Part shown: piece after piece, positions 1 through 64,000 of the stretch | How the letters are laid out: each line of letters starts with the position of its first letter | Position numbering within the stretch: the first letter of the stretch is position 1 | Source: Geoalkalibacter subterraneus | GTDB taxonomy: Bacteria > Desulfobacterota > Desulfuromonadia > Desulfuromonadales > Geoalkalibacteraceae | Assembly: GCF_000827125.1 (NCBI RefSeq) | Contig: NZ_CP010311.1 | Span: 496,001 to 560,000 of the forward strand | Direction of reading: 5' to 3' | Length of the DNA: 64,000 bases | The notes under the pieces: model-generated | What the model was told of the DNA's origin: nothing | Seen by the model: only the letters and a program-made list of their open reading frames with translations | The model's database searches: none | Translations under genes and position numbers: made by a program

Positions 1-209
1 AGGCCGTGGAAGAGGCTTTTGCGGTGGCCCGCGGGGTCGGCAGTTCGACGGCTTTCGTGTTTCGCGGCAGGGAGGAGGCTTTTTTCGGTGAAAAGCCCGA
101 TTTTCTGTTTGATATAGAGACCGACAGTACCGCTGACGCCCTTGAGGTGAGTCATTTCTGCGGCCGGGTGCTGTGCGAGCTGGTCGAAGCCGAATTGTTC
201 GGGCTGTAA
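1..209 (+). CDS. C-terminal end of an unrecognised protein (cut by window start)
   Basis: An open frame runs from the window edge to a TAA at 207-209. About 68 residues are visible, ending in CGRVLCELVEAELFGL. I recognise no domain. The stop codon overlaps the ATG of the next gene (TAATG), so this gene is probably translated in the same operon as the tetrapyrrole genes. The fragment is acidic, has two cysteines (HFCGRVLC) and no membrane segment. The function cannot be told from this piece. Confidence 0.6.
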   Translation, partial: AVEEAFAVARGVGSSTAFVFRGREEAFFGEKPDFLFDIETDSTADALEVSHFCGRVLCELVEAELFGL

Positions 210-898
210 TGGTGGAGAGCGCAAAGGCACCGGTGCCTGACTATCCCCTTTCGCTGCGTGTGCGGGGACGGTTGTGCGTGGTGGTCGGTGCCGGGGACGT
301 CGGGCGGCGCAAGGCGCGTGGACTGCTGGATGCCGGAGCCAGGGTGAGGGTGGTCGATCCTGTGGCCGCGCGACTGCATGACCTGGAGGAGGCCCATTGT
401 CTGCCCCGCCCGTATCGGCCGGAAGATCTCGCTGATGCCTTTCTCGTATTTGCAGCGACCTCGGATCACGACCTCAACCGCCGGGTTGCCGCTGATGCCC
501 GAAAGGGGGGCGCCCTGGTGCAGATGGCAGACGATCCCGCGGGGAGTGATTTTTCCCTGCCGGCTCTGCTGCGGCGGGACGATTTGACGATAGCGGTTTT
601 CAGCGGTGGGGGCAGCCCTGCGCTATGCTCCCTGCTGCGGGACGAAATCGATGCCGGTTTAGGCCCTCATTGGGGTGTTTTCCTGGAGATCGCGGCCGCC
701 CTGCGGCGAAAGCGGTTGACAGGGTCTGATTCAAGCTCCTACAATCGTAATGTTTTAGATCAGTTGGCCGCAGCAGATCTGGCCGGCTTGATCGCGGCAG
801 GAGATCGCGACGCCATTGAGCGCCTGTTGAGCCGTGTTCTCGGCACAAGTGTCTCTCTCGACCAGTTGGGGGTTTCCTTGTCGAAAGGATCGAAATGA
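209..898 (+). CDS. Precorrin-2 dehydrogenase / sirohydrochlorin ferrochelatase (CysG N-terminal type)
   Basis: Siroheme synthase N-terminal (Met8-type) protein of 229 residues. It oxidises precorrin-2 to sirohydrochlorin with NAD+ and, in this family, often inserts Fe2+ to make siroheme. A Rossmann NAD-binding motif, VVVGAGDVGRRKA, lies at about residues 24-36. The following segment FAATSDHDLNRRVAADA matches the family pattern for the dinucleotide-binding half, and FSLPALLRRDDLTIAVFSGG matches the substrate half. The methyltransferase half of classical CysG is missing here and lies instead in the CobA-HemD fusion at 4123. The ATG at 209 was chosen because it overlaps the upstream TAA; an in-frame codon at 173 would intrude 36 bases into the upstream gene. 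It overlaps ccsA by four bases (ATGA), indicating one operon. Its product would feed the siroheme sulfite reductase at 32817. Confidence 0.9.
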   Translation: MVESAKAPVPDYPLSLRVRGRLCVVVGAGDVGRRKARGLLDAGARVRVVDPVAARLHDLEEAHCLPRPYRPEDLADAFLVFAATSDHDLNRRVAADARKGGALVQMADDPAGSDFSLPALLRRDDLTIAVFSGGGSPALCSLLRDEIDAGLGPHWGVFLEIAAALRRKRLTGSDSSSYNRNVLDQLAAADLAGLIAAGDRDAIERLLSRVLGTSVSLDQLGVSLSKGSK

Positions 899-1731
899 GT
901 TTAAACATCATTCTTTTCAAGCTCGCCCTGCTCGTCTATTTCTCGGCCACCATCCTCTACCTGGTCGATATCATTTCTCATCGTCAGAAGGCGGGCCTCG
1001 CCGCGCGCTGGGTGCTGTTGTGCGGCTTTGCGGTGCACAGCGCCACCCTGATCGCGCGTTTTGTCGAAGCCGGCTATACGCCGGTGACCAATCTGCATGA
1101 ATCCCTGTCCTTCTCCGCCTGGTGCGTGGTGGGGATTTTTCTGCTGTTCGATGTGCGCTATCGACTGGCGGTGATCGGCGCCTTCCTGACTCCGCTGGCT
1201 CTGGTGCTGATGGTGATCGGCGGCGTGACGGTGACCAGCGTCGCGGAAATCAATCCCATGCTCAATAGCTGGTGGTTTCCGATTCACGTGGCGCTGGCCT
1301 TTTTCGGCAATGCGGTGTTCACCGTCGCTTTTGCCGTCAGTGTCATGTACCTGATTCAGGAACGTATGGTCAAAAGCAAGAAGTTTTCTGCTCTGTTTTA
1401 TCGGATGCCGTCGTTGAATATTCTCGACAGCATCAATTATAGATGTCTGACTTTGGGTTTTCCGCTGATGACAATGGGGATCATCTCGGGAGCAATGTGG
1501 GCCAATTCGGCCTGGGGTGGGTATTGGCGCTGGGATCCCAAGGAAACTTGGGCCCTGATCACCTGGTTTCTCTATGCGGCGCTTCTTCATGGCCGCCTGG
1601 TGGTCGGTTGGCGCGGGCGACGCGCAGCGATTTTTATGATTGTCGGATTTTGTTTTCTGGTGTTCAGCTATCTCGGCGTAGGACTGCTTCTGCCGGGCGA
1701 ACACAATTTCAAGTCGCTGCAGGGACCGTAA
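895..1731 (+). CDS. ccsA: Cytochrome c biogenesis protein CcsA/ResC (HemX-like) family
   Basis: Polytopic membrane protein of 278 residues with about eight hydrophobic segments. The tryptophan-rich heme-handling signature [17 protein letters not shown] lies near residues 208-224, and histidines at about 48, 131 and 232 are candidate heme ligands. CcsA proteins work with Ccs1/ResB to move and attach heme to apocytochrome c outside the cytoplasmic membrane. In related genomes the same family next to hemA is sometimes named HemX, so a role in controlling glutamyl-tRNA reductase cannot be ruled out. The start overlaps the previous stop (ATGA), and hemA follows after 22 bases. A ccsB/resB partner is not visible in the window. 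Confidence 0.88.
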
Positions 1732-1753
1732 ACTCTCCAGGAATGATGGCCGT

Positions 1754-3064
1754 ATGAACATAATCGTCGTGGGGCTCAGTCACAAGACTGCCCCCGTTGA
1801 AATCCGTGAAAAGGTGGCGTTCGCTCCGACCGCCATGGAAAAACCCCTGCATGCACTGGTGGCCCTGCCGTCGGTGACCGAAGGATTGATTGTCTCCACC
1901 TGCAATCGTGTAGAGCTGTATGTGACCAGTCGCGATACTGAGGAGGCGATCACTCAACTCAAGCATTTCCTCGCTGACTTTCACCACCTCCAGGTGGAGG
2001 ATCTCGCCCCCCATCTCTATGACCATAAGGGGCCCGAGGCGATCCGGCATCTGTTCAGGGTCGCCTCCAGCCTCGATTCCATGGTGATTGGCGAACCGCA
2101 GATCCTGGGGCAGATCAAGACTGCCTACGGTTATGCCACCGACCATAAAACCTCCGGCATCATCCTTAACCGTTTTCTGCACAAGGCCTTTTCCGTGGCC
2201 AAGCGAGTGCGCACTGAAACTCAGATTGCCAGCAATGCGGTTTCGGTTTCCTTCGCTGCCGTGGAACTGGCCCGTAAAATCTTCGACACCCTGGAGGACA
2301 AGACGGTCCTGCTGATCGGTGCAGGGGAGATGTGCGAACTGGCGGCGCGGCACTTCGTCAACAACGGTATCTCGAAGGTTCTGGTCACCAACCGCACCTA
2401 TGAACGCGCCGTCAAACTGGCCGAGGAATTCCAGGGCAAGCCCATTCTTTTCGACAACTTCACCGAACATCTGCACCGGGTTGATATCGTCCTGACATCC
2501 ACCGGCGCCCCCGACTACATCCTGCATCACCAGGAGGTGGAGGGGGTGATCAAGCAGCGCAGATACAAGCCGATGTTCTTCATTGACATCGCCGTGCCGC
2601 GTGATATCGATCCCAAGGTCAATGACGTTGACAACGTTTATCTTTATGATGTCGACGATCTGCAGGAGGTTGTGCAGTCCAACCTCAAGGAGCGCCACAA
2701 GGAAGCCAAAAAGGCCGAGGCGATCATCGATCAGGAAATCCATCAGTTTCACCAGTGGCTGTCCTGCCTGGATGTCGTGCCGACCATTGTTGCGCTGCGC
2801 GAAAAGTTTGACGAGATTCGGCAGGCCGAGGTGGAAAAAACCCTCTCCAACCTCAAAGATCTCGGCAAAAAAGAGCGTAAAGCCATCGAAGCCATGGCTG
2901 CGGCGATTGTCAACAAGGCGCTGCACGCACCCATCACCGTTTTGAAGAAAACTCAGAACGGGGCAGAGGGCGACAACTACGTGGAGGCTGTACGTACCCT
3001 GTTTGATCTGCCCACTTGCTGCGAGCAGCAGGATGCGCAATCCTCGCCCCCCGAGAAGAACTGA
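1754..3064 (+). CDS. hemA: Glutamyl-tRNA reductase
   Basis: First committed enzyme of the C5 pathway: reduces glutamyl-tRNA(Glu) to glutamate-1-semialdehyde with NADPH. It has 436 residues, a normal length. The catalytic cysteine is C50 in [10 protein letters not shown]. The NADP-binding domain begins at about residue 183 with VLLIGAGEM, and the C-terminal dimerisation helix (from about residue 300) is present. The [10 protein letters not shown] motif near residue 113 is typical. The ATG has an AGGA about 11 bases upstream. It lies between ccsA and hemC in one direction. The aminotransferase hemL that would complete ALA synthesis is not in the window. Confidence 0.96.
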
Positions 3065-3120
3065 ATTCGTCCAGGAATATCACCTCTGAAACGACAACCC
3101 TTTAAGGAGTATGACCAACA

Positions 3121-4083
3121 ATGAGCAAACAGACCCTGCGGATCGGCACCCGGAGCAGTCAACTGGCCCTGTGGCAGGCTAACTGGGTCAAAAACTGCCT
3201 GGAAGAGCGCTACCCCGGACTGGAAGTGACCCTGACCAAGATCAAGACCCAGGGGGATAAGATCCTCGATGTCCCGCTTGCGATGGTTGGCGGCAAGGGG
3301 CTGTTCGTCAAGGAAATTGAAGAAGCGATGCTGCGGGGCGAGGTCGATATCGCGGTTCATTCCATGAAAGATGTGCCGACGATCTTCCCCGAAGGCCTTG
3401 ATCTGCGCTGCATCACCGAGCGCGAAGACCCGCGCGACATCGTGGTCCTGCGCTCCGGCCTGTCGAGCTGGCGCGATATTCCGCAGGGGGGGCGCATCGG
3501 CACCTCTTCGCTGCGCCGCAAGTCTCAGCTGCTCCATCTGCGTCCCGACCTCGAAATGCTCGATATCCGCGGCAACGTAGAGACCCGCATCCGCAAACTT
3601 ACCGATGACAAGCTTGATGCCGTGGTGCTGGCGGCCGCCGGCATGAAGCGGCTGGGCTTTGCCGATCAGGTCGGCGAATACCTGGAGCCCGAAGTGTCGC
3701 TGCCCGCCATCGGGCAGGGGGCGCTGGGCCTCGAGACCCGCATTGATGATGAGCGCACCAACGAAATGATCGATTTCTTCCATCACCCCGAAACGGCCTA
3801 TGCGGTCACCGCCGAGCGTGCTCTGCTGCGGCATCTCGAAGGCGGCTGCCAGGTTCCCATTGCCGCCTACGGAACCGTCAGCGGCGATACGGTCAATCTC
3901 ACCGGCCTGGTGGCCAGTGTCGACGGCGCGCGCTTTCTCAAGAAGACCCGCAGCGCTCCTGTCGCCGAGGCGGCACAGCTGGGGATTTCGCTGGCCGAGG
4001 ATCTGCTGGGGATGGGTGCCGGAGAAATTCTCAACGAAGTCTATCAGCACGAAACCTTCAACAGCGACCGTGAGGACGTCTGA
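3121..4083 (+). CDS. hemC: Porphobilinogen deaminase (hydroxymethylbilane synthase)
   Basis: Joins four porphobilinogen molecules into hydroxymethylbilane. It has 320 residues, the expected length. The dipyrromethane cofactor attaches to C243 in LEGGCQVPIAAYG, and the catalytic aspartate is in HSMKDVPT (about residue 84). The N-terminal IGTRSSQLALWQA and the central GTSSLRRKSQL motif are classic. A clear AAGGAG Shine-Dalgarno site precedes the ATG. It is followed after 39 bases by cobA-hemD, whose HemD half uses its product. Confidence 0.97.
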   Translation: MSKQTLRIGTRSSQLALWQANWVKNCLEERYPGLEVTLTKIKTQGDKILDVPLAMVGGKGLFVKEIEEAMLRGEVDIAVHSMKDVPTIFPEGLDLRCITEREDPRDIVVLRSGLSSWRDIPQGGRIGTSSLRRKSQLLHLRPDLEMLDIRGNVETRIRKLTDDKLDAVVLAAAGMKRLGFADQVGEYLEPEVSLPAIGQGALGLETRIDDERTNEMIDFFHHPETAYAVTAERALLRHLEGGCQVPIAAYGTVSGDTVNLTGLVASVDGARFLKKTRSAPVAEAAQLGISLAEDLLGMGAGEILNEVYQHETFNSDREDV

Positions 4084-4122
4084 GGCAGAGCCGGAATCGT
4101 TGGCTGCCATGATGGGATCGCT

Positions 4123-5667
4123 ATGATGAAGCAGGGCATTGTCTACCTGGTCGGGGCCGGACCCGGCGATCCCGGCCTGATCACCCTCAGGGGGCGCGAT
4201 TGCCTGCGCCGTGCTGACGCGGTGGTCTACGACTACCTGGCCAATCCATGCCTGCTGGAGGAAGCCCGCGCCGATGTGGAGAAGATCTATGTCGGCAAAG
4301 AGCGCGGCCGGCACCACCTGCCACAGGAGCAGATCAATGAGCTGCTGGCCGAGTTGGCGCAGGCCGGGAAAACGGTCGTTCGCCTGAAGGGTGGGGACCC
4401 CTATCTTTTCGGGCGCGGCGGAGAAGAGGCGCTCTTCCTGCATCGCGCCGGGGTGGAATTCGAGGTGGTTCCGGGCGTGACGGCCGCTTTTGCCGCCGCA
4501 GCCTATGCAGGCATTCCCCTGACCCACCGGGATTACACCACGACCCTGGGGCTGGTGACCGGTCACGAAAAGCCCGAAAAAAAAATGTCGTCCCTCGATT
4601 GGGGAAAGATCGCCACCGGCATGGGAACACTGGTGTTCTACATGGGGATGGTCAACCTGTCTCTGATCGTGCGGGAGCTGATCCGCAACGGCCGTTCTCC
4701 TCAGACCCCGGTCGCCATTGTGCGCTGGGCCTCCACCGCGCAGCAGCACAGCCTGATTGCCACCCTGGAGGACGTCGAAGAGAAGGCCCGTGCCGCCTCC
4801 ATCGGTCCGCCCGCGGTCATTATCGTGGGTGAAGTGGTTGATCTGCACAAGCGGCTGGCCTGGTTTGAAAACCGCCCTCTTTTCGGTCGCCGCGTCCTCT
4901 CCACCCGCGCCGCCGCGCAGGCCTCCGGATTGCGGGATCTGCTTGAAGAGCGTGGCGCTGAAGTGGTGTCCGTACCCACCATCGCGCTGGCGCCGCCGGC
5001 GGACTGGGGGCCGGTCGACCGGGAGCTGGACCGCCTGGCGCAAACCGATCTGCTGATTCTCACTTCGGTCAACGCGGTCGATTTCTTTTTCGAGCGCCTG
5101 CGCAGCAAAGGCAGTGATGCGCGCGCCCTGGCCGGAGTGACGCTGGTATCGGTCGGACCGAAAACCGCCGAGGCCTTTGAACCTTACGGAGTCAAAGCGG
5201 ACCTGGTGGCCGCCGATTATCGGGCCGAAGGGGTGGTCGCGCTGCTTAAAGAGCAGGGTGTCCAGGGGCGTCGGGTGCTCTATCCCCACGCCGAACTGGC
5301 GCGCACGCTGATCCCCGATGAGCTGCGTGCCCTGGGCGCCGAAGTTGCGGCGCCGGTTCTCTATCGCACCGTTGTACCGCAAGAGGGTGGAGAAACCTTG
5401 CGCGAACTGCTGGTGAAAGGGGCCCTCGATGCGGTGACCTTCACGGCCTCTTCAACCGTTGATCATTTTGTCGCCATGGTGGGTGAAGATGCCGCCCAGC
5501 TGCTGCGCGGTGTCGTGGTGGTCTCCATCGGCCCGCTCACCAGCCGCACCGCCCGTAAGCATGGGATCGAGGTGACGGTCGAACCACGCGACTCCACTCT
5601 TGACGCCATGGTGGAGGCGTTGGCGCAGCATTTCAAAACACATCCCACCAGTCCCGTGCGGGATTGA
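4123..5667 (+). CDS. cobA-hemD: Uroporphyrinogen-III methyltransferase / uroporphyrinogen-III synthase fusion
   Basis: Bifunctional protein of 514 residues. Residues 1 to about 250 are the SAM-dependent uroporphyrinogen-III C-methyltransferase (VYLVGAGPGDPGLITLRG at the N-terminus, VVRLKGGDPYLFGRGGEE near residue 86, VVPGVTAAFAAAAYAGIPLT near 117). It makes precorrin-2 for siroheme. Residues from about 255 to the end are uroporphyrinogen-III synthase, which cyclises hydroxymethylbilane; ILTSVNAVDFFFERL and VTFTASSTVDHF are family-like. The fusion puts the last shared step and the siroheme branch step on one chain, with precorrin-2 dehydrogenase encoded upstream. Two adjacent ATG codons (4123 and 4126) could both serve as start. 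Confidence 0.95.
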   Translation: MMKQGIVYLVGAGPGDPGLITLRGRDCLRRADAVVYDYLANPCLLEEARADVEKIYVGKERGRHHLPQEQINELLAELAQAGKTVVRLKGGDPYLFGRGGEEALFLHRAGVEFEVVPGVTAAFAAAAYAGIPLTHRDYTTTLGLVTGHEKPEKKMSSLDWGKIATGMGTLVFYMGMVNLSLIVRELIRNGRSPQTPVAIVRWASTAQQHSLIATLEDVEEKARAASIGPPAVIIVGEVVDLHKRLAWFENRPLFGRRVLSTRAAAQASGLRDLLEERGAEVVSVPTIALAPPADWGPVDRELDRLAQTDLLILTSVNAVDFFFERLRSKGSDARALAGVTLVSVGPKTAEAFEPYGVKADLVAADYRAEGVVALLKEQGVQGRRVLYPHAELARTLIPDELRALGAEVAAPVLYRTVVPQEGGETLRELLVKGALDAVTFTASSTVDHFVAMVGEDAAQLLRGVVVVSIGPLTSRTARKHGIEVTVEPRDSTLDAMVEALAQHFKTHPTSPVRD

Positions 5668-5709
5668 ACCCTGACAACAATTCCGGAAAAAGGGAAAAGG
5701 AGTTTAAAC

Positions 5710-6693
5710 ATGTTCTTCCCCGAATATCGTGCCCGCCGCTTGCGCCGCACCCCCGGCATCCGCCGTATGGTGCGCGAAACCTTCCTGCGGGTGGATGACC
5801 TGATCTATCCCATGTTCAGTGCCTTCGGCGACAACATCCGCAAGGAGATCCCTTCCATGCCGGGGATCTACCAGCAGTCCATCGAGCATATCGTGGCCGA
5901 AGCCAAAGAGGTCCATGAACTCGGCATCCCGGCGGTTATCCTGTTTGGCATTCCTGAGGAGAAGGATCCTCTCGGGCAGGATGCCTACAGCGACGAAGGG
6001 ATCATTCAGCGCACAGTGCGGGCCATCAAGGACGCGGTGCCTGAGCTGACGGTCATCACCGACGTCTGCATGTGCGAATACACCGACCACGGCCATTGCG
6101 GCGTCATCCGCGACGGGGATGTGGACAACGATGAGACGCTTAAGCTGCTGGCCGCCGAAGCGCTTTCTCATGCCCGCGCCGGCGCCGACATCGTGGCCCC
6201 TTCGGATATGATGGACGGCCGGGTCGCCGCGATCCGCGAGATTCTCGACGCCAACGGCTTCAACCATATCCCGGTGATGAGCTATGCGGTTAAATATGCC
6301 AGTGCCTACTACGGGCCGTTCCGGGATGCGGCCGATTCCACCCCGCAGTTCGGCGACCGGCGCTCCTACCAGATGGACCCTGCCAACCGCCGCGAGGCGT
6401 TCCGGGAAGCGGCGCTTGACCTGCAGGAATGTGCGGATTTTCTCATGGTGAAGCCTGCGCTGGCCTATCTCGATATTCTGCGCGACCTCAGTGACCGCTT
6501 CGATCTGCCGCTGGTGGCCTACAATGTCTCCGGTGAATATTCGATGGTCAAAGCGGCGGCACAGCTGGATTGGATCGACGAGGACCGCGTCATTCTGGAA
6601 ACCCTGGTCGGCATGAAGCGTGCCGGTGCGGATCTCATTATTACCTATCACGCCAAGGAGGCCGCGCGCCTGCTGGCTTCTTCACGGGACTGA
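5710..6693 (+). CDS. hemB: Delta-aminolevulinic acid dehydratase (porphobilinogen synthase)
   Basis: Condenses two 5-aminolevulinate molecules to porphobilinogen. It has 327 residues, full length. Catalytic lysines are K195 ([17 protein letters not shown]) and K248 ([12 protein letters not shown]). The metal site [13 protein letters not shown] has cysteines at 120, 122 and 130, the zinc-type arrangement rather than the magnesium type. An AAGGAG precedes the ATG. It is the last gene of the hem run; the next gene downstream is a decayed one, so the operon probably ends in this area, although I see no strong terminator. Confidence 0.97.
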
Positions 6694-6794
6694 CCATTCG
6701 CGCAGACCTTCGAGACGCTGGTACACTTGGTCTGGAATCAGGTATTGAGATATATTTTTCAGAATCCTGAACGGCGGCTGCGGAGTGTCAACCG

Positions 6795-7180
6795 ATGAGT
6801 GCGGATCTCAACCTGGGGGAAAATCTCAGCCGCAGCGAGATGCTGACGGCCCTGACCCATTACTACAGGGCCGATGTATCGCGCAGCCTGGCATGGCGAG
6901 AACGCCTCGACCGCACCACCAACTGGGCGGTCGGGGCGACCGCGGCCTTTCTCGGGTTCGTCTGCTGCATCAGAATTTCATCCACGGCATTCTCAACAGC
7001 CGCCTCACTGTGGCGCCCGGTGCGCCCTGGCTTGAAGACCTGTCTTCCGATCTGCGACACCCCCAGTATAAAATCACCTTGACTTATGCTCTCGGACGGA
7101 GCCTTTATGCCAATTACATGTCGGGTCCCGGAGGTTCAATAGTCGGGACAGAAACATTCCTGCATTTCCCGTTCATCTGA
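6795..7180 (+). pseudogene. Decayed DUF2270 membrane-protein gene (internal deletion plus frameshift)
   Basis: The first frame starts at ATG 6795 with a GGAG nine bases upstream and reads a typical DUF2270 start (EMLTALTHYYRADVSRSLAW, then TTNWAVGATAAFLGF). Near 6958 the family-like reading jumps to another frame (VRLLHQNFIHGIL, then WLEDLSSDLRHPQYKITLTY, ALGRSLYANYM), ending at 7180. From memory of the family, about 40 codons holding the membrane segments and an RRYRYYD-type motif are missing at the junction, and the last membrane segment is missing after NYM. I infer a deletion that also shifted the frame. The intact parent is a small multi-pass membrane protein of unknown function. Confidence 0.75.
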
Positions 7181-7197
7181 TTTTCGGATAATTTTCC

Positions 7198-8493
7198 ATG
7201 AGTGATTTTTTCAAGGATACCCTCGCCAACGGGTTGAGGGTGCTTACCGTTCCCATGCCGCATCTGCATGCGGTAGAGATGATGTTTTTCGTCGGCGTCG
7301 GCAGCCGCAACGAGGACTCCCGCGTGGCCGGCGTGTCGCATTTTCTCGAGCACATGCTGTTTCGCGGCTGCGAAGGCTATCCCACCGGGCCGGAGCTTGA
7401 GCGTGCTTTCGAGGCGATCGGCGGTTATGTCAATGCCGCGACTGATGTGGAGACCACCTGTTATCATTCGCGTGTGCACCCCGATCATGTCGACCGCGGC
7501 ACCGCGTTGTTTGCGCAGATGCTGCAGGCGCCGCTGATGCATGATTTCGAGACCGAGCGCCGCGTGATTCTGGAAGAGGCCCTGGAGGATCTCAACGCCA
7601 AGGGCGAGGACGTCAATCCCGATAATCTCACGGCCGCCCTGCTGTGGCCCGGCCATCCGCTGGGACGCCCGACCATCGGCACCCGCGCCAGTATCGAGGG
7701 GCTGACACTGGATGACCTCAAGAAACACCACGCCACCTATTATCGCCCTGCCAACGTGGTGGCTGTGGCGGCCGGACGGGTCGGGCACGGCGGGTTTCTG
7801 CAATCCGTCGAGCATTATTTCGGTGGCTGGCAGTCGGCACCGGCTCCGGATTCAACCTTGTTTGCGGTTCCTTCTGCTGAAAATGCCCCCGAATCGGTCT
7901 GGGTGCGCGACAGCGGCTCGCAGGTCTCATTGCAGATCGCTTTTCGTATTCCGGGGCGCACCGATGCGAACAATATGGCGCTGCGTCTTCTGCGCCGCGT
8001 GCTCTCAGGCGGGGGCAGTGCGCGCCTCATGCAGCGGCTGCGGGAAGAGCTGGGATTGACTTACGCGGTGGATGCGCAGATGGCGACGGTCGCCGAGACC
8101 GGCTCCTTCTCCATCGATCTGGCGTTGATGCCGGACAATGTCGAACAGGCGGTGGAAGAGGTTCTCGCGATGCTCGTTGACCTGTGCCGCAACCCGGTGC
8201 CGCAGGAAGAGCTTGACGGCATCCGGCGCGGGTTTCTCTACGAGCTGGAGTTCAGCTGCGATTTTACCGAAGAGATGGCCGCGCGCTACGGCTGGGGGGA
8301 GATGGTCGGCCAGGTGCGCACCCTGGAGCAGGAGCGCCGCGACGTCGCTGCAATTACACCGGAGATGCTGCGTGAGGCCGCCTGTCGGACCTTCCGGCGT
8401 GAAACGCTGAAGCTTGCGGCGGCCGGACCCTGGAGAGCGGAGATGAAGCGACGGGTCAATCGCCGTCTGCAGACTTTTGATCCGCGCGGCTGA
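7198..8493 (+). CDS. M16 family zinc peptidase (processing-peptidase-like)
   Basis: Predicted zinc metallopeptidase of 431 residues. The inverted zinc motif HFLEH is at residues 48-52 (SHFLEHMLFRG), and the third ligand is expected in the acidic helix ERRVILEEALEDLNAKGEDV near residue 120. Two M16 half-domains are present; the second (from about residue 225) lacks a zinc motif, as usual. No signal peptide is evident. Family members degrade or process peptides; the substrate cannot be predicted. The Shine-Dalgarno site is weak (ATTTTCC before the ATG), and only the decayed DUF2270 gene precedes it. It converges on the HIT gene with 11 bases between the stop codons. Confidence 0.88.
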   Translation: MSDFFKDTLANGLRVLTVPMPHLHAVEMMFFVGVGSRNEDSRVAGVSHFLEHMLFRGCEGYPTGPELERAFEAIGGYVNAATDVETTCYHSRVHPDHVDRGTALFAQMLQAPLMHDFETERRVILEEALEDLNAKGEDVNPDNLTAALLWPGHPLGRPTIGTRASIEGLTLDDLKKHHATYYRPANVVAVAAGRVGHGGFLQSVEHYFGGWQSAPAPDSTLFAVPSAENAPESVWVRDSGSQVSLQIAFRIPGRTDANNMALRLLRRVLSGGGSARLMQRLREELGLTYAVDAQMATVAETGSFSIDLALMPDNVEQAVEEVLAMLVDLCRNPVPQEELDGIRRGFLYELEFSCDFTEEMAARYGWGEMVGQVRTLEQERRDVAAITPEMLREAACRTFRRETLKLAAAGPWRAEMKRRVNRRLQTFDPRG

Positions 8494-8504
8494 AACGCTC
8501 CCGC

Positions 8505-8939
8505 TCAGTCGTCGTGGGACTCGACCTGCTCGGTCCCTTCGTTGAGCACCATGCCCACTTTCAGCAGCATGGCGGCCAGACCCTTCTGGCCGTACGGACG
8601 CGCGGGGTGTGCCCCCCACACCGGTCCGGGCCAGGCCGCATCGCTTTCGTAGCGCACAATATGATGCAGGTGCAGCTGCGGGACCTGGTTGCCGAGGGCG
8701 GCGATGTTGATCTTGTCGGCTCCGAACACGGTATGCAGCCGTTCGGCCAGAAAGGACGACTCCTGTAGCAGGGCGTGCTGGTCGTCGGTGCTGAGCTCAA
8801 AGATTTCACGCACACCCTCACGGCGGGGAACCAGGATGAACCAGGGGTAGTTGGCATCGTTCATCAGCAGCAGGCGGCACAGGGGGAAGTCCCCCAGCAT
8901 GTGGGTGTCGGCCTCCAGCCGCGGATCGAGTTCAAACAT
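8505..8939 (-). CDS. HIT-domain protein
   Basis: Histidine-triad nucleotide-binding family protein of 144 residues. The signature VPQLHLHHIVRY has histidines at 90, 92 and 93, so the classic H-x-H-x-H spacing is altered at the third position, a variant I believe also occurs in proteobacterial HIT proteins. HIT enzymes hydrolyse or transfer nucleotides from phosphoramidates or dinucleoside polyphosphates. The N-terminal half (ANYPWFILVPRREGVREI) fits the fold. It lies downstream of the sigma-54 regulator on the same strand, separated by 209 bases that contain a strong inverted repeat. Confidence 0.85.
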   Translation of the reverse strand: MFELDPRLEADTHMLGDFPLCRLLLMNDANYPWFILVPRREGVREIFELSTDDQHALLQESSFLAERLHTVFGADKINIAALGNQVPQLHLHHIVRYESDAAWPGPVWGAHPARPYGQKGLAAMLLKVGMVLNEGTEQVESHDD

Positions 8940-9027
8940 GCGTTATTCCCTCCTTGTTGATCACTTTTGAGCATGGCCCGCAGGGTGCGGCGAGCATTAT
9001 TCTGGATATTTACCAACTGTTCAGCAC

Positions 9028-9130
9028 GGGTTCGCAACTCCCATGAAAAGGGCCACTTTTCGCCATCCCTGGCCGTTTGATTGGCGCCTTCCCTGGCGCC
9101 AAACACCCTTTTCATGGGAGCTGCGAACCC
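9028..9130. repeat. Long inverted repeat with a nested palindrome
   Basis: Arms of 25 bases at 9028-9052 and 9106-9130 are reverse complements with one mismatch (GGGTTCGCA then CTCCCATGAAAAGGG). The 53-base centre holds a second perfect palindrome, TTGGCGCC and GGCGCCAA around TTCCCT (about 9080-9101). It lies between the regulator and HIT genes, both on the minus strand. There is no U-tract, so it is not a standard intrinsic terminator. It may be a short mobile palindromic element or an RNA structure. Confidence 0.8.
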
Positions 9131-9148
9131 ATGAGGTCGAATTTCACT

Positions 9149-12025
9149 TCAACGGATGCGAATCGTTTTGTAGAGAAAATTCTTGAAGCGGAAAAATACC
9201 TTCTGTTCCTCCGGATCACTGCTGCGTGGGTCGCAGGCGTGCAGGCGCTGCGCCATCTTCGGCATGGTGGTCGCACCGTCGTCGCGGGCTCTCTCCACCA
9301 GGGTAAGCACCGTTTCGCGCGTCAGATGATTGGACGAATAGGGCTGGTGCACTGCCGACCAGAAATCCTCCCGGCCCGCCAGGATGTCGTCATAGATGCG
9401 TACCGCCACCTCTTCGGTCAGCTTGCGGGTCTGATCGCGGGGTTCCGCAGCAGGCGCTCCCGCCACCGCGGTGCGGATATCCTCCTCCGTGATCATCGCC
9501 CCGCGCCGGAAGAACAGCGCACGAAGCAGGATGCTGCGCAGCTCGCGGATGTTGCCGGTGAAATGGTGATTGACCAGGGCTTCGCGTGCCCCACGTGTTA
9601 AAGTCGGTTGGTCGTTGTCGCTTTCCTCGGGTTTTTTGTAGATGCGAAACAGTTGCCCGAGAAAGTGGGTGGCCAGGTCGCCGATGTCCTCGCGGCGCTG
9701 ATTGAGGGACGGCACCTCGATGGTCAGTTCCGTCAGGCGATGGTAAAGATCTTCGCGGAAGGCACCCTCTTCGATCAGCTGGTGCAGGTTCTTGTTGGTG
9801 GCGGCCACCAGCAGCACCCGGGCGTAGCGCGTGGTGTTTTCGCCGAGGCGGACAAAACCGCCGTTGTCGAGAAAGCGCAGCAGCTGCACTTGGGTTTTAG
9901 GATCGGCGTCGCCGATTTCATCGAGAAAAACGATCCCGCCATGGGCTTCTTCCAGAATTCCCATGCGGTCGGCATGGGCGCCGGTAAAGGCGCCGCGTTT
10001 GTGGCCGAAAAGCTCCGAATAGGTCAGTTCGCCGCTGTAGGCGGCAATATTGGATTTTTTGACCGGAAGTTCGCGCCCGGGGCGGATTTTTTCGCGGTAG
10101 ATTTCGTTGAGGCGTGAGTAGATGTTGTTGAAGACGAACTCCTTGCCGCTGCCGGTTTCGCCGGTAATCAGCAGCGACGGCAGTCCCAGGGTCGCCTCGC
10201 GGATGCTGGCCTGGCTCCAGAAGGCGATGCGGTTGGCCAGCGGCGGCGCCACGCGCTGAATGAAATCCACCACCTGCATGGCCTTGCTGGAGTTGCCGAT
10301 GATATTGCCGAGCTTGTAGGAGGAGACCTTCGGGTCCTTGTAGCCGACGTCTGAGCGCAGTTGGGTCACTTCGGTGGTAAGCTGCTCGATGCGTCGCCGG
10401 TCGCCAAGGTGGCGCGAGATCATGCGCTCGATCAGGGTCAGGATGCGCTGATGCTCATCGGTGAAGAAATGCGGGCGCATGCTGTCAAGGCAGATCACCG
10501 CGATGACCTCTCCTTCGCAGACGACCGGCACCGCCAGCTCCGAACGGATGGTTTCGGTGATCTCGCGGTAGAAGCCGCCGGCGCTTTTCTCCGCGATCGT
10601 GTCATCGATGCGGTGCGGTCTGCCGGTGGCGGCCACGAAGCCGGTAAGGCTGCGTTCTTCGCGCGGCAGTTCCGAGCCGCCGATGGGGATCGGAGCGATG
10701 TTCTGCTTGAGCCACTCCTTGCTTTTGGCGCCGACCACGCGCCCCTCGCTGTCTTCCACCACCAGCCATTTGCGTTCGTCGATCTGCTCCACCAGGGCGA
10801 TGCTGCCGGTGTCGGCACCAATGATTTCGGTGGCTTTGGACAAAACCCGGTTCAGAAAGGGGGCCAGCCCCTCGAAGCGCTGCTGCAGCAGGTCGTTGAT
10901 CTCCGCCAGCACCTGGATTTCAATATGCTGGCCGCCGATCTCCTGGATGGCACGCTCAACCATGTCGGCATGCGCTTCCAGCAGCCCCTTTTCAAAATCG
11001 CTGAAGGTGTGCGTTTCCCTGGTATAGTAATTGACGAGGCAGATGACCCGCCGGGTGCGCGCCTCGTAACGCGGCACCAGAAACAGGGACTTGAGGCCGA
11101 GCTGATCTGTCAGATAGCGTTTCTGCAGGGTTTCCGACTCCAGGTAGGGAAAATAAAGCGGTGAAAGCAGGGTTTCGTCGGTAATGACCCCTGAAGCGTT
11201 GATGAAACGCGACAGCAGGGATTGCCCGGGGCCCAGGCTGACCAGCTTGTGATCTTCGTAAAGCTGCTTGGTCTCTTTCTCCCTGGAGTAGGAGGCCAGG
11301 ATACGCAGCCCCGCATCGCCTGTTTCCCCCGGTGGGGCCGGTACCAGCACTGATGCCAATGCCAGTTTGTCAATGAGGCGCACCGCGGATTTGACCATGT
11401 GCAACGCCGCCTCGCGTTTCTTGGCGGCGTCCACCTGCCGTGCCAGCAGGATCTGCTGGTGGTATTTGCGAGCCTGGTCGATGACCGGGGTGACCTGCGC
11501 CAGAAACTGCTTGAGCTGATCGCGCTGCAGGGAGGTGGGAATCTGCCCGATCTGCCCGCTGTCGATACAGACCACGCCCAGCGCGCGACCCTCGTGCACC
11601 AGCGGGATGAGATAGCTGGCGGCGATGTCGAACTTCTCCGCCAACTCGCGGGCATAGGGGGACGACTGCGCGGCGACATCCTCCAGCAGCAGTTCTTCCT
11701 GATTGATATAGACACGCGATACGGCGAAGCTGGCGTTGTTGATGGGGAAGGATTTGAGCCGGATCAGGTCGGCATAGGGTCCCGAAGCCTGGGAGCAGGT
11801 CAGAATCCCCCGCGTCAGATCCTCAAGGTAGACGCGGCTGCGGGAGCGTTGCGATAAAAGCCTCAAGGCTTTCTCCAGCACATGAAGAATATCGGTGAGG
11901 TTCTCCTTGCCGTAGCTGAGGATTTTATTTGAGAGTTCGTTCAGACGAGAAGCGGGTTCCGGATTCAAGCTCATTCTCCGCAATGGGGTGGTGATATCGG
12001 GGTGATCGAAACATCGAATGGGCAA
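9149..12025 (-). CDS. Sigma-54-dependent activator with N-terminal GAF domains
   Basis: Enhancer-binding-type protein of 958 residues. The N-terminal two thirds look like three GAF sensor modules (about residues 30-190, 205-365 and 375-545). The AAA+ domain has Walker A GETGSGKE at 622-629, the sigma-54 contact loop GAFTGA intact at 678-683, Walker B IVFLDE at 698-703 and the TGNIREL motif near 823. The last 90 residues are not an obvious Fis-type helix-turn-helix; instead there is a basic, aromatic tail (QKVFFRFKNFLYKTIRIR). It has no receiver domain, so it probably senses a small ligand or redox state through GAF. The start is uncertain: TTG at 12025 has AGGGG eight bases upstream, while ATG at 11974 has a GGAGA placed too close. 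Confidence 0.9.
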   Translation of the reverse strand: MPIRCFDHPDITTPLRRMSLNPEPASRLNELSNKILSYGKENLTDILHVLEKALRLLSQRSRSRVYLEDLTRGILTCSQASGPYADLIRLKSFPINNASFAVSRVYINQEELLLEDVAAQSSPYARELAEKFDIAASYLIPLVHEGRALGVVCIDSGQIGQIPTSLQRDQLKQFLAQVTPVIDQARKYHQQILLARQVDAAKKREAALHMVKSAVRLIDKLALASVLVPAPPGETGDAGLRILASYSREKETKQLYEDHKLVSLGPGQSLLSRFINASGVITDETLLSPLYFPYLESETLQKRYLTDQLGLKSLFLVPRYEARTRRVICLVNYYTRETHTFSDFEKGLLEAHADMVERAIQEIGGQHIEIQVLAEINDLLQQRFEGLAPFLNRVLSKATEIIGADTGSIALVEQIDERKWLVVEDSEGRVVGAKSKEWLKQNIAPIPIGGSELPREERSLTGFVAATGRPHRIDDTIAEKSAGGFYREITETIRSELAVPVVCEGEVIAVICLDSMRPHFFTDEHQRILTLIERMISRHLGDRRRIEQLTTEVTQLRSDVGYKDPKVSSYKLGNIIGNSSKAMQVVDFIQRVAPPLANRIAFWSQASIREATLGLPSLLITGETGSGKEFVFNNIYSRLNEIYREKIRPGRELPVKKSNIAAYSGELTYSELFGHKRGAFTGAHADRMGILEEAHGGIVFLDEIGDADPKTQVQLLRFLDNGGFVRLGENTTRYARVLLVAATNKNLHQLIEEGAFREDLYHRLTELTIEVPSLNQRREDIGDLATHFLGQLFRIYKKPEESDNDQPTLTRGAREALVNHHFTGNIRELRSILLRALFFRRGAMITEEDIRTAVAGAPAAEPRDQTRKLTEEVAVRIYDDILAGREDFWSAVHQPYSSNHLTRETVLTLVERARDDGATTMPKMAQRLHACDPRSSDPEEQKVFFRFKNFLYKTIRIR

Positions 12026-12218
12026 GGGCAGTGCCCCTGTCGAACCTGATCATAACGCCGCACCGCTTTTCACGCAACAATCCGTTTTTCCTCTGTTCTT
12101 CATGGGAGGGTAGAGAGGTTATAGGATAGTCAAGGTTCTACTTTTACTGTATGGTGTCAATTCTGCCATAACTTAAATCCAGGAGGCTGTCGCCTGCAGT
12201 CTCCTGTCATGATGAAGG
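12026..12218. other. Divergent intergenic region
   Basis: 193 bases between the sigma-54 activator (leftward) and the TrkA-type gene (rightward). It must hold both promoters. I see no clear sigma-70 hexamer pair and no convincing GG-N10-GC sigma-54 box. A stretch at 12178-12190 (CCAGGAGGCTGTCG) resembles the end of the MITE-like element at 13712-13879 and may be a relic or chance. Confidence 0.4.
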
Positions 12219-13715
12219 ATGGGGCTTTTGAATCCTAGTCGTTTTTTCATTATCGGAGTCGGCAACATCGGCCTTCAGCTGATCAGGATGTTGTCCAGGG
12301 ACTTTCCTCTGACCTGCATCGACAACAATGCCCACACGCTGGAGATGGTCAAGTCGCTGCGTGGCGATGCCGTCAGGGTGGTTGAAGGGGATGCCACCAG
12401 CCGCCTGGTGCTCGAAGAGGCGGGAATCAGCGAAGGGGACACGGTGATCATCACCACCACTTCGGAAAGGGTCAACCTGGAAGTGGCGCGGGTGCTGCGC
12501 GAAAATTTCACGGTGGCGCGTATCGTTGCAGTCGGCATCACCAAAAAGGGGATCGAAGCTCTCGAAAACCTGGAGGTCGAGGTCGAGGGCATCTTCAACC
12601 TCAGTGCCCTGGGGCTGCGCAACCGCCTGGAGCACAAGACCAAGGCGGTGCAGGGGATCGGCCTGGGCAAAAACGAAATTCTCGAAGTCGAGGTCCACCC
12701 CAACTCCCGCGTCGCCCACAAGCGGCTCTCTTCCATCAACCCCCATAACTGGCGGGTCGGCATCATCTACCGCGATAACAATATCGTCATCCCGCGCGGC
12801 GATACCATCCTCAAACCCAAGGACCGCCTGATCATTCTGGGCGATCCGCGCGTGCTGCAGACCGTGGCCGAGATCCTGACCTTCCGGTTTCAGCATTTTC
12901 CGCTGGAATACGGCGACACCCTGCTGGTGCTGCTGGAAGGGGATGAGACCGAAGATTTCTTCTCCGAACTGGGTTACATCCACAGTGTTTTTCCCTTTGA
13001 ACGGATGCGGGTGCTGCACCCCGAAAAAAATAACGGTTACGACGAGGCCGTACGGCGGCAGATCGAGGAAGCCGGCCTGCGATCAGCTGAATTTACGACG
13101 CTCACCGCTAAAAAATCGGTTGCGGCCGCCCTGGATTCTCTCTCCCAGGAGCCCGATCTGCGCATCGGCATGACGGTTCTGTCCCGCCCGCGCCTGGTGG
13201 ATTCACTCGGCTCGATGTTCGCCCGTTCTCAGAAAAAAAGCTATTTGCAGGATCTGGCCCATCGGGTGCGCTGCCCCCTGGTGCTGGCCGGCGGCAGCCA
13301 CCCGTGGGAGAAAGTTGCCGTACCCTGCACCGATCCGGAAAATGTGCAGCATGTACTCGAAACGGCACTGGAAATGTCTTCCGCCATCAAGTACGAAATC
13401 GAAGCGCTGCTGGTCAGACCTTCCGATTACATCGCCACGGATGAAGAGCAGGATGCCTTCACGGTCATGAAGAAAACCGTCTCCGACCTGAGCTACATCT
13501 ACAAGGCCACCATTCATGCGACCGAACTCAGCGGCAATCCAATTCGCTCGTTCTGTGATCACGCAAAGGATTACTCTCTGGTGGTCAGCGACCTGACCGC
13601 CTGGAGCGATCGCGGTTTCATCCGCTCCCTGTTCAATCCCGACGTGGCCTGGAATATCGTGCGCAAAACCCCCGTGTCCGTCATGGTCGTCCCCCCGCCG
13701 GGCGAACTCATCTAG
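12219..13715 (+). CDS. TrkA-N/TrkA-C domain NAD-binding regulator, probable partner of the adjacent antiporter
   Basis: Cytoplasmic protein of 498 residues. A Rossmann RCK/TrkA-N domain is at the start (FIIGVGNIGLQLIRML, then CIDNNAHTLEMVKSL and VEGDATSRLVLEEAG). A TrkA-C domain follows at about residues 150-215 (NEILEVEVHPNSRVAHKRL, then DRLIILGDP). The C-terminal half resembles universal-stress-type alpha/beta folds, ending VSVMVVPPPGEL. Such proteins gate potassium or sodium transport in response to NAD(H) or nucleotides. The antiporter gene follows on the same strand, making a split KefB-like pair. The start is uncertain: ATG 12219 has a poorly spaced AAGG, and TTG 12228 is an alternative. 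The TAG stop lies inside the left arm of the inverted-repeat element that follows. Confidence 0.85.
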   Translation: MGLLNPSRFFIIGVGNIGLQLIRMLSRDFPLTCIDNNAHTLEMVKSLRGDAVRVVEGDATSRLVLEEAGISEGDTVIITTTSERVNLEVARVLRENFTVARIVAVGITKKGIEALENLEVEVEGIFNLSALGLRNRLEHKTKAVQGIGLGKNEILEVEVHPNSRVAHKRLSSINPHNWRVGIIYRDNNIVIPRGDTILKPKDRLIILGDPRVLQTVAEILTFRFQHFPLEYGDTLLVLLEGDETEDFFSELGYIHSVFPFERMRVLHPEKNNGYDEAVRRQIEEAGLRSAEFTTLTAKKSVAAALDSLSQEPDLRIGMTVLSRPRLVDSLGSMFARSQKKSYLQDLAHRVRCPLVLAGGSHPWEKVAVPCTDPENVQHVLETALEMSSAIKYEIEALLVRPSDYIATDEEQDAFTVMKKTVSDLSYIYKATIHATELSGNPIRSFCDHAKDYSLVVSDLTAWSDRGFIRSLFNPDVAWNIVRKTPVSVMVVPPPGELI

Positions 13716-13879
13716 GAGGCTGCCGGACTTTGGAAGAATCTACTGCGAAACCGGCAAATCGGCCCATATTCCCGAAAATTTTCGACAAATAGGTTCACTA
13801 TTCGCTCTCAAATTTCCAAAAATCTGTTCTCGATTTGCCAATTTCTCGTGACGATCCTCAAAGTCCGACAGCCTCCTAG
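13712..13879. mobile_element. MITE-like element with 20-bp terminal inverted repeats
   Basis: The 168-base stretch between two co-directional genes is bounded by arms CTAGGAGGCTGCCGGACTTT (13712-13731) and its reverse complement at 13860-13879 with one mismatch. The interior is non-coding and AT-richer than its surroundings. No transposase is encoded. The left arm supplies the stop codon of the upstream gene and the right arm ends 12 bases before the next ATG. The size and ends fit a miniature inverted-repeat element or REPIN-like unit; I cannot count copies elsewhere in the genome. Confidence 0.7.
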
Positions 13880-13891
13880 CGGAGCGAAATC

Positions 13892-15067
13892 ATGGTCCAT
13901 CATTATCTGCCTATTTTCCTGATTGTGCTCGGCGCGGCCATCGTGCCCTTTATCGCACGGCGCATGCGGGTGCCGTCTGCGGCTCTCGAAATCGTTTACG
14001 GTCTGCTGCTGTTCAACTTCGTTCTGCATGAACGCCCCAACTGGTTTCCGCTGTTTCGTGAACTGGGGCTGGTTTATCTCATGTTCATCGCCGGCATGGA
14101 GCTTGATCTGCGCAGTTTGTGGCGCGGTGGCCGTGCCGGCTGGTATGTACTGGTGTCGGTCGTCTCCTTTACGCTGACGCCCCTGCTGTTTGTTGCCCTG
14201 GGCCTGCCTTTTTTCCTTGGGGTGTCGGTGGCGATGATCTCTGCGGGCATTGTGGTGCCGGTACTGAAAGAAACAGGTTTGATGAAGACGCCGCTGGGGC
14301 AGAACATCATGGGTGTGGTGCTGACCGGCGAACTGCTTTCCATCATGGTGCTGGCGCTGATTGATGCCTACCACAAGCACGGTATGACCTGGCTGGCCGC
14401 GACCGAGCTTCTGAAACTGACCCTGGTGTTTGCCCTGGCGGTGGTGGTGCTCAAGGCGATGCGCCTGCTGGCCTGGTGGTATCCGTCGCGGGTGCAGAAA
14501 GTGATGGAGAGCGAAGACCCGGTTGAAGAAGGGGTGCGCATCGTTGTCACCGTTGCCTTTGCGGGGGGACTGCTGGCCATTTTCGTCGGGGCGGAGGCGA
14601 TCCTCGGATCCTTCCTCATGGGAGTGGTCTTTACCTTTGTTTTCCGCAACAAGGGGCGCTTTGAGGAGAAGATCAACGCGCTGGGGTTCGGCTTTCTGAT
14701 CCCGTTTTTTTTCATCGGCGTCGGTTCCGACCTGACCCTGGAGGTGCTAACGTCGTGGGATACGGTGCTGCTGGCGGTCTTTCTGACCCTGGCGGTGCTG
14801 GTGAGCAACCTCTCGCCGTTGCTGGTCGCAAGACCGCTGGGGCTGACAATGCGGGAAGCGACCGCCATGGCCATTCTGCTGTCGGCCCCATTGACCATGA
14901 TCGTGGTGGCGGGGACGATGGGCGAGCGCATCGGCGTATTGGCTCCCGAGATGACCGGCCCGCTGGTGCTGACAGCGTTGCTGGCCAGTATCCTCTACCC
15001 TTCTTTGTTTCGCCCTTTAGCGCAGAAGGTAGTGTCCGAAGACCAAAATGAAAACGGCTCAAAATAA
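13892..15067 (+). CDS. CPA2-type cation:proton antiporter (Kef/Nap-like)
   Basis: Integral membrane protein of 391 residues with about 11-12 hydrophobic segments. N-terminal LPIFLIVLGAAIVPFIARRM, then LGLVYLMFIAGMELDLRSL, matches the monovalent cation:proton antiporter-2 family. VGAEAILGSFLMGVVF and FLIPFFFIGVGSDLTLEVL are typical of later transport helices. It lacks a cytosolic RCK domain of its own; this function is probably supplied by the TrkA-type protein upstream. Likely substrate is K+ or Na+, not resolvable here. GGAGCG lies seven bases before the ATG. The intergenic MITE-like element may carry or disturb its promoter. Confidence 0.88.
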   Translation: MVHHYLPIFLIVLGAAIVPFIARRMRVPSAALEIVYGLLLFNFVLHERPNWFPLFRELGLVYLMFIAGMELDLRSLWRGGRAGWYVLVSVVSFTLTPLLFVALGLPFFLGVSVAMISAGIVVPVLKETGLMKTPLGQNIMGVVLTGELLSIMVLALIDAYHKHGMTWLAATELLKLTLVFALAVVVLKAMRLLAWWYPSRVQKVMESEDPVEEGVRIVVTVAFAGGLLAIFVGAEAILGSFLMGVVFTFVFRNKGRFEEKINALGFGFLIPFFFIGVGSDLTLEVLTSWDTVLLAVFLTLAVLVSNLSPLLVARPLGLTMREATAMAILLSAPLTMIVVAGTMGERIGVLAPEMTGPLVLTALLASILYPSLFRPLAQKVVSEDQNENGSK

Positions 15068-15186
15068 CCAATCAACGCATTTTTATTTTGCTGTTGATGT
15101 TTTTTTATTAAACGCTTAGAATGATCTTCCGTTGAGATCTGTTGTGCATCTGTGCCGGTCGGCCCATTTCCCAGGAGAGGGCAGGT

Positions 15187-17661
15187 ATGAGTGAAAATTC
15201 GTGCATCCGCCATGGCATCGAGCCTCGTGAAGAGGTGATCCTGCTGGTTGAGGATGCGCAGGGCTTTGCTCGTATCGTGACGCGTATCCTGGAAAAGGCG
15301 GGGTTCACCCTGGCCATCGTCGGCACTGGCACCGATGCCCTGGCCTGGCTGCGCGAACACGACCCTTCGCTGATGCTGCTCGATTATAACCTGCCGGATA
15401 TGAGCGGCCGCGCCGTCATCGAGACGCTGCGGGCCGACGGCCGTTTTGTTCCCTTCGTCATTATTACCGGCAACGGCGACGAGCGCGTGGCGGTGGATAT
15501 GATGAAGCTCGGAGCCTTTGACTACCTGGTCAAGGACGAGGCTTTTCTCACCCTGCTCCCCTCCGTCGTACGTCAGACCCTGGACCGGGTTTCCGTTTCG
15601 CGCCGTCTGCAGGAGACGGAAGAAATGCTGGAAGAGCGCCAGGAACATCTGCGCGCCTTTGCCGCCGCCCTGCCCGATATGGTGTTAGTGCTCGACGAGG
15701 AGGGACGCATTGTCGAAACCCTTTCCGGGGAGGACGGCTCTGATGCACCCTGGTCGGGATCTCTCATGGGGCGCCATGTCCGCGATGTGTTCGGGACGCG
15801 CAATGCCCTGCTGTTTCAGGGGGCCATTCAGGAGACGTTGGCCGGCGGGATCAGCAAGGTGGTGGAATATTCGCTTTTTGACACCCAGGGCGATCGCTGG
15901 TTCGAAGGGCGCACGGCACCGGTCAATTTCCGCGACCGTCCCCCCCTGGTGGTGTGGGTGGCGCGCGAGATTACCGAGCGCAAAAAATCCGAAGAACAGT
16001 TGCGCAAGCTGCTGCGCGCCATCGAGCAGAGCCCCAGCATCGTCATGATCACCGACGCCGAGGGGGTGATCGAATATGTCAATCCTACGTTCTGCGAAGT
16101 GACCGGATACCGCGCCGAGGAAGTGCAGGGGCAGTCGCCCACTTTGCTGCAGTCGGATGTGCATCCTGAGGAATTCCATCGCGAGATGTGGAACGATATT
16201 TCCAGCGGGCAGGATTGGCGGGGCGAGTTTGCCAACCGTCGCAAGTCCGGCGATGTCTATTGGGAACATGCCATGATCTCACCGGTGCGCAACGAGCGCG
16301 GTCATGTGACCCACTACCTCAAGGTGGCTGAGGATATCACCGCCCGCAAGAACGCCGACGAGAAGATTCACACTCTGACTTACTTCGATGTCTTGACGGG
16401 GTTGCCGAACCAGGCACTTTTCTATGACCGTGTGCGCCAGGGGATATCAGCCGCTCACCGAGCCGGTGAAAAGCTTGGTGTGGTGGTGGTCGATATCGAC
16501 CATTTTCAGCGTATCAACAATGCCTTTGCCCATGGGTTCGGCGATCAGGTTCTGCGCATGGTGGCCGATCGCCTGCGCCGCACCCTGCGCGAGGAAGACA
16601 CCATCGCCCGCTTCTGGGGCGACAGCTTCCTGCTGGCGCTGCCACGCCTGCGCACCGAAGATGATCTGCTGCGTGTCACGCACAAAATCAGCAACGCTTT
16701 CATTGCGCCGTTTCGAATCGAGCAGCGCGAGATTTTCCTCACCGTAAGCATGGGGTTGACTCTCTTCCCCTCTGACGGCACCACGGTGGACGTATTACTC
16801 AAAAATGCGGAAGCCGCTCTGGGCCGCAGCAAGGAGCAGGGCCCGGGCGGCTTTGCTTTGTACTCTCCCAGCATGAACCGGCAGGCTTCCGAGAGTCTGA
16901 TGCTGCAGGGCGATCTGCGCAAAGGCATTGAGCGGGGGCAGTTCGAGCTGTTCTACCAGCCGCAACTCGATGTGGCGACCCGCCGCGTTGTCGGCGCCGA
17001 GGCGCTGGTACGCTGGCGCCATCCCACCCAGGGGTTGCTTTTCCCGGACAAATTCATTCAGCTGGCCGAAGAGACCAATCTGATCTGCCCTCTCGGCGAC
17101 TGGATTATCCTGGAAGCCTGCCGGCAGCTGGCCCAGTGGAACAAGGCCGGGGTCCGCAATTTCCGCATGTCCATAAACCTTTCGCCGCGCCAGTTCCATT
17201 CTTCCGATTGCGTTGCCGTGATCGAGCAGGGGGTGCGCGAATACGGCATCGACCCAACGCAATTGACCTTCGAGATCACCGAAACCCTGATCCTGTGGAA
17301 CACCGAAAAAGCGATCAGCGCTCTCAACCGCCTCAAAGAGATGGGGTGTCACGTCGCCATCGATGACTTCGGCACCGGGTATTCATCCCTGGGCTATCTG
17401 CAGAAATTCCCCCTCAATACCATCAAGATCGACAAGAGCTTCGTCATGCAGTCCGACCGGAACCCGCAGGACGCCTCTATCTGCCGCACCATCATCGCCA
17501 TGGCCCACAGCCTCGGCCTGCGAGTGCTGGCCGAAGGGGTCGAAAAGGAAGAGCATTACGGTTTTCTGCGTGACAACGGCTGCCATGAGATGCAGGGCTA
17601 CCTGTTCAGCAAGCCGGTCGCCGTGGACGAGTTCAGCAGCCGCTGGCTCACCCAAGTCTGA
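15187..17661 (+). CDS. Response regulator with PAS, degenerate GGDEF and EAL domains (probable c-di-GMP phosphodiesterase)
   Basis: Protein of 824 residues. Receiver domain at about 15-135 with phospho-acceptor D66 (LMLLDYNLPDMSG). Two PAS domains at about 155-265 and 275-390. GGDEF domain at about 395-560, where the signature reads WGDSF (477-481), so cyclase activity is unlikely. EAL domain at about 575-820 with EALVRW (605-610), SINLSPRQF, FEITET, DDFGTGYSSLGYL, IKIDKSF and EGVEKEEH all intact, so it should hydrolyse c-di-GMP. The ATG at 15187 is preferred over an upstream in-frame codon because AGGAG lies at proper distance. No kinase is adjacent, but a REC-kinase hybrid is encoded at 18346. 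Confidence 0.92.
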   Translation: MSENSCIRHGIEPREEVILLVEDAQGFARIVTRILEKAGFTLAIVGTGTDALAWLREHDPSLMLLDYNLPDMSGRAVIETLRADGRFVPFVIITGNGDERVAVDMMKLGAFDYLVKDEAFLTLLPSVVRQTLDRVSVSRRLQETEEMLEERQEHLRAFAAALPDMVLVLDEEGRIVETLSGEDGSDAPWSGSLMGRHVRDVFGTRNALLFQGAIQETLAGGISKVVEYSLFDTQGDRWFEGRTAPVNFRDRPPLVVWVAREITERKKSEEQLRKLLRAIEQSPSIVMITDAEGVIEYVNPTFCEVTGYRAEEVQGQSPTLLQSDVHPEEFHREMWNDISSGQDWRGEFANRRKSGDVYWEHAMISPVRNERGHVTHYLKVAEDITARKNADEKIHTLTYFDVLTGLPNQALFYDRVRQGISAAHRAGEKLGVVVVDIDHFQRINNAFAHGFGDQVLRMVADRLRRTLREEDTIARFWGDSFLLALPRLRTEDDLLRVTHKISNAFIAPFRIEQREIFLTVSMGLTLFPSDGTTVDVLLKNAEAALGRSKEQGPGGFALYSPSMNRQASESLMLQGDLRKGIERGQFELFYQPQLDVATRRVVGAEALVRWRHPTQGLLFPDKFIQLAEETNLICPLGDWIILEACRQLAQWNKAGVRNFRMSINLSPRQFHSSDCVAVIEQGVREYGIDPTQLTFEITETLILWNTEKAISALNRLKEMGCHVAIDDFGTGYSSLGYLQKFPLNTIKIDKSFVMQSDRNPQDASICRTIIAMAHSLGLRVLAEGVEKEEHYGFLRDNGCHEMQGYLFSKPVAVDEFSSRWLTQV

Positions 17662-17675
17662 GCCTCTGCCCCACC

Positions 17676-18173
17676 TCACTCCTCACTCCTCGCATCCTGT
17701 TCAGGGATCGGATCCATTGCCGGATAGTCGCTCAGGATTGTCAAATAGCGTGCCGCTTTATCCGCCTGTTCAGCCAACCGGCGGATGTTGCTCAGGGTGT
17801 CGAGGTGATCGACCAGATCCCGTACTCCGACACGACCTTCGGTGCCGGTGCGCAGCTCTCCGCTCTGTAGAATTTCCACGGCCGGAATCAGCCTCTGATC
17901 CTCGCCGAGGACATGGCGAAAATAGCGGGAGACGGGTGGTGGCAGGGTGGTGGAGAGGGAGCAAAAGTCAGCGTCGTGGGAACTTTTCGCAGCAGTCAGT
18001 CTTACTTCCAGACTTTTTGCAAAAGAAGCCTCTCTTGCCCGGTAGAAAAAAAGGATGCCGATACATGAAGCGACTATTATGACACTTAATATCAACCAGA
18101 AGTTCATAAAAGACAACGCAGAGAAAAGGTCAGTTTTACCAAGAAGAACGGTCAAGGGTGCAGGCTTATTCAA
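17676..18173 (-). CDS. Small membrane-anchored protein, possible truncated DUF6920 relative
   Basis: Hypothetical protein of 165 residues. One membrane segment lies at about 22-44 (FWLILSVIIVASCIGILFFY). The middle, LPPPVSRYFRHVLGEDQ followed by GELRTG, looks like the start of the DUF6920 (DUF6544) family, but those proteins are longer and the rest here does not resemble them. The last 60 residues are charged and helical. The gene may be a 3'-truncated or chimeric remnant. It converges on the c-di-GMP gene with 14 bases between the stops. Confidence 0.5.
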   Translation of the reverse strand: MNKPAPLTVLLGKTDLFSALSFMNFWLILSVIIVASCIGILFFYRAREASFAKSLEVRLTAAKSSHDADFCSLSTTLPPPVSRYFRHVLGEDQRLIPAVEILQSGELRTGTEGRVGVRDLVDHLDTLSNIRRLAEQADKAARYLTILSDYPAMDPIPEQDARSEE

Positions 18174-18345
18174 GCCACAGGTTTAAAGAAAAGAAAGTTT
18201 TAATGCAACAAAAAAATAAAAAAGTTTAATTTTTTCCTCATCAAACCCTAAGCTCCCGCCAACACCTGCCAAATAAACAGCCGGTAAAAAAAGGTTCACC
18301 ACAGAACGTCTATTGTTCTAATGATCTCTTCCAGGTTAAGAATCC
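18174..18345. other. AT-rich intergenic region
   Basis: 172 bases between divergent genes with long A and T runs (about 18185-18240). It should hold both promoters. I could not fix either promoter with confidence and see no gene. Confidence 0.4.
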
Positions 18346-19530
18346 ATGAGCCTTCAGGACATTTCGCAGCGCAAGAACTGTTCCGACAAAAACACGGTTC
18401 GCATTCTTATCGTTGAGGATGAGCCGGATCTTGCCGAGATGCTGGAATATTCTCTGCGGCAGGCTGGTTTCGAGACATTGAGCTGCGCCGACGGCTTCAG
18501 TGCCTGCCGCTTGATTGAGCGAGAACGCCCGGACCTGGTGCTGCTGGATATCATGCTGCCGGAGCTGGACGGCTGGGAAGTCTGCCGCCTGCTGCGCAGC
18601 GTACCCGATGAAAGTACGGCCACCACGCCGGTGATCATGCTGACGGCTCTCGACGCGGTGGAGCAGCGGGTGCGCGGCCTTGAGCTGGGAGCCGATGCCT
18701 ACGTCACCAAACCTTATGCACTGCGGGAGGTGGTGGCGCATATCCGAAACCTGACGGCAAGGCGCCGTCGGGATGAGGCAAAGCGGAAAGAGGTTGGTGA
18801 GCTACGGGAGCGCGATCGCCTGCGTGGCGATATCCAGAGCCTTCTGTTTCACGAGCTGCGCAATCACCTGCTGGTGATTGGCGGATTTTCCAATCTGCTG
18901 ATCCGGGGAGACAGTTCTCCGTCAGGCAAGCCGGCTCACGATTATGTCCGGGCGATCCATCGCAGCTCCAATTACCTGAGCCTGATCGCGGACGAGTTCC
19001 ACCTGGTGCGCCATATTGAGAACGGTCGCCTGGCCCTGAAGGCCGAACCTCTGCTGCTCGATGAACTGGTGCGGGAGGTGGTGGCACTTTTTGCCCCCTT
19101 TGCAACAGACAAGGGGGTGAAGCTGGAGCTGCGGGGGTGGCAGCAGTCACCGCTTTTAATCGCAAACCGCGCAGCTCTCAAGGTGGTGTTGTGCAATCTG
19201 GTCGATAATGCCATCAAGTACGGCGGTGAAGGTGGAAGGGTCACAATTGTTTATCGTTCCGACCGGTTGCGGGGCCTGTCGGGATTCAGTGTCCTCGATC
19301 GCGGGCCCGGCATCAGCCCTGATCGTCAGAATGCGGTGTTTGAAAAATTTGTCCGCGGTGAAAAGGACGCCAGTGCGCGTGCCGGCGCGGGGCTTGGCCT
19401 GTATGTCGTGCGAACTCTCGTCGAATCACTCGGTGGTCGCGTCATATTGCACAGTCGATCGGGAGCGGGCAGTTGTTTTGAGGTGCTGTTTCCACAGGGC
19501 GATCACGAAAAGGGAAACCAGGGAGAGTGA
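18346..19530 (+). CDS. Hybrid response regulator-histidine kinase
   Basis: Protein of 394 residues with no membrane segment. Receiver domain at about 18-140 (LIVEDEPDLAEML, phosphosite in VLLDIMLPELDGW, lysine in VTKPYALREV). A HisKA-like segment follows at about 165-230 with H-box FHELRNHL. The ATPase domain has the N box NLVDNAIKYGG, G1 DRGPGIS and G2 GAGLGLYVVRTL. The receiver precedes the kinase, an order seen in cytosolic phosphorelay proteins that take phosphate from elsewhere. The stop overlaps the start of the truncated glycosyltransferase gene, suggesting a former operon. Confidence 0.9.
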   Translation: MSLQDISQRKNCSDKNTVRILIVEDEPDLAEMLEYSLRQAGFETLSCADGFSACRLIERERPDLVLLDIMLPELDGWEVCRLLRSVPDESTATTPVIMLTALDAVEQRVRGLELGADAYVTKPYALREVVAHIRNLTARRRRDEAKRKEVGELRERDRLRGDIQSLLFHELRNHLLVIGGFSNLLIRGDSSPSGKPAHDYVRAIHRSSNYLSLIADEFHLVRHIENGRLALKAEPLLLDELVREVVALFAPFATDKGVKLELRGWQQSPLLIANRAALKVVLCNLVDNAIKYGGEGGRVTIVYRSDRLRGLSGFSVLDRGPGISPDRQNAVFEKFVRGEKDASARAGAGLGLYVVRTLVESLGGRVILHSRSGAGSCFEVLFPQGDHEKGNQGE

Positions 19531-19961
19531 ATGTTGGTATGAAATCCTTGCGTCTGACCCTCGTCTCAGAAACCTTCATCCCTCAGGTCAACGGAGTTTC
19601 ACGCACTCTGGACCGTCTGGTGCGGCATCTGGCATCACGGGGGGATCGGGTGCAGCTTATAATCCCGCGCTATGATGCTGTGGGTTCTGTACCGCCGTCG
19701 GTCGAGAAAAGCGAATGGAGTGCCTTTAAGCTGCCGTTTTACAAAGAGGTGCTACTGCCTGTTGCGCGCACTGCCAATGTGCGCAGAACGATAGAAGGGT
19801 TCTGCCCGGATATTGTTCATATCGCCACCGAAGGCCCCCTCGGTTTTGCCGCGCTGCGTGCGGCGCGGGCCATTGGAGTGCCCACGGTCGGCTCTTACCA
19901 TACAGGATTTGAGATTGTGGGAAAGGTGCATCTTCATTCTGTTCCTCCTGCGTTAAGTTGA
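19527..19961 (+). pseudogene. Truncated family-4 glycosyltransferase gene
   Basis: The 144-residue frame opens with a normal GT4 N-terminus (LRLTLVSETFIPQVNGVSRT, then RTIEGFCPDIVHIATEGPLG and GVPTVGSYHTGF). It stops soon after the SYHT position, where complete enzymes continue for another 200-250 residues with the nucleotide-sugar-binding half. The last 15 residues (VGKVHLHSVPPALS) do not look like the family. The catalytic C-terminal domain is absent and I find no remnant of it downstream. It starts at GTG 19527 (overlapping the kinase stop) or ATG 19539. It is probably non-functional. Confidence 0.75.
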
Positions 19962-20057
19962 TAATGGCCCGGTCTAATCACCGGGAAGGCGCTGGCTATT
20001 CAATAGGTGAAATGTTTTCGTTCAGTGAAATAAGTGTTTTATTTCTGTTTGATATGG

Positions 20058-20297
20058 TTATTTCTGATGGGCGGGCCAGGGGTCGCGCCCGAACAGCGGC
20101 TGGCTGTGGCGCAGAATTTTGGAGAGAAAAAGGGGGCAGTCTTCGTGGTCTTCGGAAAAGCAGCGATGGGCGATGCGGGTCGGCTCCAGCCGTGTGCTGG
20201 AGAAAGAAGCGTCACAGGCGCTCTTATCGACGCAGTAAAAAGGACAGTTGCTGTGAAGAGCCGGTCGTGACGGCAACGATCTGTGGATGGCGGACAT
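20058..20297 (-). CDS. Small Cys-rich protein, unknown function
   Basis: 79 residues with five cysteines at 18, 22, 28, 46 and 54 (NCPFYCVDKSAC and RCFSEDHEDCPLFL). The pattern suggests a metal or redox site. I recognise similar short C-rich proteins from Desulfuromonadia only by their overall look, so no function is offered. The start was placed at ATG 20297, with a GGAGG eight bases upstream; a longer in-frame start at 20354 lacks such a site. That GGAGG is buried in a perfect 9-bp hairpin (20307-20336), which suggests translational control. It follows sixA on the same strand. Confidence 0.6.
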   Translation of the reverse strand: MSAIHRSLPSRPALHSNCPFYCVDKSACDASFSSTRLEPTRIAHRCFSEDHEDCPLFLSKILRHSQPLFGRDPWPAHQK

Positions 20298-20306
20298 GAT
20301 GGGAAC

Positions 20307-20336
20307 CTCCGAAAATTCGATGTTGATTTTTCGGAG
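20307..20336 (-). promoter_or_regulatory. Hairpin sequestering the Shine-Dalgarno site of the Cys-rich gene
   Basis: On the minus strand CTCCGAAAA (20336-20328) pairs perfectly with TTTTCGGAG (20315-20307) around a 12-base loop. The GGAGG at 20310-20306 is the Shine-Dalgarno site for the ATG at 20297, so four of its five bases sit in the stem. It could act as an RNA thermometer or as a switch opened by a protein or an upstream strand. Confidence 0.55.
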
Positions 20337-20344
20337 TGGAGTGT

Positions 20345-20366
20345 GCTGCCGCAATGTTACGGCAGC
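20345..20366. terminator. Hairpin downstream of sixA (possible weak terminator)
   Basis: GCTGCCG (20345-20351) pairs with CGGCAGC (20360-20366) around an 8-base loop. No T-run follows on the minus strand, so termination would be weak or factor-dependent. It separates sixA from the Cys-rich gene. Confidence 0.35.
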
Positions 20367-20460
20367 ATTATCTCCAGATGATGATTGTGTGAAAGTGGTT
20401 CGCCGGAGGGGGAGAAAGCTTTCCTCAGCAGAAGGGGAGAGGGTCTATGGTTGATCCGGG

Positions 20461-20967
20461 TTAAAGGTCTTTGAGCCGCTGGGGGTCGGTGTGAAACACG
20501 CCCCGGGAGTGAAGCCAGAGAAAATCTGCCTTTTCGTTCGGTGCGTCGCGGTTCCATTCGAGCGCGAGCACGGCACCTTTTCTAAGGATGACGGCACCGG
20601 GCGTCTGCAAAAGCTGGTTGCCAAGTTCGCTTAGATCAGGCTCGTGGCCGACGCAGGCCATGGATTTCACCCCGGGGTGCCGTGACAGCAGCCGATTCAG
20701 GCCGTCCAGGTCAAAGCCCGGCGCCAGGGTTTCATCCACCGGCAGCTGGCCGCGGAAAGAAAGACCTTCGGCGAGAATTTCCGCGGTCTGTACCGCACGT
20801 ACCAGCGGGCTGGTGACGATGATCTCGGTCTCCATCCCCTTTTTACGCAGTTTCTGAGCGGCTTCCCGGAAACGTTCGCGGCCGTCGGGAGTCAAAAAAC
20901 GATTGTTTTCCGGGATGTCGAAGGCGCGTTCGACCGCTTTGGCATGGCGGACCAGAAAAAGCAGCAT
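20461..20967 (-). CDS. sixA: Phosphohistidine phosphatase SixA
   Basis: Histidine phosphatase (phosphoglycerate-mutase-like) of 168 residues. The catalytic RHA motif is LFLVRHAKAVE with R7 and H8, and the second histidine is in ACVGHEPDLSELG (about residue 107). SixA-type enzymes remove phosphate from His residues of phosphorelay or PTS proteins in the cytoplasm. It starts 38 bases after the outer-membrane barrel gene on the same strand and probably shares its transcript. The start has GGAG eight bases upstream (GGAGGAGACGCC). Confidence 0.9.
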   Translation of the reverse strand: MLLFLVRHAKAVERAFDIPENNRFLTPDGRERFREAAQKLRKKGMETEIIVTSPLVRAVQTAEILAEGLSFRGQLPVDETLAPGFDLDGLNRLLSRHPGVKSMACVGHEPDLSELGNQLLQTPGAVILRKGAVLALEWNRDAPNEKADFLWLHSRGVFHTDPQRLKDL

Positions 20968-21005
20968 GGCGTCTCCTCCAAATTCGGTATTGCGAATTCA
21001 GTTGC

Positions 21006-21680
21006 TTAAAAGCGGAAGCGGAAACCGACGTCGAGATTGTGGCTGCTGTATTCGATATCGTATTCACGCTCCTGTACGGTATCGGTTTCGGCATCCAGGG
21101 TTTTTGCGCGCAGTGTCGCGTCGAGCATGCCGAAGTAGCGATAACCGACTGAAATCGTAAAATGGTCGCCAATGGGCAGGCCGATGCCGGCGCCCGCCTG
21201 GTAGGCGAAGCGGGTGTCGTCGTCATCGCTGAAGCCGGCATCGTCCAGGGTCAGGCGTGCGGCTCCCACACCGATACCCATGTACGGGCGAAACGGGCTT
21301 CTGGTCCTGAAATCAACCCAGCTGTTGATCATCAGGCTGTCAACAGTTGCCTCCCCGCCGACCGGTCGGAAGGCGCCATTCTCTTCCACTTCGTCGGCGT
21401 CGGTGCTGCGCCGGGTATATTCAATTTCCAGCCGTCCGGAGGTGGTGCCGCTCTTGCTGAAATAAGTCCCGGCGTCATAGCCGAGTACGACGCCGTAGCT
21501 CATGCCGGGGTCGTATTCGATGTCGAAGGATGATCCGACCGGTGCCGAAACCGAGGAATCCTCGAGAAAAACTGCGCCTGTATTGGCGCCGAAATAAACA
21601 CCCTGCTCAGCAGCGGTGGCGGAAGTAACAAGCGTAATGCAGGTCGCCAAGCCGAAAAAGATCATCCAACGCATTTTCAC
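21006..21680 (-). CDS. Outer-membrane beta-barrel protein (OmpW/opacity-like)
   Basis: 224 residues with a signal peptide (MKMRWMIFFGLATCITLVTS, cleavage probably after SATAA). The rest alternates in beta-strand pattern (YFGANTGAVFLEDSSV, PYMGIGVGAARLTL, FTISVGYRYFGML) and ends with phenylalanine (LDVGFRFRF), the usual outer-membrane assembly signal. The closest match by eye is the OmpA-like/opacity porin superfamily of 8-stranded barrels. The GTG at 21680 was chosen because AGGAG lies eight bases upstream; ATG 21674 is the alternative. A good sigma-70 promoter and a 5'-terminal hairpin precede it. Confidence 0.88.
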   Translation of the reverse strand: MKMRWMIFFGLATCITLVTSATAAEQGVYFGANTGAVFLEDSSVSAPVGSSFDIEYDPGMSYGVVLGYDAGTYFSKSGTTSGRLEIEYTRRSTDADEVEENGAFRPVGGEATVDSLMINSWVDFRTRSPFRPYMGIGVGAARLTLDDAGFSDDDDTRFAYQAGAGIGLPIGDHFTISVGYRYFGMLDATLRAKTLDAETDTVQEREYDIEYSSHNLDVGFRFRF

Positions 21681-21709
21681 AGTAATATCTCCTGATTTAG
21701 ATGATTCCT

Positions 21710-21730
21710 CCTCCCCCCAGCGGGGGGAGG
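21710..21730 (-). promoter_or_regulatory. GC-rich hairpin at the 5' end of the barrel mRNA
   Basis: CCTCCCCCC and GGGGGGAGG form a 9-bp stem with a 3-base loop. It begins a few bases after the predicted transcription start (about 21737), so it would cap the 5' end of the transcript. No U-run follows. This position suggests mRNA stabilisation rather than termination. Confidence 0.5.
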
Positions 21731-21743
21731 GGATATCTCGTTA

Positions 21744-21772
21744 AAAGTAGAATCTGCCCAAAATCCTGTCAA
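21744..21772 (-). promoter_or_regulatory. Sigma-70 promoter for the outer-membrane barrel gene
   Basis: On the minus strand TTGACA (21772-21767), a 17-base spacer and TACTTT (21749-21744). The -35 box is a perfect match and the spacing is ideal. Transcription should start near 21737, giving a leader of about 57 bases. The -35 box lies 11 bases past the stop codon of the EF-G gene. Confidence 0.7.
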
Positions 21773-21783
21773 TGCCAATATGC

Positions 21784-23847
21784 TTATGCTGTGAAGCCGA
21801 AACGTTTCAGGGTCTCCGGCGGTGCCTGGTCGAAATGGGAAAATTCCATGGTGTAGGTGCCGCGTCCCTTGGTTGCGCCGCGCAGTTCCGTCATGTAGCC
21901 GAACATTTCCTCCAGGGCGACCCTGGCGCGAATGACATCGATTTCGCCGCGGGAGGTCATCCCTTCGACCTGGCCGCGCTTCTGCTGCAGGCCGCCCATG
22001 ACCCGGCCGGTGCTTTCGGAGGGAATGGTCAGTTCCAGCGCCATGACCGGCTCCAGCAGGGTCGGCTGCGCCTCGCGGGCGGCCAGGGAGAAGCCGCGCT
22101 GGGCCGCCGCACGCAGGCCGATTTCGGTGGTGACGCCCTGCTTTATCTGAACTTCGGTCACGCGGATGCAGAGATCTGTGAGGGGATAGCCGGCCCGCAC
22201 TCCCCCCTGGGCCGCCTGCCGCAGGCTTTCTTCCAGCAGAATGCGCCATTCTTCTGGAAGTTCAAGTGTTGAGGCCATTTCGATTTTCAGTCCGGAATTG
22301 CGTGCCAGAGGTTCGAGATGCAGGGTCAGTTCACCGTGATGCAGGCGTCCGTCGATCTCGCGTTCAAATACTTCATGATGTTCGCGCGGACGGGTCAGGG
22401 CTTCGCGGTAAACCACCTGGGGGCGGCCGGTCTGGACCTGGGTGTGAAAATCACGGGCCAGCCGCTCTACGACGACCTCGAGGTGAAGTTCGCCCATACC
22501 GGTGAGGATGGTCTGCCCCGTTTCGGCGTCTTCCCGGACCCGCAGGGTGGGGTCTTCCCACTGCAGCTTTTCGAGAGCTCCCGGCAGCTTCTCGCGGTCT
22601 TCGAGCGCGCGCGGCTCGACGGCGATGGAGACCATCGGTTCGGGGCAGCTCAGCCCGGCGATGCGCAGAGGACGATCCGGGCGGCACAGGGCGTCGCCGG
22701 TGAGGACATCTTTAAGGCCGGTGGCTGCCACAATGTCGCCGGCGCGGGACTGCTCGATGCGTTCACGCTTGTGGGCGTGCATCAGAAACAGCCGCGCCAC
22801 GCGGTCTTCGCCTTCGCGGGTGCTGTTGTAAAGGGTTTCGCCGGCGGTTAAGCGACCGGAGTACATGCGCAGGTAGGTCAGTTTGCGTCCTTCGTCGGAG
22901 AGTACCTTGAAAGCCAGGGCGCACAAGGGTCCCTCGGGATCGCAGGGCAGTTCGATGAGGGTGCCGTCCCGGGGATCGCGCGCTTCAATGGGTGGAGCTT
23001 CTTTGGGTGAGGGGAGAAAGTCGATCACGCCGTCCAGCAGCGGCTGAACCCCCTTGTTGCGCAGGGCCGAGCCGAGAAAAACCGGAAAAATGCCGCAGGC
23101 GATGGTGCCGCGGCGCAAAGCGACCCGCAGGCGATCGGCTGTCACGGGATTTCCTTCAAGAAAATCGGTCATGATGTCATCGTCGAAATCGGCGGCGGCT
23201 TCCACCACCCGTTCGCGTGCGGCGCGGACCCGCTCCTGCTCCTCCTCCGGCAGAGGGTGGCGCTCCACCGTGCCTCCCAGATCATCCTCGCTGAACAGGA
23301 TGATTTCCTCCTCCAGCAGATCGATCAGGCCGCTGAATTCGTGCTCAACCCCGAGCGGCAGCTGCAGCAGCACGGGGCGCGCCGACAGGCGGGCGCGGAT
23401 CTGCTGGAGGGTGTTCTCGATATCGGCTCCAATGCGGTCGAGCTTGTTGATCAGGCAGATGCGCGGCACCCGGTAGTGGCCGGCCTGACGCCAGACCGAC
23501 TCACTCTGCGGTTGGACGCCTTCGACCGCGCTGAATATGGCAACCGCCCCATCGAGTACGCGCAGGGAGCGCTCCACCTCGATGGTGAAATCGATGTGTC
23601 CCGGCGTATCGATGAGATTGATCCAGTGGTCGCGCCAGCGGCAGGCGGTGCTGGTGGCGGTGATTGTAATGCCGCGTTCCTGCTCCTGGGCCATCCAGTC
23701 CATGACGGTGTTGCCGTCGTGGACTTCACCGATGCGGTGGGTCTCGCCGGTATAGAACAGGATGCGCTCGGAGACGGTGGTCTTGCCGGCGTCGATGTGG
23801 GAGATGATCCCGATATTGCGAATGGATTTGAGCGCTGGTGGTTTCAT
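21784..23847 (-). CDS. Elongation factor G paralogue
   Basis: Translational GTPase of 687 residues with the full EF-G domain set. G1 is SHIDAGKTT (16-24), followed by the switch region [14 protein letters not shown]3 [17 protein letters not shown] and G4 NKLDRIGAD. Domains III-V are present ([14 protein letters not shown] and [15 protein letters not shown]). It is not linked to rpsL-rpsG-tuf, so it is a second EF-G; such copies often act in ribosome recycling or translocation under other conditions. The gene stands alone, with a weak Shine-Dalgarno site. Gene symbols for this paralogue vary, so none is given. Confidence 0.93.
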
Positions 23848-23976
23848 GGGGCCGCCCGAGTGAAAAGAGAAATGATTTCATCGTATTGGAGATCAGTATA
23901 TCGCACCTCGATCATCCAGCAAGATCCTTCTTTCATCACCCGTCATGAGCCTGGTGCGGGCTTCCGTTTCGCAGAT

Positions 23977-24756
23977 TTATTCCTCGCCAAACTCCAGCCG
24001 CATCCCGTCATAGGCCAGTTCTGCGTCAGGGGGAAGTTCCCGGGAGTGGCGCTCATGGTCGACGTCGTGATTCAAATGGGTGAGGATGATGCGTCGCACG
24101 CCCAGCTCACGCATGGCCTCGATGGCGGCCGGAATATTGAAGTGCGTGGTGTGGGGACGAAAGCGCAGGCCGTCGATGATGACCGTGTCCAGGTGCTGGA
24201 GCAGGCGTTTGGAACCATCGGGAATGGCATGACAGTCGGTCAGGTAGGCGAACGGGCCGATGCGATAGCCGAGGCAGAGGTTGTGACCGTGCAGCAGCGG
24301 CACCGGCTGGATCCTGAGGCCGAACAGGTTGAGGGGACCGTCGATGATGTGGGTTTCAAGATTGGGACGATAGCCCGATGCGACCGCATCGTCGAAGATA
24401 TAGCGGAAAGCGCGCCGGATGGAGTCGATGGTGACCGTGCTGCCGTGGATGGGAATGGCGCCGCCGTTTTTCATGCTGAAGGCGCGCAGGTCGTCGATGC
24501 CGTTGACGTGGTCGGCGTGCGAGTGGGTGTAAAGAACCGCTTCGATGTGGCCGATCCCCTCGCGCAGAGCCTGTTGGCGCAGGTCCGTGGCGGTGTCAAT
24601 GAGGATGTGGCGTCCGCGGTGCTGCAGCAGGATGCTGCAGCGGGTGCGGTGGTTGCGCGGCGAGTCCGAGGTGCAAACCGGGCATTCGCATCCCAGGGTG
24701 GGGACCCCGGTGCTGGTGCCCGACCCCAGCACTCTGACACTGAATCCGGCAGACAT
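23977..24756 (-). CDS. MBL-fold metallo-hydrolase, PhnP-like
   Basis: 259 residues. The metal motif is THSHADHVNGIDDL (histidines 78, 80 and 83 with D82), and further ligands lie in LLHGHNL, YLTDCHAIPD and LTHLNHDVDHE. The N-terminal cysteine cluster GCECPVC (C23, C25, C28) is typical of the PhnP branch, which holds a structural zinc. PhnP itself is a cyclic phosphodiesterase in phosphonate degradation; without phn genes here, the actual substrate is unknown. It starts two bases after the end of the chemoreceptor gene on the same strand, so the two are probably co-transcribed. Confidence 0.88.
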   Translation of the reverse strand: MSAGFSVRVLGSGTSTGVPTLGCECPVCTSDSPRNHRTRCSILLQHRGRHILIDTATDLRQQALREGIGHIEAVLYTHSHADHVNGIDDLRAFSMKNGGAIPIHGSTVTIDSIRRAFRYIFDDAVASGYRPNLETHIIDGPLNLFGLRIQPVPLLHGHNLCLGYRIGPFAYLTDCHAIPDGSKRLLQHLDTVIIDGLRFRPHTTHFNIPAAIEAMRELGVRRIILTHLNHDVDHERHSRELPPDAELAYDGMRLEFGEE

Positions 24757-24758
24757 GG

Positions 24759-27152
24759 CTACTCGACCTTGAAGGCGCCGATTTCATCCTTGAGGGTCTG
24801 GGCATGGCGCAGCAGGGCTTCAATTACCCGGTCGAATTCCTGTGTGCGTGCGACATTGCTTTCGGCGATTTCACGCACGTTGGAGACGGCGGTGACCACC
24901 TGGTGGCTGCGGACGCTCTGCTCGTGGGTGGCGCCGTTGATGTTTTCAATCATCTCGCGGATCTTTTCCATGTTCTGGGAAATCTGGCGGCTGCCACTGG
25001 TCTGTTCACCGGTGCTGACCTTGACGCGCGCGGTAATTTCGCGCATCTCTTCTGACGCAGCGTTGAGATGGCGGATCCCCTGGCTATGCTGCTTGATGGC
25101 GGAGGCGATCTGCATCAGGGTGTCGGTGTTGCTGTTGACCGCGCGGGTGATCTGCTGGCTGCCGCGCGCCTGTTCCTGGGTGGCACGCACGATGCCGCGC
25201 ACCTCTTCCGAGGATTTGAGGGTGCTCACGCGGATGGTCTCAAGGGCTTCACCGGCAATGCAGGCTTTTTCAGCCTCCTGGCGCACCTTCTCGTTGCCTT
25301 GGGTCATGGTGTCCACCGCTTCGCGGGTGCCTTTCTGCAGGTGGTTGATGATCTCGGCAATATCGCGGGTCGAAACGGCGGTGCGCTCGGCCAACTCGCC
25401 GATTTCGTCGGCTACCACGGCGAAGCCGCGTCCGTGCTCACCAGCCTGCGCGGCGATTATGGCGGCGTTGAGAGCCAGCAAGCTGGTCTGGTCGGCGACC
25501 TCGTCGATGACCGTGAGGATTTTGCCGATGGCGCTGGACTGGCGGCCCAGTTCCTGAATGGTGGTGGTGGCCTGTTCCACAGTTTCACACAACGCCTGGA
25601 TGCCGGAGATGCTGTCTTCCACCGCTTTCTGACCCCGTTCGGTTTCGCGTACAGCCTCGTCGGACAGGCGGTTGGTGCGTTCAGCGCTCTGTTCGATCTC
25701 TTTGATGGCAGCGTCGAATTCGGTCACCGAGGCGGCGGTTTCTTGGGTGGAACTCGACAGGGCGGTGACGCTGTCGGCGATCTGCTGGCTGGAACTCGAC
25801 ATTTCACCGAGGGAGGTGATGATCTCTTCCACCTTGGCGAACATGATCTCCATCTGCTCGGCGATTTCTTCGGTCGTTGAACCGACCTGCAACGTGGCCG
25901 AGGAGCTTTCTTCGGCGGCCAGCAGAAGAGTGGCAACGTTTTCGGCGACGCCGCTGATGATGCCGTCGATATCCTGCAGGGCGCTGTGCGATTCCTGCAG
26001 TGAGCGGGACTGACGCTCAGCCCCCTCGCTGACGGCGTGGGATGACAGCCGGATCTGCTCGGTGGCCTGGGCCAGCTCGTTGCGCACCTCAAGGGTGTGG
26101 CGCACCGTTTCCCGCAGGCGGGCAAGGAAGCGGTTGAAGTTTTCCGCCAGCGCGCCCACTTCGTCGCTGGAGCGGACTTTAAGGGTATGGGTTAGATCCG
26201 CCTCTCCTTCAGCAATCTCTCGCAGGTTGCCGACCACTTCACCCAGGGGACGGACGATGCCGCGTGAGATGAAAACGCCGATCAGTACCGCCAGCACACC
26301 GACACCGGCCAGTGTAACCAGCACCAGCTGTTCCATCTCCTTTTGAGATGCCAGCATGCTGGAGCGATCAAGGGCAATGACCATGCATTGCCCGGGGGTG
26401 AGTACAATCCTCTGGGCGAGATAGGAAGACTTGCCGACCTCAAGTTCCCAGATTTCGCGGTCGGCCCTGGAGGTAACGTCGAGATCTTTTAAGGCGTCAA
26501 GCGAAGCCGTTGTTGCCCCGTCCTGGCAGTTGAACGAAATTTCTGCTCCGCTGAGGTTGCTGAGACGTGCAGCATAACTGTCGTCCAGAAAAATTACGCC
26601 GACCAGGTAGGCCAGAGGTTCCTTGTGGAAGGTGATCGGTGCCGCTGCAATAATTGCCGACATCCCTTCAAACGTCGTGATCCCGCTGACTTCCGCCGGT
26701 CTTTCACCTTCCGGGGCGATCAACTGATGAATCATGCATTCTTCCCCGATTCTTGACAGGGGGAGATCTGCGAACTTCGGCTGGTTTTCACGTCTCAGAA
26801 CTTTGCCTTCCAGGCTGACGATCTGAACAAGGTCAAGGTTGAAGATGCGAATGGCATCTTCCATGGCCGTGCCCAGGTTGAGGGGTTCGTCGGGATCAAT
26901 GGCATATTTTATGGAATTGATCAGGTCTTCGTCCCGTCGCAGAACGTGGATGTAGTTGCGGGTTTCTCGGCGCGTATCCTCCATGATTTCAAGGACCAGG
27001 CGGGAGTTTTCTTCCAGTCGGCCGCGCAGGTTGTCATCGATCAGGTCGCTGGTTCGCGACGATACAATCAACAGAGCAAAAGCGAGGGGGATAACGGCCA
27101 GGCCGACCAGGGCCAGCAGAATTTTTGCCCGAAGTCCGAGAAAGGTTTTCAT
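24759..27152 (-). CDS. Methyl-accepting chemotaxis protein
   Basis: Transmembrane chemoreceptor of about 797 residues. It has an N-terminal membrane helix (LRAKILLALVGLAVIPLAFA), a periplasmic sensor region of about 240 residues, a second membrane helix (LVTLAGVGVLAVLIGVFISR) followed by a HAMP domain (IVRPLGEVVGNLREIAEGEA). The long coiled-coil signalling domain has its tip at LLALNAAIIAAQAGEHGRGF, then VVADEIGELAERTAVS. The sensor looks like a Cache-type fold, ligand unknown. The ATG at 27152 is preferred over the GTG at 27161 because AGGA is better placed. Confidence 0.92.
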   Translation of the reverse strand: MKTFLGLRAKILLALVGLAVIPLAFALLIVSSRTSDLIDDNLRGRLEENSRLVLEIMEDTRRETRNYIHVLRRDEDLINSIKYAIDPDEPLNLGTAMEDAIRIFNLDLVQIVSLEGKVLRRENQPKFADLPLSRIGEECMIHQLIAPEGERPAEVSGITTFEGMSAIIAAAPITFHKEPLAYLVGVIFLDDSYAARLSNLSGAEISFNCQDGATTASLDALKDLDVTSRADREIWELEVGKSSYLAQRIVLTPGQCMVIALDRSSMLASQKEMEQLVLVTLAGVGVLAVLIGVFISRGIVRPLGEVVGNLREIAEGEADLTHTLKVRSSDEVGALAENFNRFLARLRETVRHTLEVRNELAQATEQIRLSSHAVSEGAERQSRSLQESHSALQDIDGIISGVAENVATLLLAAEESSSATLQVGSTTEEIAEQMEIMFAKVEEIITSLGEMSSSSQQIADSVTALSSSTQETAASVTEFDAAIKEIEQSAERTNRLSDEAVRETERGQKAVEDSISGIQALCETVEQATTTIQELGRQSSAIGKILTVIDEVADQTSLLALNAAIIAAQAGEHGRGFAVVADEIGELAERTAVSTRDIAEIINHLQKGTREAVDTMTQGNEKVRQEAEKACIAGEALETIRVSTLKSSEEVRGIVRATQEQARGSQQITRAVNSNTDTLMQIASAIKQHSQGIRHLNAASEEMREITARVKVSTGEQTSGSRQISQNMEKIREMIENINGATHEQSVRSHQVVTAVSNVREIAESNVARTQEFDRVIEALLRHAQTLKDEIGAFKVE

Positions 27153-27161
27153 GGTTGTCAC

Positions 27162-27382
27162 TATCCTGTGGCAAAAGGAAAATGAGATGCATCAATGAAC
27201 CTCTTAACGCTAACATTTTCTAATTTTGTAGGCAATCATTTTTATCTGTTCTTTCATCAATGTTGTTCGGGAATTTGGAGAGGCGGCAGAACACCCTTTA
27301 CTTACCCGGCAAATTTTGCCCAAAATGGTGTCTTGCTGGATGGAATTCGAGAGTGGGTCGGCTCAGCCCGGGAAGGATTGTG
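27162..27382. other. Intergenic region between divergent genes
   Basis: 221 bases between the chemoreceptor (leftward) and a small Cys-containing gene (rightward). I found no clear sigma-70 or sigma-28 promoter pair and no structured element. Confidence 0.35.
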
Positions 27383-27583
27383 ATGCACAAAGGTAAAAAC
27401 GAGAAAAAGGGGGTAGACGTAGATTCGCGCCCGAACAAGCTCTGTCGCCGCTGCGTGCGCAGCTGTCGGCAGAGCGACATGATCGTGCTGGTGGATTGCC
27501 CGCGCTTTCAGCCGCGGCCCTTCAAGGTGAAAGAGCCGCCAAGGGATCAACTCGAATTGTTCCGCCCCGGGAAAAAAAAATGA
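27383..27583 (+). CDS. Small basic protein with conserved cysteines, unknown function
   Basis: 66 residues, very basic. The core KLCRRCVRSCRQSDMIVLVD is followed by CPRFQPRPFKV, giving four cysteines (C-x2-C-x3-C-x11-C) that could bind a metal. I recall short proteins of this look from Deltaproteobacteria but know no function. The ATG at 27383 has GGAAGGA at proper distance; longer in-frame starts lie in non-coding-looking sequence. An intrinsic terminator follows eight bases after the stop, which supports a real gene. Confidence 0.65.
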   Translation: MHKGKNEKKGVDVDSRPNKLCRRCVRSCRQSDMIVLVDCPRFQPRPFKVKEPPRDQLELFRPGKKK

Positions 27584-27591
27584 TGAAATCG

Positions 27592-27621
27592 CCGCCGTGT
27601 TCAGTGCACGGCGGTTTTTTT
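27592..27621 (+). terminator. Intrinsic terminator between the small gene and metX
   Basis: CCGCCGTG (27592-27599) and CACGGCGG (27607-27614) form an 8-bp GC-rich stem followed by seven T. It ends the rightward transcript of the small Cys gene. The stop codon of the convergent metX lies in its T-run. Confidence 0.88.
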
Positions 27622-28732
27622 ACGCCTGACGGTCGATAAAATGGCTGATCAGGTGGGTGAACTTCTCCGGCTCCACCAGGAAGGAGTCGTGACCGTAGTC
27701 GGAGTCGATCAGATGGTATTCGACATGTTTGCCCAGGGATCGCAGCACCTCGACTGCTTCCTCGGTCTGGTAGGGAGGGTAGAGCCAGTCGGAGGTGAAG
27801 GCGAACCAGAGCGAAGGGCATTGCAGGTAGGAGAATGCTTCCTGCAGTGACTCGAAATTCCAGGCGGTATCGTACAGGTCGAGGGCCTTGGCCAGGTAGA
27901 GAAAGCTGTTGGTGTCAAAATGCTGGGGGAAATTGTGGCCGTTGTATTCAAGGTAGCGCTCGACTTCGAACTGGCCGAAAAAGTCGAACAGGCCATCTCT
28001 CGCTGAATAGCGCCGCCCGAATTTCAGGTGCATCGACGTGTCGGACAGAAAGGCAATATGCCCGATGGCGCGCGCCAGTGCCAGCCCGTCCGTGGGAGGA
28101 TGTTCGGTACGGTAGTTGCCTTTTTTCCAGAGGGGGTCGTTGAAGATCGCCTGGCGGGCGACCGAGTTGAGCGCGATGGACATGGGAGAGGTGCGCGCGG
28201 TGCCGGCGATGGGGATGATGGAGCGCACCCGCTCGGAATAGTGAATTCCCCATTCCACAGCCTGCATGGCCCCCATGCTGCCGCCGATGACCGTCACCAG
28301 GGTGTCGATTCCCAGATGGTCGAGCAGCAGTTGCTGAGCGCGCACCATGTCGCGCACCATCAGCACCGGGAAGCTGAGGCGGTAGGGCTTTTCCGTTCGC
28401 GGGTTGATGCTGGTGGGGCCGGTGGAGCCCTTGCACGAGCCGATGGTGTTGGAACAGATGACGAAATAGCGGTCGGTGTCGATCACCTTGCCGGGCCCGA
28501 TCATGCCGTCCCACCAGCCGGGCTTGCGGTCGTCCGGGTGATGACGACCCGCGGCGTGGGCGTCGCCGGTCCAGGCGTGGCACACCAGGATGGCGTTGGA
28601 GCGCTCGGCGTTGAGCTGGCCGTATGTTTCGTAGGCCAGGGTGATAGGACCCAGGACGCGCCCGCTCTCCAGGCGCAGTTCGGTGTCGAAAGTGACGTAC
28701 TCGGTTGTGACCAGCCCGACGGAAGTGTTCAA
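27620..28732 (-). CDS. metX: Homoserine O-acetyltransferase
   Basis: Alpha/beta-hydrolase enzyme that acetylates homoserine from acetyl-CoA, the entry step of methionine synthesis. About 370 residues. The nucleophile serine lies in [13 protein letters not shown] (residue 152 from my start); the aspartate and histidine are near FTSDWLYP and [24 protein letters not shown] and [13 protein letters not shown] are family hallmarks. I chose TTG 28732, with AGGGG nine bases upstream; a GTG at 28789 is in frame but directly abuts the riboswitch terminator and has no Shine-Dalgarno site. Expression should fall when SAM is plentiful. MetX genes often have metW next to them; none is seen here. Confidence 0.93.
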
Positions 28733-28791
28733 TGCTTCGATCCCCTGCGGATGACAACGGTTCAAATCGGGCGTGACGGCAGCCGTCACGC

Positions 28792-28828
28792 AAAAAGGCC
28801 CCTCTCGTGGCAGATGAGAAGGGGCCTT
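28792..28828 (-). terminator. SAM-riboswitch-controlled terminator before metX
   Basis: On the minus strand AAGGCCCCTT and AGGGGCCTT pair around a 15-base loop, followed by a T-run. The loop contains CTCATCT, complementary to the AGATGAG at the 3' edge of the aptamer, so an anti-terminator is possible. A perfect palindrome, GCGTGACGGC and its complement (28771-28791), follows directly. Confidence 0.85.
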
Positions 28829-28861
28829 CAGAACTCAGGGTGCGGGTATCGTCGGGCTCCG

Positions 28862-28998
28862 TCCTCATCTTTCCCGCGTTCGCCTTAAAAAGGCATCAGC
28901 AAGTAGGAGTTAGCACCTGACGTTCGCACGGGCCTTGCGGCGTTGACAAACCGGTTGCTGTGGTTTCACAGGGCCTTTCCCTCCACCACTCTGGATAA
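28862..28998 (-). promoter_or_regulatory. SAM-I (S-box) riboswitch aptamer upstream of metX
   Basis: Reading leftward it shows the S-box core in order: CCAGAGTGGTGGAGGGA, GGCCCTGTGAAACCACAGCA, ACCGG, GGTGCTAACTCCT and finally GAAAGATGAGG closing the P1 helix. The GAG internal loop, the kink-turn region and the conserved GCAACC-type junction are all recognisable. With the terminator at 28792-28828 it forms a transcription-attenuation switch for metX. Confidence 0.93.
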
Positions 28999-29064
28999 AG
29001 ACGTTGCGCTATGCGGTTGTGAGCCGAAACTGTAACGAAAGAATTCCGGGCTGTCAATGCAGAT

Positions 29065-30210
29065 TCAGCGAAGACCCTGCGCAAGATCGTCCCACAGGTC
29101 TTCAGGGTCTTCAATGCCTACGGAGATGCGCAGCAGGCTTTCACGGATGCCGAGCTCGTTTTTCACCGAAGCCGGGATCGCCGCGTGCGACATGCTCCAG
29201 CAGTGGGTGAGGATGGTTTCTACCCCTCCGAGGCTGGGCGCGATGATCGGCAGTTTGACCGTTTCGAGCAGAGGACGCACCTGCTTGTGATCCTTGAGCT
29301 CAAAAGAGATGACCGCTCCTGGACCCGTCGCCTGGGAAAAATGCACATCACGCCCCGGATGGTCGTTCAGCTGCGGGTAATAGACTTTCGCCACCGCCGG
29401 ATGGTTCGCCAGCCGTTCGCACAGCAGCAGAGCGCCGTTCTGTGCGGCCTCGAGGCGGACTTTGAGGGTCTTGATGCCACGCGCCAGCAGAAAGCAGTCG
29501 AAGGGGGGCAGCGCCGCACCCAGCGCGTTGTGGTGGCGCTTGAGGCGGTTGGCCAGATCCTCGTCGGCGGTGGTGACCAGCCCGGCCAGAAGGTCCGAGT
29601 GCCCGCCGAGAAACTTGGTGGCGCTGTGGATAGCGACGCCGATCCCCAGCGGCAGGGCCGGCTGCAGCAGCGGAGTCATGAACGTGTTGTCGAGCAGGGT
29701 CAGCAGACCGCGGCGCCGCGCGATGTCGACCATGGCGCGCAGATCGGTAATCTTGAACAGGGGATTGGAGGGTGTCTCCAAAAACAGGGCGCGGGTCTGC
29801 GGGCGCACGGCGTCTTCGACCTGCTGCGGATCGGTCATGTCGACGAAGGTCGTCTCGATCCCCTGCTGCGGCAGCACCAGCGTCAGATAGCGGTAGGTGC
29901 CGCCGTACAGGTCATCGGGTGCAATAAGATGATCGCCGCTTTTGAGCAGGGACAGCGCGCCTCCGATGGCCGCCATGCCGGAGGCGTAGGCGAAGCCGCG
30001 CACGCCCCCCTCCAGCAGGGCGATGGCTTCCTCGACCTGATCCCGGCTGGGATTTCCGCTGCGCGCATAATCGTACGCGCCCGCGCGCCCCTCAAAATGA
30101 TGGTAGGTCGAAGAAAGATAGACCGGAATATTGGCTGCCCCGGTGGACGGATCCCGATCCCGCCCCTGATGCACAAGAACCGTCGCAGCCCGCAGCTTTT
30201 TCGAATTCAT
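29065..30210 (-). CDS. Cystathionine gamma-synthase/lyase family PLP enzyme
   Basis: Cys/Met-metabolism PLP enzyme of 381 residues. The Schiff-base lysine is K199 in IHSATKFLGGHSD. PVYLSSTYHH, YARSGNPSRDQVEEAIA and FLETPSNPLF are family signatures. The length fits the MetB/MetC/CGL group rather than the longer O-acetylhomoserine sulfhydrylase. It probably makes or breaks cystathionine, but synthase and lyase cannot be told apart here. It lies downstream of a second family member, with a palindromic repeat in the gap, and may share its SAM riboswitch. Confidence 0.9.
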   Translation of the reverse strand: MNSKKLRAATVLVHQGRDRDPSTGAANIPVYLSSTYHHFEGRAGAYDYARSGNPSRDQVEEAIALLEGGVRGFAYASGMAAIGGALSLLKSGDHLIAPDDLYGGTYRYLTLVLPQQGIETTFVDMTDPQQVEDAVRPQTRALFLETPSNPLFKITDLRAMVDIARRRGLLTLLDNTFMTPLLQPALPLGIGVAIHSATKFLGGHSDLLAGLVTTADEDLANRLKRHHNALGAALPPFDCFLLARGIKTLKVRLEAAQNGALLLCERLANHPAVAKVYYPQLNDHPGRDVHFSQATGPGAVISFELKDHKQVRPLLETVKLPIIAPSLGGVETILTHCWSMSHAAIPASVKNELGIRESLLRISVGIEDPEDLWDDLAQGLR

Positions 30211-30225
30211 AAAGACCCCTTTTTT

Positions 30226-30336
30226 GAACCACAGAGAACACGGAGAGCACAGAGGAAACCCTAGAGTACGAGATCTAAAACCAAAAAAAAGATTTTTTCT
30301 CAGATTTTTCTCTGTGCTCTCTGTGAACTCTGTGGT
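30226..30336. repeat. Intergenic palindromic repeat, ACAGAG type
   Basis: The left arm starts GAACCACAGAGAACACGGAG and continues with AGCACAGAGG. The right arm (30300-30336) is its near reverse complement, CTCTGTGCTCTCTGTGAACT then CTGTGGTG. The centre is A-rich. The same motif recurs at 50974-51146. Repeats of this look are scattered in many Proteobacteria; it does not code and has no T-run. Confidence 0.75.
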
Positions 30337-30356
30337 GAAAATTGGTTTGAGAAATT

Positions 30357-31508
30357 TCAGCCCAAAGCCTGTTCAAGATCAGCAATGATATCATCGGCAT
30401 CCTCGATGCCCACCGACAGCCGCAACAGGCTTTCACAAATCCCCAGGCGCTCTCGCTCCGGTTCGGGGATGTCGCCGTGCGTCTGGACCGCCGGCAGAGT
30501 CATCAATGATTCGACACCGCCCAGACTTTCGGCGAATGAAATCAGCTTGAGCCGTTTCAGCACCTGGCGGGCCGTCTCCCGCGAGTCGACCCGGAAAGAG
30601 AGCATGCCGCCGAATCCGCTGGTCTGGCGCTGGGAGAGGGCATGCCCGGGATGGTCCTTGAGCCCCGGGTAATACACGGCGCTGACCCGCGGATGCGCCT
30701 TCAGCCACTGTGCCACTTCCAGCGCGTTGGCGCAATGGCGTTCCAGGCGCAGGGACAGGGTCTTGAGGGAACGCATCAGCAGCCAGCAGTCCTGGGGCGA
30801 AAGGATGCCGCCGGTGGAATTCTGCAGGAAGTAGAGTCGTTCTCCCAGTTCCTCCTCCCGGGCGACCAGCACCCCGGCGCACAGGTCGTTGTGCCCGCCC
30901 AGGTACTTGGTCGCGGAGTGGACCACGACGTCTGCGCCGAAGTCGAACGGGCGCTGCAGCACCGGCGTCAGAAAGGTGTTGTCCACCACAAAGAGCAACT
31001 CGTGCTTGCGACAGGTCTCGCCCAGGGCTGCCAGGTCGGCCACTCCCAGCAGTGGATTGCCGGGCGTCTCCACCAGCAGCGCGCGGCTGTCCGGCTCGAT
31101 GGCCGCTGTTATCGCCGCCGTGTCGGTGGTGTCCACATAGGATGCCCGCAGCCCGAGCTTATCGAAGACTTCGGCCAGCACCCGGTAGGTTCCGCCGTAC
31201 AGATCCTGCGATACGATCAGGTGATCTCCGGCGCGGAAGTGCAGAAACAGCGTCGTTAATGCCGCCATTCCTGATGAAAAGACGCAGGCGCGGGCTCCCC
31301 CTTCCAATTCAGCCAGGGCGTCTTCCAGCACCTGACGGGTCGGGTTGCCCGAACGGGTGTAGTCGAAACCGGTGCTTTCCCCCACGGCCGGATGGCGGTA
31401 GGTGGCGCTCGGATAAATGGGATAGCTGATGGCACCGGTGGCCTCATCCTTTCCCACGCCGACCTGTGTCAGTCGGCTGGCCGTTTTCCAATGACCGGGT
31501 GTGCTCAT
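30357..31508 (-). CDS. Cystathionine gamma-synthase/lyase family PLP enzyme (second copy)
   Basis: 383 residues from ATG 31508, chosen for an AGGA nine bases upstream. The PLP lysine is K201 in VHSATKYLGGHND. PIYPSATYRHP, DYTRSGNPTRQVLEDALAEL and LLVETPGNPLLG are family motifs. It is a paralogue of the enzyme at 29065, and together they could supply the synthase and lyase steps of trans-sulfuration using O-acetylhomoserine from MetX and sulfide or cysteine from the cys genes. It is preceded by its own S-box riboswitch and terminator. Confidence 0.9.
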   Translation of the reverse strand: MSTPGHWKTASRLTQVGVGKDEATGAISYPIYPSATYRHPAVGESTGFDYTRSGNPTRQVLEDALAELEGGARACVFSSGMAALTTLFLHFRAGDHLIVSQDLYGGTYRVLAEVFDKLGLRASYVDTTDTAAITAAIEPDSRALLVETPGNPLLGVADLAALGETCRKHELLFVVDNTFLTPVLQRPFDFGADVVVHSATKYLGGHNDLCAGVLVAREEELGERLYFLQNSTGGILSPQDCWLLMRSLKTLSLRLERHCANALEVAQWLKAHPRVSAVYYPGLKDHPGHALSQRQTSGFGGMLSFRVDSRETARQVLKRLKLISFAESLGGVESLMTLPAVQTHGDIPEPERERLGICESLLRLSVGIEDADDIIADLEQALG

Positions 31509-31537
31509 ATCGTGCATTCCTTTCCGCCGCATTGTAC

Positions 31538-31569
31538 AAAAAAAGCCCCTTCCACAGATGGGAAGGGGC
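31538..31569 (-). terminator. SAM-riboswitch-controlled terminator
   Basis: On the minus strand GCCCCTTCC and GGAAGGGGC form a 9-bp stem with a 7-base loop, followed by seven T. It lies between the second S-box aptamer and the PLP gene at 31508, as expected for attenuation. Confidence 0.88.
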
Positions 31570-31616
31570 CGGTTCGGGAAAAGGGGGCTTTCCGCGATGC
31601 ACTTGCGCCGGCTCCG

Positions 31617-31727
31617 TCCTCATCTCTCCCTTGATTCAGGGCAGGAATTGGCACCAGTTGCTCGTTTGAAAAAAACGAACCGGTTGCCGTGGCTTCACAG
31701 GGCCTTTCCCTCCACCACTCTGGATGA
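31617..31727 (-). promoter_or_regulatory. SAM-I (S-box) riboswitch aptamer upstream of the PLP enzymes
   Basis: Reading leftward: CCAGAGTGGTGGAGGGA, GGCCCTGTGAAGCCACGGCA, ACCGG, GGTGCCAATTCCTGC and GAGAGATGAGG. The core is nearly the same as in the metX copy at 28862, but the P3/P4 region differs: here a T-rich helix (CGTTTTTTTCAAACG) stands where the metX copy has a GC-rich one. It is 70 bases downstream of the cysK stop. Confidence 0.93.
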
Positions 31728-31796
31728 TAACGCAGCTTAAAATTTACGCTTATGGTAGAGCATATAAAAACCAATGTCAAACTAAAACCGTCAAGT

Positions 31797-32753
31797 TTAG
31801 GCCTGGATATCCTCAAAAAGAACGCTGGAAAGGTAGCGCTCGCCGGCATCCGGCAGAATAACGACAATGGTTTTCCCGGCGAATTCAGGCTGAGCGGCGA
31901 GGCGGGCTGCGGCAACCGTGGCTGCGCCGCAGGAGATTCCGGACAGCAGGCCCTCTTCCTTGGCCAGCCGTCGCGCCATTTCAATCGACTCCTCGTTGCT
32001 GACCTGCTCCACCCGGTCGACCAGGGAGAGGTCCAGGGTGTCGGGAATAAAGCCGGCACCGATCCCCTGAATTTTATGCGGGCCAGGCTTGATTTCTTCT
32101 CCTGCGAGCTTCTGGCGAATGACCGGGCTCTCCGTCGGTTCCACTGCCACGGACAGGATCTGCTTGCCGCGGGTCTTCTTGATGTAGCGCGAAACCCCCG
32201 TTATAGTGCCGCCGGTGCCGACGCCGGAGACCAGCACGTCGATGTCGCCGTCGGTATCTTCCCAGATTTCCGGGCCGGTGGTCTGTTCATGAATCGCCGG
32301 GTTGGCGGGGTTTTTGAACTGGTGCAGCAGCACGTAGCGGTTGGGGTCGGAGGCCGCCAGCTCTTCTGCCGCCGCGATAGCTCCCCCCATTCCTTTGGCG
32401 CCGGGCGTCAGGATCAACTCGGCGCCGAAAGCCGCCAGCACCTTGCGCCGTTCGATGCTCATGGTTTCGGGCATGGTCAGGGTGATCGGGATGCCGCGCG
32501 CGGCGGCGACAAAAGCAAGGGCGATGCCGGTATTGCCGCTGGTGGGCTCGATGATCTGCCTGCCGGGGCCGAGCAGTCCCTTTTGTTCGGCGTCCCAGAT
32601 CATGGATGCGCCGATGCGGCATTTGACGGAATAGGCCGGATTGCGCCCCTCGATCTTGCCGAGGACAGTGGCGCCGCCGGGAGTCACTTTGTTAAGCCGG
32701 ACCAGGGGGGTGCGGCCGATGCTGAGAGAATTGTCGGTGTAAATGCGAGCCAT
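31797..32753 (-). CDS. cysK: Cysteine synthase (O-acetylserine sulfhydrylase)
   Basis: PLP enzyme of 318 residues that makes cysteine from O-acetylserine and sulfide. The Schiff-base lysine is K44 in [13 protein letters not shown], the substrate loop is PTSGNTG (70-76), and the phosphate-binding [10 protein letters not shown] motif is present near residue 175. ATG 32753 has AAGGAG at good distance and is preferred over an upstream in-frame start. It lies directly downstream of the sulfite reductase gene (63 bases), so the sulfide producer and user are neighbours. No S-box is upstream of it. Confidence 0.95.
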
Positions 32754-32772
32754 GGCAAACTCCTTTGAAAGT

Positions 32773-32797
32773 CCGTTGTCTGTGGATTTCACAACGG
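32773..32797. other. Small hairpin between sulfite reductase and cysK
   Basis: CCGTTGT (32773-32779) pairs with ACAACGG (32791-32797) around an 11-base loop. It lies in the short gap before the cysK Shine-Dalgarno site. No U-run follows on the minus strand, so it may be a processing or stability element or be of no consequence. Confidence 0.35.
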
Positions 32798-32816
32798 ATA
32801 GCGTGAGACAACTTGA

Positions 32817-34136
32817 TTATAGTGCTTGTTTAAGGGTTAGCATTAAATCTGATAAACTCAATCCTGTTTTGATTTTTTCCCCCAGATTTTTGTCCGTTCG
32901 ACGGTAGAGATCGAAGCGTGGCTGGCGGACTCCGTTCTCGTCCTTGACGAGGCTGCTGGTGACGATGCCGAAGTCGGCCAGCTGCGGTTGACTGCAGCTG
33001 TTGGGACAGCCGGAGATGGCCCAGTCCAGATCGCGAGCGGTTTCGGGCATCCGGGCCAGTGCCTGACGTGCCACTTCGCGGGTGGCGCACAGTCCCATGC
33101 GGCAGGCGTGGTTGCCGACGCAGACACGAAAAGTGGTGCGCTGCTCCGGCGCAGCTTTGTTGAAACCAGCCTCGGTCAGCTGTTTGTTCAGCTCCTGTGC
33201 GGCTTTTTCGCTTCGGGGAGCAAGGGCGATGTTCTGGTCGGCGGTGAGAGCCAGAAATCCTTCCGTATGCAGGGCGGCAAGGTCGACAAGGTTGCGGAAA
33301 GCGGTCGTGTCGAGGTCTCCTGCGAAGATGGGGGCGGTTACGGTTTCCAGGTTCGTGCCGGGTGCCGGTGCGGCATCGAGGCCGCCCGCGATAAGCGTCG
33401 CAGATGCGCTGCCTTGCTCCTGTTGCAGGAGGCGTCGAAAGGTGCTTTCCCCCTGGGTGCGCAGCAGGTATTTGAGGCGGCGTGGCGGCGCAGTGTGTTT
33501 GCGATAGGTGCGCACCACCGCTTCGATCAGTGGAATGATCCGCTTTTCCGTCACCTTTTCTTCCAACAGAATCGCCGCCTGCGGTTCACGCCCCAGTCCG
33601 CCGCCGACCCAGACATCGTAAAGATTTTCCTCCTGGTGCGCTTCGACCAGAACCAGCCCGACATCCTGAATCAGATGGCGGGCGTTCTGATAGCCGTCTT
33701 CCACCGCGATTTTGAATTTTTTGGGCAGCCCTTCGAAATGAGGGTTGCCGGCGAAGTGGCGGTGCAGACGTCGCGCCAAGGCCTGGGTTGTGCCAAAATG
33801 GGGCGAGAAGCTGGTGCTGCAGGTGATGCCGCGCACCGCGCCGCCGCAGGCGCCGCGGCTGGTGAGTCCTACCGACGCAAGTCCGCGGCCGATCGAGGGA
33901 AGATCTTCAATCTGGACCCTGTGCAGCTCGATACTGCCACGAGTGGTCAGGTGAAGACGTCCACCCGCAAAAGAGTCGGCCAGCTCGGCCACCTGCCCGG
34001 CCTGCGCCACCGACAGCACCCCGGCCGGAACCTTGATGCGCAGCATCAGTTCGTCCTGATCGTTCATGCGGTAGACGCCGTCAAGGCGAAGCTTATGAAA
34101 ATCGACGGCGGGTTTTTGGGGAGTGGCTGAGGTCAT
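32817..34136 (-). CDS. Siroheme/4Fe-4S sulfite (or nitrite) reductase
   Basis: Hemoprotein of 439 residues reducing sulfite to sulfide (six electrons), probably with ferredoxin. The siroheme-[4Fe-4S] ligand set is complete: C339 and C345 (VCVGNHAC), then C377 and C381 (SGCPNSC). LHLTTRGSIELHRV and CGGAVRGITC are typical of the family. Nitrite and sulfite reductases share this fold; the cys-gene context favours sulfite. ATG 34136 has AAAGGA nine bases upstream; a longer frame to 34271 would run through a palindromic spacer. It depends on siroheme made by the genes at 209 and 4123. Confidence 0.9.
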   Translation of the reverse strand: MTSATPQKPAVDFHKLRLDGVYRMNDQDELMLRIKVPAGVLSVAQAGQVAELADSFAGGRLHLTTRGSIELHRVQIEDLPSIGRGLASVGLTSRGACGGAVRGITCSTSFSPHFGTTQALARRLHRHFAGNPHFEGLPKKFKIAVEDGYQNARHLIQDVGLVLVEAHQEENLYDVWVGGGLGREPQAAILLEEKVTEKRIIPLIEAVVRTYRKHTAPPRRLKYLLRTQGESTFRRLLQQEQGSASATLIAGGLDAAPAPGTNLETVTAPIFAGDLDTTAFRNLVDLAALHTEGFLALTADQNIALAPRSEKAAQELNKQLTEAGFNKAAPEQRTTFRVCVGNHACRMGLCATREVARQALARMPETARDLDWAISGCPNSCSQPQLADFGIVTSSLVKDENGVRQPRFDLYRRTDKNLGEKIKTGLSLSDLMLTLKQAL

Positions 34137-34185
34137 GGGGAGCGATCCTTTCGGGTTTTTGTTTCTGTTTTTCCGGTGGCGGCGG

Positions 34186-34213
34186 GTAGGGGCGCAGCAT
34201 GCTGCGCCCCTAC
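34186..34213. repeat. Perfect 28-base palindrome at the cysN stop codon
   Basis: GTAGGGGCGCAGCAT followed by its exact reverse complement. Its right end contains the TAG stop of cysN (34212-34210). Without a loop or U-tract it differs from a terminator. Palindromes beginning GTAGGGGCG are a known look among dispersed short repeats in several bacteria. Confidence 0.8.
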
Positions 34214-35934
34214 AGGTCCAACGACCGGACCAGGTGTTCGGCCTGTTCCGTGGGTGTTGCCTGATTGTCAATCGTTACCACGTTGTCGTGATCGGAAACG
34301 TTCTCTGGCGCGGCACCTCGGATTTCTGTGAAATCGCCGGGTGCGAAGCGGGAGCGAAGGTGATCCGCGCCGATTTCGCCGCCCTGCACCAGGACAATCA
34401 GTCCGGCATTATAGAGCAGGCTTGCGGTCTCGGCGAGACTCTCTTCTCCCGCGCCCTGGCTAACTAATGGCATGCTGTGCCGGCCGAGGCTGTGCAGCCT
34501 TTTTTCCACCAGAGACGGCAATTGGGGATCAAGGCGATTATCAAACCATAACACCTTTGCCTTCTGGTTTTTGAGGGCGGCGCGGGCTTCCCGGTTGATT
34601 TCGATCTCCGGCCAGCCTTGTCGTGACGAGCGCAGGGGCTGATGAATCATGCCGGCACCGACGGTGGCATTGGTCACCCGGTCGATCAGGATGAAGCTGC
34701 CGGTGGCGCGGTTCTCCCGGTAGGAGTCGAAGGAAACCGGCTTTGCGGCTCTCAGGCGGCAGACACCGATTTCGTTCAGGGCGAGGCTGTTGCCTGACTC
34801 CTGCTGCAGGGAGTTGACATTGACTTTGAACCTGAGTTCCTCGATCCGCGCCGGCGACAGGGAGGCGCCCGCCTTGAGGAGATAGTCGCGTCCGGGAACA
34901 AGCGCCTCTTCATGCAGCCAGACCAGCTTGGCTTCGAAATGGTCTTCGAAATGGGGCCGCTCCTGTGGCGCGGCCAGCGTTTCGCCGCGGCTGATATCGA
35001 TCTCGTCTTCCAGGGTCAGGGTCACCGCCTGTCCGGCTACGGCGCGCGCAAGGTCGCCATCCATGGTGACGATGCGCGCGACGCGGCTTTTCTGCCCGGA
35101 CGAGGTCACCACGACGGGATCGCCGGGGTGGATGACGCCTGCGGCGATGGTTCCGCAGAAACCGCGGAAATCGAGATCGGGGCGGTTGACCCACTGCACG
35201 CGCATGCGGAACGGGTTGCCCTGGGCGTTGTCGGCGACCTGCACATTCTCCAGGTACTCCATCAGGCTCGGCCCCTGGTACCAGGGAGTAGCGGGGCTTG
35301 CGGCGATAACGTTGTCGCCGTTGAGAGCGGAGATGGGGATCGGGCGGATCTCTTCAAATCCCAGGGATGCCGCGAAGCCCTGGTACTCCCGCAGGATCTC
35401 GTTGAAGCGCTGTTCTCTGTAGTCGACCAGGTCCATCTTGTTGATGGCCAGCACCACATGGCGGATGCCCACCAGCGAGGTCAGATAGCTGTGCCGGCGG
35501 GTCTGGGTCAGCACGCCTTTACGGGCGTCGACCAGGATCACCGCCACCTGGGCGTTGGATGCACCGGTGACCATGTTGCGGGTGTACTGCTCGTGTCCCG
35601 GCGTGTCGGCCACGATGAACTTGCGCTTGTCGGTGGAGAAGAAGCGGTAGGCGACATCGATGGTGATCCCCTGCTCGCGCTCGGCCTCGAGGCCGTCGAG
35701 CAGCAGCGCGTAGTCGATGTTCTGCCCCTGGGTGCCGACCCGCCTGCTGTCGGCCTCGAGAGCGGTGAGTTGATCTTCGAAGATCATCTTCGAATCCCAC
35801 AGCAGGCGTCCGATCAGCGTGCTTTTGCCGTCGTCGACACTGCCGCAGGTGATAAAACGCAGCATCCCCTTTTCCTCCTGCTGTTTGAGGTAGGCGTGGA
35901 TGTCGCGGGCGATCAGTTCGGATTGATGGGCCAT
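34210..35934 (-). CDS. cysN: Sulfate adenylyltransferase large subunit (CysN) with a degenerate APS-kinase-like C-terminus
   Basis: 574 residues. Residues 1 to about 430 are the CysN GTPase that drives ATP + sulfate to APS: G1 GSVDDGKS (31-38), GITIDVAYRFF, G3 DTPGHEQYTRNMV, G4 NKMDLVD. Residues 446-574 resemble the CysC APS-kinase domain found in CysNC fusions (KVLWF, then LVEKRLHSLGRHS, NAGLIVLVQ), but the P-loop position reads FDNRLDPQLPS and the domain is about 60 residues short. I infer it has no kinase activity. The window's CysH is the APS type and needs no PAPS, which fits such loss. It follows cysD across a palindromic repeat. Confidence 0.93.
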   Translation of the reverse strand: MAHQSELIARDIHAYLKQQEEKGMLRFITCGSVDDGKSTLIGRLLWDSKMIFEDQLTALEADSRRVGTQGQNIDYALLLDGLEAEREQGITIDVAYRFFSTDKRKFIVADTPGHEQYTRNMVTGASNAQVAVILVDARKGVLTQTRRHSYLTSLVGIRHVVLAINKMDLVDYREQRFNEILREYQGFAASLGFEEIRPIPISALNGDNVIAASPATPWYQGPSLMEYLENVQVADNAQGNPFRMRVQWVNRPDLDFRGFCGTIAAGVIHPGDPVVVTSSGQKSRVARIVTMDGDLARAVAGQAVTLTLEDEIDISRGETLAAPQERPHFEDHFEAKLVWLHEEALVPGRDYLLKAGASLSPARIEELRFKVNVNSLQQESGNSLALNEIGVCRLRAAKPVSFDSYRENRATGSFILIDRVTNATVGAGMIHQPLRSSRQGWPEIEINREARAALKNQKAKVLWFDNRLDPQLPSLVEKRLHSLGRHSMPLVSQGAGEESLAETASLLYNAGLIVLVQGGEIGADHLRSRFAPGDFTEIRGAAPENVSDHDNVVTIDNQATPTEQAEHLVRSLDL

Positions 35935-35953
35935 GTGAAAACTCCGTTTTCAA

Positions 35954-36031
35954 GGGACGCGGGACGAGTCATGCGGGACGCGGTTCGATCTTAAAGCTCT
36001 TCCTCGTCCCGCGCCCCTCGTTCCGCGTCCC
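35954..36031. repeat. Inverted repeat between cysD and cysN (GGGACG type)
   Basis: Left arm GGGACGCGGGACGAG plus CGGGACGCGG (35954-35983); right arm is its near complement, ending CGTTCCGCGTCCC at 36031 (about 25 of 30 positions pair). It fills most of the gap between the two subunit genes, so the mRNA there should fold into a long hairpin. Confidence 0.65.
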
Positions 36032-36034
36032 GTT

Positions 36035-36934
36035 TTAAAAATACCCTTCCTGCTTCTTCTTCTCCATCGATCCCGACTGGTCGTAGTCGATGGCCCGCCC
36101 CTGGCGTTCGCTGGTGCGGGTCAGCAGCATCTCCTGGATAATTTCCGGCAGGGTCGCTGCGGTGGATTCCACCGCGCCGGTCAGGGGATAGCAGCCGAGG
36201 GTGCGAAAACGCACCGACCTGTGCTCGATTTTCTCGCCCGGCCGCAGCTCCAGCCGGTCGTCGTCGACCATGATCAACATGCCGTCGCGCTCCACCACCG
36301 GCCGCTCCTTGGAGAAATAGAGAGGCACGATGGGAATCTCCTCGAGGTAGATGTATTGCCAGATGTCGAGTTCGGTCCAGTTGGACAGGGGGAAGGCGCG
36401 GATGCTCTCTCCCTTGCGCACGCGGGCGTTGTAGATGTTCCACAACTCCGGGCGCTGGTTTTTCGGATCCCAGCGGTGGCTTTCGGTGCGGAAGGAGAAG
36501 ATGCGCTCCTTGGCCCGCGACTTCTCTTCATCACGGCGTGCCCCGCCGAAAGCGGCGTCAAACCTGTATTTGTCGAGAGCCTGCTTGAGGGCTTCCGTTT
36601 TCATAATGTCGGTGTGCACGGTCGAACCGTGTACAAAGGGGCTGATTCCCTGGCGCACCCCTTCTTCGTTGATATGCACCAGCAGGTCAAAGCCGCACTC
36701 ATGCGCCATTCTGTCGCGGAATTCGATCATCTCGCGAAACTTCCAGGTGGTATCCACATGCAGTAGCGGAAACGGAGGCTTGGCGGGGTAGAAGGCCTTG
36801 CGCGCCAAGTGCAGCATGACCGCCGAATCCTTGCCGATGGAGTAGAGCATGACCGGATTTTCAAACTCCGCCACGACCTCGCGCAGGATATGGATGCTTT
36901 CGGCTTCAAGTTGTTGCAGATGAGTCAGTTGCAT
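36035..36934 (-). CDS. cysD: Sulfate adenylyltransferase small subunit
   Basis: 299 residues. The catalytic subunit of ATP sulfurylase, of the PP-loop ATP pyrophosphatase type: the motif [14 protein letters not shown] lies near residue 32, and [20 protein letters not shown] is characteristic. It pairs with CysN to form APS. The C-terminus carries the [21 protein letters not shown]-like tail usual for CysD. ATG 36934 has AAGGAG six bases upstream. cysH ends 11 bases before it, so cysH-cysD-cysN form one operon. Confidence 0.96.
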
Positions 36935-36945
36935 GGGGTTCTCCT

Positions 36946-37665
36946 TCATTGGGACCTGCTGTGCAGGCCGCATTCCTTGTGTTCCGGGGATTCCCACCAC
37001 CAGCGCCCGGCGCGTTCATCTTCACCCGGCTCGATGGCGCGGGTGCAGGGGGCACAGCCGATGGAGGGGTACCCCTGGCGATGCAGGCGGTTGACCGGAA
37101 TGTGACGCTGCTTGGCGTAGGCCCAGACCTTTTCGGCGCTCCAGAACGCCAGCGGATTGATCTTGATGATGCCTCCGTGCGCGGTGTCGATCTCCAGCGG
37201 TTCGATCTCTCCGCGGGTCGCGCCTTGTCCCCGACGCATGCCGGTAATCCAGCCGTCCAGTCCTTTCAGGGCACGCTGCAATGGTTCGACCTTGCGAATG
37301 CGGCAGCACTCTTTGCGGTTTTCAAGGCTGTTGCGAAATGAGAACAGCCCCTTTTCCCGTTCCAACTTTTCTACGGCTTCACGCTCAGGAAAGTACCAGT
37401 CGATCGTGACACCGTAGCGGACACTGATGGCTTCGGCGGTTTCGTAGGTTTCTTCGTTGAGCCTGCCGGTGTCGAGGGCGAAAATCCTGGTTTCGGGAGC
37501 GATCTCCTGCAGCAGGTCGATAATCACCACATCTTCCACGCTGAAGGAGCAGGCCAGGGCAACGGGTCCTTCTGCCGCGGCAAGGCCGCCGCGCAAAATG
37601 TCCGCTGGATGATTGAGTGTAGTGAAGCGGGGTACGGATATTGTTTCTGTCGTAGGGTTGTTCAT
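36946..37665 (-). CDS. cysH: Adenylylsulfate (APS) reductase, 4Fe-4S type
   Basis: 239 residues. Reduces APS to sulfite and AMP using thioredoxin. Cysteine pairs KECCRIRKV (C120, C121) and GCAPCTR (C204, C207) bind a 4Fe-4S cluster and separate APS reductases from PAPS reductases, which lack them. The catalytic cysteine is C232 in the C-terminal KECGLH motif. The P-loop-like [12 protein letters not shown] is at about 40-51. ATG 37665 has GGAGG seven bases upstream. It is the first enzyme gene of the operon after the DUF2061 gene. Confidence 0.95.
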
Positions 37666-37774
37666 GGGGAATCCTCCGCCCTGGTGAGCCCGGTCTATTC
37701 CTGGATGATCCGGGTTCATTTATTTAAATGCTGTATTCGGGCTCTTTGCGCTCACGCCCATAGGGAATGCGGTT

Positions 37775-37948
37775 TCACAGGCGCTCGTGACCGAAATAGA
37801 TGAAAAACTTAACCACCGTGTCCGCCAGTCCCACCGTTGCGGCGAAGCTGCCTTCACCGGTCCAGGCATAAACCAGGCTCGAAGTGAGGACGACGGCGAG
37901 CAAACGCCAGGAAACTGCTTTAGCCCGACTTCGTTGTGTTGTTTTCAT
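37775..37948 (-). CDS. DUF2061 small membrane protein
   Basis: A 57-residue protein. It reads MKTTQRSRAKAVSWRLLAVV, then LTSSLVYAWTG, then GLADTVVKFFIYFGHERL, the pattern I know for DUF2061. It has two membrane helices with a short loop. Function is unknown; the family is often found near sulfate-assimilation genes. It starts about 36 bases downstream of the predicted operon transcription start and precedes cysH by 109 bases. Its Shine-Dalgarno site is weak. Confidence 0.85.
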   Translation of the reverse strand: MKTTQRSRAKAVSWRLLAVVLTSSLVYAWTGEGSFAATVGLADTVVKFFIYFGHERL

Positions 37949-37990
37949 GAGGCAACATCTGTGGTTAGGTAAAGAATTAAAACTGTAAAA

Positions 37991-38019
37991 ATAGTAAATT
38001 GGTGATAAATTAATGTCAA
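37991..38019 (-). promoter_or_regulatory. Sigma-70 promoter of the cys operon
   Basis: On the minus strand TTGACA (38019-38014), 17-base spacer, TACTAT (37996-37991). The surroundings are very AT-rich. Transcription should start near 37984 and run through the DUF2061 gene, cysH, cysD, cysN and probably on to sulfite reductase and cysK. Confidence 0.75.
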
Positions 38020-38101
38020 TAGAAAAAGAAAAGAATTTTGATGTAAATTTTTATAATACTTTATCTGATTGGTGTAGAATTTGGTCTGAGATAGAACGGG
38101 A

Positions 38102-38140
38102 AACGACAAAGGCCGCCTTTGCCGGGCGGCCTTTGTCGTT
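38102..38140. terminator. Strong hairpin between the Rrf2 gene and the cys promoter
   Basis: A perfect 16-bp stem, AACGACAAAGGCCGCC and its reverse complement, with a 7-base loop. It lies 41 bases past the stop of the leftward Rrf2 gene and would end its transcript before the cys promoter. A-rich and T-rich stem ends allow action from either side, although a long U-run is lacking. Confidence 0.75.
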
Positions 38141-38180
38141 GGGAGGTCTCTGCAGAAATTTAGTTTATATGATGCGGGGA

Positions 38181-38630
38181 TCAGGTATTTCGGAAGGGAG
38201 TTGGAGCAAGTTGTTCCAGGTTCTGCTCTTCCATTTGGGCCAGGCGGGCAAAGGTGTATTCCCCCAGAACCCGGGTCATCTCTCCGCGAATATGGCGCCA
38301 GGCACCGTGAACGGGGCAGAAAATGTCGCGGTCACATGCCCTTTCGTTCATCAGGCACTGATTGAGATAAACCGGGCCCTCCTGTGCTTCCACAACGTCG
38401 AGCAGGGTGATGCGGTCCGGAGTCCGCGCCAGGTAGAATCCGCCGCCGACCCCGCGTTGAGAACCGACGATGCCTGCCCTGATGAGCGGCTGCAGAATCT
38501 TGGTCAGAAATGCCGGCGTGATGTCCTGGGTGCGGCAGATGTCTTTTTTCAGAACGATTTCGCCGGACGGTTGTTTGGCCAGGTAGAGAACGGCGCGAAT
38601 GGCGTATTCCGTAGCGCGGGTAATCAGCAA
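38181..38630 (-). CDS. Rrf2-family transcriptional regulator with three cysteines
   Basis: 149 residues. The N-terminal winged helix (MLITRATEYAIRAVLYLA, then FLTKILQPLIRAGIVGSQRG, VGGGFYLAR) is typical of Rrf2 proteins. Cysteines C92, C99 and C105 in NQCLMNERACDRDIFC match the region where IscR and NsrR bind an Fe-S cluster. It may sense cluster status, oxidants or NO, or control cysteine genes like CymR. The adjacent cys operon makes it the natural candidate regulator of sulfate assimilation. It has its own promoter with a palindrome next to the -10 box. AGGAGG lies about seven bases before the ATG. Confidence 0.88.
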   Translation of the reverse strand: MLITRATEYAIRAVLYLAKQPSGEIVLKKDICRTQDITPAFLTKILQPLIRAGIVGSQRGVGGGFYLARTPDRITLLDVVEAQEGPVYLNQCLMNERACDRDIFCPVHGAWRHIRGEMTRVLGEYTFARLAQMEEQNLEQLAPTPFRNT

Positions 38631-38646
38631 AGGAGCCTCCTATTGT

Positions 38647-38690
38647 TAACCGTTTAGGTTATGGATACCCGGAGAAGGATTCTTTGTCAA
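38647..38690 (-). promoter_or_regulatory. Promoter and candidate operator of the Rrf2 gene
   Basis: On the minus strand TTGACA (38690-38685), 17-base spacer and TATCCA (38667-38662). Immediately downstream TAACC-TAAAC-GGTTA (38661-38647) is a perfect inverted repeat covering the expected start site, where an autorepressor would bind. Confidence 0.6.
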
Positions 38691-38799
38691 GCATTGGTCC
38701 CCGCCGGTCACCGGTATCTTGCCATTAAACCGTTCCGAGCGTCCTTGACAGGGGGGGAGGGCAGAGGCAAGATGCAGTTGATTTCTATCGCAATCGGGT

Positions 38800-39717
38800 A
38801 TGCTTATGGAAAAAACTCGCACTGAGGTCGTTGGACGCTTTGCTCCAAGCCCGACCGGGCCTCTTCATTTCGGGTCGCTGGTGGCCGCTGTCGGCAGTTA
38901 TTGCCTGGCCCGTTGTCGCAATGGCCGTTGGTTGCTGCGCATGGAGGATCTAGACACTCCGCGGGTGGTGCCGGGTGCGGCCGACGACATACTGCGCACC
39001 CTTGAATCCTTCGGTCTTCAATGGGATGGCCCGGTGGTGTGGCAGAGTCGCCGGGGAGACGCCTATGCGCAGGCGCTGGAAAGTCTGAGATCGAAGGGGC
39101 TGGTGTTTGATTGCGGATGCTCGCGCAAAGAAGTGTTGGCCAGTGCACCTCACCAGGGAGAGGAGGGGCCGGTGTATCCCGGCACCTGCCGCAAGGGCCT
39201 GGCGCCCGGCCGGGTTTCGCGTGCTTTGCGGGTCAGGGTTCCGACTCAGGAGGTACACTGTTTCATTGACGGGATATTCGGTCGTTGTGAACAGCGGCTG
39301 GCCGATGCGGTGGGGGATTTTGTGCTGCGGCGGGCTGATGGCGTGTATGCCTATCAGCTGGCCGTCGTGGTGGATGATGCGGCCGCCGGCGTTACCCAGG
39401 TGGTTCGCGGTGCCGATCTGCTGGGTTCGACTGCGCGACAGATTTATCTGCAGCAGTGTCTCGGGTATTCCGTCCCGCACTATTTTCATTTACCCTTGGC
39501 GTTGAGCGCGGACGGGGAGAAAATCAGCAAGCGTCACGGCGCCGTATCTGTGGAGCAGGGCGCCGACCCCTCTTCCATGCTGTGCCGCGTTCTGCGCTTT
39601 CTTGGACAGGATCTGCCGTCCCATTGTGAAAAGGGGACGCCGCGGGAGATTCTTGAGTGGGCGACAAAGCATTTTGATGTACGGAAAACCCCGGCCACGG
39701 GGCAGGTGGTTGTCTGA
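38800..39717 (+). CDS. gluQ: Glutamyl-Q tRNA(Asp) synthetase
   Basis: 305 residues, a truncated glutamyl-tRNA synthetase-like enzyme that attaches glutamate to queuosine in the anticodon of tRNA(Asp). The HIGH-like motif is APSPTGPLHFGSL, and the KMSKS-like motif is EKISKRHGA near residue 246. Zinc ligands are in FDCGCSRKEV and the later PGTCR. It lacks the anticodon-binding domain of true GluRS. A TTGACA lies upstream at 38745 with a weak -10, so it likely has its own promoter. The first ATG is used; a second, M3, is possible. Confidence 0.93.
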   Translation: MLMEKTRTEVVGRFAPSPTGPLHFGSLVAAVGSYCLARCRNGRWLLRMEDLDTPRVVPGAADDILRTLESFGLQWDGPVVWQSRRGDAYAQALESLRSKGLVFDCGCSRKEVLASAPHQGEEGPVYPGTCRKGLAPGRVSRALRVRVPTQEVHCFIDGIFGRCEQRLADAVGDFVLRRADGVYAYQLAVVVDDAAAGVTQVVRGADLLGSTARQIYLQQCLGYSVPHYFHLPLALSADGEKISKRHGAVSVEQGADPSSMLCRVLRFLGQDLPSHCEKGTPREILEWATKHFDVRKTPATGQVVV

Positions 39718-39762
39718 TTGTGTCTGGAATATCGAGTTCTTTATGAACCGGGAGGAAAAGAT

Positions 39763-40563
39763 ATGAAAAAACGTGTTCTGAAGGTTTTGGCGGTTTGCCT
39801 GGCATCGGCTTTTCTTGCGGCTTGCGGCGGCGGGAACTATCAGATCCCCCGTGATGAATTCAAGCAGCAGGTACGGACTCTGGCGGTGCTGCCGATTCTG
39901 GTGGATGAGCAGTCCAATATCCGTCACCCCGAGGCCCAGAAAGTGGTTGACCTTCTGCGCCGCCATAGCCAGGGGCGCGAGGCGCGTCTTGCGGAGCTGC
40001 TGCGAGATGCCGGGAGCTTTTTTGACGTACGCGAAGTCACTCAGAAGCCGCGCGATCTGGCCGGGCGGCTTCTGGTGCGGGCGCCTGGAGAGGGCGGTGA
40101 AGATGTCCTGCCTTATGATTTTTCCGGCCCTGTGGCGCGTAAGCTGACGGAAGAATATGTCGTTGACGCGCTTCTGGTGATTGTCCTGCATGGAGGCGAT
40201 GTCACCGAAAAGCGCTGGGACCGCACGCGGTTGAACTATCTTGAGGCTCCCTACAACAGCATCCTGGCCGCCGCGCTGGTCATCGACCGCTCCGGAACGG
40301 TGCTGTGGCGCCTGGATGAAGGGCAGGGAAGGACCTTTTTTACCCTGCAGTATCCCGACTTTGACGAGGCGCGCTACAATAAGACCCAGAATGTCGCTCT
40401 GAAGTTTCTGACTGTGGACGGAATTGAACGCACCTTGGAAGAAGCCGAGGGTGGCCTGATCGGACGCGAGGATTATCCCAAACTTTACGCTGACCTGTTT
40501 GATCGCATCCGCAAAGCGCTTAAGCCCGGCCTTATGAATCCCTTTGCGCGTGACTCCAAGTAG
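39763..40563 (+). CDS. Putative lipoprotein of unknown function
   Basis: 266 residues with a lipoprotein signal peptide; the lipobox LAAC places the lipidated cysteine at about residue 21. The mature part starts GGGNYQIPRDEFKQQVRTLA and continues with a beta-rich alpha/beta domain (TLAVLPILVDEQSN, VVDALLVIVLHGGDV, ILAAALVIDRSGTVLWRL), which reminds me of GNA1162/CsgG-like lipoproteins, though this is only a resemblance. ATG 39763 has GGGAGG upstream and starts the signal peptide directly. A GC-rich hairpin follows. Confidence 0.8.
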   Translation: MKKRVLKVLAVCLASAFLAACGGGNYQIPRDEFKQQVRTLAVLPILVDEQSNIRHPEAQKVVDLLRRHSQGREARLAELLRDAGSFFDVREVTQKPRDLAGRLLVRAPGEGGEDVLPYDFSGPVARKLTEEYVVDALLVIVLHGGDVTEKRWDRTRLNYLEAPYNSILAAALVIDRSGTVLWRLDEGQGRTFFTLQYPDFDEARYNKTQNVALKFLTVDGIERTLEEAEGGLIGREDYPKLYADLFDRIRKALKPGLMNPFARDSK

Positions 40564-40578
40564 TCTTGCTGTTGTTTG

Positions 40579-40609
40579 CCGGCCGGCGGTGTTTTGCCCC
40601 GCCGGCCGG
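40579..40609 (+). terminator. GC-rich hairpin after the lipoprotein gene
   Basis: CCGGCCGGCGG (40579-40589) pairs perfectly with CCGCCGGCCGG (40599-40609) around a 9-base loop. The downstream sequence is AAGACATT, so a U-tract is missing, yet the 11-bp GC stem 15 bases after the stop probably ends or protects the message. Confidence 0.55.
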
Positions 40610-41179
40610 AAAGACATTAAAACTGAAAAATACCGGTTGACATTTACAGGAAAAGCGATTAGTTATTTACTCCATATCACTGAACAACCACCATCCCGGT
40701 TAATCGCGCTCTTTCCCTTTCCATATCTCGAAATTTTGAATAGATAATTATTTTTAAAGCCCGCATTCCGATGACGCCTGCTCTTATATCTCCCCATGAA
40801 AGAATGAACCGATACGGCACTTTGGCGTCTTGAGCAGCCAGCACTGCAGTTGCGTCGCGGTTATGCCCAGAATTTCCGTGTAAAAAGGACGACCCACCAC
40901 AGCATCCCGCTATCAACGCTTAAAATATGAATAAAGCTATTGCACCGCATGTTGCCGACGGCACATGTCCGGATGTCAGGTTTCTGCTCTATGGAGAGGA
41001 CCCGGGGCCAGGGTGGCATCGCACACACTACGCCCACTTCCTTTGCCATTCTGGTTTTTCCTTCGTCAGAGTTGTGTCCGGACAAGGTCTTACCATGATT
41101 TTTCCGTCATGATTTTTGCTGCTGTTTACTGTTTTTCACGCCCGGACCCGTTATGGGGAGTACGAAATTAGGAGTCGTA
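40610..41179. other. Long intergenic region upstream of rho
   Basis: 570 bases without a recognisable gene. Short frames exist on both strands but lack Shine-Dalgarno sites and family resemblance. Notable parts: an AT-rich stretch at 40720-40760; a possible H-type pseudoknot at 40773-40837; and a direct repeat CATGATTTTT at 41094-41103 and 41109-41118 shortly before rho. It probably holds the rho promoter and leader. Confidence 0.5.
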
Positions 41180-42427
<1,248 letters not shown>

Positions 42428-42549
42428 TGCCGATGATTGGATTTGCATTTGTCGGCTGGGCGTGGTAGAAAGCAAGACTTGCCTTTTTGGCTCAATCAAT
42501 TCAATAGCAACGCGGCCTGTACTGAAGCCAGGCACGAAGGAGACGCATC

Positions 42550-42762
42550 ATGAAAGAAGGAATCCATCCCCAATACAACGAAGTGACCATCAAGTGCAGC
42601 TGCGGCAACGAAATTGCCACCCGCTCCACTCTTAAAGGCGACATGCATACGGAAATCTGCTCGGCCTGCCACCCCTTCTTCACCGGCAAGCAGCGCCTGC
42701 TCGATACCGCCGGCCGTGTCGAACGTTTCCGCCGCAAGTACGGGCAGACCCAGAAGAAATAG
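42550..42762 (+). CDS. rpmE: 50S ribosomal protein L31
   Basis: 70 residues. The zinc-binding (C+) form, with cysteines 16 and 18 (KCSCGN) and 37 and 40 (CSACHPF). [12 protein letters not shown] and [20 protein letters not shown] are diagnostic. AAGGAG lies eight bases before the ATG. A hairpin follows the stop. Confidence 0.97.
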
Positions 42763-42815
42763 GTTCCTGTTCGTATTCCCCTCTTTGGGGGAGTCATGTT
42801 TTGATGTCAAGTCTA

Positions 42816-42847
42816 CCGCCTGCCTCCCTTTCAGGGAAGGCGGGCGG
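42816..42847 (+). terminator. Hairpin after rpmE
   Basis: CCGCCTGCCTCCCT pairs imperfectly with AGGGAAGGCGGGCGG around a TTC loop. There is no U-run afterwards (CCGACG), so it is a structured spacer or Rho-assisted end rather than a textbook terminator. Confidence 0.4.
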
Positions 42848-42906
42848 CCGACGTTTTCAGGCCCCTGAATTGACCGTCGTTGCGGCGGCGGGATGAGCCC
42901 GAATCC

Positions 42907-43605
42907 ATGCGTGTTACGCTTCTTACCACGACCCCCGACCCGGAACGCACCGTTGCCGCCGCCGCGCGGTTGTGCTATTCCGATGCCTCCATCGGTCAGC
43001 TGATCGAGCGAAGCACGGAAGATCACGCGGCGCTGCTGCGCAAGATCCTCGATCTCGGTCATTTTTCCGTGCTGGAGCATGCTTCCTTCACCTTCGGTGT
43101 CGAAGGCGTCAGCCGGGCCTGTTCCCACCAACTGGTGCGGCATCGCATCGCCTCCTATTCCCAGCAGAGCCAACGATATGTCGCCCGGATGGAGCCTTTC
43201 GAGGCTGTTACGCCGCCTTCTCTGGCCGAAAAGCACGAGCTTCTGGCGCGTTACGAGGCTTTGCTGCATGAGATTCATCTGACTTACAGGGAATTTCTTG
43301 ACGCCGGGATTCCTGCCGAAGACGCCCGTTTCGTGCTGCCCAACGCGGCGGCGACCAAGCTGGTGGTGACCATGAATGCACGTGCCCTGCACCACTTCTT
43401 CCAGTTACGCTGCTGCCGCCGCGCCCAGTGGGAAATCCGTGCCATGGCGGTGGAGATGCTGCGGTTGTGTTGTCACGCGGCGCCGATCCTGTTTGAGGGG
43501 GCCGGCCCGGGGTGCCTGCGAGGGCGCTGCCCGGAAGGTGCAATGACCTGTGGCGCCGCCGAGGAAGTACGGCGAGAGTTTGAAGAACTGCGCAATACCC
43601 CCTGA
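42907..43605 (+). CDS. thyX: Flavin-dependent thymidylate synthase
   Basis: 232 residues. Makes dTMP from dUMP with FAD, NADPH and methylene-tetrahydrofolate. The ThyX signature [13 protein letters not shown] is at 78-90 and is complete. The FAD-binding stretch [16 protein letters not shown] and the C-terminal [18 protein letters not shown] fit. ATG 42907 starts the conserved MRVTLL; an in-frame TTG 27 bases earlier adds unrelated residues. The Shine-Dalgarno site is weak. The gene is in line with prfA, 32 bases downstream. Confidence 0.96.
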
Positions 43606-43637
43606 GTGGCGCCGGGGACTTGGAAAGATACCCGCTC

Positions 43638-44705
43638 ATGTTCGGTAAACTCGAAGAAGTTGTGGACCGCTTTCGCGAAGTCGAAGGTCTTATGTCCGAT
43701 CCGACGATCGTCTCCGATCAGGCCCGCTACCGGGAGCTGACCAAGGAGCATTCCGACCTGTCGGAGGTTGTCGAGGTCTACCAGTCTTACTGCAAAACCT
43801 GTGAGTCTATTGAGGGAAACCGCGAACTTCTGCGCGATCCGGATCCCGACCTTAAGGAGATGGCCCGCGCCGAACTTCAGGAGTTGGAGCAGCGTAAGGA
43901 GGAGCTCGAGAAGGAGCTCCATTTTCTGTTGCTGCCCAAGGATCCCAACGACGACAAGAATATCATCCTCGAGATTCGTGCCGGTACCGGCGGTGATGAG
44001 GCCGCTTTGTTCGCGGCCGACCTGTTCCGCATGTACTCGCGCTACGCCGAGTCCCGCAAATGGCGGGTCGAGTTGATGAGCATGTCGGAGACGGACGGGG
44101 GCGGGCTGAAGGAAGTGATCGCACTGATCAGCGGCGACCGGGTTTATTCACGGCTCAAGTTTGAAAGCGGAACCCACCGGGTGCAGCGTGTACCGGAGAC
44201 CGAAACCCAGGGCCGGATCCACACTTCCGCCTGTACGGTGGCGGTGCTGCCGGAGGCGGAAGATGTCGATCTCGAGATCGATCCGTCGGATCTGCGCATC
44301 GACGTTTACCGTGCATCAGGTGCCGGGGGGCAGCACGTCAACAAGACGGAGTCCGCGGTGCGTATCACGCACATCCCGACGGGCGTCGTGGTGGCCTGTC
44401 AGGATGAAAAATCGCAGCACAAAAACAAGGCCAAGGCGCTTAAGGTCCTTAAGAGCCGCATTCTCGACAGCATGCGGGCCGAGCAGGATGCGCAGATGGC
44501 TGCAGACCGCAAGACCCAGGTCGGCAGCGGGGATCGCAGCGAGCGCATTCGGACCTATAATTTTCCCCAGGGGCGCTGTACCGATCATCGCATCGGGCTG
44601 ACACTTTATCGTCTCGATGCCATTATGCAGGGGGATCTCGACGAAATTATCGATGCTCTGACCACCCACGCCCAGAGCGACTCTCTGTCGGGGCACAATG
44701 GTTGA
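43638..44705 (+). CDS. prfA: Peptide chain release factor 1
   Basis: 355 residues. Recognises UAA and UAG. The GGQ motif is in [17 protein letters not shown] (near residue 230), and the stop-codon tripeptide is the RF1 type P-x-T ([13 protein letters not shown]). ATG 43638 with GGAAAG upstream gives the conserved [12 protein letters not shown] start. Its end overlaps prmC by eight bases, so the factor and the enzyme that methylates its GGQ glutamine are translationally coupled. Confidence 0.97.
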
Positions 44706-45558
44706 AGGGGATGAAACCTGGACGGTCCTGCGCGTGCTGCGCTGGACCGCCGGTTATTTTCGTGAGCGGGGGCTGGATTCGCCGCGACTGGACGCCGAAC
44801 TGCTACTGGCTGACACTCTCGGTGTCGACCGGGTCGGGCTTTATCTGCGCTACGATCAACCCCTGACCGATGAGGAACTGGCGTCCTATCGCCGCCGAGT
44901 GGCGCGCCGGGCCAAGAACGAGCCTGTCGCCTATATTCTCGGGAAGGCGGAGTTCTGGTCTTTGTCTCTGAATGTTTCGCCCGCTGTTCTGATTCCCCGA
45001 CCGGATACGGAAGTCCTGGTTGAGGAAGCGCTGGCGCGGGGGGGAAAGCGGACGCGGGTTCTCGATGTCGGCACAGGCAGCGGAGCGATCGTTCTGGCGT
45101 TGGCCAGTGAGCGCCCTGATTGGAGTTTTACCGCGTTGGACCTTTCACAGGAGGCCCTGCAGATCGCACGGGAAAATGCCCAGCGGCACGAGATGGATGG
45201 ACGCATCTCTTTTGTGCACGGGGATCTGGCTCATCTCCCCGAGGGCCCTTTTGAGTTGATCGTCGCCAATCCCCCCTATGTCCCTCGCGGCGAGTTGGCC
45301 GGACTGATGGCCGATGTGCGCGATCACGAGCCGATGCAGGCGCTTGACGGCGGGGAGGACGGCCTCGAAGCCTATCGTGCCCTGGCGGCGCAGGCTATCT
45401 CCCGTCTCGCACCCGGCGGCTGCCTGCTGGTGGAAATCGGTGCGGGGCAACAGGATGATGTGCGTCACCTGTTTCAAACTGCGGGGTTGCTCGATGTCGC
45501 AACGCGCACCGACTATGCCGGCATCGAGAGGGTTGTCGGCGGGTGTGCTCCCCTGTAA
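44698..45558 (+). CDS. prmC: Release factor glutamine N5-methyltransferase
   Basis: 286 residues. SAM-dependent enzyme that methylates the GGQ glutamine of release factors. The catalytic NPPY motif is in [14 protein letters not shown] near residue 191, and the SAM-binding site is [16 protein letters not shown] at about 121-136. The N-terminal helical domain ([20 protein letters not shown]) is standard. It starts inside the end of prfA. murA follows after 70 bases. Confidence 0.96.
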
Positions 45559-45628
45559 TCCTGCCCCCGCAACGGGGTCGGATTTTCAGCGCTCGATGAA
45601 CAACGGACTGATTCAAGGATTTTGACCT

Positions 45629-46882
45629 TTGGATAAAATTATCATACGCGGAGGAAAGCCTCTTTCCGGAACGGTTCGGGTCAGCGGCGCCAAGAATTCG
45701 GCTCTGCCGCTGCTGTTTGCCACGCTGTTGGCTCCCGGCGTTCACCATGTCGGCAACGTGCCCCGGCTACGCGATATCGATACGGCCGAAAAGTTGCTGA
45801 CGATCCTGGGCGCCGATGTGGTGCGCGAAAACGGCTCCTTTGCCGTCGATGCAGGTCGTATCGAAAGTGTCGAGGCCCCTTATGACCTGGTGCGTACCAT
45901 GCGCGCCTCGGTTCTGGTTCTCGGCCCCCTGCTGGCCCGCTGCGGTCATGCCCGCGTGAGTCTCCCCGGGGGATGCGCCATTGGCGCGCGCCCCATCAAT
46001 CTGCACCTCAAGGGGCTTGAAGCTCTTGGGGCGGAAATCAATCTCGATCACGGTTATGTCGAGGCCCGCGCCCGCACCCTCAAGGGAGCCCGCATCCGCT
46101 TTGACATCCCGACGGTGGGTGGAACCGAAAATCTGATGATGGCGGCAACACTCGCCAAAGGTACGACCGTGATCGAAAATGCCGCCTGCGAGCCGGAGAT
46201 CGTCGACCTGGCCGAAGCGCTGATCTCCATGGGGGCGCGCATCAAGGGGGCGGGCAGCGAAACTCTCGAGATCGAAGGCGTCACCGAACTCGGGCCCATG
46301 CGCCACGAAGTTATGCCCGATCGCATCGAGGCAGGGACTTTCCTGATTGCCGCCGCCATGACCCGCGGCGATGTGCGGGTTGAAGGCCTGCGCTCCGATC
46401 ATCAGCAGGCCCTGCTTTCCCACCTGCAGGACGCCGGGGTGGAGATGGACATCGAACCGGATGCTATACGGGTGCGCGGGCCTCGTAAAATTCTGCCCGT
46501 TGACGTTCGTACACGCCCTTACCCCGGGTTTCCCACCGATATGCAGGCGCAATTCATGTCGCTGATGACCCTGGCGACAGGGCGCAGTGTCATCAGTGAA
46601 AATGTCTTTGAGAACCGCTTTATGCATGTCTGCGAGCTGCAGCGCATGGGCGCGCGTATCGATATCGAGGGCCACAGCGCAACCGTCAGCGGTGTCAAGA
46701 AGCTGGTCGGCGCTCCAGTCATGGCCACCGACCTGCGGGCCAGCGCATCGCTGGTGCTGGCCGGGCTGGCGGCGGAGAATACCACCGAGATTCGGCGGAT
46801 CTATCATCTTGACCGGGGTTATGAACGAATCGAGGAGAAACTTCAGGGTCTTGGTGCCGACATGGAACGCGTCAGGGAATGA
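45629..46882 (+). CDS. murA: UDP-N-acetylglucosamine 1-carboxyvinyltransferase
   Basis: 417 residues. First committed step of peptidoglycan synthesis, adding enolpyruvate to UDP-GlcNAc. The active-site cysteine is C116 in [20 protein letters not shown], so it should be fosfomycin-sensitive. The [12 protein letters not shown] motif with K22 and N23 is present. The start is TTG 45629, with AAGGA about nine bases upstream; no ATG gives a better N-terminus. It leads directly into hisG (33 bases), an arrangement I know from Geobacter relatives. Confidence 0.96.
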
Positions 46883-46915
46883 AAACCGTCATTATTTAGC
46901 CAAAGGACCGCTTTT

Positions 46916-47578
46916 ATGAGCGACTGGATCACGTTTGCCCTCCCCAAAGGGCGCATCATGAAGGATTCGATGGAGCTGTTCGGCCGCATCGGCATCACCT
47001 GCAGTGAGATGGAGGGCGACAGCCGCAAGCTGGTGTTCGAGAACCGCGAAGAGCGTCTGCGCTTTATGGCGGTGCGCGCCACCGACGTGCCGACCTATGT
47101 CGAATACGGCTGTGCCGACCTGGGCGTGGTGGGCAAGGATACGCTGCTCGAACAAGGCAAGGATCTCTATGAACCGGTCGATTTGAAGTTCGGCTACTGC
47201 CGCCTGGTGGTGGCGGAGCCGAAGGCGCTACGCGCCGGAGACGACCCGAACAACTGGTCCAATATCCGGGTCGCGACCAAGTATCCCAACATCACGGAGC
47301 GTTTTTTCGCCGCCAAAGGGATTCAGGTGGAGTTGATCAAGCTCTACGGTTCTATCGAACTGGCGCCGCTGGTGGGGCTGTCGGAGCGTATCGTCGACCT
47401 GGTTTCCACCGGTGCGACTCTGCGCGACAACGGCATGGTGGAGGTGGAGACCATTGCTGAAATCACCAGTCGCCTGATCGTCAACCGCGCCAGCCTCAAA
47501 ACCAAGCATCAGCGCATCGGCGCTATCATCGACGGCCTGGAGAGGGTGGTCGGTGAGGACGTGCGCATCAGCCCGTGA
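46916..47578 (+). CDS. hisG: ATP phosphoribosyltransferase, short form
   Basis: 220 residues. First enzyme of histidine synthesis, joining ATP and PRPP. FALPKGRIMKDSMELF starts the protein and the PRPP loop is DLVSTGATLRDNGMVEVE. The length is that of HisG_S, which lacks the C-terminal regulatory domain and needs the HisRS-like subunit HisZ. hisZ is not in the window. hisD begins seven bases after its stop, so they are co-transcribed. Confidence 0.96.
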   Translation: MSDWITFALPKGRIMKDSMELFGRIGITCSEMEGDSRKLVFENREERLRFMAVRATDVPTYVEYGCADLGVVGKDTLLEQGKDLYEPVDLKFGYCRLVVAEPKALRAGDDPNNWSNIRVATKYPNITERFFAAKGIQVELIKLYGSIELAPLVGLSERIVDLVSTGATLRDNGMVEVETIAEITSRLIVNRASLKTKHQRIGAIIDGLERVVGEDVRISP

Positions 47579-47585
47579 GGTGTTC

Positions 47586-48884
47586 ATGATTTCCATCCTT
47601 CATTTCGGACACAGCAACTTCGAAACGGCACTGGCCGCCATTGTCAATCGCGGCGAAACGGCTCAGGCCGATGTACGGGAGCGGGTGCGCGAGATTATCG
47701 AGGATGTGCGCAGCCGTGGCGATGAGGCATTGATCGACTATACCGCGCGCTTCGACCGTCTGGAACTGACAGCCGCTGGCCTGCAGGTAACGGCAGACGA
47801 AATTGAACAGGCCCTTTCAGCGGTCAGCGAAGAGTCCATGGCCGCGCTGCGCCTTGCGGTGGAGCGCATCGGTGCCTTTCATGCCAAGCAGAAGGAACAG
47901 ACCTGGATCTCCACCGAGGAGGAAGATGTGCTGCTCGGCCAGATGGTGCGCCCCCTCGACCGGGTTGGCATCTATGTGCCCGGCGGCAAGGCCGCTTATC
48001 CTTCGTCAGTGGTCATGAATGCCGTGCCCGCCAAGGTGGCGGGGGTTCCTGAAGTGGTCATGACCGTACCCATGCCCGGCGGCGAGGTGAATCCTCACGT
48101 GCTGGCGGCGGCACACCTGTCCGGTGTCGACCGCATCTTCAAGGTGGGTGGAGCCCAGGCTGTGGCGGCCTTGGCCTACGGCACCGCCAGCGTACCGCGG
48201 GTCGACAAGATCACCGGCCCCGGCAACATCTACGTTGCCACCGCCAAGCAGCAGGTCTTCGGCCAGGTTGACATCGACATGATTGCCGGACCGAGCGAAA
48301 TTCTCATTATCAACGACGGCAGTGGCGATGCCGAACATCTGGCCGCCGATCTGCTGTCGCAGGCGGAGCATGACGAGCTGGCCTCATCGGTTCTGATCAC
48401 CACCGATGAAGGGATGGCGCGTGCAGTGGCTGAAGCGCTGGAACGCCAGCTCAAGGCGTTGTCCCGCGAGGAGATCGCACGCAAATCCATCGAACAGTAC
48501 GGCGCCATCATTGTGGCCGGCACCCTGGATGAAGCCATTGCGTTCTCCAACCGCATCGCGCCTGAGCATCTGGAACTGGCGGTGGACAACCCCTTTGAAA
48601 TTCTGCCGCGCATCCACCATGCCGGCGCGATCTTCATGGGGCACCACACCCCGGAAGCGGCCGGAGACTACCTGGCAGGGCCCAATCATACCCTGCCCAC
48701 CGGCGGCACAGCACGCTTCTTTTCGCCGCTGGCGCTTGATGATTTCGTCAAGAAATCGAGCATCGTCTCCTTCACCCGCAAAGGGCTCGAGCGCCTGGGC
48801 AAAGACATCGTGCACATCGCCGAACTCGAAGGACTCGAAGCCCACGCCCGGTCGGTGGCAATCCGGTTGGAGAGCAAATCTTAA
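47586..48884 (+). CDS. hisD: Histidinol dehydrogenase
   Basis: 432 residues. Zinc enzyme performing the last two oxidations from histidinol to histidine. The signature GPGNIYVATAKQQVFGQVDI and IAGPSEILI is complete. RIAPEHLELAVDNP and TLPTGGTARFFSPL are expected motifs. ATG 47586 lies just after hisG; an in-frame codon inside hisG is less likely. The gap to hisB (127 bases) holds a palindromic repeat instead of hisC, which lies here in some relatives. Confidence 0.96.
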   Translation: MISILHFGHSNFETALAAIVNRGETAQADVRERVREIIEDVRSRGDEALIDYTARFDRLELTAAGLQVTADEIEQALSAVSEESMAALRLAVERIGAFHAKQKEQTWISTEEEDVLLGQMVRPLDRVGIYVPGGKAAYPSSVVMNAVPAKVAGVPEVVMTVPMPGGEVNPHVLAAAHLSGVDRIFKVGGAQAVAALAYGTASVPRVDKITGPGNIYVATAKQQVFGQVDIDMIAGPSEILIINDGSGDAEHLAADLLSQAEHDELASSVLITTDEGMARAVAEALERQLKALSREEIARKSIEQYGAIIVAGTLDEAIAFSNRIAPEHLELAVDNPFEILPRIHHAGAIFMGHHTPEAAGDYLAGPNHTLPTGGTARFFSPLALDDFVKKSSIVSFTRKGLERLGKDIVHIAELEGLEAHARSVAIRLESKS

Positions 48885-48981
48885 CGCAGAGACAGCAGAG
48901 ATAGCTGAGTACGCAGAGTTTTCTATTTTGTTTCTTTTGGCACTCTCTGCGTGTTCTTTACCCTCTGCGCCTCTCCGTTAA
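48885..48981. repeat. Palindromic repeat between hisD and hisB (CGCAGAG type)
   Basis: The left side TTAACGCAGAGACAGCAGAG, continuing to GTACGCAGAG, mirrors the right side CTCTCTGCGTG, then CCCTCTGCGCCTCTCCGTTAA. The centre is T-rich. The repeat begins at the hisD stop codon. It is related in style to, but different in sequence from, the ACAGAG repeats at 30226 and 50974. Confidence 0.7.
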
Positions 48982-49011
48982 TTGCTTTTTAACGCCTATA
49001 CGGGGGAAATT

Positions 49012-49602
49012 ATGGCCCGCAGTGCAACGATCGAACGCAAAACGCGCGAAACCGACATTTGTGTCAGTCTCGAACTCGACGGATCCGGGAAACATGAAAT
49101 CGAGAGCCCGGTGCCCTTTTTCGACCATATGCTGACCCAGATCGCCCGCCACGGCTTTTTCGACCTTGAGATCCGCGCCACGGGCGATATCGAAATCGAT
49201 GCCCATCACACGGTGGAGGATCTCGGCATCTGTCTTGGCGAGGCGTTCAAAAAGGCTCTTGGCGACAAGGCGGGCATCCGGCGCTACGGGCGTGGCACCA
49301 TGCCCATGCACGAGGCGCTGGCGTCGGTGATCCTCGACTTCTCAGGCCGCCCGTTCCTGGTCTTCAACGTGGATCTGCCCAAGGCGCAGGTCGGCAACTT
49401 CGATGTGGAGCTGGTGGAGGAATTTTTCACCGCCTTCTGCAATCACAGCGGCGCCAACATTCATGTCAACCTGGCCTACGGCGATAACCTGCACCACATC
49501 ATTGAGGCGGTGTTCAAGGCTTTTGCCCAGGCGCTGGACGAAGCGACCCGCATCGATCCGCGCATCGACGGGGTGCGTTCGAGCAAGGGGACGCTGGAAT
49601 AG
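49012..49602 (+). CDS. hisB: Imidazoleglycerol-phosphate dehydratase
   Basis: 196 residues, the monofunctional form without the histidinol-phosphatase domain of enterobacterial HisB. Manganese-binding histidine motifs are [14 protein letters not shown] and [26 protein letters not shown] and the second half-repeat [18 protein letters not shown] fit the two-fold fold. ATG 49012 has GGGGA upstream and is preferred over a start inside the repeat. hisH follows after two bases. Confidence 0.96.
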
Positions 49603-49604
49603 GC

Positions 49605-50234
49605 ATGAATCACATCGTCATTATCGATTACGGCATGGGCAACCTGCGCTCGGTGCAGAAAGCCTTCGAGCTGCAGGGTTTCGATGCCTGCCTGAGTAGC
49701 GACCCCGCCGATATCGCCGCTGCGGACAAGCTGGTGCTGCCGGGTGTCGGCGCTTTCCGCGACTGCATTGCTCAGCTGCGCGCCGGTGGTTTTGTGGGAC
49801 CGCTCATGACACATGTGGAAGCCGGCAAGCCGCTGCTGGGAATCTGTGTCGGCCTGCAGCTGCTGTTCAGTGAAAGTCACGAGTTCGGCCGCCATCAAGG
49901 GCTGGGGATCATCCCCGGCAAGGTGGTGCGCTTTCCCGACCATATGCGTCAGGGCGGCGAGGAGCTCAAGGTGCCGCACATGGGGTGGAACGATATCCGG
50001 ATCCGCCGCCCGGCCCCGATATTCAAGGGCTTTGACAGTGGCAGCTTCGTTTATTTCGTGCACTCCTACTACGCCCAGCCCGAAGATCCTCAGGTGGTGG
50101 CCGCCGAGACCACCTACGGCGATGTGACGTTCTGCGCGGCGCTGTGGCGCGACAATGTGATGGCGACCCAGTTCCACCCCGAGAAAAGTCAGGCGGTGGG
50201 GCTTGAAATCATTAAGAATTTCGGAGAAATGTGA
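49605..50234 (+). CDS. hisH: Imidazole glycerol phosphate synthase, glutaminase subunit
   Basis: 209 residues. Class-I glutamine amidotransferase that delivers ammonia to HisF. The triad is C81 ([11 protein letters not shown]), H191 and E193 (FHPEKSQ). The start [18 protein letters not shown] is diagnostic. It overlaps hisA by one base in the TGATG junction. The partner hisF is separated from it by hisA, the usual order. Confidence 0.97.
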
Positions 50235-50965
50235 TGCTGGTTATTCCCGCGATTGATCTGAAGGAAGGGCAGTGCGTCCGCCTTGAGCAGGGGCTGATGG
50301 ATAAGGCCACCGTGTACGGCAAGGATCCCGCCGCGCAGGCGTTGGCCTGGCAGGAGCAGGGTGCCGAGCTGCTGCATATCGTCGACTTGGATGGCGCCTT
50401 TGCCGGCGTCCCGAAAAACCGCGAGGCGATCAGCTCCATTGTCGCCGCGCTGGATATCCCCGCCCAGATCGGCGGCGGAATCCGCGACCTTGACACCATC
50501 GCGGCCTACCTGGACCTCGGTATCAAGCGGGTGATCCTCGGCACTGTCGCCAAGGAGAACCCCGAGTTGGTCAAGGAAGCCTGCCGCCGGTTCCCCGGCT
50601 CCATCGTGGTCGGTATCGACGCCAAGGATGGTTTCGTCGCGGTGCGGGGCTGGGCCGACGTTACGGAAAAAAAGGCGAGCGAACTGGCAAAGGAGATGGA
50701 AGGCTACGGCGTCGAGGCGATCATCTACACCGACATCGCCCGCGACGGCATGATGCAGGGTCCCAACCTGAAAACCACCGGCGAACTGGCGCGCTCCATC
50801 AGCATCCCGGTCATCGCCTCGGGCGGCATCTCCCGCCTGCAGGACATCCAGGACCTGATGCAGCTTGAAGCGGACGGAGTCGTAGGCGCCATTACCGGCA
50901 AAGCGATTTACAGCGGGGCTCTCAATCTGCGCGAAGCCATTGCCCTGACGCGCGGTGGGGTATAG
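50234..50965 (+). CDS. hisA: ProFAR isomerase (HisA)
   Basis: 243 residues. (Beta/alpha)8 barrel that opens the ribose ring of Pro[21 protein letters not shown] carries the first catalytic aspartate (D8), and [15 protein letters not shown] carries the second. [10 protein letters not shown] and [15 protein letters not shown] are the phosphate-binding loops. ATG 50234 has GGAG seven bases upstream; the GTG three bases earlier is less well placed. A palindromic repeat lies between hisA and hisF. Confidence 0.96.
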
Positions 50966-50973
50966 AAAAAGAT

Positions 50974-51146
50974 TGAACCACCCGTTCGCTCTGCTCACTC
51001 GAGGGCACAGAGAAGCACAGAGAAAAATCTGAAATCCTTTGTGGGGGATGTCTCAAAGTTTTCATGCACTGGGGGAAAAGATTTTTGGTTTTGAAAAAAA
51101 TCTCTTCGGTTTTTCTCTGTGATCTCTGTGTGCTCTGTGGTTCAAG
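50974..51146. repeat. Palindromic repeat between hisA and hisF (ACAGAG type, with insertion)
   Basis: GAACCAC (50975-50981) and GTGGTTC (51137-51143) frame the element. Inner arms GGCACAGAGAAGCACAGAGA and TCTCTGTGATCTCTGTGTGC are near complements, like the copy at 30226. The left arm has about 23 extra bases after GAACCAC (CGTTCGCTCTGCTCACTCGA and a few more) that the right arm lacks. The centre at 51050-51110 is A/T-rich. Confidence 0.72.
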
Positions 51147-51203
51147 ATTTTTATTCCCGCTCCCCTTGCGGATCACCGGCATCGTGACTAAGTTGAGAAA
51201 ATT

Positions 51204-51971
51204 ATGCTGACCAAACGAATCATTCCGTGTCTGGACGTCAAAGATGGACGCGTGGTCAAAGGGGTGCAGTTTCTGGAGTTGCGCGATGCAGGCGATCCGG
51301 TGGAAGCCGCCGAAGCCTACGATGCTCAGGGCGCCGACGAGTTGACCTTTCTCGACATCACCGCGTCGAGCGACAAGCGTGGCATCATCCTCGATGTGGT
51401 GGCGCGCACCGCCGAGCGGGTGTTCATGCCACTGACCGTCGGCGGCGGGGTGCGCGAGATCGCCGATATCCGCAACCTGCTCAACGCCGGCGCCGACAAG
51501 GTTTCCATCAACACGGCCGCGGTGCATCGTCCGGAGTTCGTCAAAGACGCGGCGGAACGTTTCGGTTCCCAGTGTATCGTGGTGGCCATCGACGCGCGTC
51601 GCATACCGGACAGCGAGCCTTTGGCGTGGGAAGTCTATACCCATGGCGGGCGCAACCCCACCGGCATCGATGTGCTGGAGTGGGCGTCGCGCATGGAAAA
51701 CTACGGTGCAGGCGAGATTTTGCTGACTTCCATGGACAAGGACGGCACCAAAGACGGCTACGATATCGCCCTGACCCGCGCGGTCAGCGACCGGGTGGGC
51801 ATTCCGGTGATCGCTTCGGGGGGCGTGGGCAACCTGGAGCATATCCGCGAAGGGCTGGTGGAAGGCGGTGCCAGCGCGGCGCTGGCGGCCAGCATCTTCC
51901 ACTTCCGCGAGTACACTATCGGCGAGTGCAAGCAGTACCTGCGCGACCAGGGTGTGCCGGTGCGTTTATAA
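51204..51971 (+). CDS. hisF: Imidazole glycerol phosphate synthase, cyclase subunit
   Basis: 255 residues. Cyclises the HisH-ammonia adduct to imidazole glycerol phosphate and AICAR. The start [20 protein letters not shown] includes catalytic D11; the second aspartate is in [35 protein letters not shown] and [12 protein letters not shown] are phosphate sites. It is followed directly by an array of 7-base repeats that separates it from hisIE. Confidence 0.97.
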
Positions 51972-51976
51972 TTCTA

Positions 51977-52105
51977 TGAGGCGTGAGGCGTGAGGCGTGA
52001 GGCGTGAGGCGTGAGGCGTGAGGCGTGAGGCGTGAGGCGTGAGGCGTGAGGCGTGAGGCGTGAGGCGTGAGGCGTGAGGCGTGAGGCGTGAGGCGTGAGG
52101 CGTGA
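51977..52105. repeat. Heptanucleotide tandem repeat, 18 perfect copies
   Basis: TGAGGCG repeated 18 times without a change, plus a final TGA (129 bases). It fills the hisF-hisIE gap almost entirely, from six bases after the hisF stop to 13 bases before the hisIE ATG. Because 7 is not a multiple of 3, every frame contains TGA once per 21 bases. Perfect identity suggests recent expansion or slippage. Confidence 0.97.
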
Positions 52106-52117
52106 AAGGTTTATCAA

Positions 52118-52810
52118 ATGTCACTGATTGAGCAGTTGAAATTCGACGACAACGGCCTGATCCCCGCCATCACTCGTGATGCGGATAACGGCGAAGTGCT
52201 GATGATGGCCTATATGAACGCCGAGGCGGTTGAAAAAACGCTGAAAACCGGTAAGGTTCATTACTTTTCGCGCTCCCGCCGCAAGCTTTGGATGAAGGGT
52301 GAAACTTCCGGGCATGTGCAGACGGTGCGTGAGATTCGTTTTGATTGTGACGAGGACTGCCTCTTGATCGACGTTGAACAGCAGGGCGCGGCCTGTCACA
52401 CCGGTCACCGCTCCTGTTTCTATCGTCGCTGGCAGGACGATGCGGCGCTGACCGAGGGAGAAAAGGCCGCCGACCCCATGCAGGCCTATGCCCGCGAGGA
52501 TATTCTCAATGCGGTCTACCACGTCATCCAGGAACGCCGCCGCAACCCGTCGGAGAAGTCCTATGTGGCGTCTCTGTTTGGCAAGGGGCTCGACAAGATT
52601 CTCGGCAAGATCGGCGAGGAAGCGACGGAGACGGCAGTCGCGGGCAAGGGCGGCGATAAGGACCAGGTGGTGTATGAGACTGCCGACCTGTTCTTCCACA
52701 CCCTGGTCCTGCTTGGTTACTATGATATCCCGCCGGAGCGCATCTATGACGAGCTGCGCCGCCGCTTCGGCATGTCGGGGATCGAGGAGAAACAGAGCCG
52801 CACTAAATAG
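52118..52810 (+). CDS. hisIE: Phosphoribosyl-AMP cyclohydrolase / phosphoribosyl-ATP pyrophosphohydrolase fusion
   Basis: 230 residues. Residues 1 to about 115 are HisI, with zinc/magnesium motif [20 protein letters not shown] followed by [10 protein letters not shown]. Residues about 125-225 are HisE, an all-alpha NTP-pyrophosphatase fold ([38 protein letters not shown]). The fusion performs steps 2 and 3 of the pathway. The Shine-Dalgarno site is poor (AAAGGTTTATCAA), and the heptamer array lies just upstream, so translation may depend on the repeat region or on coupling. Confidence 0.96.
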
Positions 52811-52861
52811 CGAGCTGTGGTCTTCCGCGGCCCGCAAACAGGCATGGCAAGAATGGCCCTT

Positions 52862-52896
52862 GGGGTGTCGCTGCGGCGGTCGCCCCCTTTTCCGTT
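52862..52896 (+). terminator. Possible weak terminator after hisIE
   Basis: GGGGTG (52862-52867) can pair with CGCCCC (52881-52886), followed by CTTTTCCGTTTT. The stem is only six pairs with one G-U. It would mark the end of the his operon before yqeY. Confidence 0.35.
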
Positions 52897-52938
52897 TTCG
52901 GCCTTTCACCCTTAATCTTTTCAGGAAGGATTTGACCG

Positions 52939-53385
52939 ATGAGTCTGACCGAGCAGTTGAATGCCGCTATGAAAGAGGCGATGAAGGCCAGGGACAGCCT
53001 GCGGCTGGGAACGATCCGCATGATCCGCTCGGCCATTCAGAACCGCGAAATCGAGGAGAAAGGCGCCCTGGACGATCAGGCCGTAATCGGCGTGCTGTCC
53101 ACGCTTGCCAAGCAGCGGCGCGATTCCATCGACGCTTTTCGCGACAGCGGCCGAACCGATCTGGCGGAGAAGGAAGAGCGGGAGTTGGAGGTGATCCAGG
53201 AATTTCTGCCGCAGCAGCTCGACGAGGCGCAGATCGAAGCCATTATCGAAGAGGCGGTCGCGCAGACCGGTGCCGAATCGCCGCGGGATATGGGGAAGGT
53301 GATGAAGATTGTCGTTCCCCGTACCACCGGCCGTGCTGACGGCCGCCTGGTGAGCGAAAAGGTCAAGCAACGTCTGAGCCGCTGA
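52939..53385 (+). CDS. GatB/YqeY domain protein
   Basis: 148 residues. The start MSLTEQLNAAMKEAMKARDS and the motif VIQEFLPQQLDEAQIEAIIE define the YqeY family, which resembles the tRNA-binding tail of GatB. DMGKVMKIVVPRTTGRADGR is the usual C-terminal end. Function is unproven; a link to tRNA-dependent amidation or translation is assumed. In many bacteria yqeY lies between rpsU and dnaG; here rpsU is absent but dnaG and rpoD follow three genes on. AGGAAGGA precedes the ATG. Confidence 0.92.
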   Translation: MSLTEQLNAAMKEAMKARDSLRLGTIRMIRSAIQNREIEEKGALDDQAVIGVLSTLAKQRRDSIDAFRDSGRTDLAEKEERELEVIQEFLPQQLDEAQIEAIIEEAVAQTGAESPRDMGKVMKIVVPRTTGRADGRLVSEKVKQRLSR

Positions 53386-53410
53386 TTGGGCACCGGCAGA
53401 AGGAGCGCGT

Positions 53411-53899
53411 GTGAATTTCGTCGATATCGCCATTCTCGTCATCCTGGCGGCATTTATGATCAAGGGGCTGACCCGCGGCCTGGTCAAGGAGATCTGTGCC
53501 CTGGCCGGATTGGTGGTGGGGGGGCTGGCTGCCTTTGCTTATTACGCGCCCCTGGCGCAGTGGCTGCTCGATACGCTGGGAGTGCCGTCGCAGATTGCGG
53601 TGGTGGCTGCCTTTCTGGCGCTATTCTTGCTGTCTCTTGTGGTGTTCGCAGTGCTCGGCTTTGTCCTGTCGAGGTTTGTCCGGTTGATCTTTCTCGGCGG
53701 CTTCAATCGCGTTTTCGGCGGTTTGTTCGGCCTGGCCCAGGGAGCGGTGCTGCTGGCGCTGATTCTGTTCGCTCTGAGCCTCGGGCCGCTGCCGGACTTT
53801 CTGAAGGACGGCTACCGCGGGTCGCGCCTCTCGTCTCCCTTTATCAAACTGGGGGCCGCCATGTTTCAGGCCGGGCACGATTATGTGGAGCACAATTGA
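53411..53899 (+). CDS. CvpA family membrane protein
   Basis: 162 residues with four hydrophobic segments (VDIAILVILAAFMIKGLTRG, LAGLVVGGLAAFAYYAPLAQ, VVAAFLALFLLSLVVFAVLG, LFGLAQGAVLLALILFALSL). CvpA relatives are linked to colicin V production in E. coli and to envelope stability, with no known biochemical activity. The GTG start has AAGGAG six bases upstream. It is followed by mutS2, an arrangement also common in Firmicutes. Confidence 0.9.
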   Translation: MNFVDIAILVILAAFMIKGLTRGLVKEICALAGLVVGGLAAFAYYAPLAQWLLDTLGVPSQIAVVAAFLALFLLSLVVFAVLGFVLSRFVRLIFLGGFNRVFGGLFGLAQGAVLLALILFALSLGPLPDFLKDGYRGSRLSSPFIKLGAAMFQAGHDYVEHN

Positions 53900-53934
53900 G
53901 GTGGACATCGATTCACTGAGCGGTTTTTTACTGG

Positions 53935-56304
53935 ATGGATGAAGCAACAGCTCGGATTCTTGAATTCGGGAAAATACGCGACCTGCTGGCAGGAATGACG
54001 GTCACGGCTCCGGGAGCCGAACTGGCGCGTTCGCTCCACCCCCTGCCAGGGCGGGAGGCCGTGGCCCAGGCTCTGGCGCAGACCGCTGAAATGTGTCGGC
54101 TGTCGGAGGATCGCGGGCGCCCGCCTTTGGGTGGCACTGCCGACCTGCGGCCTCTTTTGCGGGAGCTGGATCTGGAGGGCGCGTTTCTGGCGCCGGAGGA
54201 TTTGCTGGCGGTCTTGTTCAGCCTGGATGCGACGGCCGACTGTCGCCGCTATTTCTCCGCGGAGCAGGTCGCGCCACGTCTGTTCGAACTGTCGCGCGGA
54301 CTGCAGATGCCGGCGGGGCTGCGAGATGCCCTGCGAACCAGCATCGGCGAGCGCGGCGAGATCCTGGACGGGGCTTCTTTCGCTCTCGGCGATCTGCGCC
54401 GTCAGATCCGAACGGCCCGGGAGCGCCTGCGGCGCACCCTGGAGAATATGCTCAACGATGAGCGTTACGCGGGGGTGTTTCAGGAGCACCTCATCACCGA
54501 GCGCGGCGGGCGGTATGTGCTCCCCGTCAAAGTCGATCATAAAGGTCGGGTCAAGGGGTTTGTCCATGATGAATCCGCCAGCGGCCAGACGCTGTATGTG
54601 GAGCCGGCCTCGACGCTGGCCGACAACAATCATTTGCAGAGACTGCTGCGTGAGGAAAAACGCGAGGAAGAGCGGATTCTGAAACGGCTCTCCGACGAAG
54701 TCCGCCTGGAACGCGGTCTTCTGCTGGCCAACCAGGAGCTGCTGGCACTGCTGGACCTGCGTGCGGCTGTTGCGCGTTTTTCTCAGCGCACCGACGCGGT
54801 GGCCCCGACGCTGTGCACGGGGGCTGAAATCAGCCTGCGCCAGGCACGGCACCCGCTGCTGCTGATGACGGCGGACGGGTCGGATCGCGATGAACCGGCG
54901 GTGCCGATCGATCTGCTGCTCGGGCGCGATGCCGACAGTCTGATCATCAGCGGTCCCAATACGGGCGGCAAGACGGTGGCGCTCAAAACCCTCGGCCTGC
55001 TGTGCCTGATGGTGCGCTGTGGACTACCGGTGCCCTGTCATCCGGACAGCCGCATTTATCTGTTCGAGCCGGTTTTCGCCGATATCGGTGACGAGCAGAG
55101 CATCGAGCGCAATCTTTCGACTTTTTCCGGTCATCTGGCGCGTCTGCGCACCATTCTGCAGCAGGCAGGTGATCGGTCGCTGGTGCTGCTTGACGAGTTG
55201 GGGACCGGCACCGATCCGGCCGAAGGCGGGGCGCTGGCCATGGCCGTGCTCGACGCTTTGCGCCGCAAGGGTGCGAAAACGGTGGCGACGACCTATCTCA
55301 ACCTGGTCAAGGGCTATGCCGTGCTCAACGAGGGGGTTGAAAACGCCGCGGTGGAATTCGATCGAACCACGCTGCGGCCCACCTACCGGCTGCACTACGG
55401 CGTGCCCGGCGCGAGCAATGCCTTTACCATCGCCCGCACGCTCGGCTTTCCCGATGAGGTGCTGAACCGGGCCGAGCAGTACCTTGGCGAAGGTGAGCGC
55501 GAGGGGATGGAGGTTCTCGAAGAACTCAACCGGCGTTCGCGGCATCTTGAGCACGATCTGGAGGAGGCCCGCCTTCTGAAGGATCGTGCCCGGCAGGAAC
55601 GTGAAAAGCGCAAGCGCCTGCTTGACGAGATCGAAGAGCGGCGCCAGGCAATTCTCGACAAGGCCGCCCGCCGTGGCGAGGATGTGGTGCGGCGTGCCGA
55701 AGCACGGGTACGGCAGCTTCTCAAGGAGGCTGAGTCGCTGTCCGGAAGTCCTGCCGATGCCGCACGGGTTACGCGGGAAGTCCGCCAGGTGCGGGAGGAT
55801 GTGGCGCGATCGGCGGCCCCGGCTGTGCCGCGCGGGCGTGCACCGCGCCAGGTGCGGATCGGCGAGCTGGTCCGCGTACCGGCGTTAGGCGCCGAGGCCG
55901 AAGTGGCGCGAGTCAACGGCGAACAGGTGGAACTGCTGCTGCATGGCAAAAAAATGCGTCTGTCCCTCGCCGAACTCGAGGCCTATCAGCCGTCGCGTTT
56001 TGCGCGAAAGCAGAAAGGGGTCGCAGGCGTTCGCAGCCGCGTGCAGCGCGAAACGGTGCAGCCGCGTCTCAAACTGGTGGGTGAGCGGGTTGATGAAGCC
56101 CTGTCGCGCCTTGAGCGCTTTATTGACGATGCCGTTCTGCAGGGTTTGCGCGAGGTCGAGGTGATCCATGGCGCCGGGGAAGGGATCCTGCGTCGTGCAG
56201 TGCGGGAATATCTGGCAACCAGCCGGGCGGTAAAGGCTTTCCACGATGCCGACCTGGCCCAGGGGGGCGACAAGGTCACGGTGGTGCAATTACGGGAGTC
56301 ATGA
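53935..56304 (+). CDS. mutS2: Endonuclease MutS2
   Basis: 789 residues. Clamp and lever regions from about residue 100; ATPase with Walker A GPNTGGKT near 340 and Walker B LVLLDELGTGTDPAEGGALA. A long charged coiled coil (about 520-600) and a C-terminal Smr domain follow. MutS2 lacks the mismatch-binding domain of MutS and acts on branched DNA or collided ribosomes. In the Smr domain the HGxGxG motif is present (IHGAGEGILRR), but the first motif reads LKLVGERVDEAL rather than LDLRG. The Shine-Dalgarno site is weak. Its TGA overlaps the dnaG start. Confidence 0.95.
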   Translation: MDEATARILEFGKIRDLLAGMTVTAPGAELARSLHPLPGREAVAQALAQTAEMCRLSEDRGRPPLGGTADLRPLLRELDLEGAFLAPEDLLAVLFSLDATADCRRYFSAEQVAPRLFELSRGLQMPAGLRDALRTSIGERGEILDGASFALGDLRRQIRTARERLRRTLENMLNDERYAGVFQEHLITERGGRYVLPVKVDHKGRVKGFVHDESASGQTLYVEPASTLADNNHLQRLLREEKREEERILKRLSDEVRLERGLLLANQELLALLDLRAAVARFSQRTDAVAPTLCTGAEISLRQARHPLLLMTADGSDRDEPAVPIDLLLGRDADSLIISGPNTGGKTVALKTLGLLCLMVRCGLPVPCHPDSRIYLFEPVFADIGDEQSIERNLSTFSGHLARLRTILQQAGDRSLVLLDELGTGTDPAEGGALAMAVLDALRRKGAKTVATTYLNLVKGYAVLNEGVENAAVEFDRTTLRPTYRLHYGVPGASNAFTIARTLGFPDEVLNRAEQYLGEGEREGMEVLEELNRRSRHLEHDLEEARLLKDRARQEREKRKRLLDEIEERRQAILDKAARRGEDVVRRAEARVRQLLKEAESLSGSPADAARVTREVRQVREDVARSAAPAVPRGRAPRQVRIGELVRVPALGAEAEVARVNGEQVELLLHGKKMRLSLAELEAYQPSRFARKQKGVAGVRSRVQRETVQPRLKLVGERVDEALSRLERFIDDAVLQGLREVEVIHGAGEGILRRAVREYLATSRAVKAFHDADLAQGGDKVTVVQLRES

Positions 56305-58175
56305 GCGGATATATTCCGGAGGATAAAATCCGCGAAGTGCTTGAACGGGCCGATATACAGGAGGTGGTGTCCTCCTATGTGACCCTCAAGCGCAGCGGCG
56401 CCAACTGGCAGGGGCTGTGCCCTTTCCATGCGGAAAAGACGCCGTCCTTCAATGTCAATCCGCCGCGCCGCATCTATCACTGCTTCGGCTGCGGTGTCGG
56501 CGGCGATGTCATCTCCTTCGTCCAGCGTATCGAGGGGTTGTCTTTTCCCGAAGCGGTTCGTCGTCTTGCGGAGCGCTACGGAATAGAGATTACCGAAGAA
56601 GCTCTGACCCCGGAGCAGGATCTCGCGCGCCGCCGCAATGAGCAGTTGCTGCGCATCAACCAGGTTGCAGCTGAGTTCTACCACGGCATCCTGATGAATG
56701 ACGAAGACAGTCGCGGACGGCCGGCGCGGGAATATCTCAAACGACGCGGATACGGTCGTGAAACAGCCGAGCGTTTTCTGCTCGGCTATGCCCCGCCGGG
56801 GTGGGAGGCGCTCACCTCGCATCTGGCACAGAAAGGCTTCGATGTCGAGCTGGTACGTCAGCTCGGCCTGATCCGGCCGGGCAAGCAGGGGCGCGGCGAT
56901 TACGATCTTTTCCGGCAGCGGCTGATCTTTCCCATTCATTCCGCGCGTGGGGACGTGGCTGCTTTTGGCGCACGGGTTCTCGATCAGTCGCTGCCCAAAT
57001 ACATCAATTCGCCGGAGTCGCCGGTCTATCACAAAAGCGCGGTGCTCTACGGCTATCATCAGGCCCGCGAAGCGATGCGCCGCGCCGACGAAGCGATCGT
57101 GGTGGAAGGCTACTTCGATGTCCTGGCCCTGCATCGGGTCGGTCTGACCCAGGCCGTGGCGACCTGCGGCACGGCACTGACCGCTGAACACGCTCGATTG
57201 CTGAAGCGGTTTGCGACCCGAGTCGTTCTGCTTTTTGACCAGGACGATGCCGGTCGCAAGGCGACGTTTCGGGCCATGGAGGCGCTGCTGCCCGAGGGAT
57301 TGACGGTGGTTTCGGCTGTCCTGCCGGAAGGCGACGACCCCGATTCGCTGCTGGTCCGCGAGGGGGTCAGGGCGTTTCGCTCTCGCATCGACGCGGCGCG
57401 GCCGGTGTTTGACCTCTTCATTGACGAACGGCTGGCCGTTCGCGGCGACAGTGTTCAGGGGCGTGCCCGGGCGGCGGAAGATGTGGTGGCCCAGCTTGGG
57501 TCGATCCCGAGCGAAATTGAACGGGATCTCTATATCCAGGCACTGGCGCAGAAGACGGGTGTTGAGTTGCAATTGCTCAAGCAGATGGCAGGGCGTGCAG
57601 GGGCGCACAAAGAAGCGCGGCCGCTGGAGGCAAGGTCTGAACCAACGCGTCCGTCAGTACCGCCGCCGGCATTCGCGCCGCCGCGTTTTTCGCGACCGAA
57701 TTCTGAACGGTCTTCGTCGCCGGCCGGTTCGGGGCGCACCCGGGGGGCGGCAGCGCCCCAGGCACTGTTGCGCTATCTGCTGGAGTCTGACGAGGTCCGG
57801 CGCAGGGCGCGCGAAGAAGGGATTGAAAACCTGCTGGTTGAACCGTCGACTCGGCAGGTGGCGCGAAAAATCCTCGATTTTGCCGCGTCTCCCGGACCTG
57901 TTTCGCGTGCGGAGCTGGTCGAAAAGCTCGATGCTGATGAGGCCCGTCTGCTGGAAGATATCCGCCTGCCTGCCCATGAAGTGTTCGGCGAGGATCTCGA
58001 TGCCCTGTTCGCCGAATGCCGGGCGGGGGTGCAGCGCGGCGGCCAGAAGCGTCAACGGACCGAGCTGATGCAGCGCATCCATGACGCTGAAAAAAAAGGG
58101 GATAACGAAGCGCTTGCCCGTTTGACTCTTGAATTGCGTGAATTGCGACGGGGGAACAGCGGCAAAATCGAATAA
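56301..58175 (+). CDS. dnaG: DNA primase
   Basis: 624 residues. The N-terminal zinc-binding domain has C40, H43, C61 and C64 (LCPFHAEKTPSF, then YHCFGCGVGGD). The RNA polymerase core includes KYINSPESPVYHKSAVLYG, and the TOPRIM motif is IVVEGYFDVLALH with LFDQDDAGRKAT. The C-terminal part, after a proline/arginine-rich linker at about 435-485, is the helicase-binding domain. The start overlaps mutS2 (ATGA). rpoD lies downstream, the classical primase-sigma pairing. Confidence 0.97.
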   Translation: MSGYIPEDKIREVLERADIQEVVSSYVTLKRSGANWQGLCPFHAEKTPSFNVNPPRRIYHCFGCGVGGDVISFVQRIEGLSFPEAVRRLAERYGIEITEEALTPEQDLARRRNEQLLRINQVAAEFYHGILMNDEDSRGRPAREYLKRRGYGRETAERFLLGYAPPGWEALTSHLAQKGFDVELVRQLGLIRPGKQGRGDYDLFRQRLIFPIHSARGDVAAFGARVLDQSLPKYINSPESPVYHKSAVLYGYHQAREAMRRADEAIVVEGYFDVLALHRVGLTQAVATCGTALTAEHARLLKRFATRVVLLFDQDDAGRKATFRAMEALLPEGLTVVSAVLPEGDDPDSLLVREGVRAFRSRIDAARPVFDLFIDERLAVRGDSVQGRARAAEDVVAQLGSIPSEIERDLYIQALAQKTGVELQLLKQMAGRAGAHKEARPLEARSEPTRPSVPPPAFAPPRFSRPNSERSSSPAGSGRTRGAAAPQALLRYLLESDEVRRRAREEGIENLLVEPSTRQVARKILDFAASPGPVSRAELVEKLDADEARLLEDIRLPAHEVFGEDLDALFAECRAGVQRGGQKRQRTELMQRIHDAEKKGDNEALARLTLELRELRRGNSGKIE

Positions 58176-58406
58176 ATGGATTACACTGTATAAAGGAGGG
58201 CTTGAGTTGTCCCGCAATCGGAGGGCAACTCGCAATGCCGTTTTCAAACCATGCAGTTCGGAATCAATTCGAAACTGTTATTGGTTTCAAGATATCAACG
58301 ACAGGTTCTACATCTACTTTGGTGCGTGAGAACATAAAAGGGGCTCTGCCCTTATCTCAACTCTCACGGATCAAGGATCAAAGAGCGCAAGGGGAGATTG
58401 GTCGGA
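58176..58406 (+). other. Leader region between dnaG and rpoD
   Basis: 231 bases. A strong AAAGGAGGG at 58193-58200 stands just before TTG codons at 58202 and 58207. A frame from 58202 runs 76 codons and ends inside rpoD in another frame, but it resembles no protein. A hairpin (GAGTTG with CCC and GGG-CAACTC, 58204-58232) lies over that start. It may be a leader with a short peptide, or simply the rpoD promoter region. Confidence 0.35.
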
Positions 58407-60170
<1,764 letters not shown>

Positions 60171-60187
60171 AAAATCCAGAAAAAATC

Positions 60188-60216
60188 TTGACATGAAAAA
60201 CCTGGAGTCATAATCT
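60188..60216 (+). promoter_or_regulatory. Sigma-70 promoter for the tRNA gene
   Basis: TTGACA at 60188-60193, 17-base spacer, TAATCT at 60211-60216. The tRNA begins 21 bases after the -10 box. It starts 17 bases past the rpoD stop. Confidence 0.85.
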
Positions 60217-60237
60217 AAAAGGCTGAGTCTTTAAAAA

Positions 60238-60314
60238 GGGCCTATAGCTCAGTTTGGTAGAGCCACCGGCTCATAACCGGTTCGTCCCAGGTTCGAATCC
60301 TGGTGGGCCCACCA
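60238..60314 (+). tRNA. tRNA with CAT anticodon (elongator Met or lysidine-type Ile)
   Basis: A 77-base cloverleaf. The acceptor stem GGGCCTA pairs with TGGGCCC, and ACCA follows (CCA is encoded). The anticodon stem ACCGG/CCGGT encloses CTCATAA, with CAT at 60272-60274; the T-arm is CCAGGTTCGAATCCTGG. The paired 1-72 position rules out initiator tRNA. Met and Ile2 (modified by TilS) cannot be separated safely by eye. Confidence 0.95.
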
Positions 60315-60376
60315 CCGGACAGTGAATGAGATCAATACGCCTCATGAAAACATAACCGCAAGCTTTGGCTTGCCGA

Positions 60377-60415
60377 GAGTGCAACCGCAAGACTAAAGTT
60401 GCACTCTTTTTTTTT
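60377..60415 (+). terminator. Intrinsic terminator after the tRNA
   Basis: GAGTGCAAC (60377-60385) pairs perfectly with GTTGCACTC (60398-60406) around a 12-base loop, followed by nine T. It ends the tRNA transcript 15 bases before the next ATG. Confidence 0.9.
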
Positions 60416-60429
60416 CACGAACGCAAAAT

Positions 60430-61563
60430 ATGGCAAAAAAACCGAAATTTCCAAGAGTTCAAGATGTTGTCGGCTTCATGAACAGGTTTGCCCCGCCTGC
60501 TTTGGCGGAATCCTGGGACAATGTCGGCCTGCAGCTCGGCGACCCTGCGATGGAGGTGCGCCGCCTGCTGGTGGCCCTCGATCCGGAAGATTGCGTCATT
60601 GAGGAAGCCATTGCCCGTGAAGCAACGCTGATTGTCAGCCATCACCCGTTGATTTTCCGTCCGCTGCAGGGCGTGGTTGCAAGTGAAGGGACGGGGCGGA
60701 GGCTGCTGCGGGCGGCTCAGGCCGGGACAGCGATTTTCTGCGCCCACACCAATCTCGACCGGGCTCGAGGCGGCCTCAACGACTGGCTGGCCCAGGCCCT
60801 TGAGCTGCAGGATGTCGCCGTGTTGCAGCCGGGGGACGACGATGAGCTGTTCAAGCTGGTGGTTTTCGTGCCGAGCGGCCATGAAGAGCAGGTCTCGGAT
60901 GCGATTTTTCAGGCAGGAGCGGGCAATATCGGTGAGTATGACCAGTGCTCTTTTCGTGCGGAAGGCACGGGGACGTTCCGCCCCGGCGCCGCCGCCAATC
61001 CCTTCATCGGGCAGATTGGCCGGCGTGAAACGGTTTCGGAGCTGCGCCTTGAAACCGTTGTGCCGCGCGAATATCTGATACGGGTGCTGCAGAAGATGCT
61101 CAAAGCGCATCCCTATGAGGAGCCCGCTTATGACCTGATTCCCCTGCGTAATCGCAGACGCGATGTGGGGCTGGGCAGGATCGGGCGACTTTCTGAAGCG
61201 CTTCCCCTTGACGCATTCGCCCGGCAGGTCGCTCAGGGACTGGGAACTGAAAAGGTTCGAGTGGTTGGGGCTGCAGACCGCGCCGTTTCCAGAGTCGCCG
61301 TGTGTGGGGGGAGCGGAGCTTCGCTGATCGGTGAAGCCGTGCGCCAGGGCGCTGATGTGCTGGTCACCGGAGACATCAAATATCATGAAGCGCGCCAGTC
61401 CCAGGAGAAAGATCTCTGCCTGGTGGATGCCGGCCATTTCGCCAGCGAACGTGTCATGGTGGCGCGTCTGGCACAAGTGCTGCGTGACGAGGCCGACAAC
61501 CAGGGATGGAATATCGACATTTTGGAAGCACAGGGGGAGAGTGAACCGTTTCGGTTCGTGTAG
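60430..61563 (+). CDS. Nif3-like dinuclear metal-center protein (DUF34)
   Basis: 377 residues. The N-terminal half has AESWDNVGLQLGD and the metal motif LIVSHHPLIFRPL; the C-terminal half supplies further ligands in LVTGDIKYHEARQ and LVDAGHFASER. The middle (about 125-230) is the inserted CutA-like/PII-type module found in YqfO-type members (LVVFVPSGHEEQVSDAI, HPYEEPAYDLIPL). Databases often call it GTP cyclohydrolase I type 2 homologue, but the activity is unproven. It is followed by the zinc-ribbon gene, a common pair in related bacteria. Confidence 0.92.
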   Translation: MAKKPKFPRVQDVVGFMNRFAPPALAESWDNVGLQLGDPAMEVRRLLVALDPEDCVIEEAIAREATLIVSHHPLIFRPLQGVVASEGTGRRLLRAAQAGTAIFCAHTNLDRARGGLNDWLAQALELQDVAVLQPGDDDELFKLVVFVPSGHEEQVSDAIFQAGAGNIGEYDQCSFRAEGTGTFRPGAAANPFIGQIGRRETVSELRLETVVPREYLIRVLQKMLKAHPYEEPAYDLIPLRNRRRDVGLGRIGRLSEALPLDAFARQVAQGLGTEKVRVVGAADRAVSRVAVCGGSGASLIGEAVRQGADVLVTGDIKYHEARQSQEKDLCLVDAGHFASERVMVARLAQVLRDEADNQGWNIDILEAQGESEPFRFV

Positions 61564-61643
61564 CTCCCCTTTTTTTATTTGAGGACTCAGAACGGTGTCC
61601 GCGGCTGCGGGCGCTTTAAACCCAAGCAACGGGAAGGATCGGA

Positions 61644-62381
61644 ATGGAAGGATCGGACGTTCAGCAACAGTTAAAGGTGCTCAGGGATCTTCAGCGAATC
61701 GATACGCATTCCTACGAAGCCAGGCAGCAACGCCAGGAACTCGAAAAAGAGCTGGCTGAGCTGGAGCGCGAGGGCGAGCAGGTCCGCGCCGTGGTGACGG
61801 AACTCGGGGATGCGCTGGATGCCCTTGAAAATGAGCGCCGCGAACTTGCGCGGGAGCTGGGACAGGAGCGTGAAAACGTCGTCAAGGCGGAGGAGCGGCT
61901 ACCGGCCATCAAGACTCAGAAAGAGTATGTCGCTGTTCTCAAAGAGGTCGATACCGCCAAGAAAAACGTTCGCGACCTTGAGCAGCGCATTGCCGGCAAG
62001 GATGATGAGATCAATCGCCTGGCGCAGGAAAAGCAGGAGAAGGACGAAGAGCTGGCTGCCCAGGAAGCGAAGGTCTCCGAGCGCAAGGGTGATATCGACG
62101 AGCAGTTGCGGCAGATTGACACGGCGTTGTCTTCGAGGGAGGATGAACGCAAGGCGCTGTTTGATCGCCTGCCCAGAATGCTGGGCAAGCGCTATCAGAT
62201 GCTGGTGGACCGGCGCGCAGGACTCGCCGTGGTCGAGGCACGTGACGGCGCCTGTCTGGGCTGCAACATGCAGCTTCCTCCCCAGTCGTTCAATGAACTG
62301 TTCCGCAACGATGAAGTGCTGACTTGCCCCCACTGCAACCGCATCATTTACCTGGATCCGGAAACGCCGGGACAAGCCTGA
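61644..62381 (+). CDS. C4-type zinc-ribbon, coiled-coil protein
   Basis: 245 residues. Residues about 10-170 form a long charged coiled coil (repeated EL/ELER patterns), and the C-terminus is a zinc ribbon with ACLGCNMQLPPQ and TCPHCNRIIYL. This is the CdsZ/DUF164 family, widespread and of poorly known function. GGAAGGATCGGA precedes the ATG. Its stop lies only 12 bases before the 5' end of RNase P RNA, so the rnpB promoter must be inside this gene unless both are co-transcribed. Confidence 0.9.
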   Translation: MEGSDVQQQLKVLRDLQRIDTHSYEARQQRQELEKELAELEREGEQVRAVVTELGDALDALENERRELARELGQERENVVKAEERLPAIKTQKEYVAVLKEVDTAKKNVRDLEQRIAGKDDEINRLAQEKQEKDEELAAQEAKVSERKGDIDEQLRQIDTALSSREDERKALFDRLPRMLGKRYQMLVDRRAGLAVVEARDGACLGCNMQLPPQSFNELFRNDEVLTCPHCNRIIYLDPETPGQA

Positions 62382-62392
62382 TTGATTTTGCA

Positions 62393-62797
62393 ATGGCCGA
62401 AGAAGCACAGGTGATCGCCGCCCGTCCTGCCTGAAGGCATGATGGGGGGAGGAAAGTCCGGGCTCCGCAGGGCGCGATGGTTCCTAACGGGAACCGGGGG
62501 TGACCCCAGGGAAAGTGCCACAGAAAGCAAACCGCCCGCTTTGGCCCTGTGCCGAAGCAGGTAAGGGTGAAAGGGTGAGGTAAGAGCTCACCAGTGCCGG
62601 TGGTGACACCGGCAGCTCGGTAAACCCCATCGGGAGCAAGACCGAATAGGGGAGCGTTTGAGGGCGGCCCGTCCGAAGCTCCCGGGTCTGGTCGCTTGAG
62701 GCCGTCGGCAACGGCGGTCCTAGATGAATGATCACCGCCTCGCCCCGGGTAACCGGTACGGGGAACAGAACCCGGCTTACGGGCTTCTTCGGCCATT
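62393..62797 (+). ncRNA. rnpB: RNase P RNA (class A)
   Basis: Conserved blocks in order: GGGAGGAAAGTCCGGGCTCC (CR-I) near 62446; GAAAGTGCCACAGAAA near 62510; GGTAAGGGTGAAAGGGTGAG; AAACCCCATCGGGAGCAAGA (CR-III/IV); AGATGAATGATCACCG near 62722; and ACAGAACCCGGCTTA near 62765 (CR-V). The ends GGCCGAAGAAGC and GCTTCTTCGGCC pair as helix P1 and set the boundaries. The size of about 405 bases is normal for this class. It is the catalytic RNA for tRNA 5'-end processing. Confidence 0.96.
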
Positions 62798-62840
62798 GTA
62801 TTATTTTGCGCCGCCGATCCCTGGCGGAAGGGTGTTTTTA

Positions 62841-63419
62841 TTGAATCCTGTCGATGTTCATACGCGTGATGCGCAGCTGTGGGAGTCCGGGCTTGCCGCG
62901 CTGCGGTCCGACTGGGCGTGTCTGGCGGATGAAGAGAAAAGCTGGATTGTCACACGCCTCGATGCTGTCGAGCGTTTGCAGCAGGGATTGCATCGGCTTT
63001 TCGTCGAGGGGGAGGGCGAGGAACATTGTCGAAAGTGCGGGGGGCTCTGCTGCGGCCACGGCAAGCATCACGTGACCCTGGTCAACCTGTTGTTTTTCAT
63101 CTCCCGCAATAGCGATCCGCCATCTCCCGACTTCTCGGCTACCTGCCCCATGCTGGCGGCCGAAGGCTGCCGTCTCTCCCCCGGGACTCGTCCCTTCAAC
63201 TGTGTCACCTTTGCCTGTGATTCCATCGAAGAAAACATGAGTTCGGATGCGCGCGCAGCCTTTTATGCCGCCGAGCGCTCCCTGCGCCACCTCTATGACG
63301 AGTTCGCGCAGCGCTATGCGGGCGCCGGCATGCGTGGCTTTCTGCTGGCCCGGGCGCGTCTTGACGGCGGCTCATCTCTGCAGCGTCTTGATATTTCCCC
63401 GGCGGATGCCGGTATCTGA
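62841..63419 (+). CDS. YkgJ-type cysteine-cluster protein
   Basis: 192 residues. The cluster CRKCGGLCCGHGKHHVTLVN, then TCPMLAAEGCRLSPGTRPFN and CVTFACDSI, matches the YkgJ/zinc- or iron-chelating domain family, with eight cysteines that could hold a metal centre. The function is unknown. I chose TTG 62841, with GGAAGGG nine bases upstream; any earlier start would lie in RNase P RNA or lack a ribosome-binding site. It is followed by the LOG gene on the same strand. Confidence 0.8.
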   Translation: MNPVDVHTRDAQLWESGLAALRSDWACLADEEKSWIVTRLDAVERLQQGLHRLFVEGEGEEHCRKCGGLCCGHGKHHVTLVNLLFFISRNSDPPSPDFSATCPMLAAEGCRLSPGTRPFNCVTFACDSIEENMSSDARAAFYAAERSLRHLYDEFAQRYAGAGMRGFLLARARLDGGSSLQRLDISPADAGI

Positions 63420-63440
63420 TCCCGAAGGAGGCTTCACTCC

Positions 63441-64000
63441 ATGGACATTTCCTTTAATCGCGACAACGGTCCGGTCGATGAACTGATCCGGCAGCTCATG
63501 GACCAGGTGGGCGTGCACAATCCGGCTCTTATCCGCGAAATGATTCTCAGCGCTCTCAAGGCCGGCCATGAAATTGATTACCCCGCAGACCTCAAGCTGA
63601 TGCGCACCACCATGAAAGAGATGCGCTATACCAGCAAAGTTTTTCGCCCCTACCGCAATCGACGCAAAGTGACCATTTTCGGTTCTGCCCGCACCGCGCC
63701 CGAAGAACCCATTTACCAGAAGTGCGTCAAATTCTCCCGCATGCTGGTCGAGCGCAACTACATGGTCATTACCGGCGGCGGGGGGGGAATCATGCATGCC
63801 GGAAACGAAGGCGCCGGGGCGGAAAACAGCTTTGCTGTCAATATCCGCCTGCCCTTCGAGCAGGAAACCAACCCGGTCATGTCCAAGGACGACAAGGTTC
63901 TGACCTACAAGTATTTTTTCAACCGCAAGGTGGCTTTCCTCAAGGAGGCCAATGCAGTGGCCCTTTTTCCGGGGGGATTCGGCACCCTGGATGAGGCGAT
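63441..64000 (+). CDS. LOG-family nucleotide-processing protein (cut by window end)
   Basis: The first 186 residues are visible. The N-terminal helical extension (about 80 residues) precedes the Rossmann core VTIFGSARTAP, and the motifs GGGGGIMHAGNEGA and PGGFGTLDE (near 177-185) are the LOG signature. LOG enzymes are 5'-monophosphate nucleoside phosphoribohydrolases; older annotation calls them lysine decarboxylases, without activity to match. The long N-terminal extension resembles PpnN-like forms. GAAGGAGG precedes the ATG. The C-terminus lies outside. Confidence 0.9.
   Translation, partial: MDISFNRDNGPVDELIRQLMDQVGVHNPALIREMILSALKAGHEIDYPADLKLMRTTMKEMRYTSKVFRPYRNRRKVTIFGSARTAPEEPIYQKCVKFSRMLVERNYMVITGGGGGIMHAGNEGAGAENSFAVNIRLPFEQETNPVMSKDDKVLTYKYFFNRKVAFLKEANAVALFPGGFGTLDEA

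Follow-up and report, generated by a model that had tools for sequence, protein, structure and literature searches.

A perfect 18-unit TGAGGCG array between hisF and hisIE of Geoalkalibacter subterraneus, probably an expanded copy of a dispersed heptamer repeat

The array and its surroundings in the his operon

The window analysed here is a 64,000-nt stretch of the Geoalkalibacter subterraneus genome (RefSeq assembly GCF_000827125.1, contig NZ_CP010311.1, positions 496,001 to 560,000 of the forward strand) and the assembly that carries it comprises 3.72 Mb in 2 contigs. The his operon genes hisF and hisIE are separated in the window by a gap of 146 nt, of which 126 nt consist of tandem copies of the heptamer TGAGGCG, so that an initial annotation of the sequence, which had the array filling the gap, was nearly right. 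The features of the operon are given below in window positions, with the evidence for each.

48885..49011, no strand assigned: CAGAG/CTCTG-type element in the hisD-hisB gap (sequence reading)
50966..51152, no strand assigned: inverted-arm repeat element of the CTCTGTG 9-mer type in the hisA-hisF gap (inverted repeats I2-I4; matches at G000:C1:547115 and 547124)
51204..51971, plus strand: hisF, the 5' gene (full-length open frame; tblastn to relatives)
51972..52117, plus strand: hisF-hisIE junction, with similar, different or no repeats in relatives (spacer reading, folding, tree)
51976..51978, plus strand: ATG that overlaps the array's first TGA and opens a 5-codon frame (frame reading)
51977..52102, plus strand: TGAGGCG x18, perfect tandem (direct reading, Tandem Repeats Finder, shuffle control)
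52103..52109, plus strand: degenerate 19th unit TGAAAGG, containing AAAGG at 52105-52109 (sequence reading; putative ribosome site on the strength of its 8-nt spacing)
52118..52810, plus strand: hisIE, the 3' gene, with an ATG start (full-length open frame)

Direct reading gives 18 perfect units at 51977-52102 and, with a part unit, 18.4 copies to 52105. Tandem Repeats Finder returned 51977-52105 with a period of 7, 18.4 copies, 100% matches and 0% indels, which bears out the claim that 18 copies are identical. There were 17 overlapping matches to two units with at most one mismatch, all of the window's matches lying inside the array, as against a mean of 0.06 and a largest value of 1 in 100 shuffled windows; a chance origin is therefore excluded, and the array in the window is confirmed as real.

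The stop codon of hisF is the TAA at 51969-51971, 5 nt before the array starts. Every unit contains a GTGA overlap and a GAGG motif, and the pattern of GTG followed by TGA that had been pointed out is real, the GTGs from 51983 to 52088 opening frames of 5 codons, each closed by a TGA that overlaps a later GTG. The last two of these frames end at 52125-52127 and 52129-52131, beyond the hisIE ATG and out of the hisIE frame. Since TGA occurs in every frame of the array, run-on translation into hisIE is impossible, and because the array lies between the hisF stop and the hisIE start, with its own frames out of that of hisIE, copy number cannot switch the frame of hisIE either. The number of units affects the frames opened in the array by parity only, and the array is thus not one whose copy number shifts the reading frame of a gene, as in phase variation. 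The description of the hisIE ribosome site as poor was only partly right: hisIE has AAAGG 8 nt before its ATG, whereas GGAG or GAGG is present in many relatives, as read from the junction sequences. No sigma-70-like promoter was matched in 50900-52950 by sigma-70-like patterns, and there was no terminator match in the hisF-hisIE gap. Rfam gave no family above threshold at the array; elsewhere in the window it placed two SAM riboswitches on the minus strand, at 28862-29001 and 31617-31730, about 2.6 kb apart.

Two more long gaps of the operon (50966-51203 and 48885-49011) contain facing-arm repeats of the CTCTGTG/CAGAG 8-9-mer type, and the hisA-hisF element is a separate family of the same general habit as the TGAGG repeats. 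In the hisA-hisF gap of other genomes, a unit of some 27 nt (GCGCAACCAAAGGGCGCAATGAATT...) is repeated in tandem about six times in G018 (L174), and there are heptamer-armed elements of the GGCNAAA type in G029 (L182) and the CCTGAAA type in G013 (L178).

Related repeats in the genome, in relatives and across phyla

The genome scan for further TGAGGCG arrays that had been proposed found two more, of 4 and 3 units, which makes three arrays of at least three perfect units genome-wide. Two units with at most one mismatch were matched 45 times, counting overlapping matches on both strands, compared with once for the backward-read control, and these 45 matches represent the hisF-hisIE array and 17 other sites. 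All 17 were read, and most fall in gene gaps as defined by our own ORF caller. Several have two arms, the TGAGGNG units coming first and NCCTCAC units after them (e.g. L192, L193, L194, L197 and L206), and there are further one-armed expansions, namely TGAGGAG x7 with CTTGGGG x5 at about 1440-1580 of L200 and ten perfect TGATGCG units at about 1490-1640 of L203. With a 7-nt tandem unit at many sites, mostly between genes, these sequences belong to the dispersed intergenic heptamer repeats, and the array between hisF and hisIE is no lone object but the longest member of its genome's heptamer family.

At least three TGAGGCG units were found in 6 of 97 relatives (7 of 98 genomes with G. subterraneus itself) and the backward control in none. 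One relative from another family of the same order, G024, has 61 overlapping TGAGGCG matches and an independent array of 18 units (L230, about 8800-8930). A strict two-armed TGAGG hairpin, with a G-rich 5' arm and a C-rich 3' arm, occurred in 9 of 58 genomes, G. subterraneus included, and the hairpin of reverse polarity, C-rich first, in 0 of 58. The TGAGG family thus forms convergent array pairs; the hisF-hisIE array itself is without a second arm.

Among named genome contigs at least 119 stretches from many phyla contain three or more units, a lower bound, as the pattern misses arrays with a T seven bases before. By their titles, the 80 loci among the matches listed belong to phyla such as Chloroflexota, Proteobacteria, Verrucomicrobiota, Planctomycetota, Nitrospirota, Actinomycetota and Bacteroidota. 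In these loci 84 arrays were counted, each 3 to 14 units long and all exceeded by the 18 units in the window. Four or more TGAGGCG units are also present on eight viral contigs (L247-L254), possibly in host flank. Within 150 nt downstream, 12 of 81 cross-phylum arrays among the matches listed had a facing C-rich arm and 69 had none under the pattern used; upstream, the figure among the matches listed was 0 of 82, arrays with less than 60 nt on a side having been left out of the facing-arm count. Of random windows, 10 of 1465 had such an arm.

The 84 arrays among the matches listed were placed relative to genes with our own ORF caller, which left 19 unclassified (16 because they lay at the edge of a locus and 3 for want of flanking genes). 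Codirectional gaps accounted for 22 arrays in sense and 9 in antisense orientation, convergent gaps for 11, divergent gaps for 3 and antisense open frames for 20. Of the background gaps at the loci among the matches listed, 167 were codirectional, 48 were convergent and 57 were divergent, and divergent gaps look under-used by TGAGGCG arrays. A sense-strand bias is not claimed from the 22 and 9 codirectional arrays, the 20 in antisense open frames being a possible artefact of the ORF caller. Where a sense gene lay 5' of the array, 30 of 33 arrays among the matches listed were no more than 50 nt from its stop and 14 supplied the stop themselves, and of the 11 convergent-gap arrays among the matches listed, 10 had the stop of the sense gene and 3 that of the other gene no more than 50 nt away. 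Arrays thus lie near sense-strand stop codons, and that between hisF and hisIE, 5 nt past the TAA, does the same.

The hisF-hisIE junction in other genomes

A HisIE match was obtained for all but one of 58 genomes, and from these 57 a junction set of 30 loci was drawn, that of G. subterraneus (G000) included; many of the other genomes have hisI and hisE apart. All 30 loci gave both genes, and the spacers were read and assigned to types by eye. TGAGG-type repeats occupied 5 of the 30 junctions, the relatives concerned having two-armed hairpins (G016, G024 and G056) or one short arm (G051). Repeats of other types were present at 15 of the 29 relatives' junctions, comprising six of the CTCTGTG/CAGAG type, four of the GTAGGGGCG type (all in one genus), two of the CACCAAG type and three others, one of them with CCCCTAG/GGGCAAT heptamers. 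The remaining 10 of 30 had no repeat element, the genes overlapping or being separated by a plain spacer of 15-34 nt. At this position the five genomes of the same family all lack the 18-unit array, which, together with the identity of the 18 units and a length above that of any of the 84 cross-phylum arrays examined, supports the suggestion that the expansion is recent, although G024 has an equally long array elsewhere. Because the spacers of the 29 relatives run from -14 (an overlap) to 243 nt, the distance between hisF and hisIE is, on this comparative evidence, not critical in the lineage. In two genomes, G040 (L180) and G029 (L182), the gap contains a CACCAAG hairpin seemingly with a second hairpin in its loop, the inner one in G040 being of the GGAGAGG type, an arrangement that looks like the insertion of one repeat into another.

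On a tree of HisF and HisIE at least 11 changes of junction type were needed for the 30 tips, as against a mean of 18 and a lowest value of 12 in 2000 shuffles, and the TGAGG type alone required 5 changes for its 5 genomes. Judged from this tree the junction types partly track descent yet turn over often, and since several nodes have low support both ancestral retention and repeated arrival would fit. All five genomes with a TGAGG junction were among the 8 of 30 that have a strict TGAGG hairpin elsewhere, no hairpin match being the junction itself, and an overlap of this kind has a probability of 56/142506 (4e-4) with genomes treated as unrelated and types assigned by eye. The idea that the junction takes the commonest repeat family of a genome fits for TGAGG. 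The four genomes with GTAGGGGCG at the junction have 34 to 65 copies on one strand, but they are a single genus, and G010, G014 and G025, with 56, 44 and 37 copies on one strand, carry a different element there or no element at all. The CTCTGTG family, present in 29 of 58 genomes, is too widespread for junction and pool to be compared. In G001, G003, G004 and G005 a GTAG-headed GGGGCG...CGCCC hairpin family is abundant, being matched 34 to 65 times on one strand, and looks REP-like. A fixed operon site compared in 30 genomes, with elements that differ, makes the origin and tolerance of such repeats testable by comparison.

Origin of the array and its known counterparts

The array is probably a copy, with one arm only and expanded by slippage, of a repeat from a dispersed heptamer family, lodged in a permissive his junction and near-neutral there. 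Its source would be the observed intergenic TGAGGNG variants of its own genome and of relatives, which often form hairpins with a G-rich 5' arm and a C-rich 3' arm. The copy may originally have had two arms, of which the observed array retains only one, and this would have grown to 18 identical units by slippage or unequal exchange. No intermediate between two-armed and one-armed forms was seen, so loss of the 3' arm is conjecture; arrays with a single arm are common and may never have had two. The junction would tolerate, and over evolution swap, repeat elements of several unrelated families, in keeping with the variety observed there. The array also seems compatible with the operon, as it starts just past the hisF stop and its last unit appears to give hisIE a ribosome site, and for HisIE it is presumably near-neutral.

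An alternative, which we regard as rather unlikely, is that selection keeps some hairpin between the two genes, protecting hisF mRNA or setting the hisF:hisIE ratio; the repeat families would then be interchangeable and the 18-unit array a self-folding substitute. The array RNA has a predicted self-fold of -59.2 kcal/mol (z -7.6), or -49.8 kcal/mol without lonely pairs, with short GCGU self-pairs in a fold reading of our own that we trust little, and this predicted fold leaves room for hairpin action. Junctions of 14 of the 29 relatives fold at z < -2 from very different sequences, in favour of a maintained hairpin. However, four more long, repeat-bearing junctions (G056, G002, G018 and G049) do not reach z -2, such repeats form hairpins at other sites too, and the 10 junctions without an element indicate that the gene order there needs no hairpin. 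The idea that the array acts through mRNA structure hence stands as regards a predicted fold and falters on the ten relatives that have an overlap or a 15-34 nt spacer in place of any such element.

The initial annotation had proposed that copy number tunes HisIE, with slippage altering the number of units and hence how much HisIE is made, whether by way of distance, of mRNA structure or of GTG/TGA re-initiation in steps, and this we consider unlikely. Perfect repeats are prone to slippage, each unit has the GTGA overlap and GAGG motif that re-initiation would use, and the predicted RNA fold would lengthen with copy number. Nevertheless, the array lies outside both genes, hisIE is never in its frame, so that parity alone counts, the gap holds no promoter-like match and relatives manage with spacers of -14 to 243 nt. 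Tuning accordingly has no support beyond plausibility, and the array looks tolerated, not tuned; a striking repeat in an operon need not be a regulatory switch. A site for a DNA- or RNA-binding protein, by analogy with proposals for the paired repeats of Geobacter metallireducens and for TAACTGA repeats, is very improbable. It would account for facing arms of single polarity within the order and beyond and for the CGTRANN motif common to the units of many genomes (see below), whereas units specific to a genome, and their replacement by unrelated families at the junction, misfit a conserved regulon site. That the copy number is an artefact is scarcely credible, for although short perfect tandem arrays are error-prone in sequencing and assembly, TGAGGCG arrays, both shorter and equally long, occur in other genomes, reads of ordinary length can cover 126 nt and the assembly has only two contigs.

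REP/RAYT systems consist of dispersed intergenic hairpins, short palindromes with a GTAG or GGAG head and a RAYT gene nearby. The GTAGGGGCG family at the junction in G004 and G005 resembles them in starting with GTAG, whereas TGAGG repeats lack a GTAG head and were absent from the surroundings of the Y1 transposase genes examined (10 loci). The array was rejected as a REP/RAYT element, having neither head nor palindrome, with 0 TGAGG matches in the 20 kb of these loci where about 1 would be expected. A RAYT/Y1 transposase was likewise rejected as mobiliser: 51 of 58 genomes have Y1 matches, whether or not they also have TGAGG hairpins, and in G. subterraneus 10 of 26 Y1 loci (20 kb) had 0 TGAGG-type matches against a background of 1.0 per 20 kb, which is weak evidence. 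The 26 Y1 transposase matches of this genome include groups of copies, identical in score, on both contigs.

Through the preferred reading of a dispersed, expanded repeat the array is of a known kind, dispersed heptamer repeats having counterparts in Xanthomonas, Nostoc, Beggiatoaceae and Geobacter. The STRR heptamers of cyanobacteria are also dispersed heptamer tandem repeats, with other units and in another phylum. Exact 14-mers of tandem TGAGGCG, or of sister units, were not found in the literature covered, most subscription journals being outside its scope; the bare 7-mer does occur, and a Xanthomonas typing paper contains a single rotated copy of it, which is part of a primer and not a repeat. 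Heptameric repeats GGGAATC (GGGNATC) in Xanthomonas and GGGGA(C/T)T in Nostoc are described in Rehm et al. 2015 (PMC4692102), which also cites three heptanucleotides of Calothrix, and the Xanthomonas repeats share the gene-end habit, near stop codons. According to the same paper, the Xanthomonas and Nostoc units have GGG tracts and form G-quadruplexes in vitro, four units being preferred, whereas the TGAGGCG unit has no G tract longer than GG and occurs across many phyla. A G-quadruplex was rejected for the array, the fold with the quadruplex option being the same as that without. With no GGG tract and no quadruplex fold, the hisF-hisIE array is therefore of the same kind as the GGGAATC repeats, yet is no GGGAATC repeat.

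The TAACTGA heptamers of marine Beggiatoaceae are alike in being heptamers with stop codons in all sense frames, and MacGregor 2015 (PMC4679880) places many of them just before start codons and suggests horizontal spread between distant lineages. They differ in the unit and, in that study, are direct repeats (with one indirect case) of up to six copies and with no predicted fold. Geobacter metallireducens has sites built from short units in tandem, with the pairs lying on opposite strands; these differ in having the octa- or heptanucleotide units GTTGCTYN, TCTCCGTS, MTYCTGA and GGACCGG, as given in PMC2700814. That paper also records different multicopy sequences in the proB-proA gap of G. metallireducens and G. 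sulfurreducens, a difference of the same sort as at hisF-hisIE. Heptamers are reportedly over-represented among the simple repeats of many bacteria, for which PMC4692102 and PMC4679880 offer polymerase slippage as a hypothesis only.

A wider pattern, CGTRANN, was drawn up after inspection of the data. Among 297 genomes sampled from the phylum, 57 had four such units and 19 the backward motif, with 762 overlapping matches against 85 by hand sums; as the backward control is not empty, other heptamers occur too. The unit takes the form CGTGAGG in G. subterraneus and CGTGAGC, CGTGAAC, CGTGATC or CGTRAAT in other genomes of the phylum, and at the places listed genomes tend toward their own last two bases. 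The Xanthomonas unit, rotated to CGGGAAT, is one base from the CGTGAAT units of this survey. Tentatively, and with more doubt than confidence, TGAGGCG might be viewed as one dialect of a widely recurring CGTRANN family, with TGAGG arms of single polarity, arrays at gene ends and such elements interchangeable with unrelated repeat hairpins at a fixed junction; if so, a common, unknown mechanism that makes or copies 7-nt units would be implied, as opposed to independent slippage accidents. A strict lag scan gave few segments, and period counts were made with a looser lag scan in gene gaps. In the sampled stretches of G024 it found period 7 in 9 of 222 gaps and every other lag from 4 to 13 in at most 1, two of the stretches having been placed over known arrays, without whose gaps the period-7 count is 7. 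In the sampled gaps of G. subterraneus, period 7 occurred in 2 of 265, the hisF-hisIE array being one of them, and period 9 in 4.
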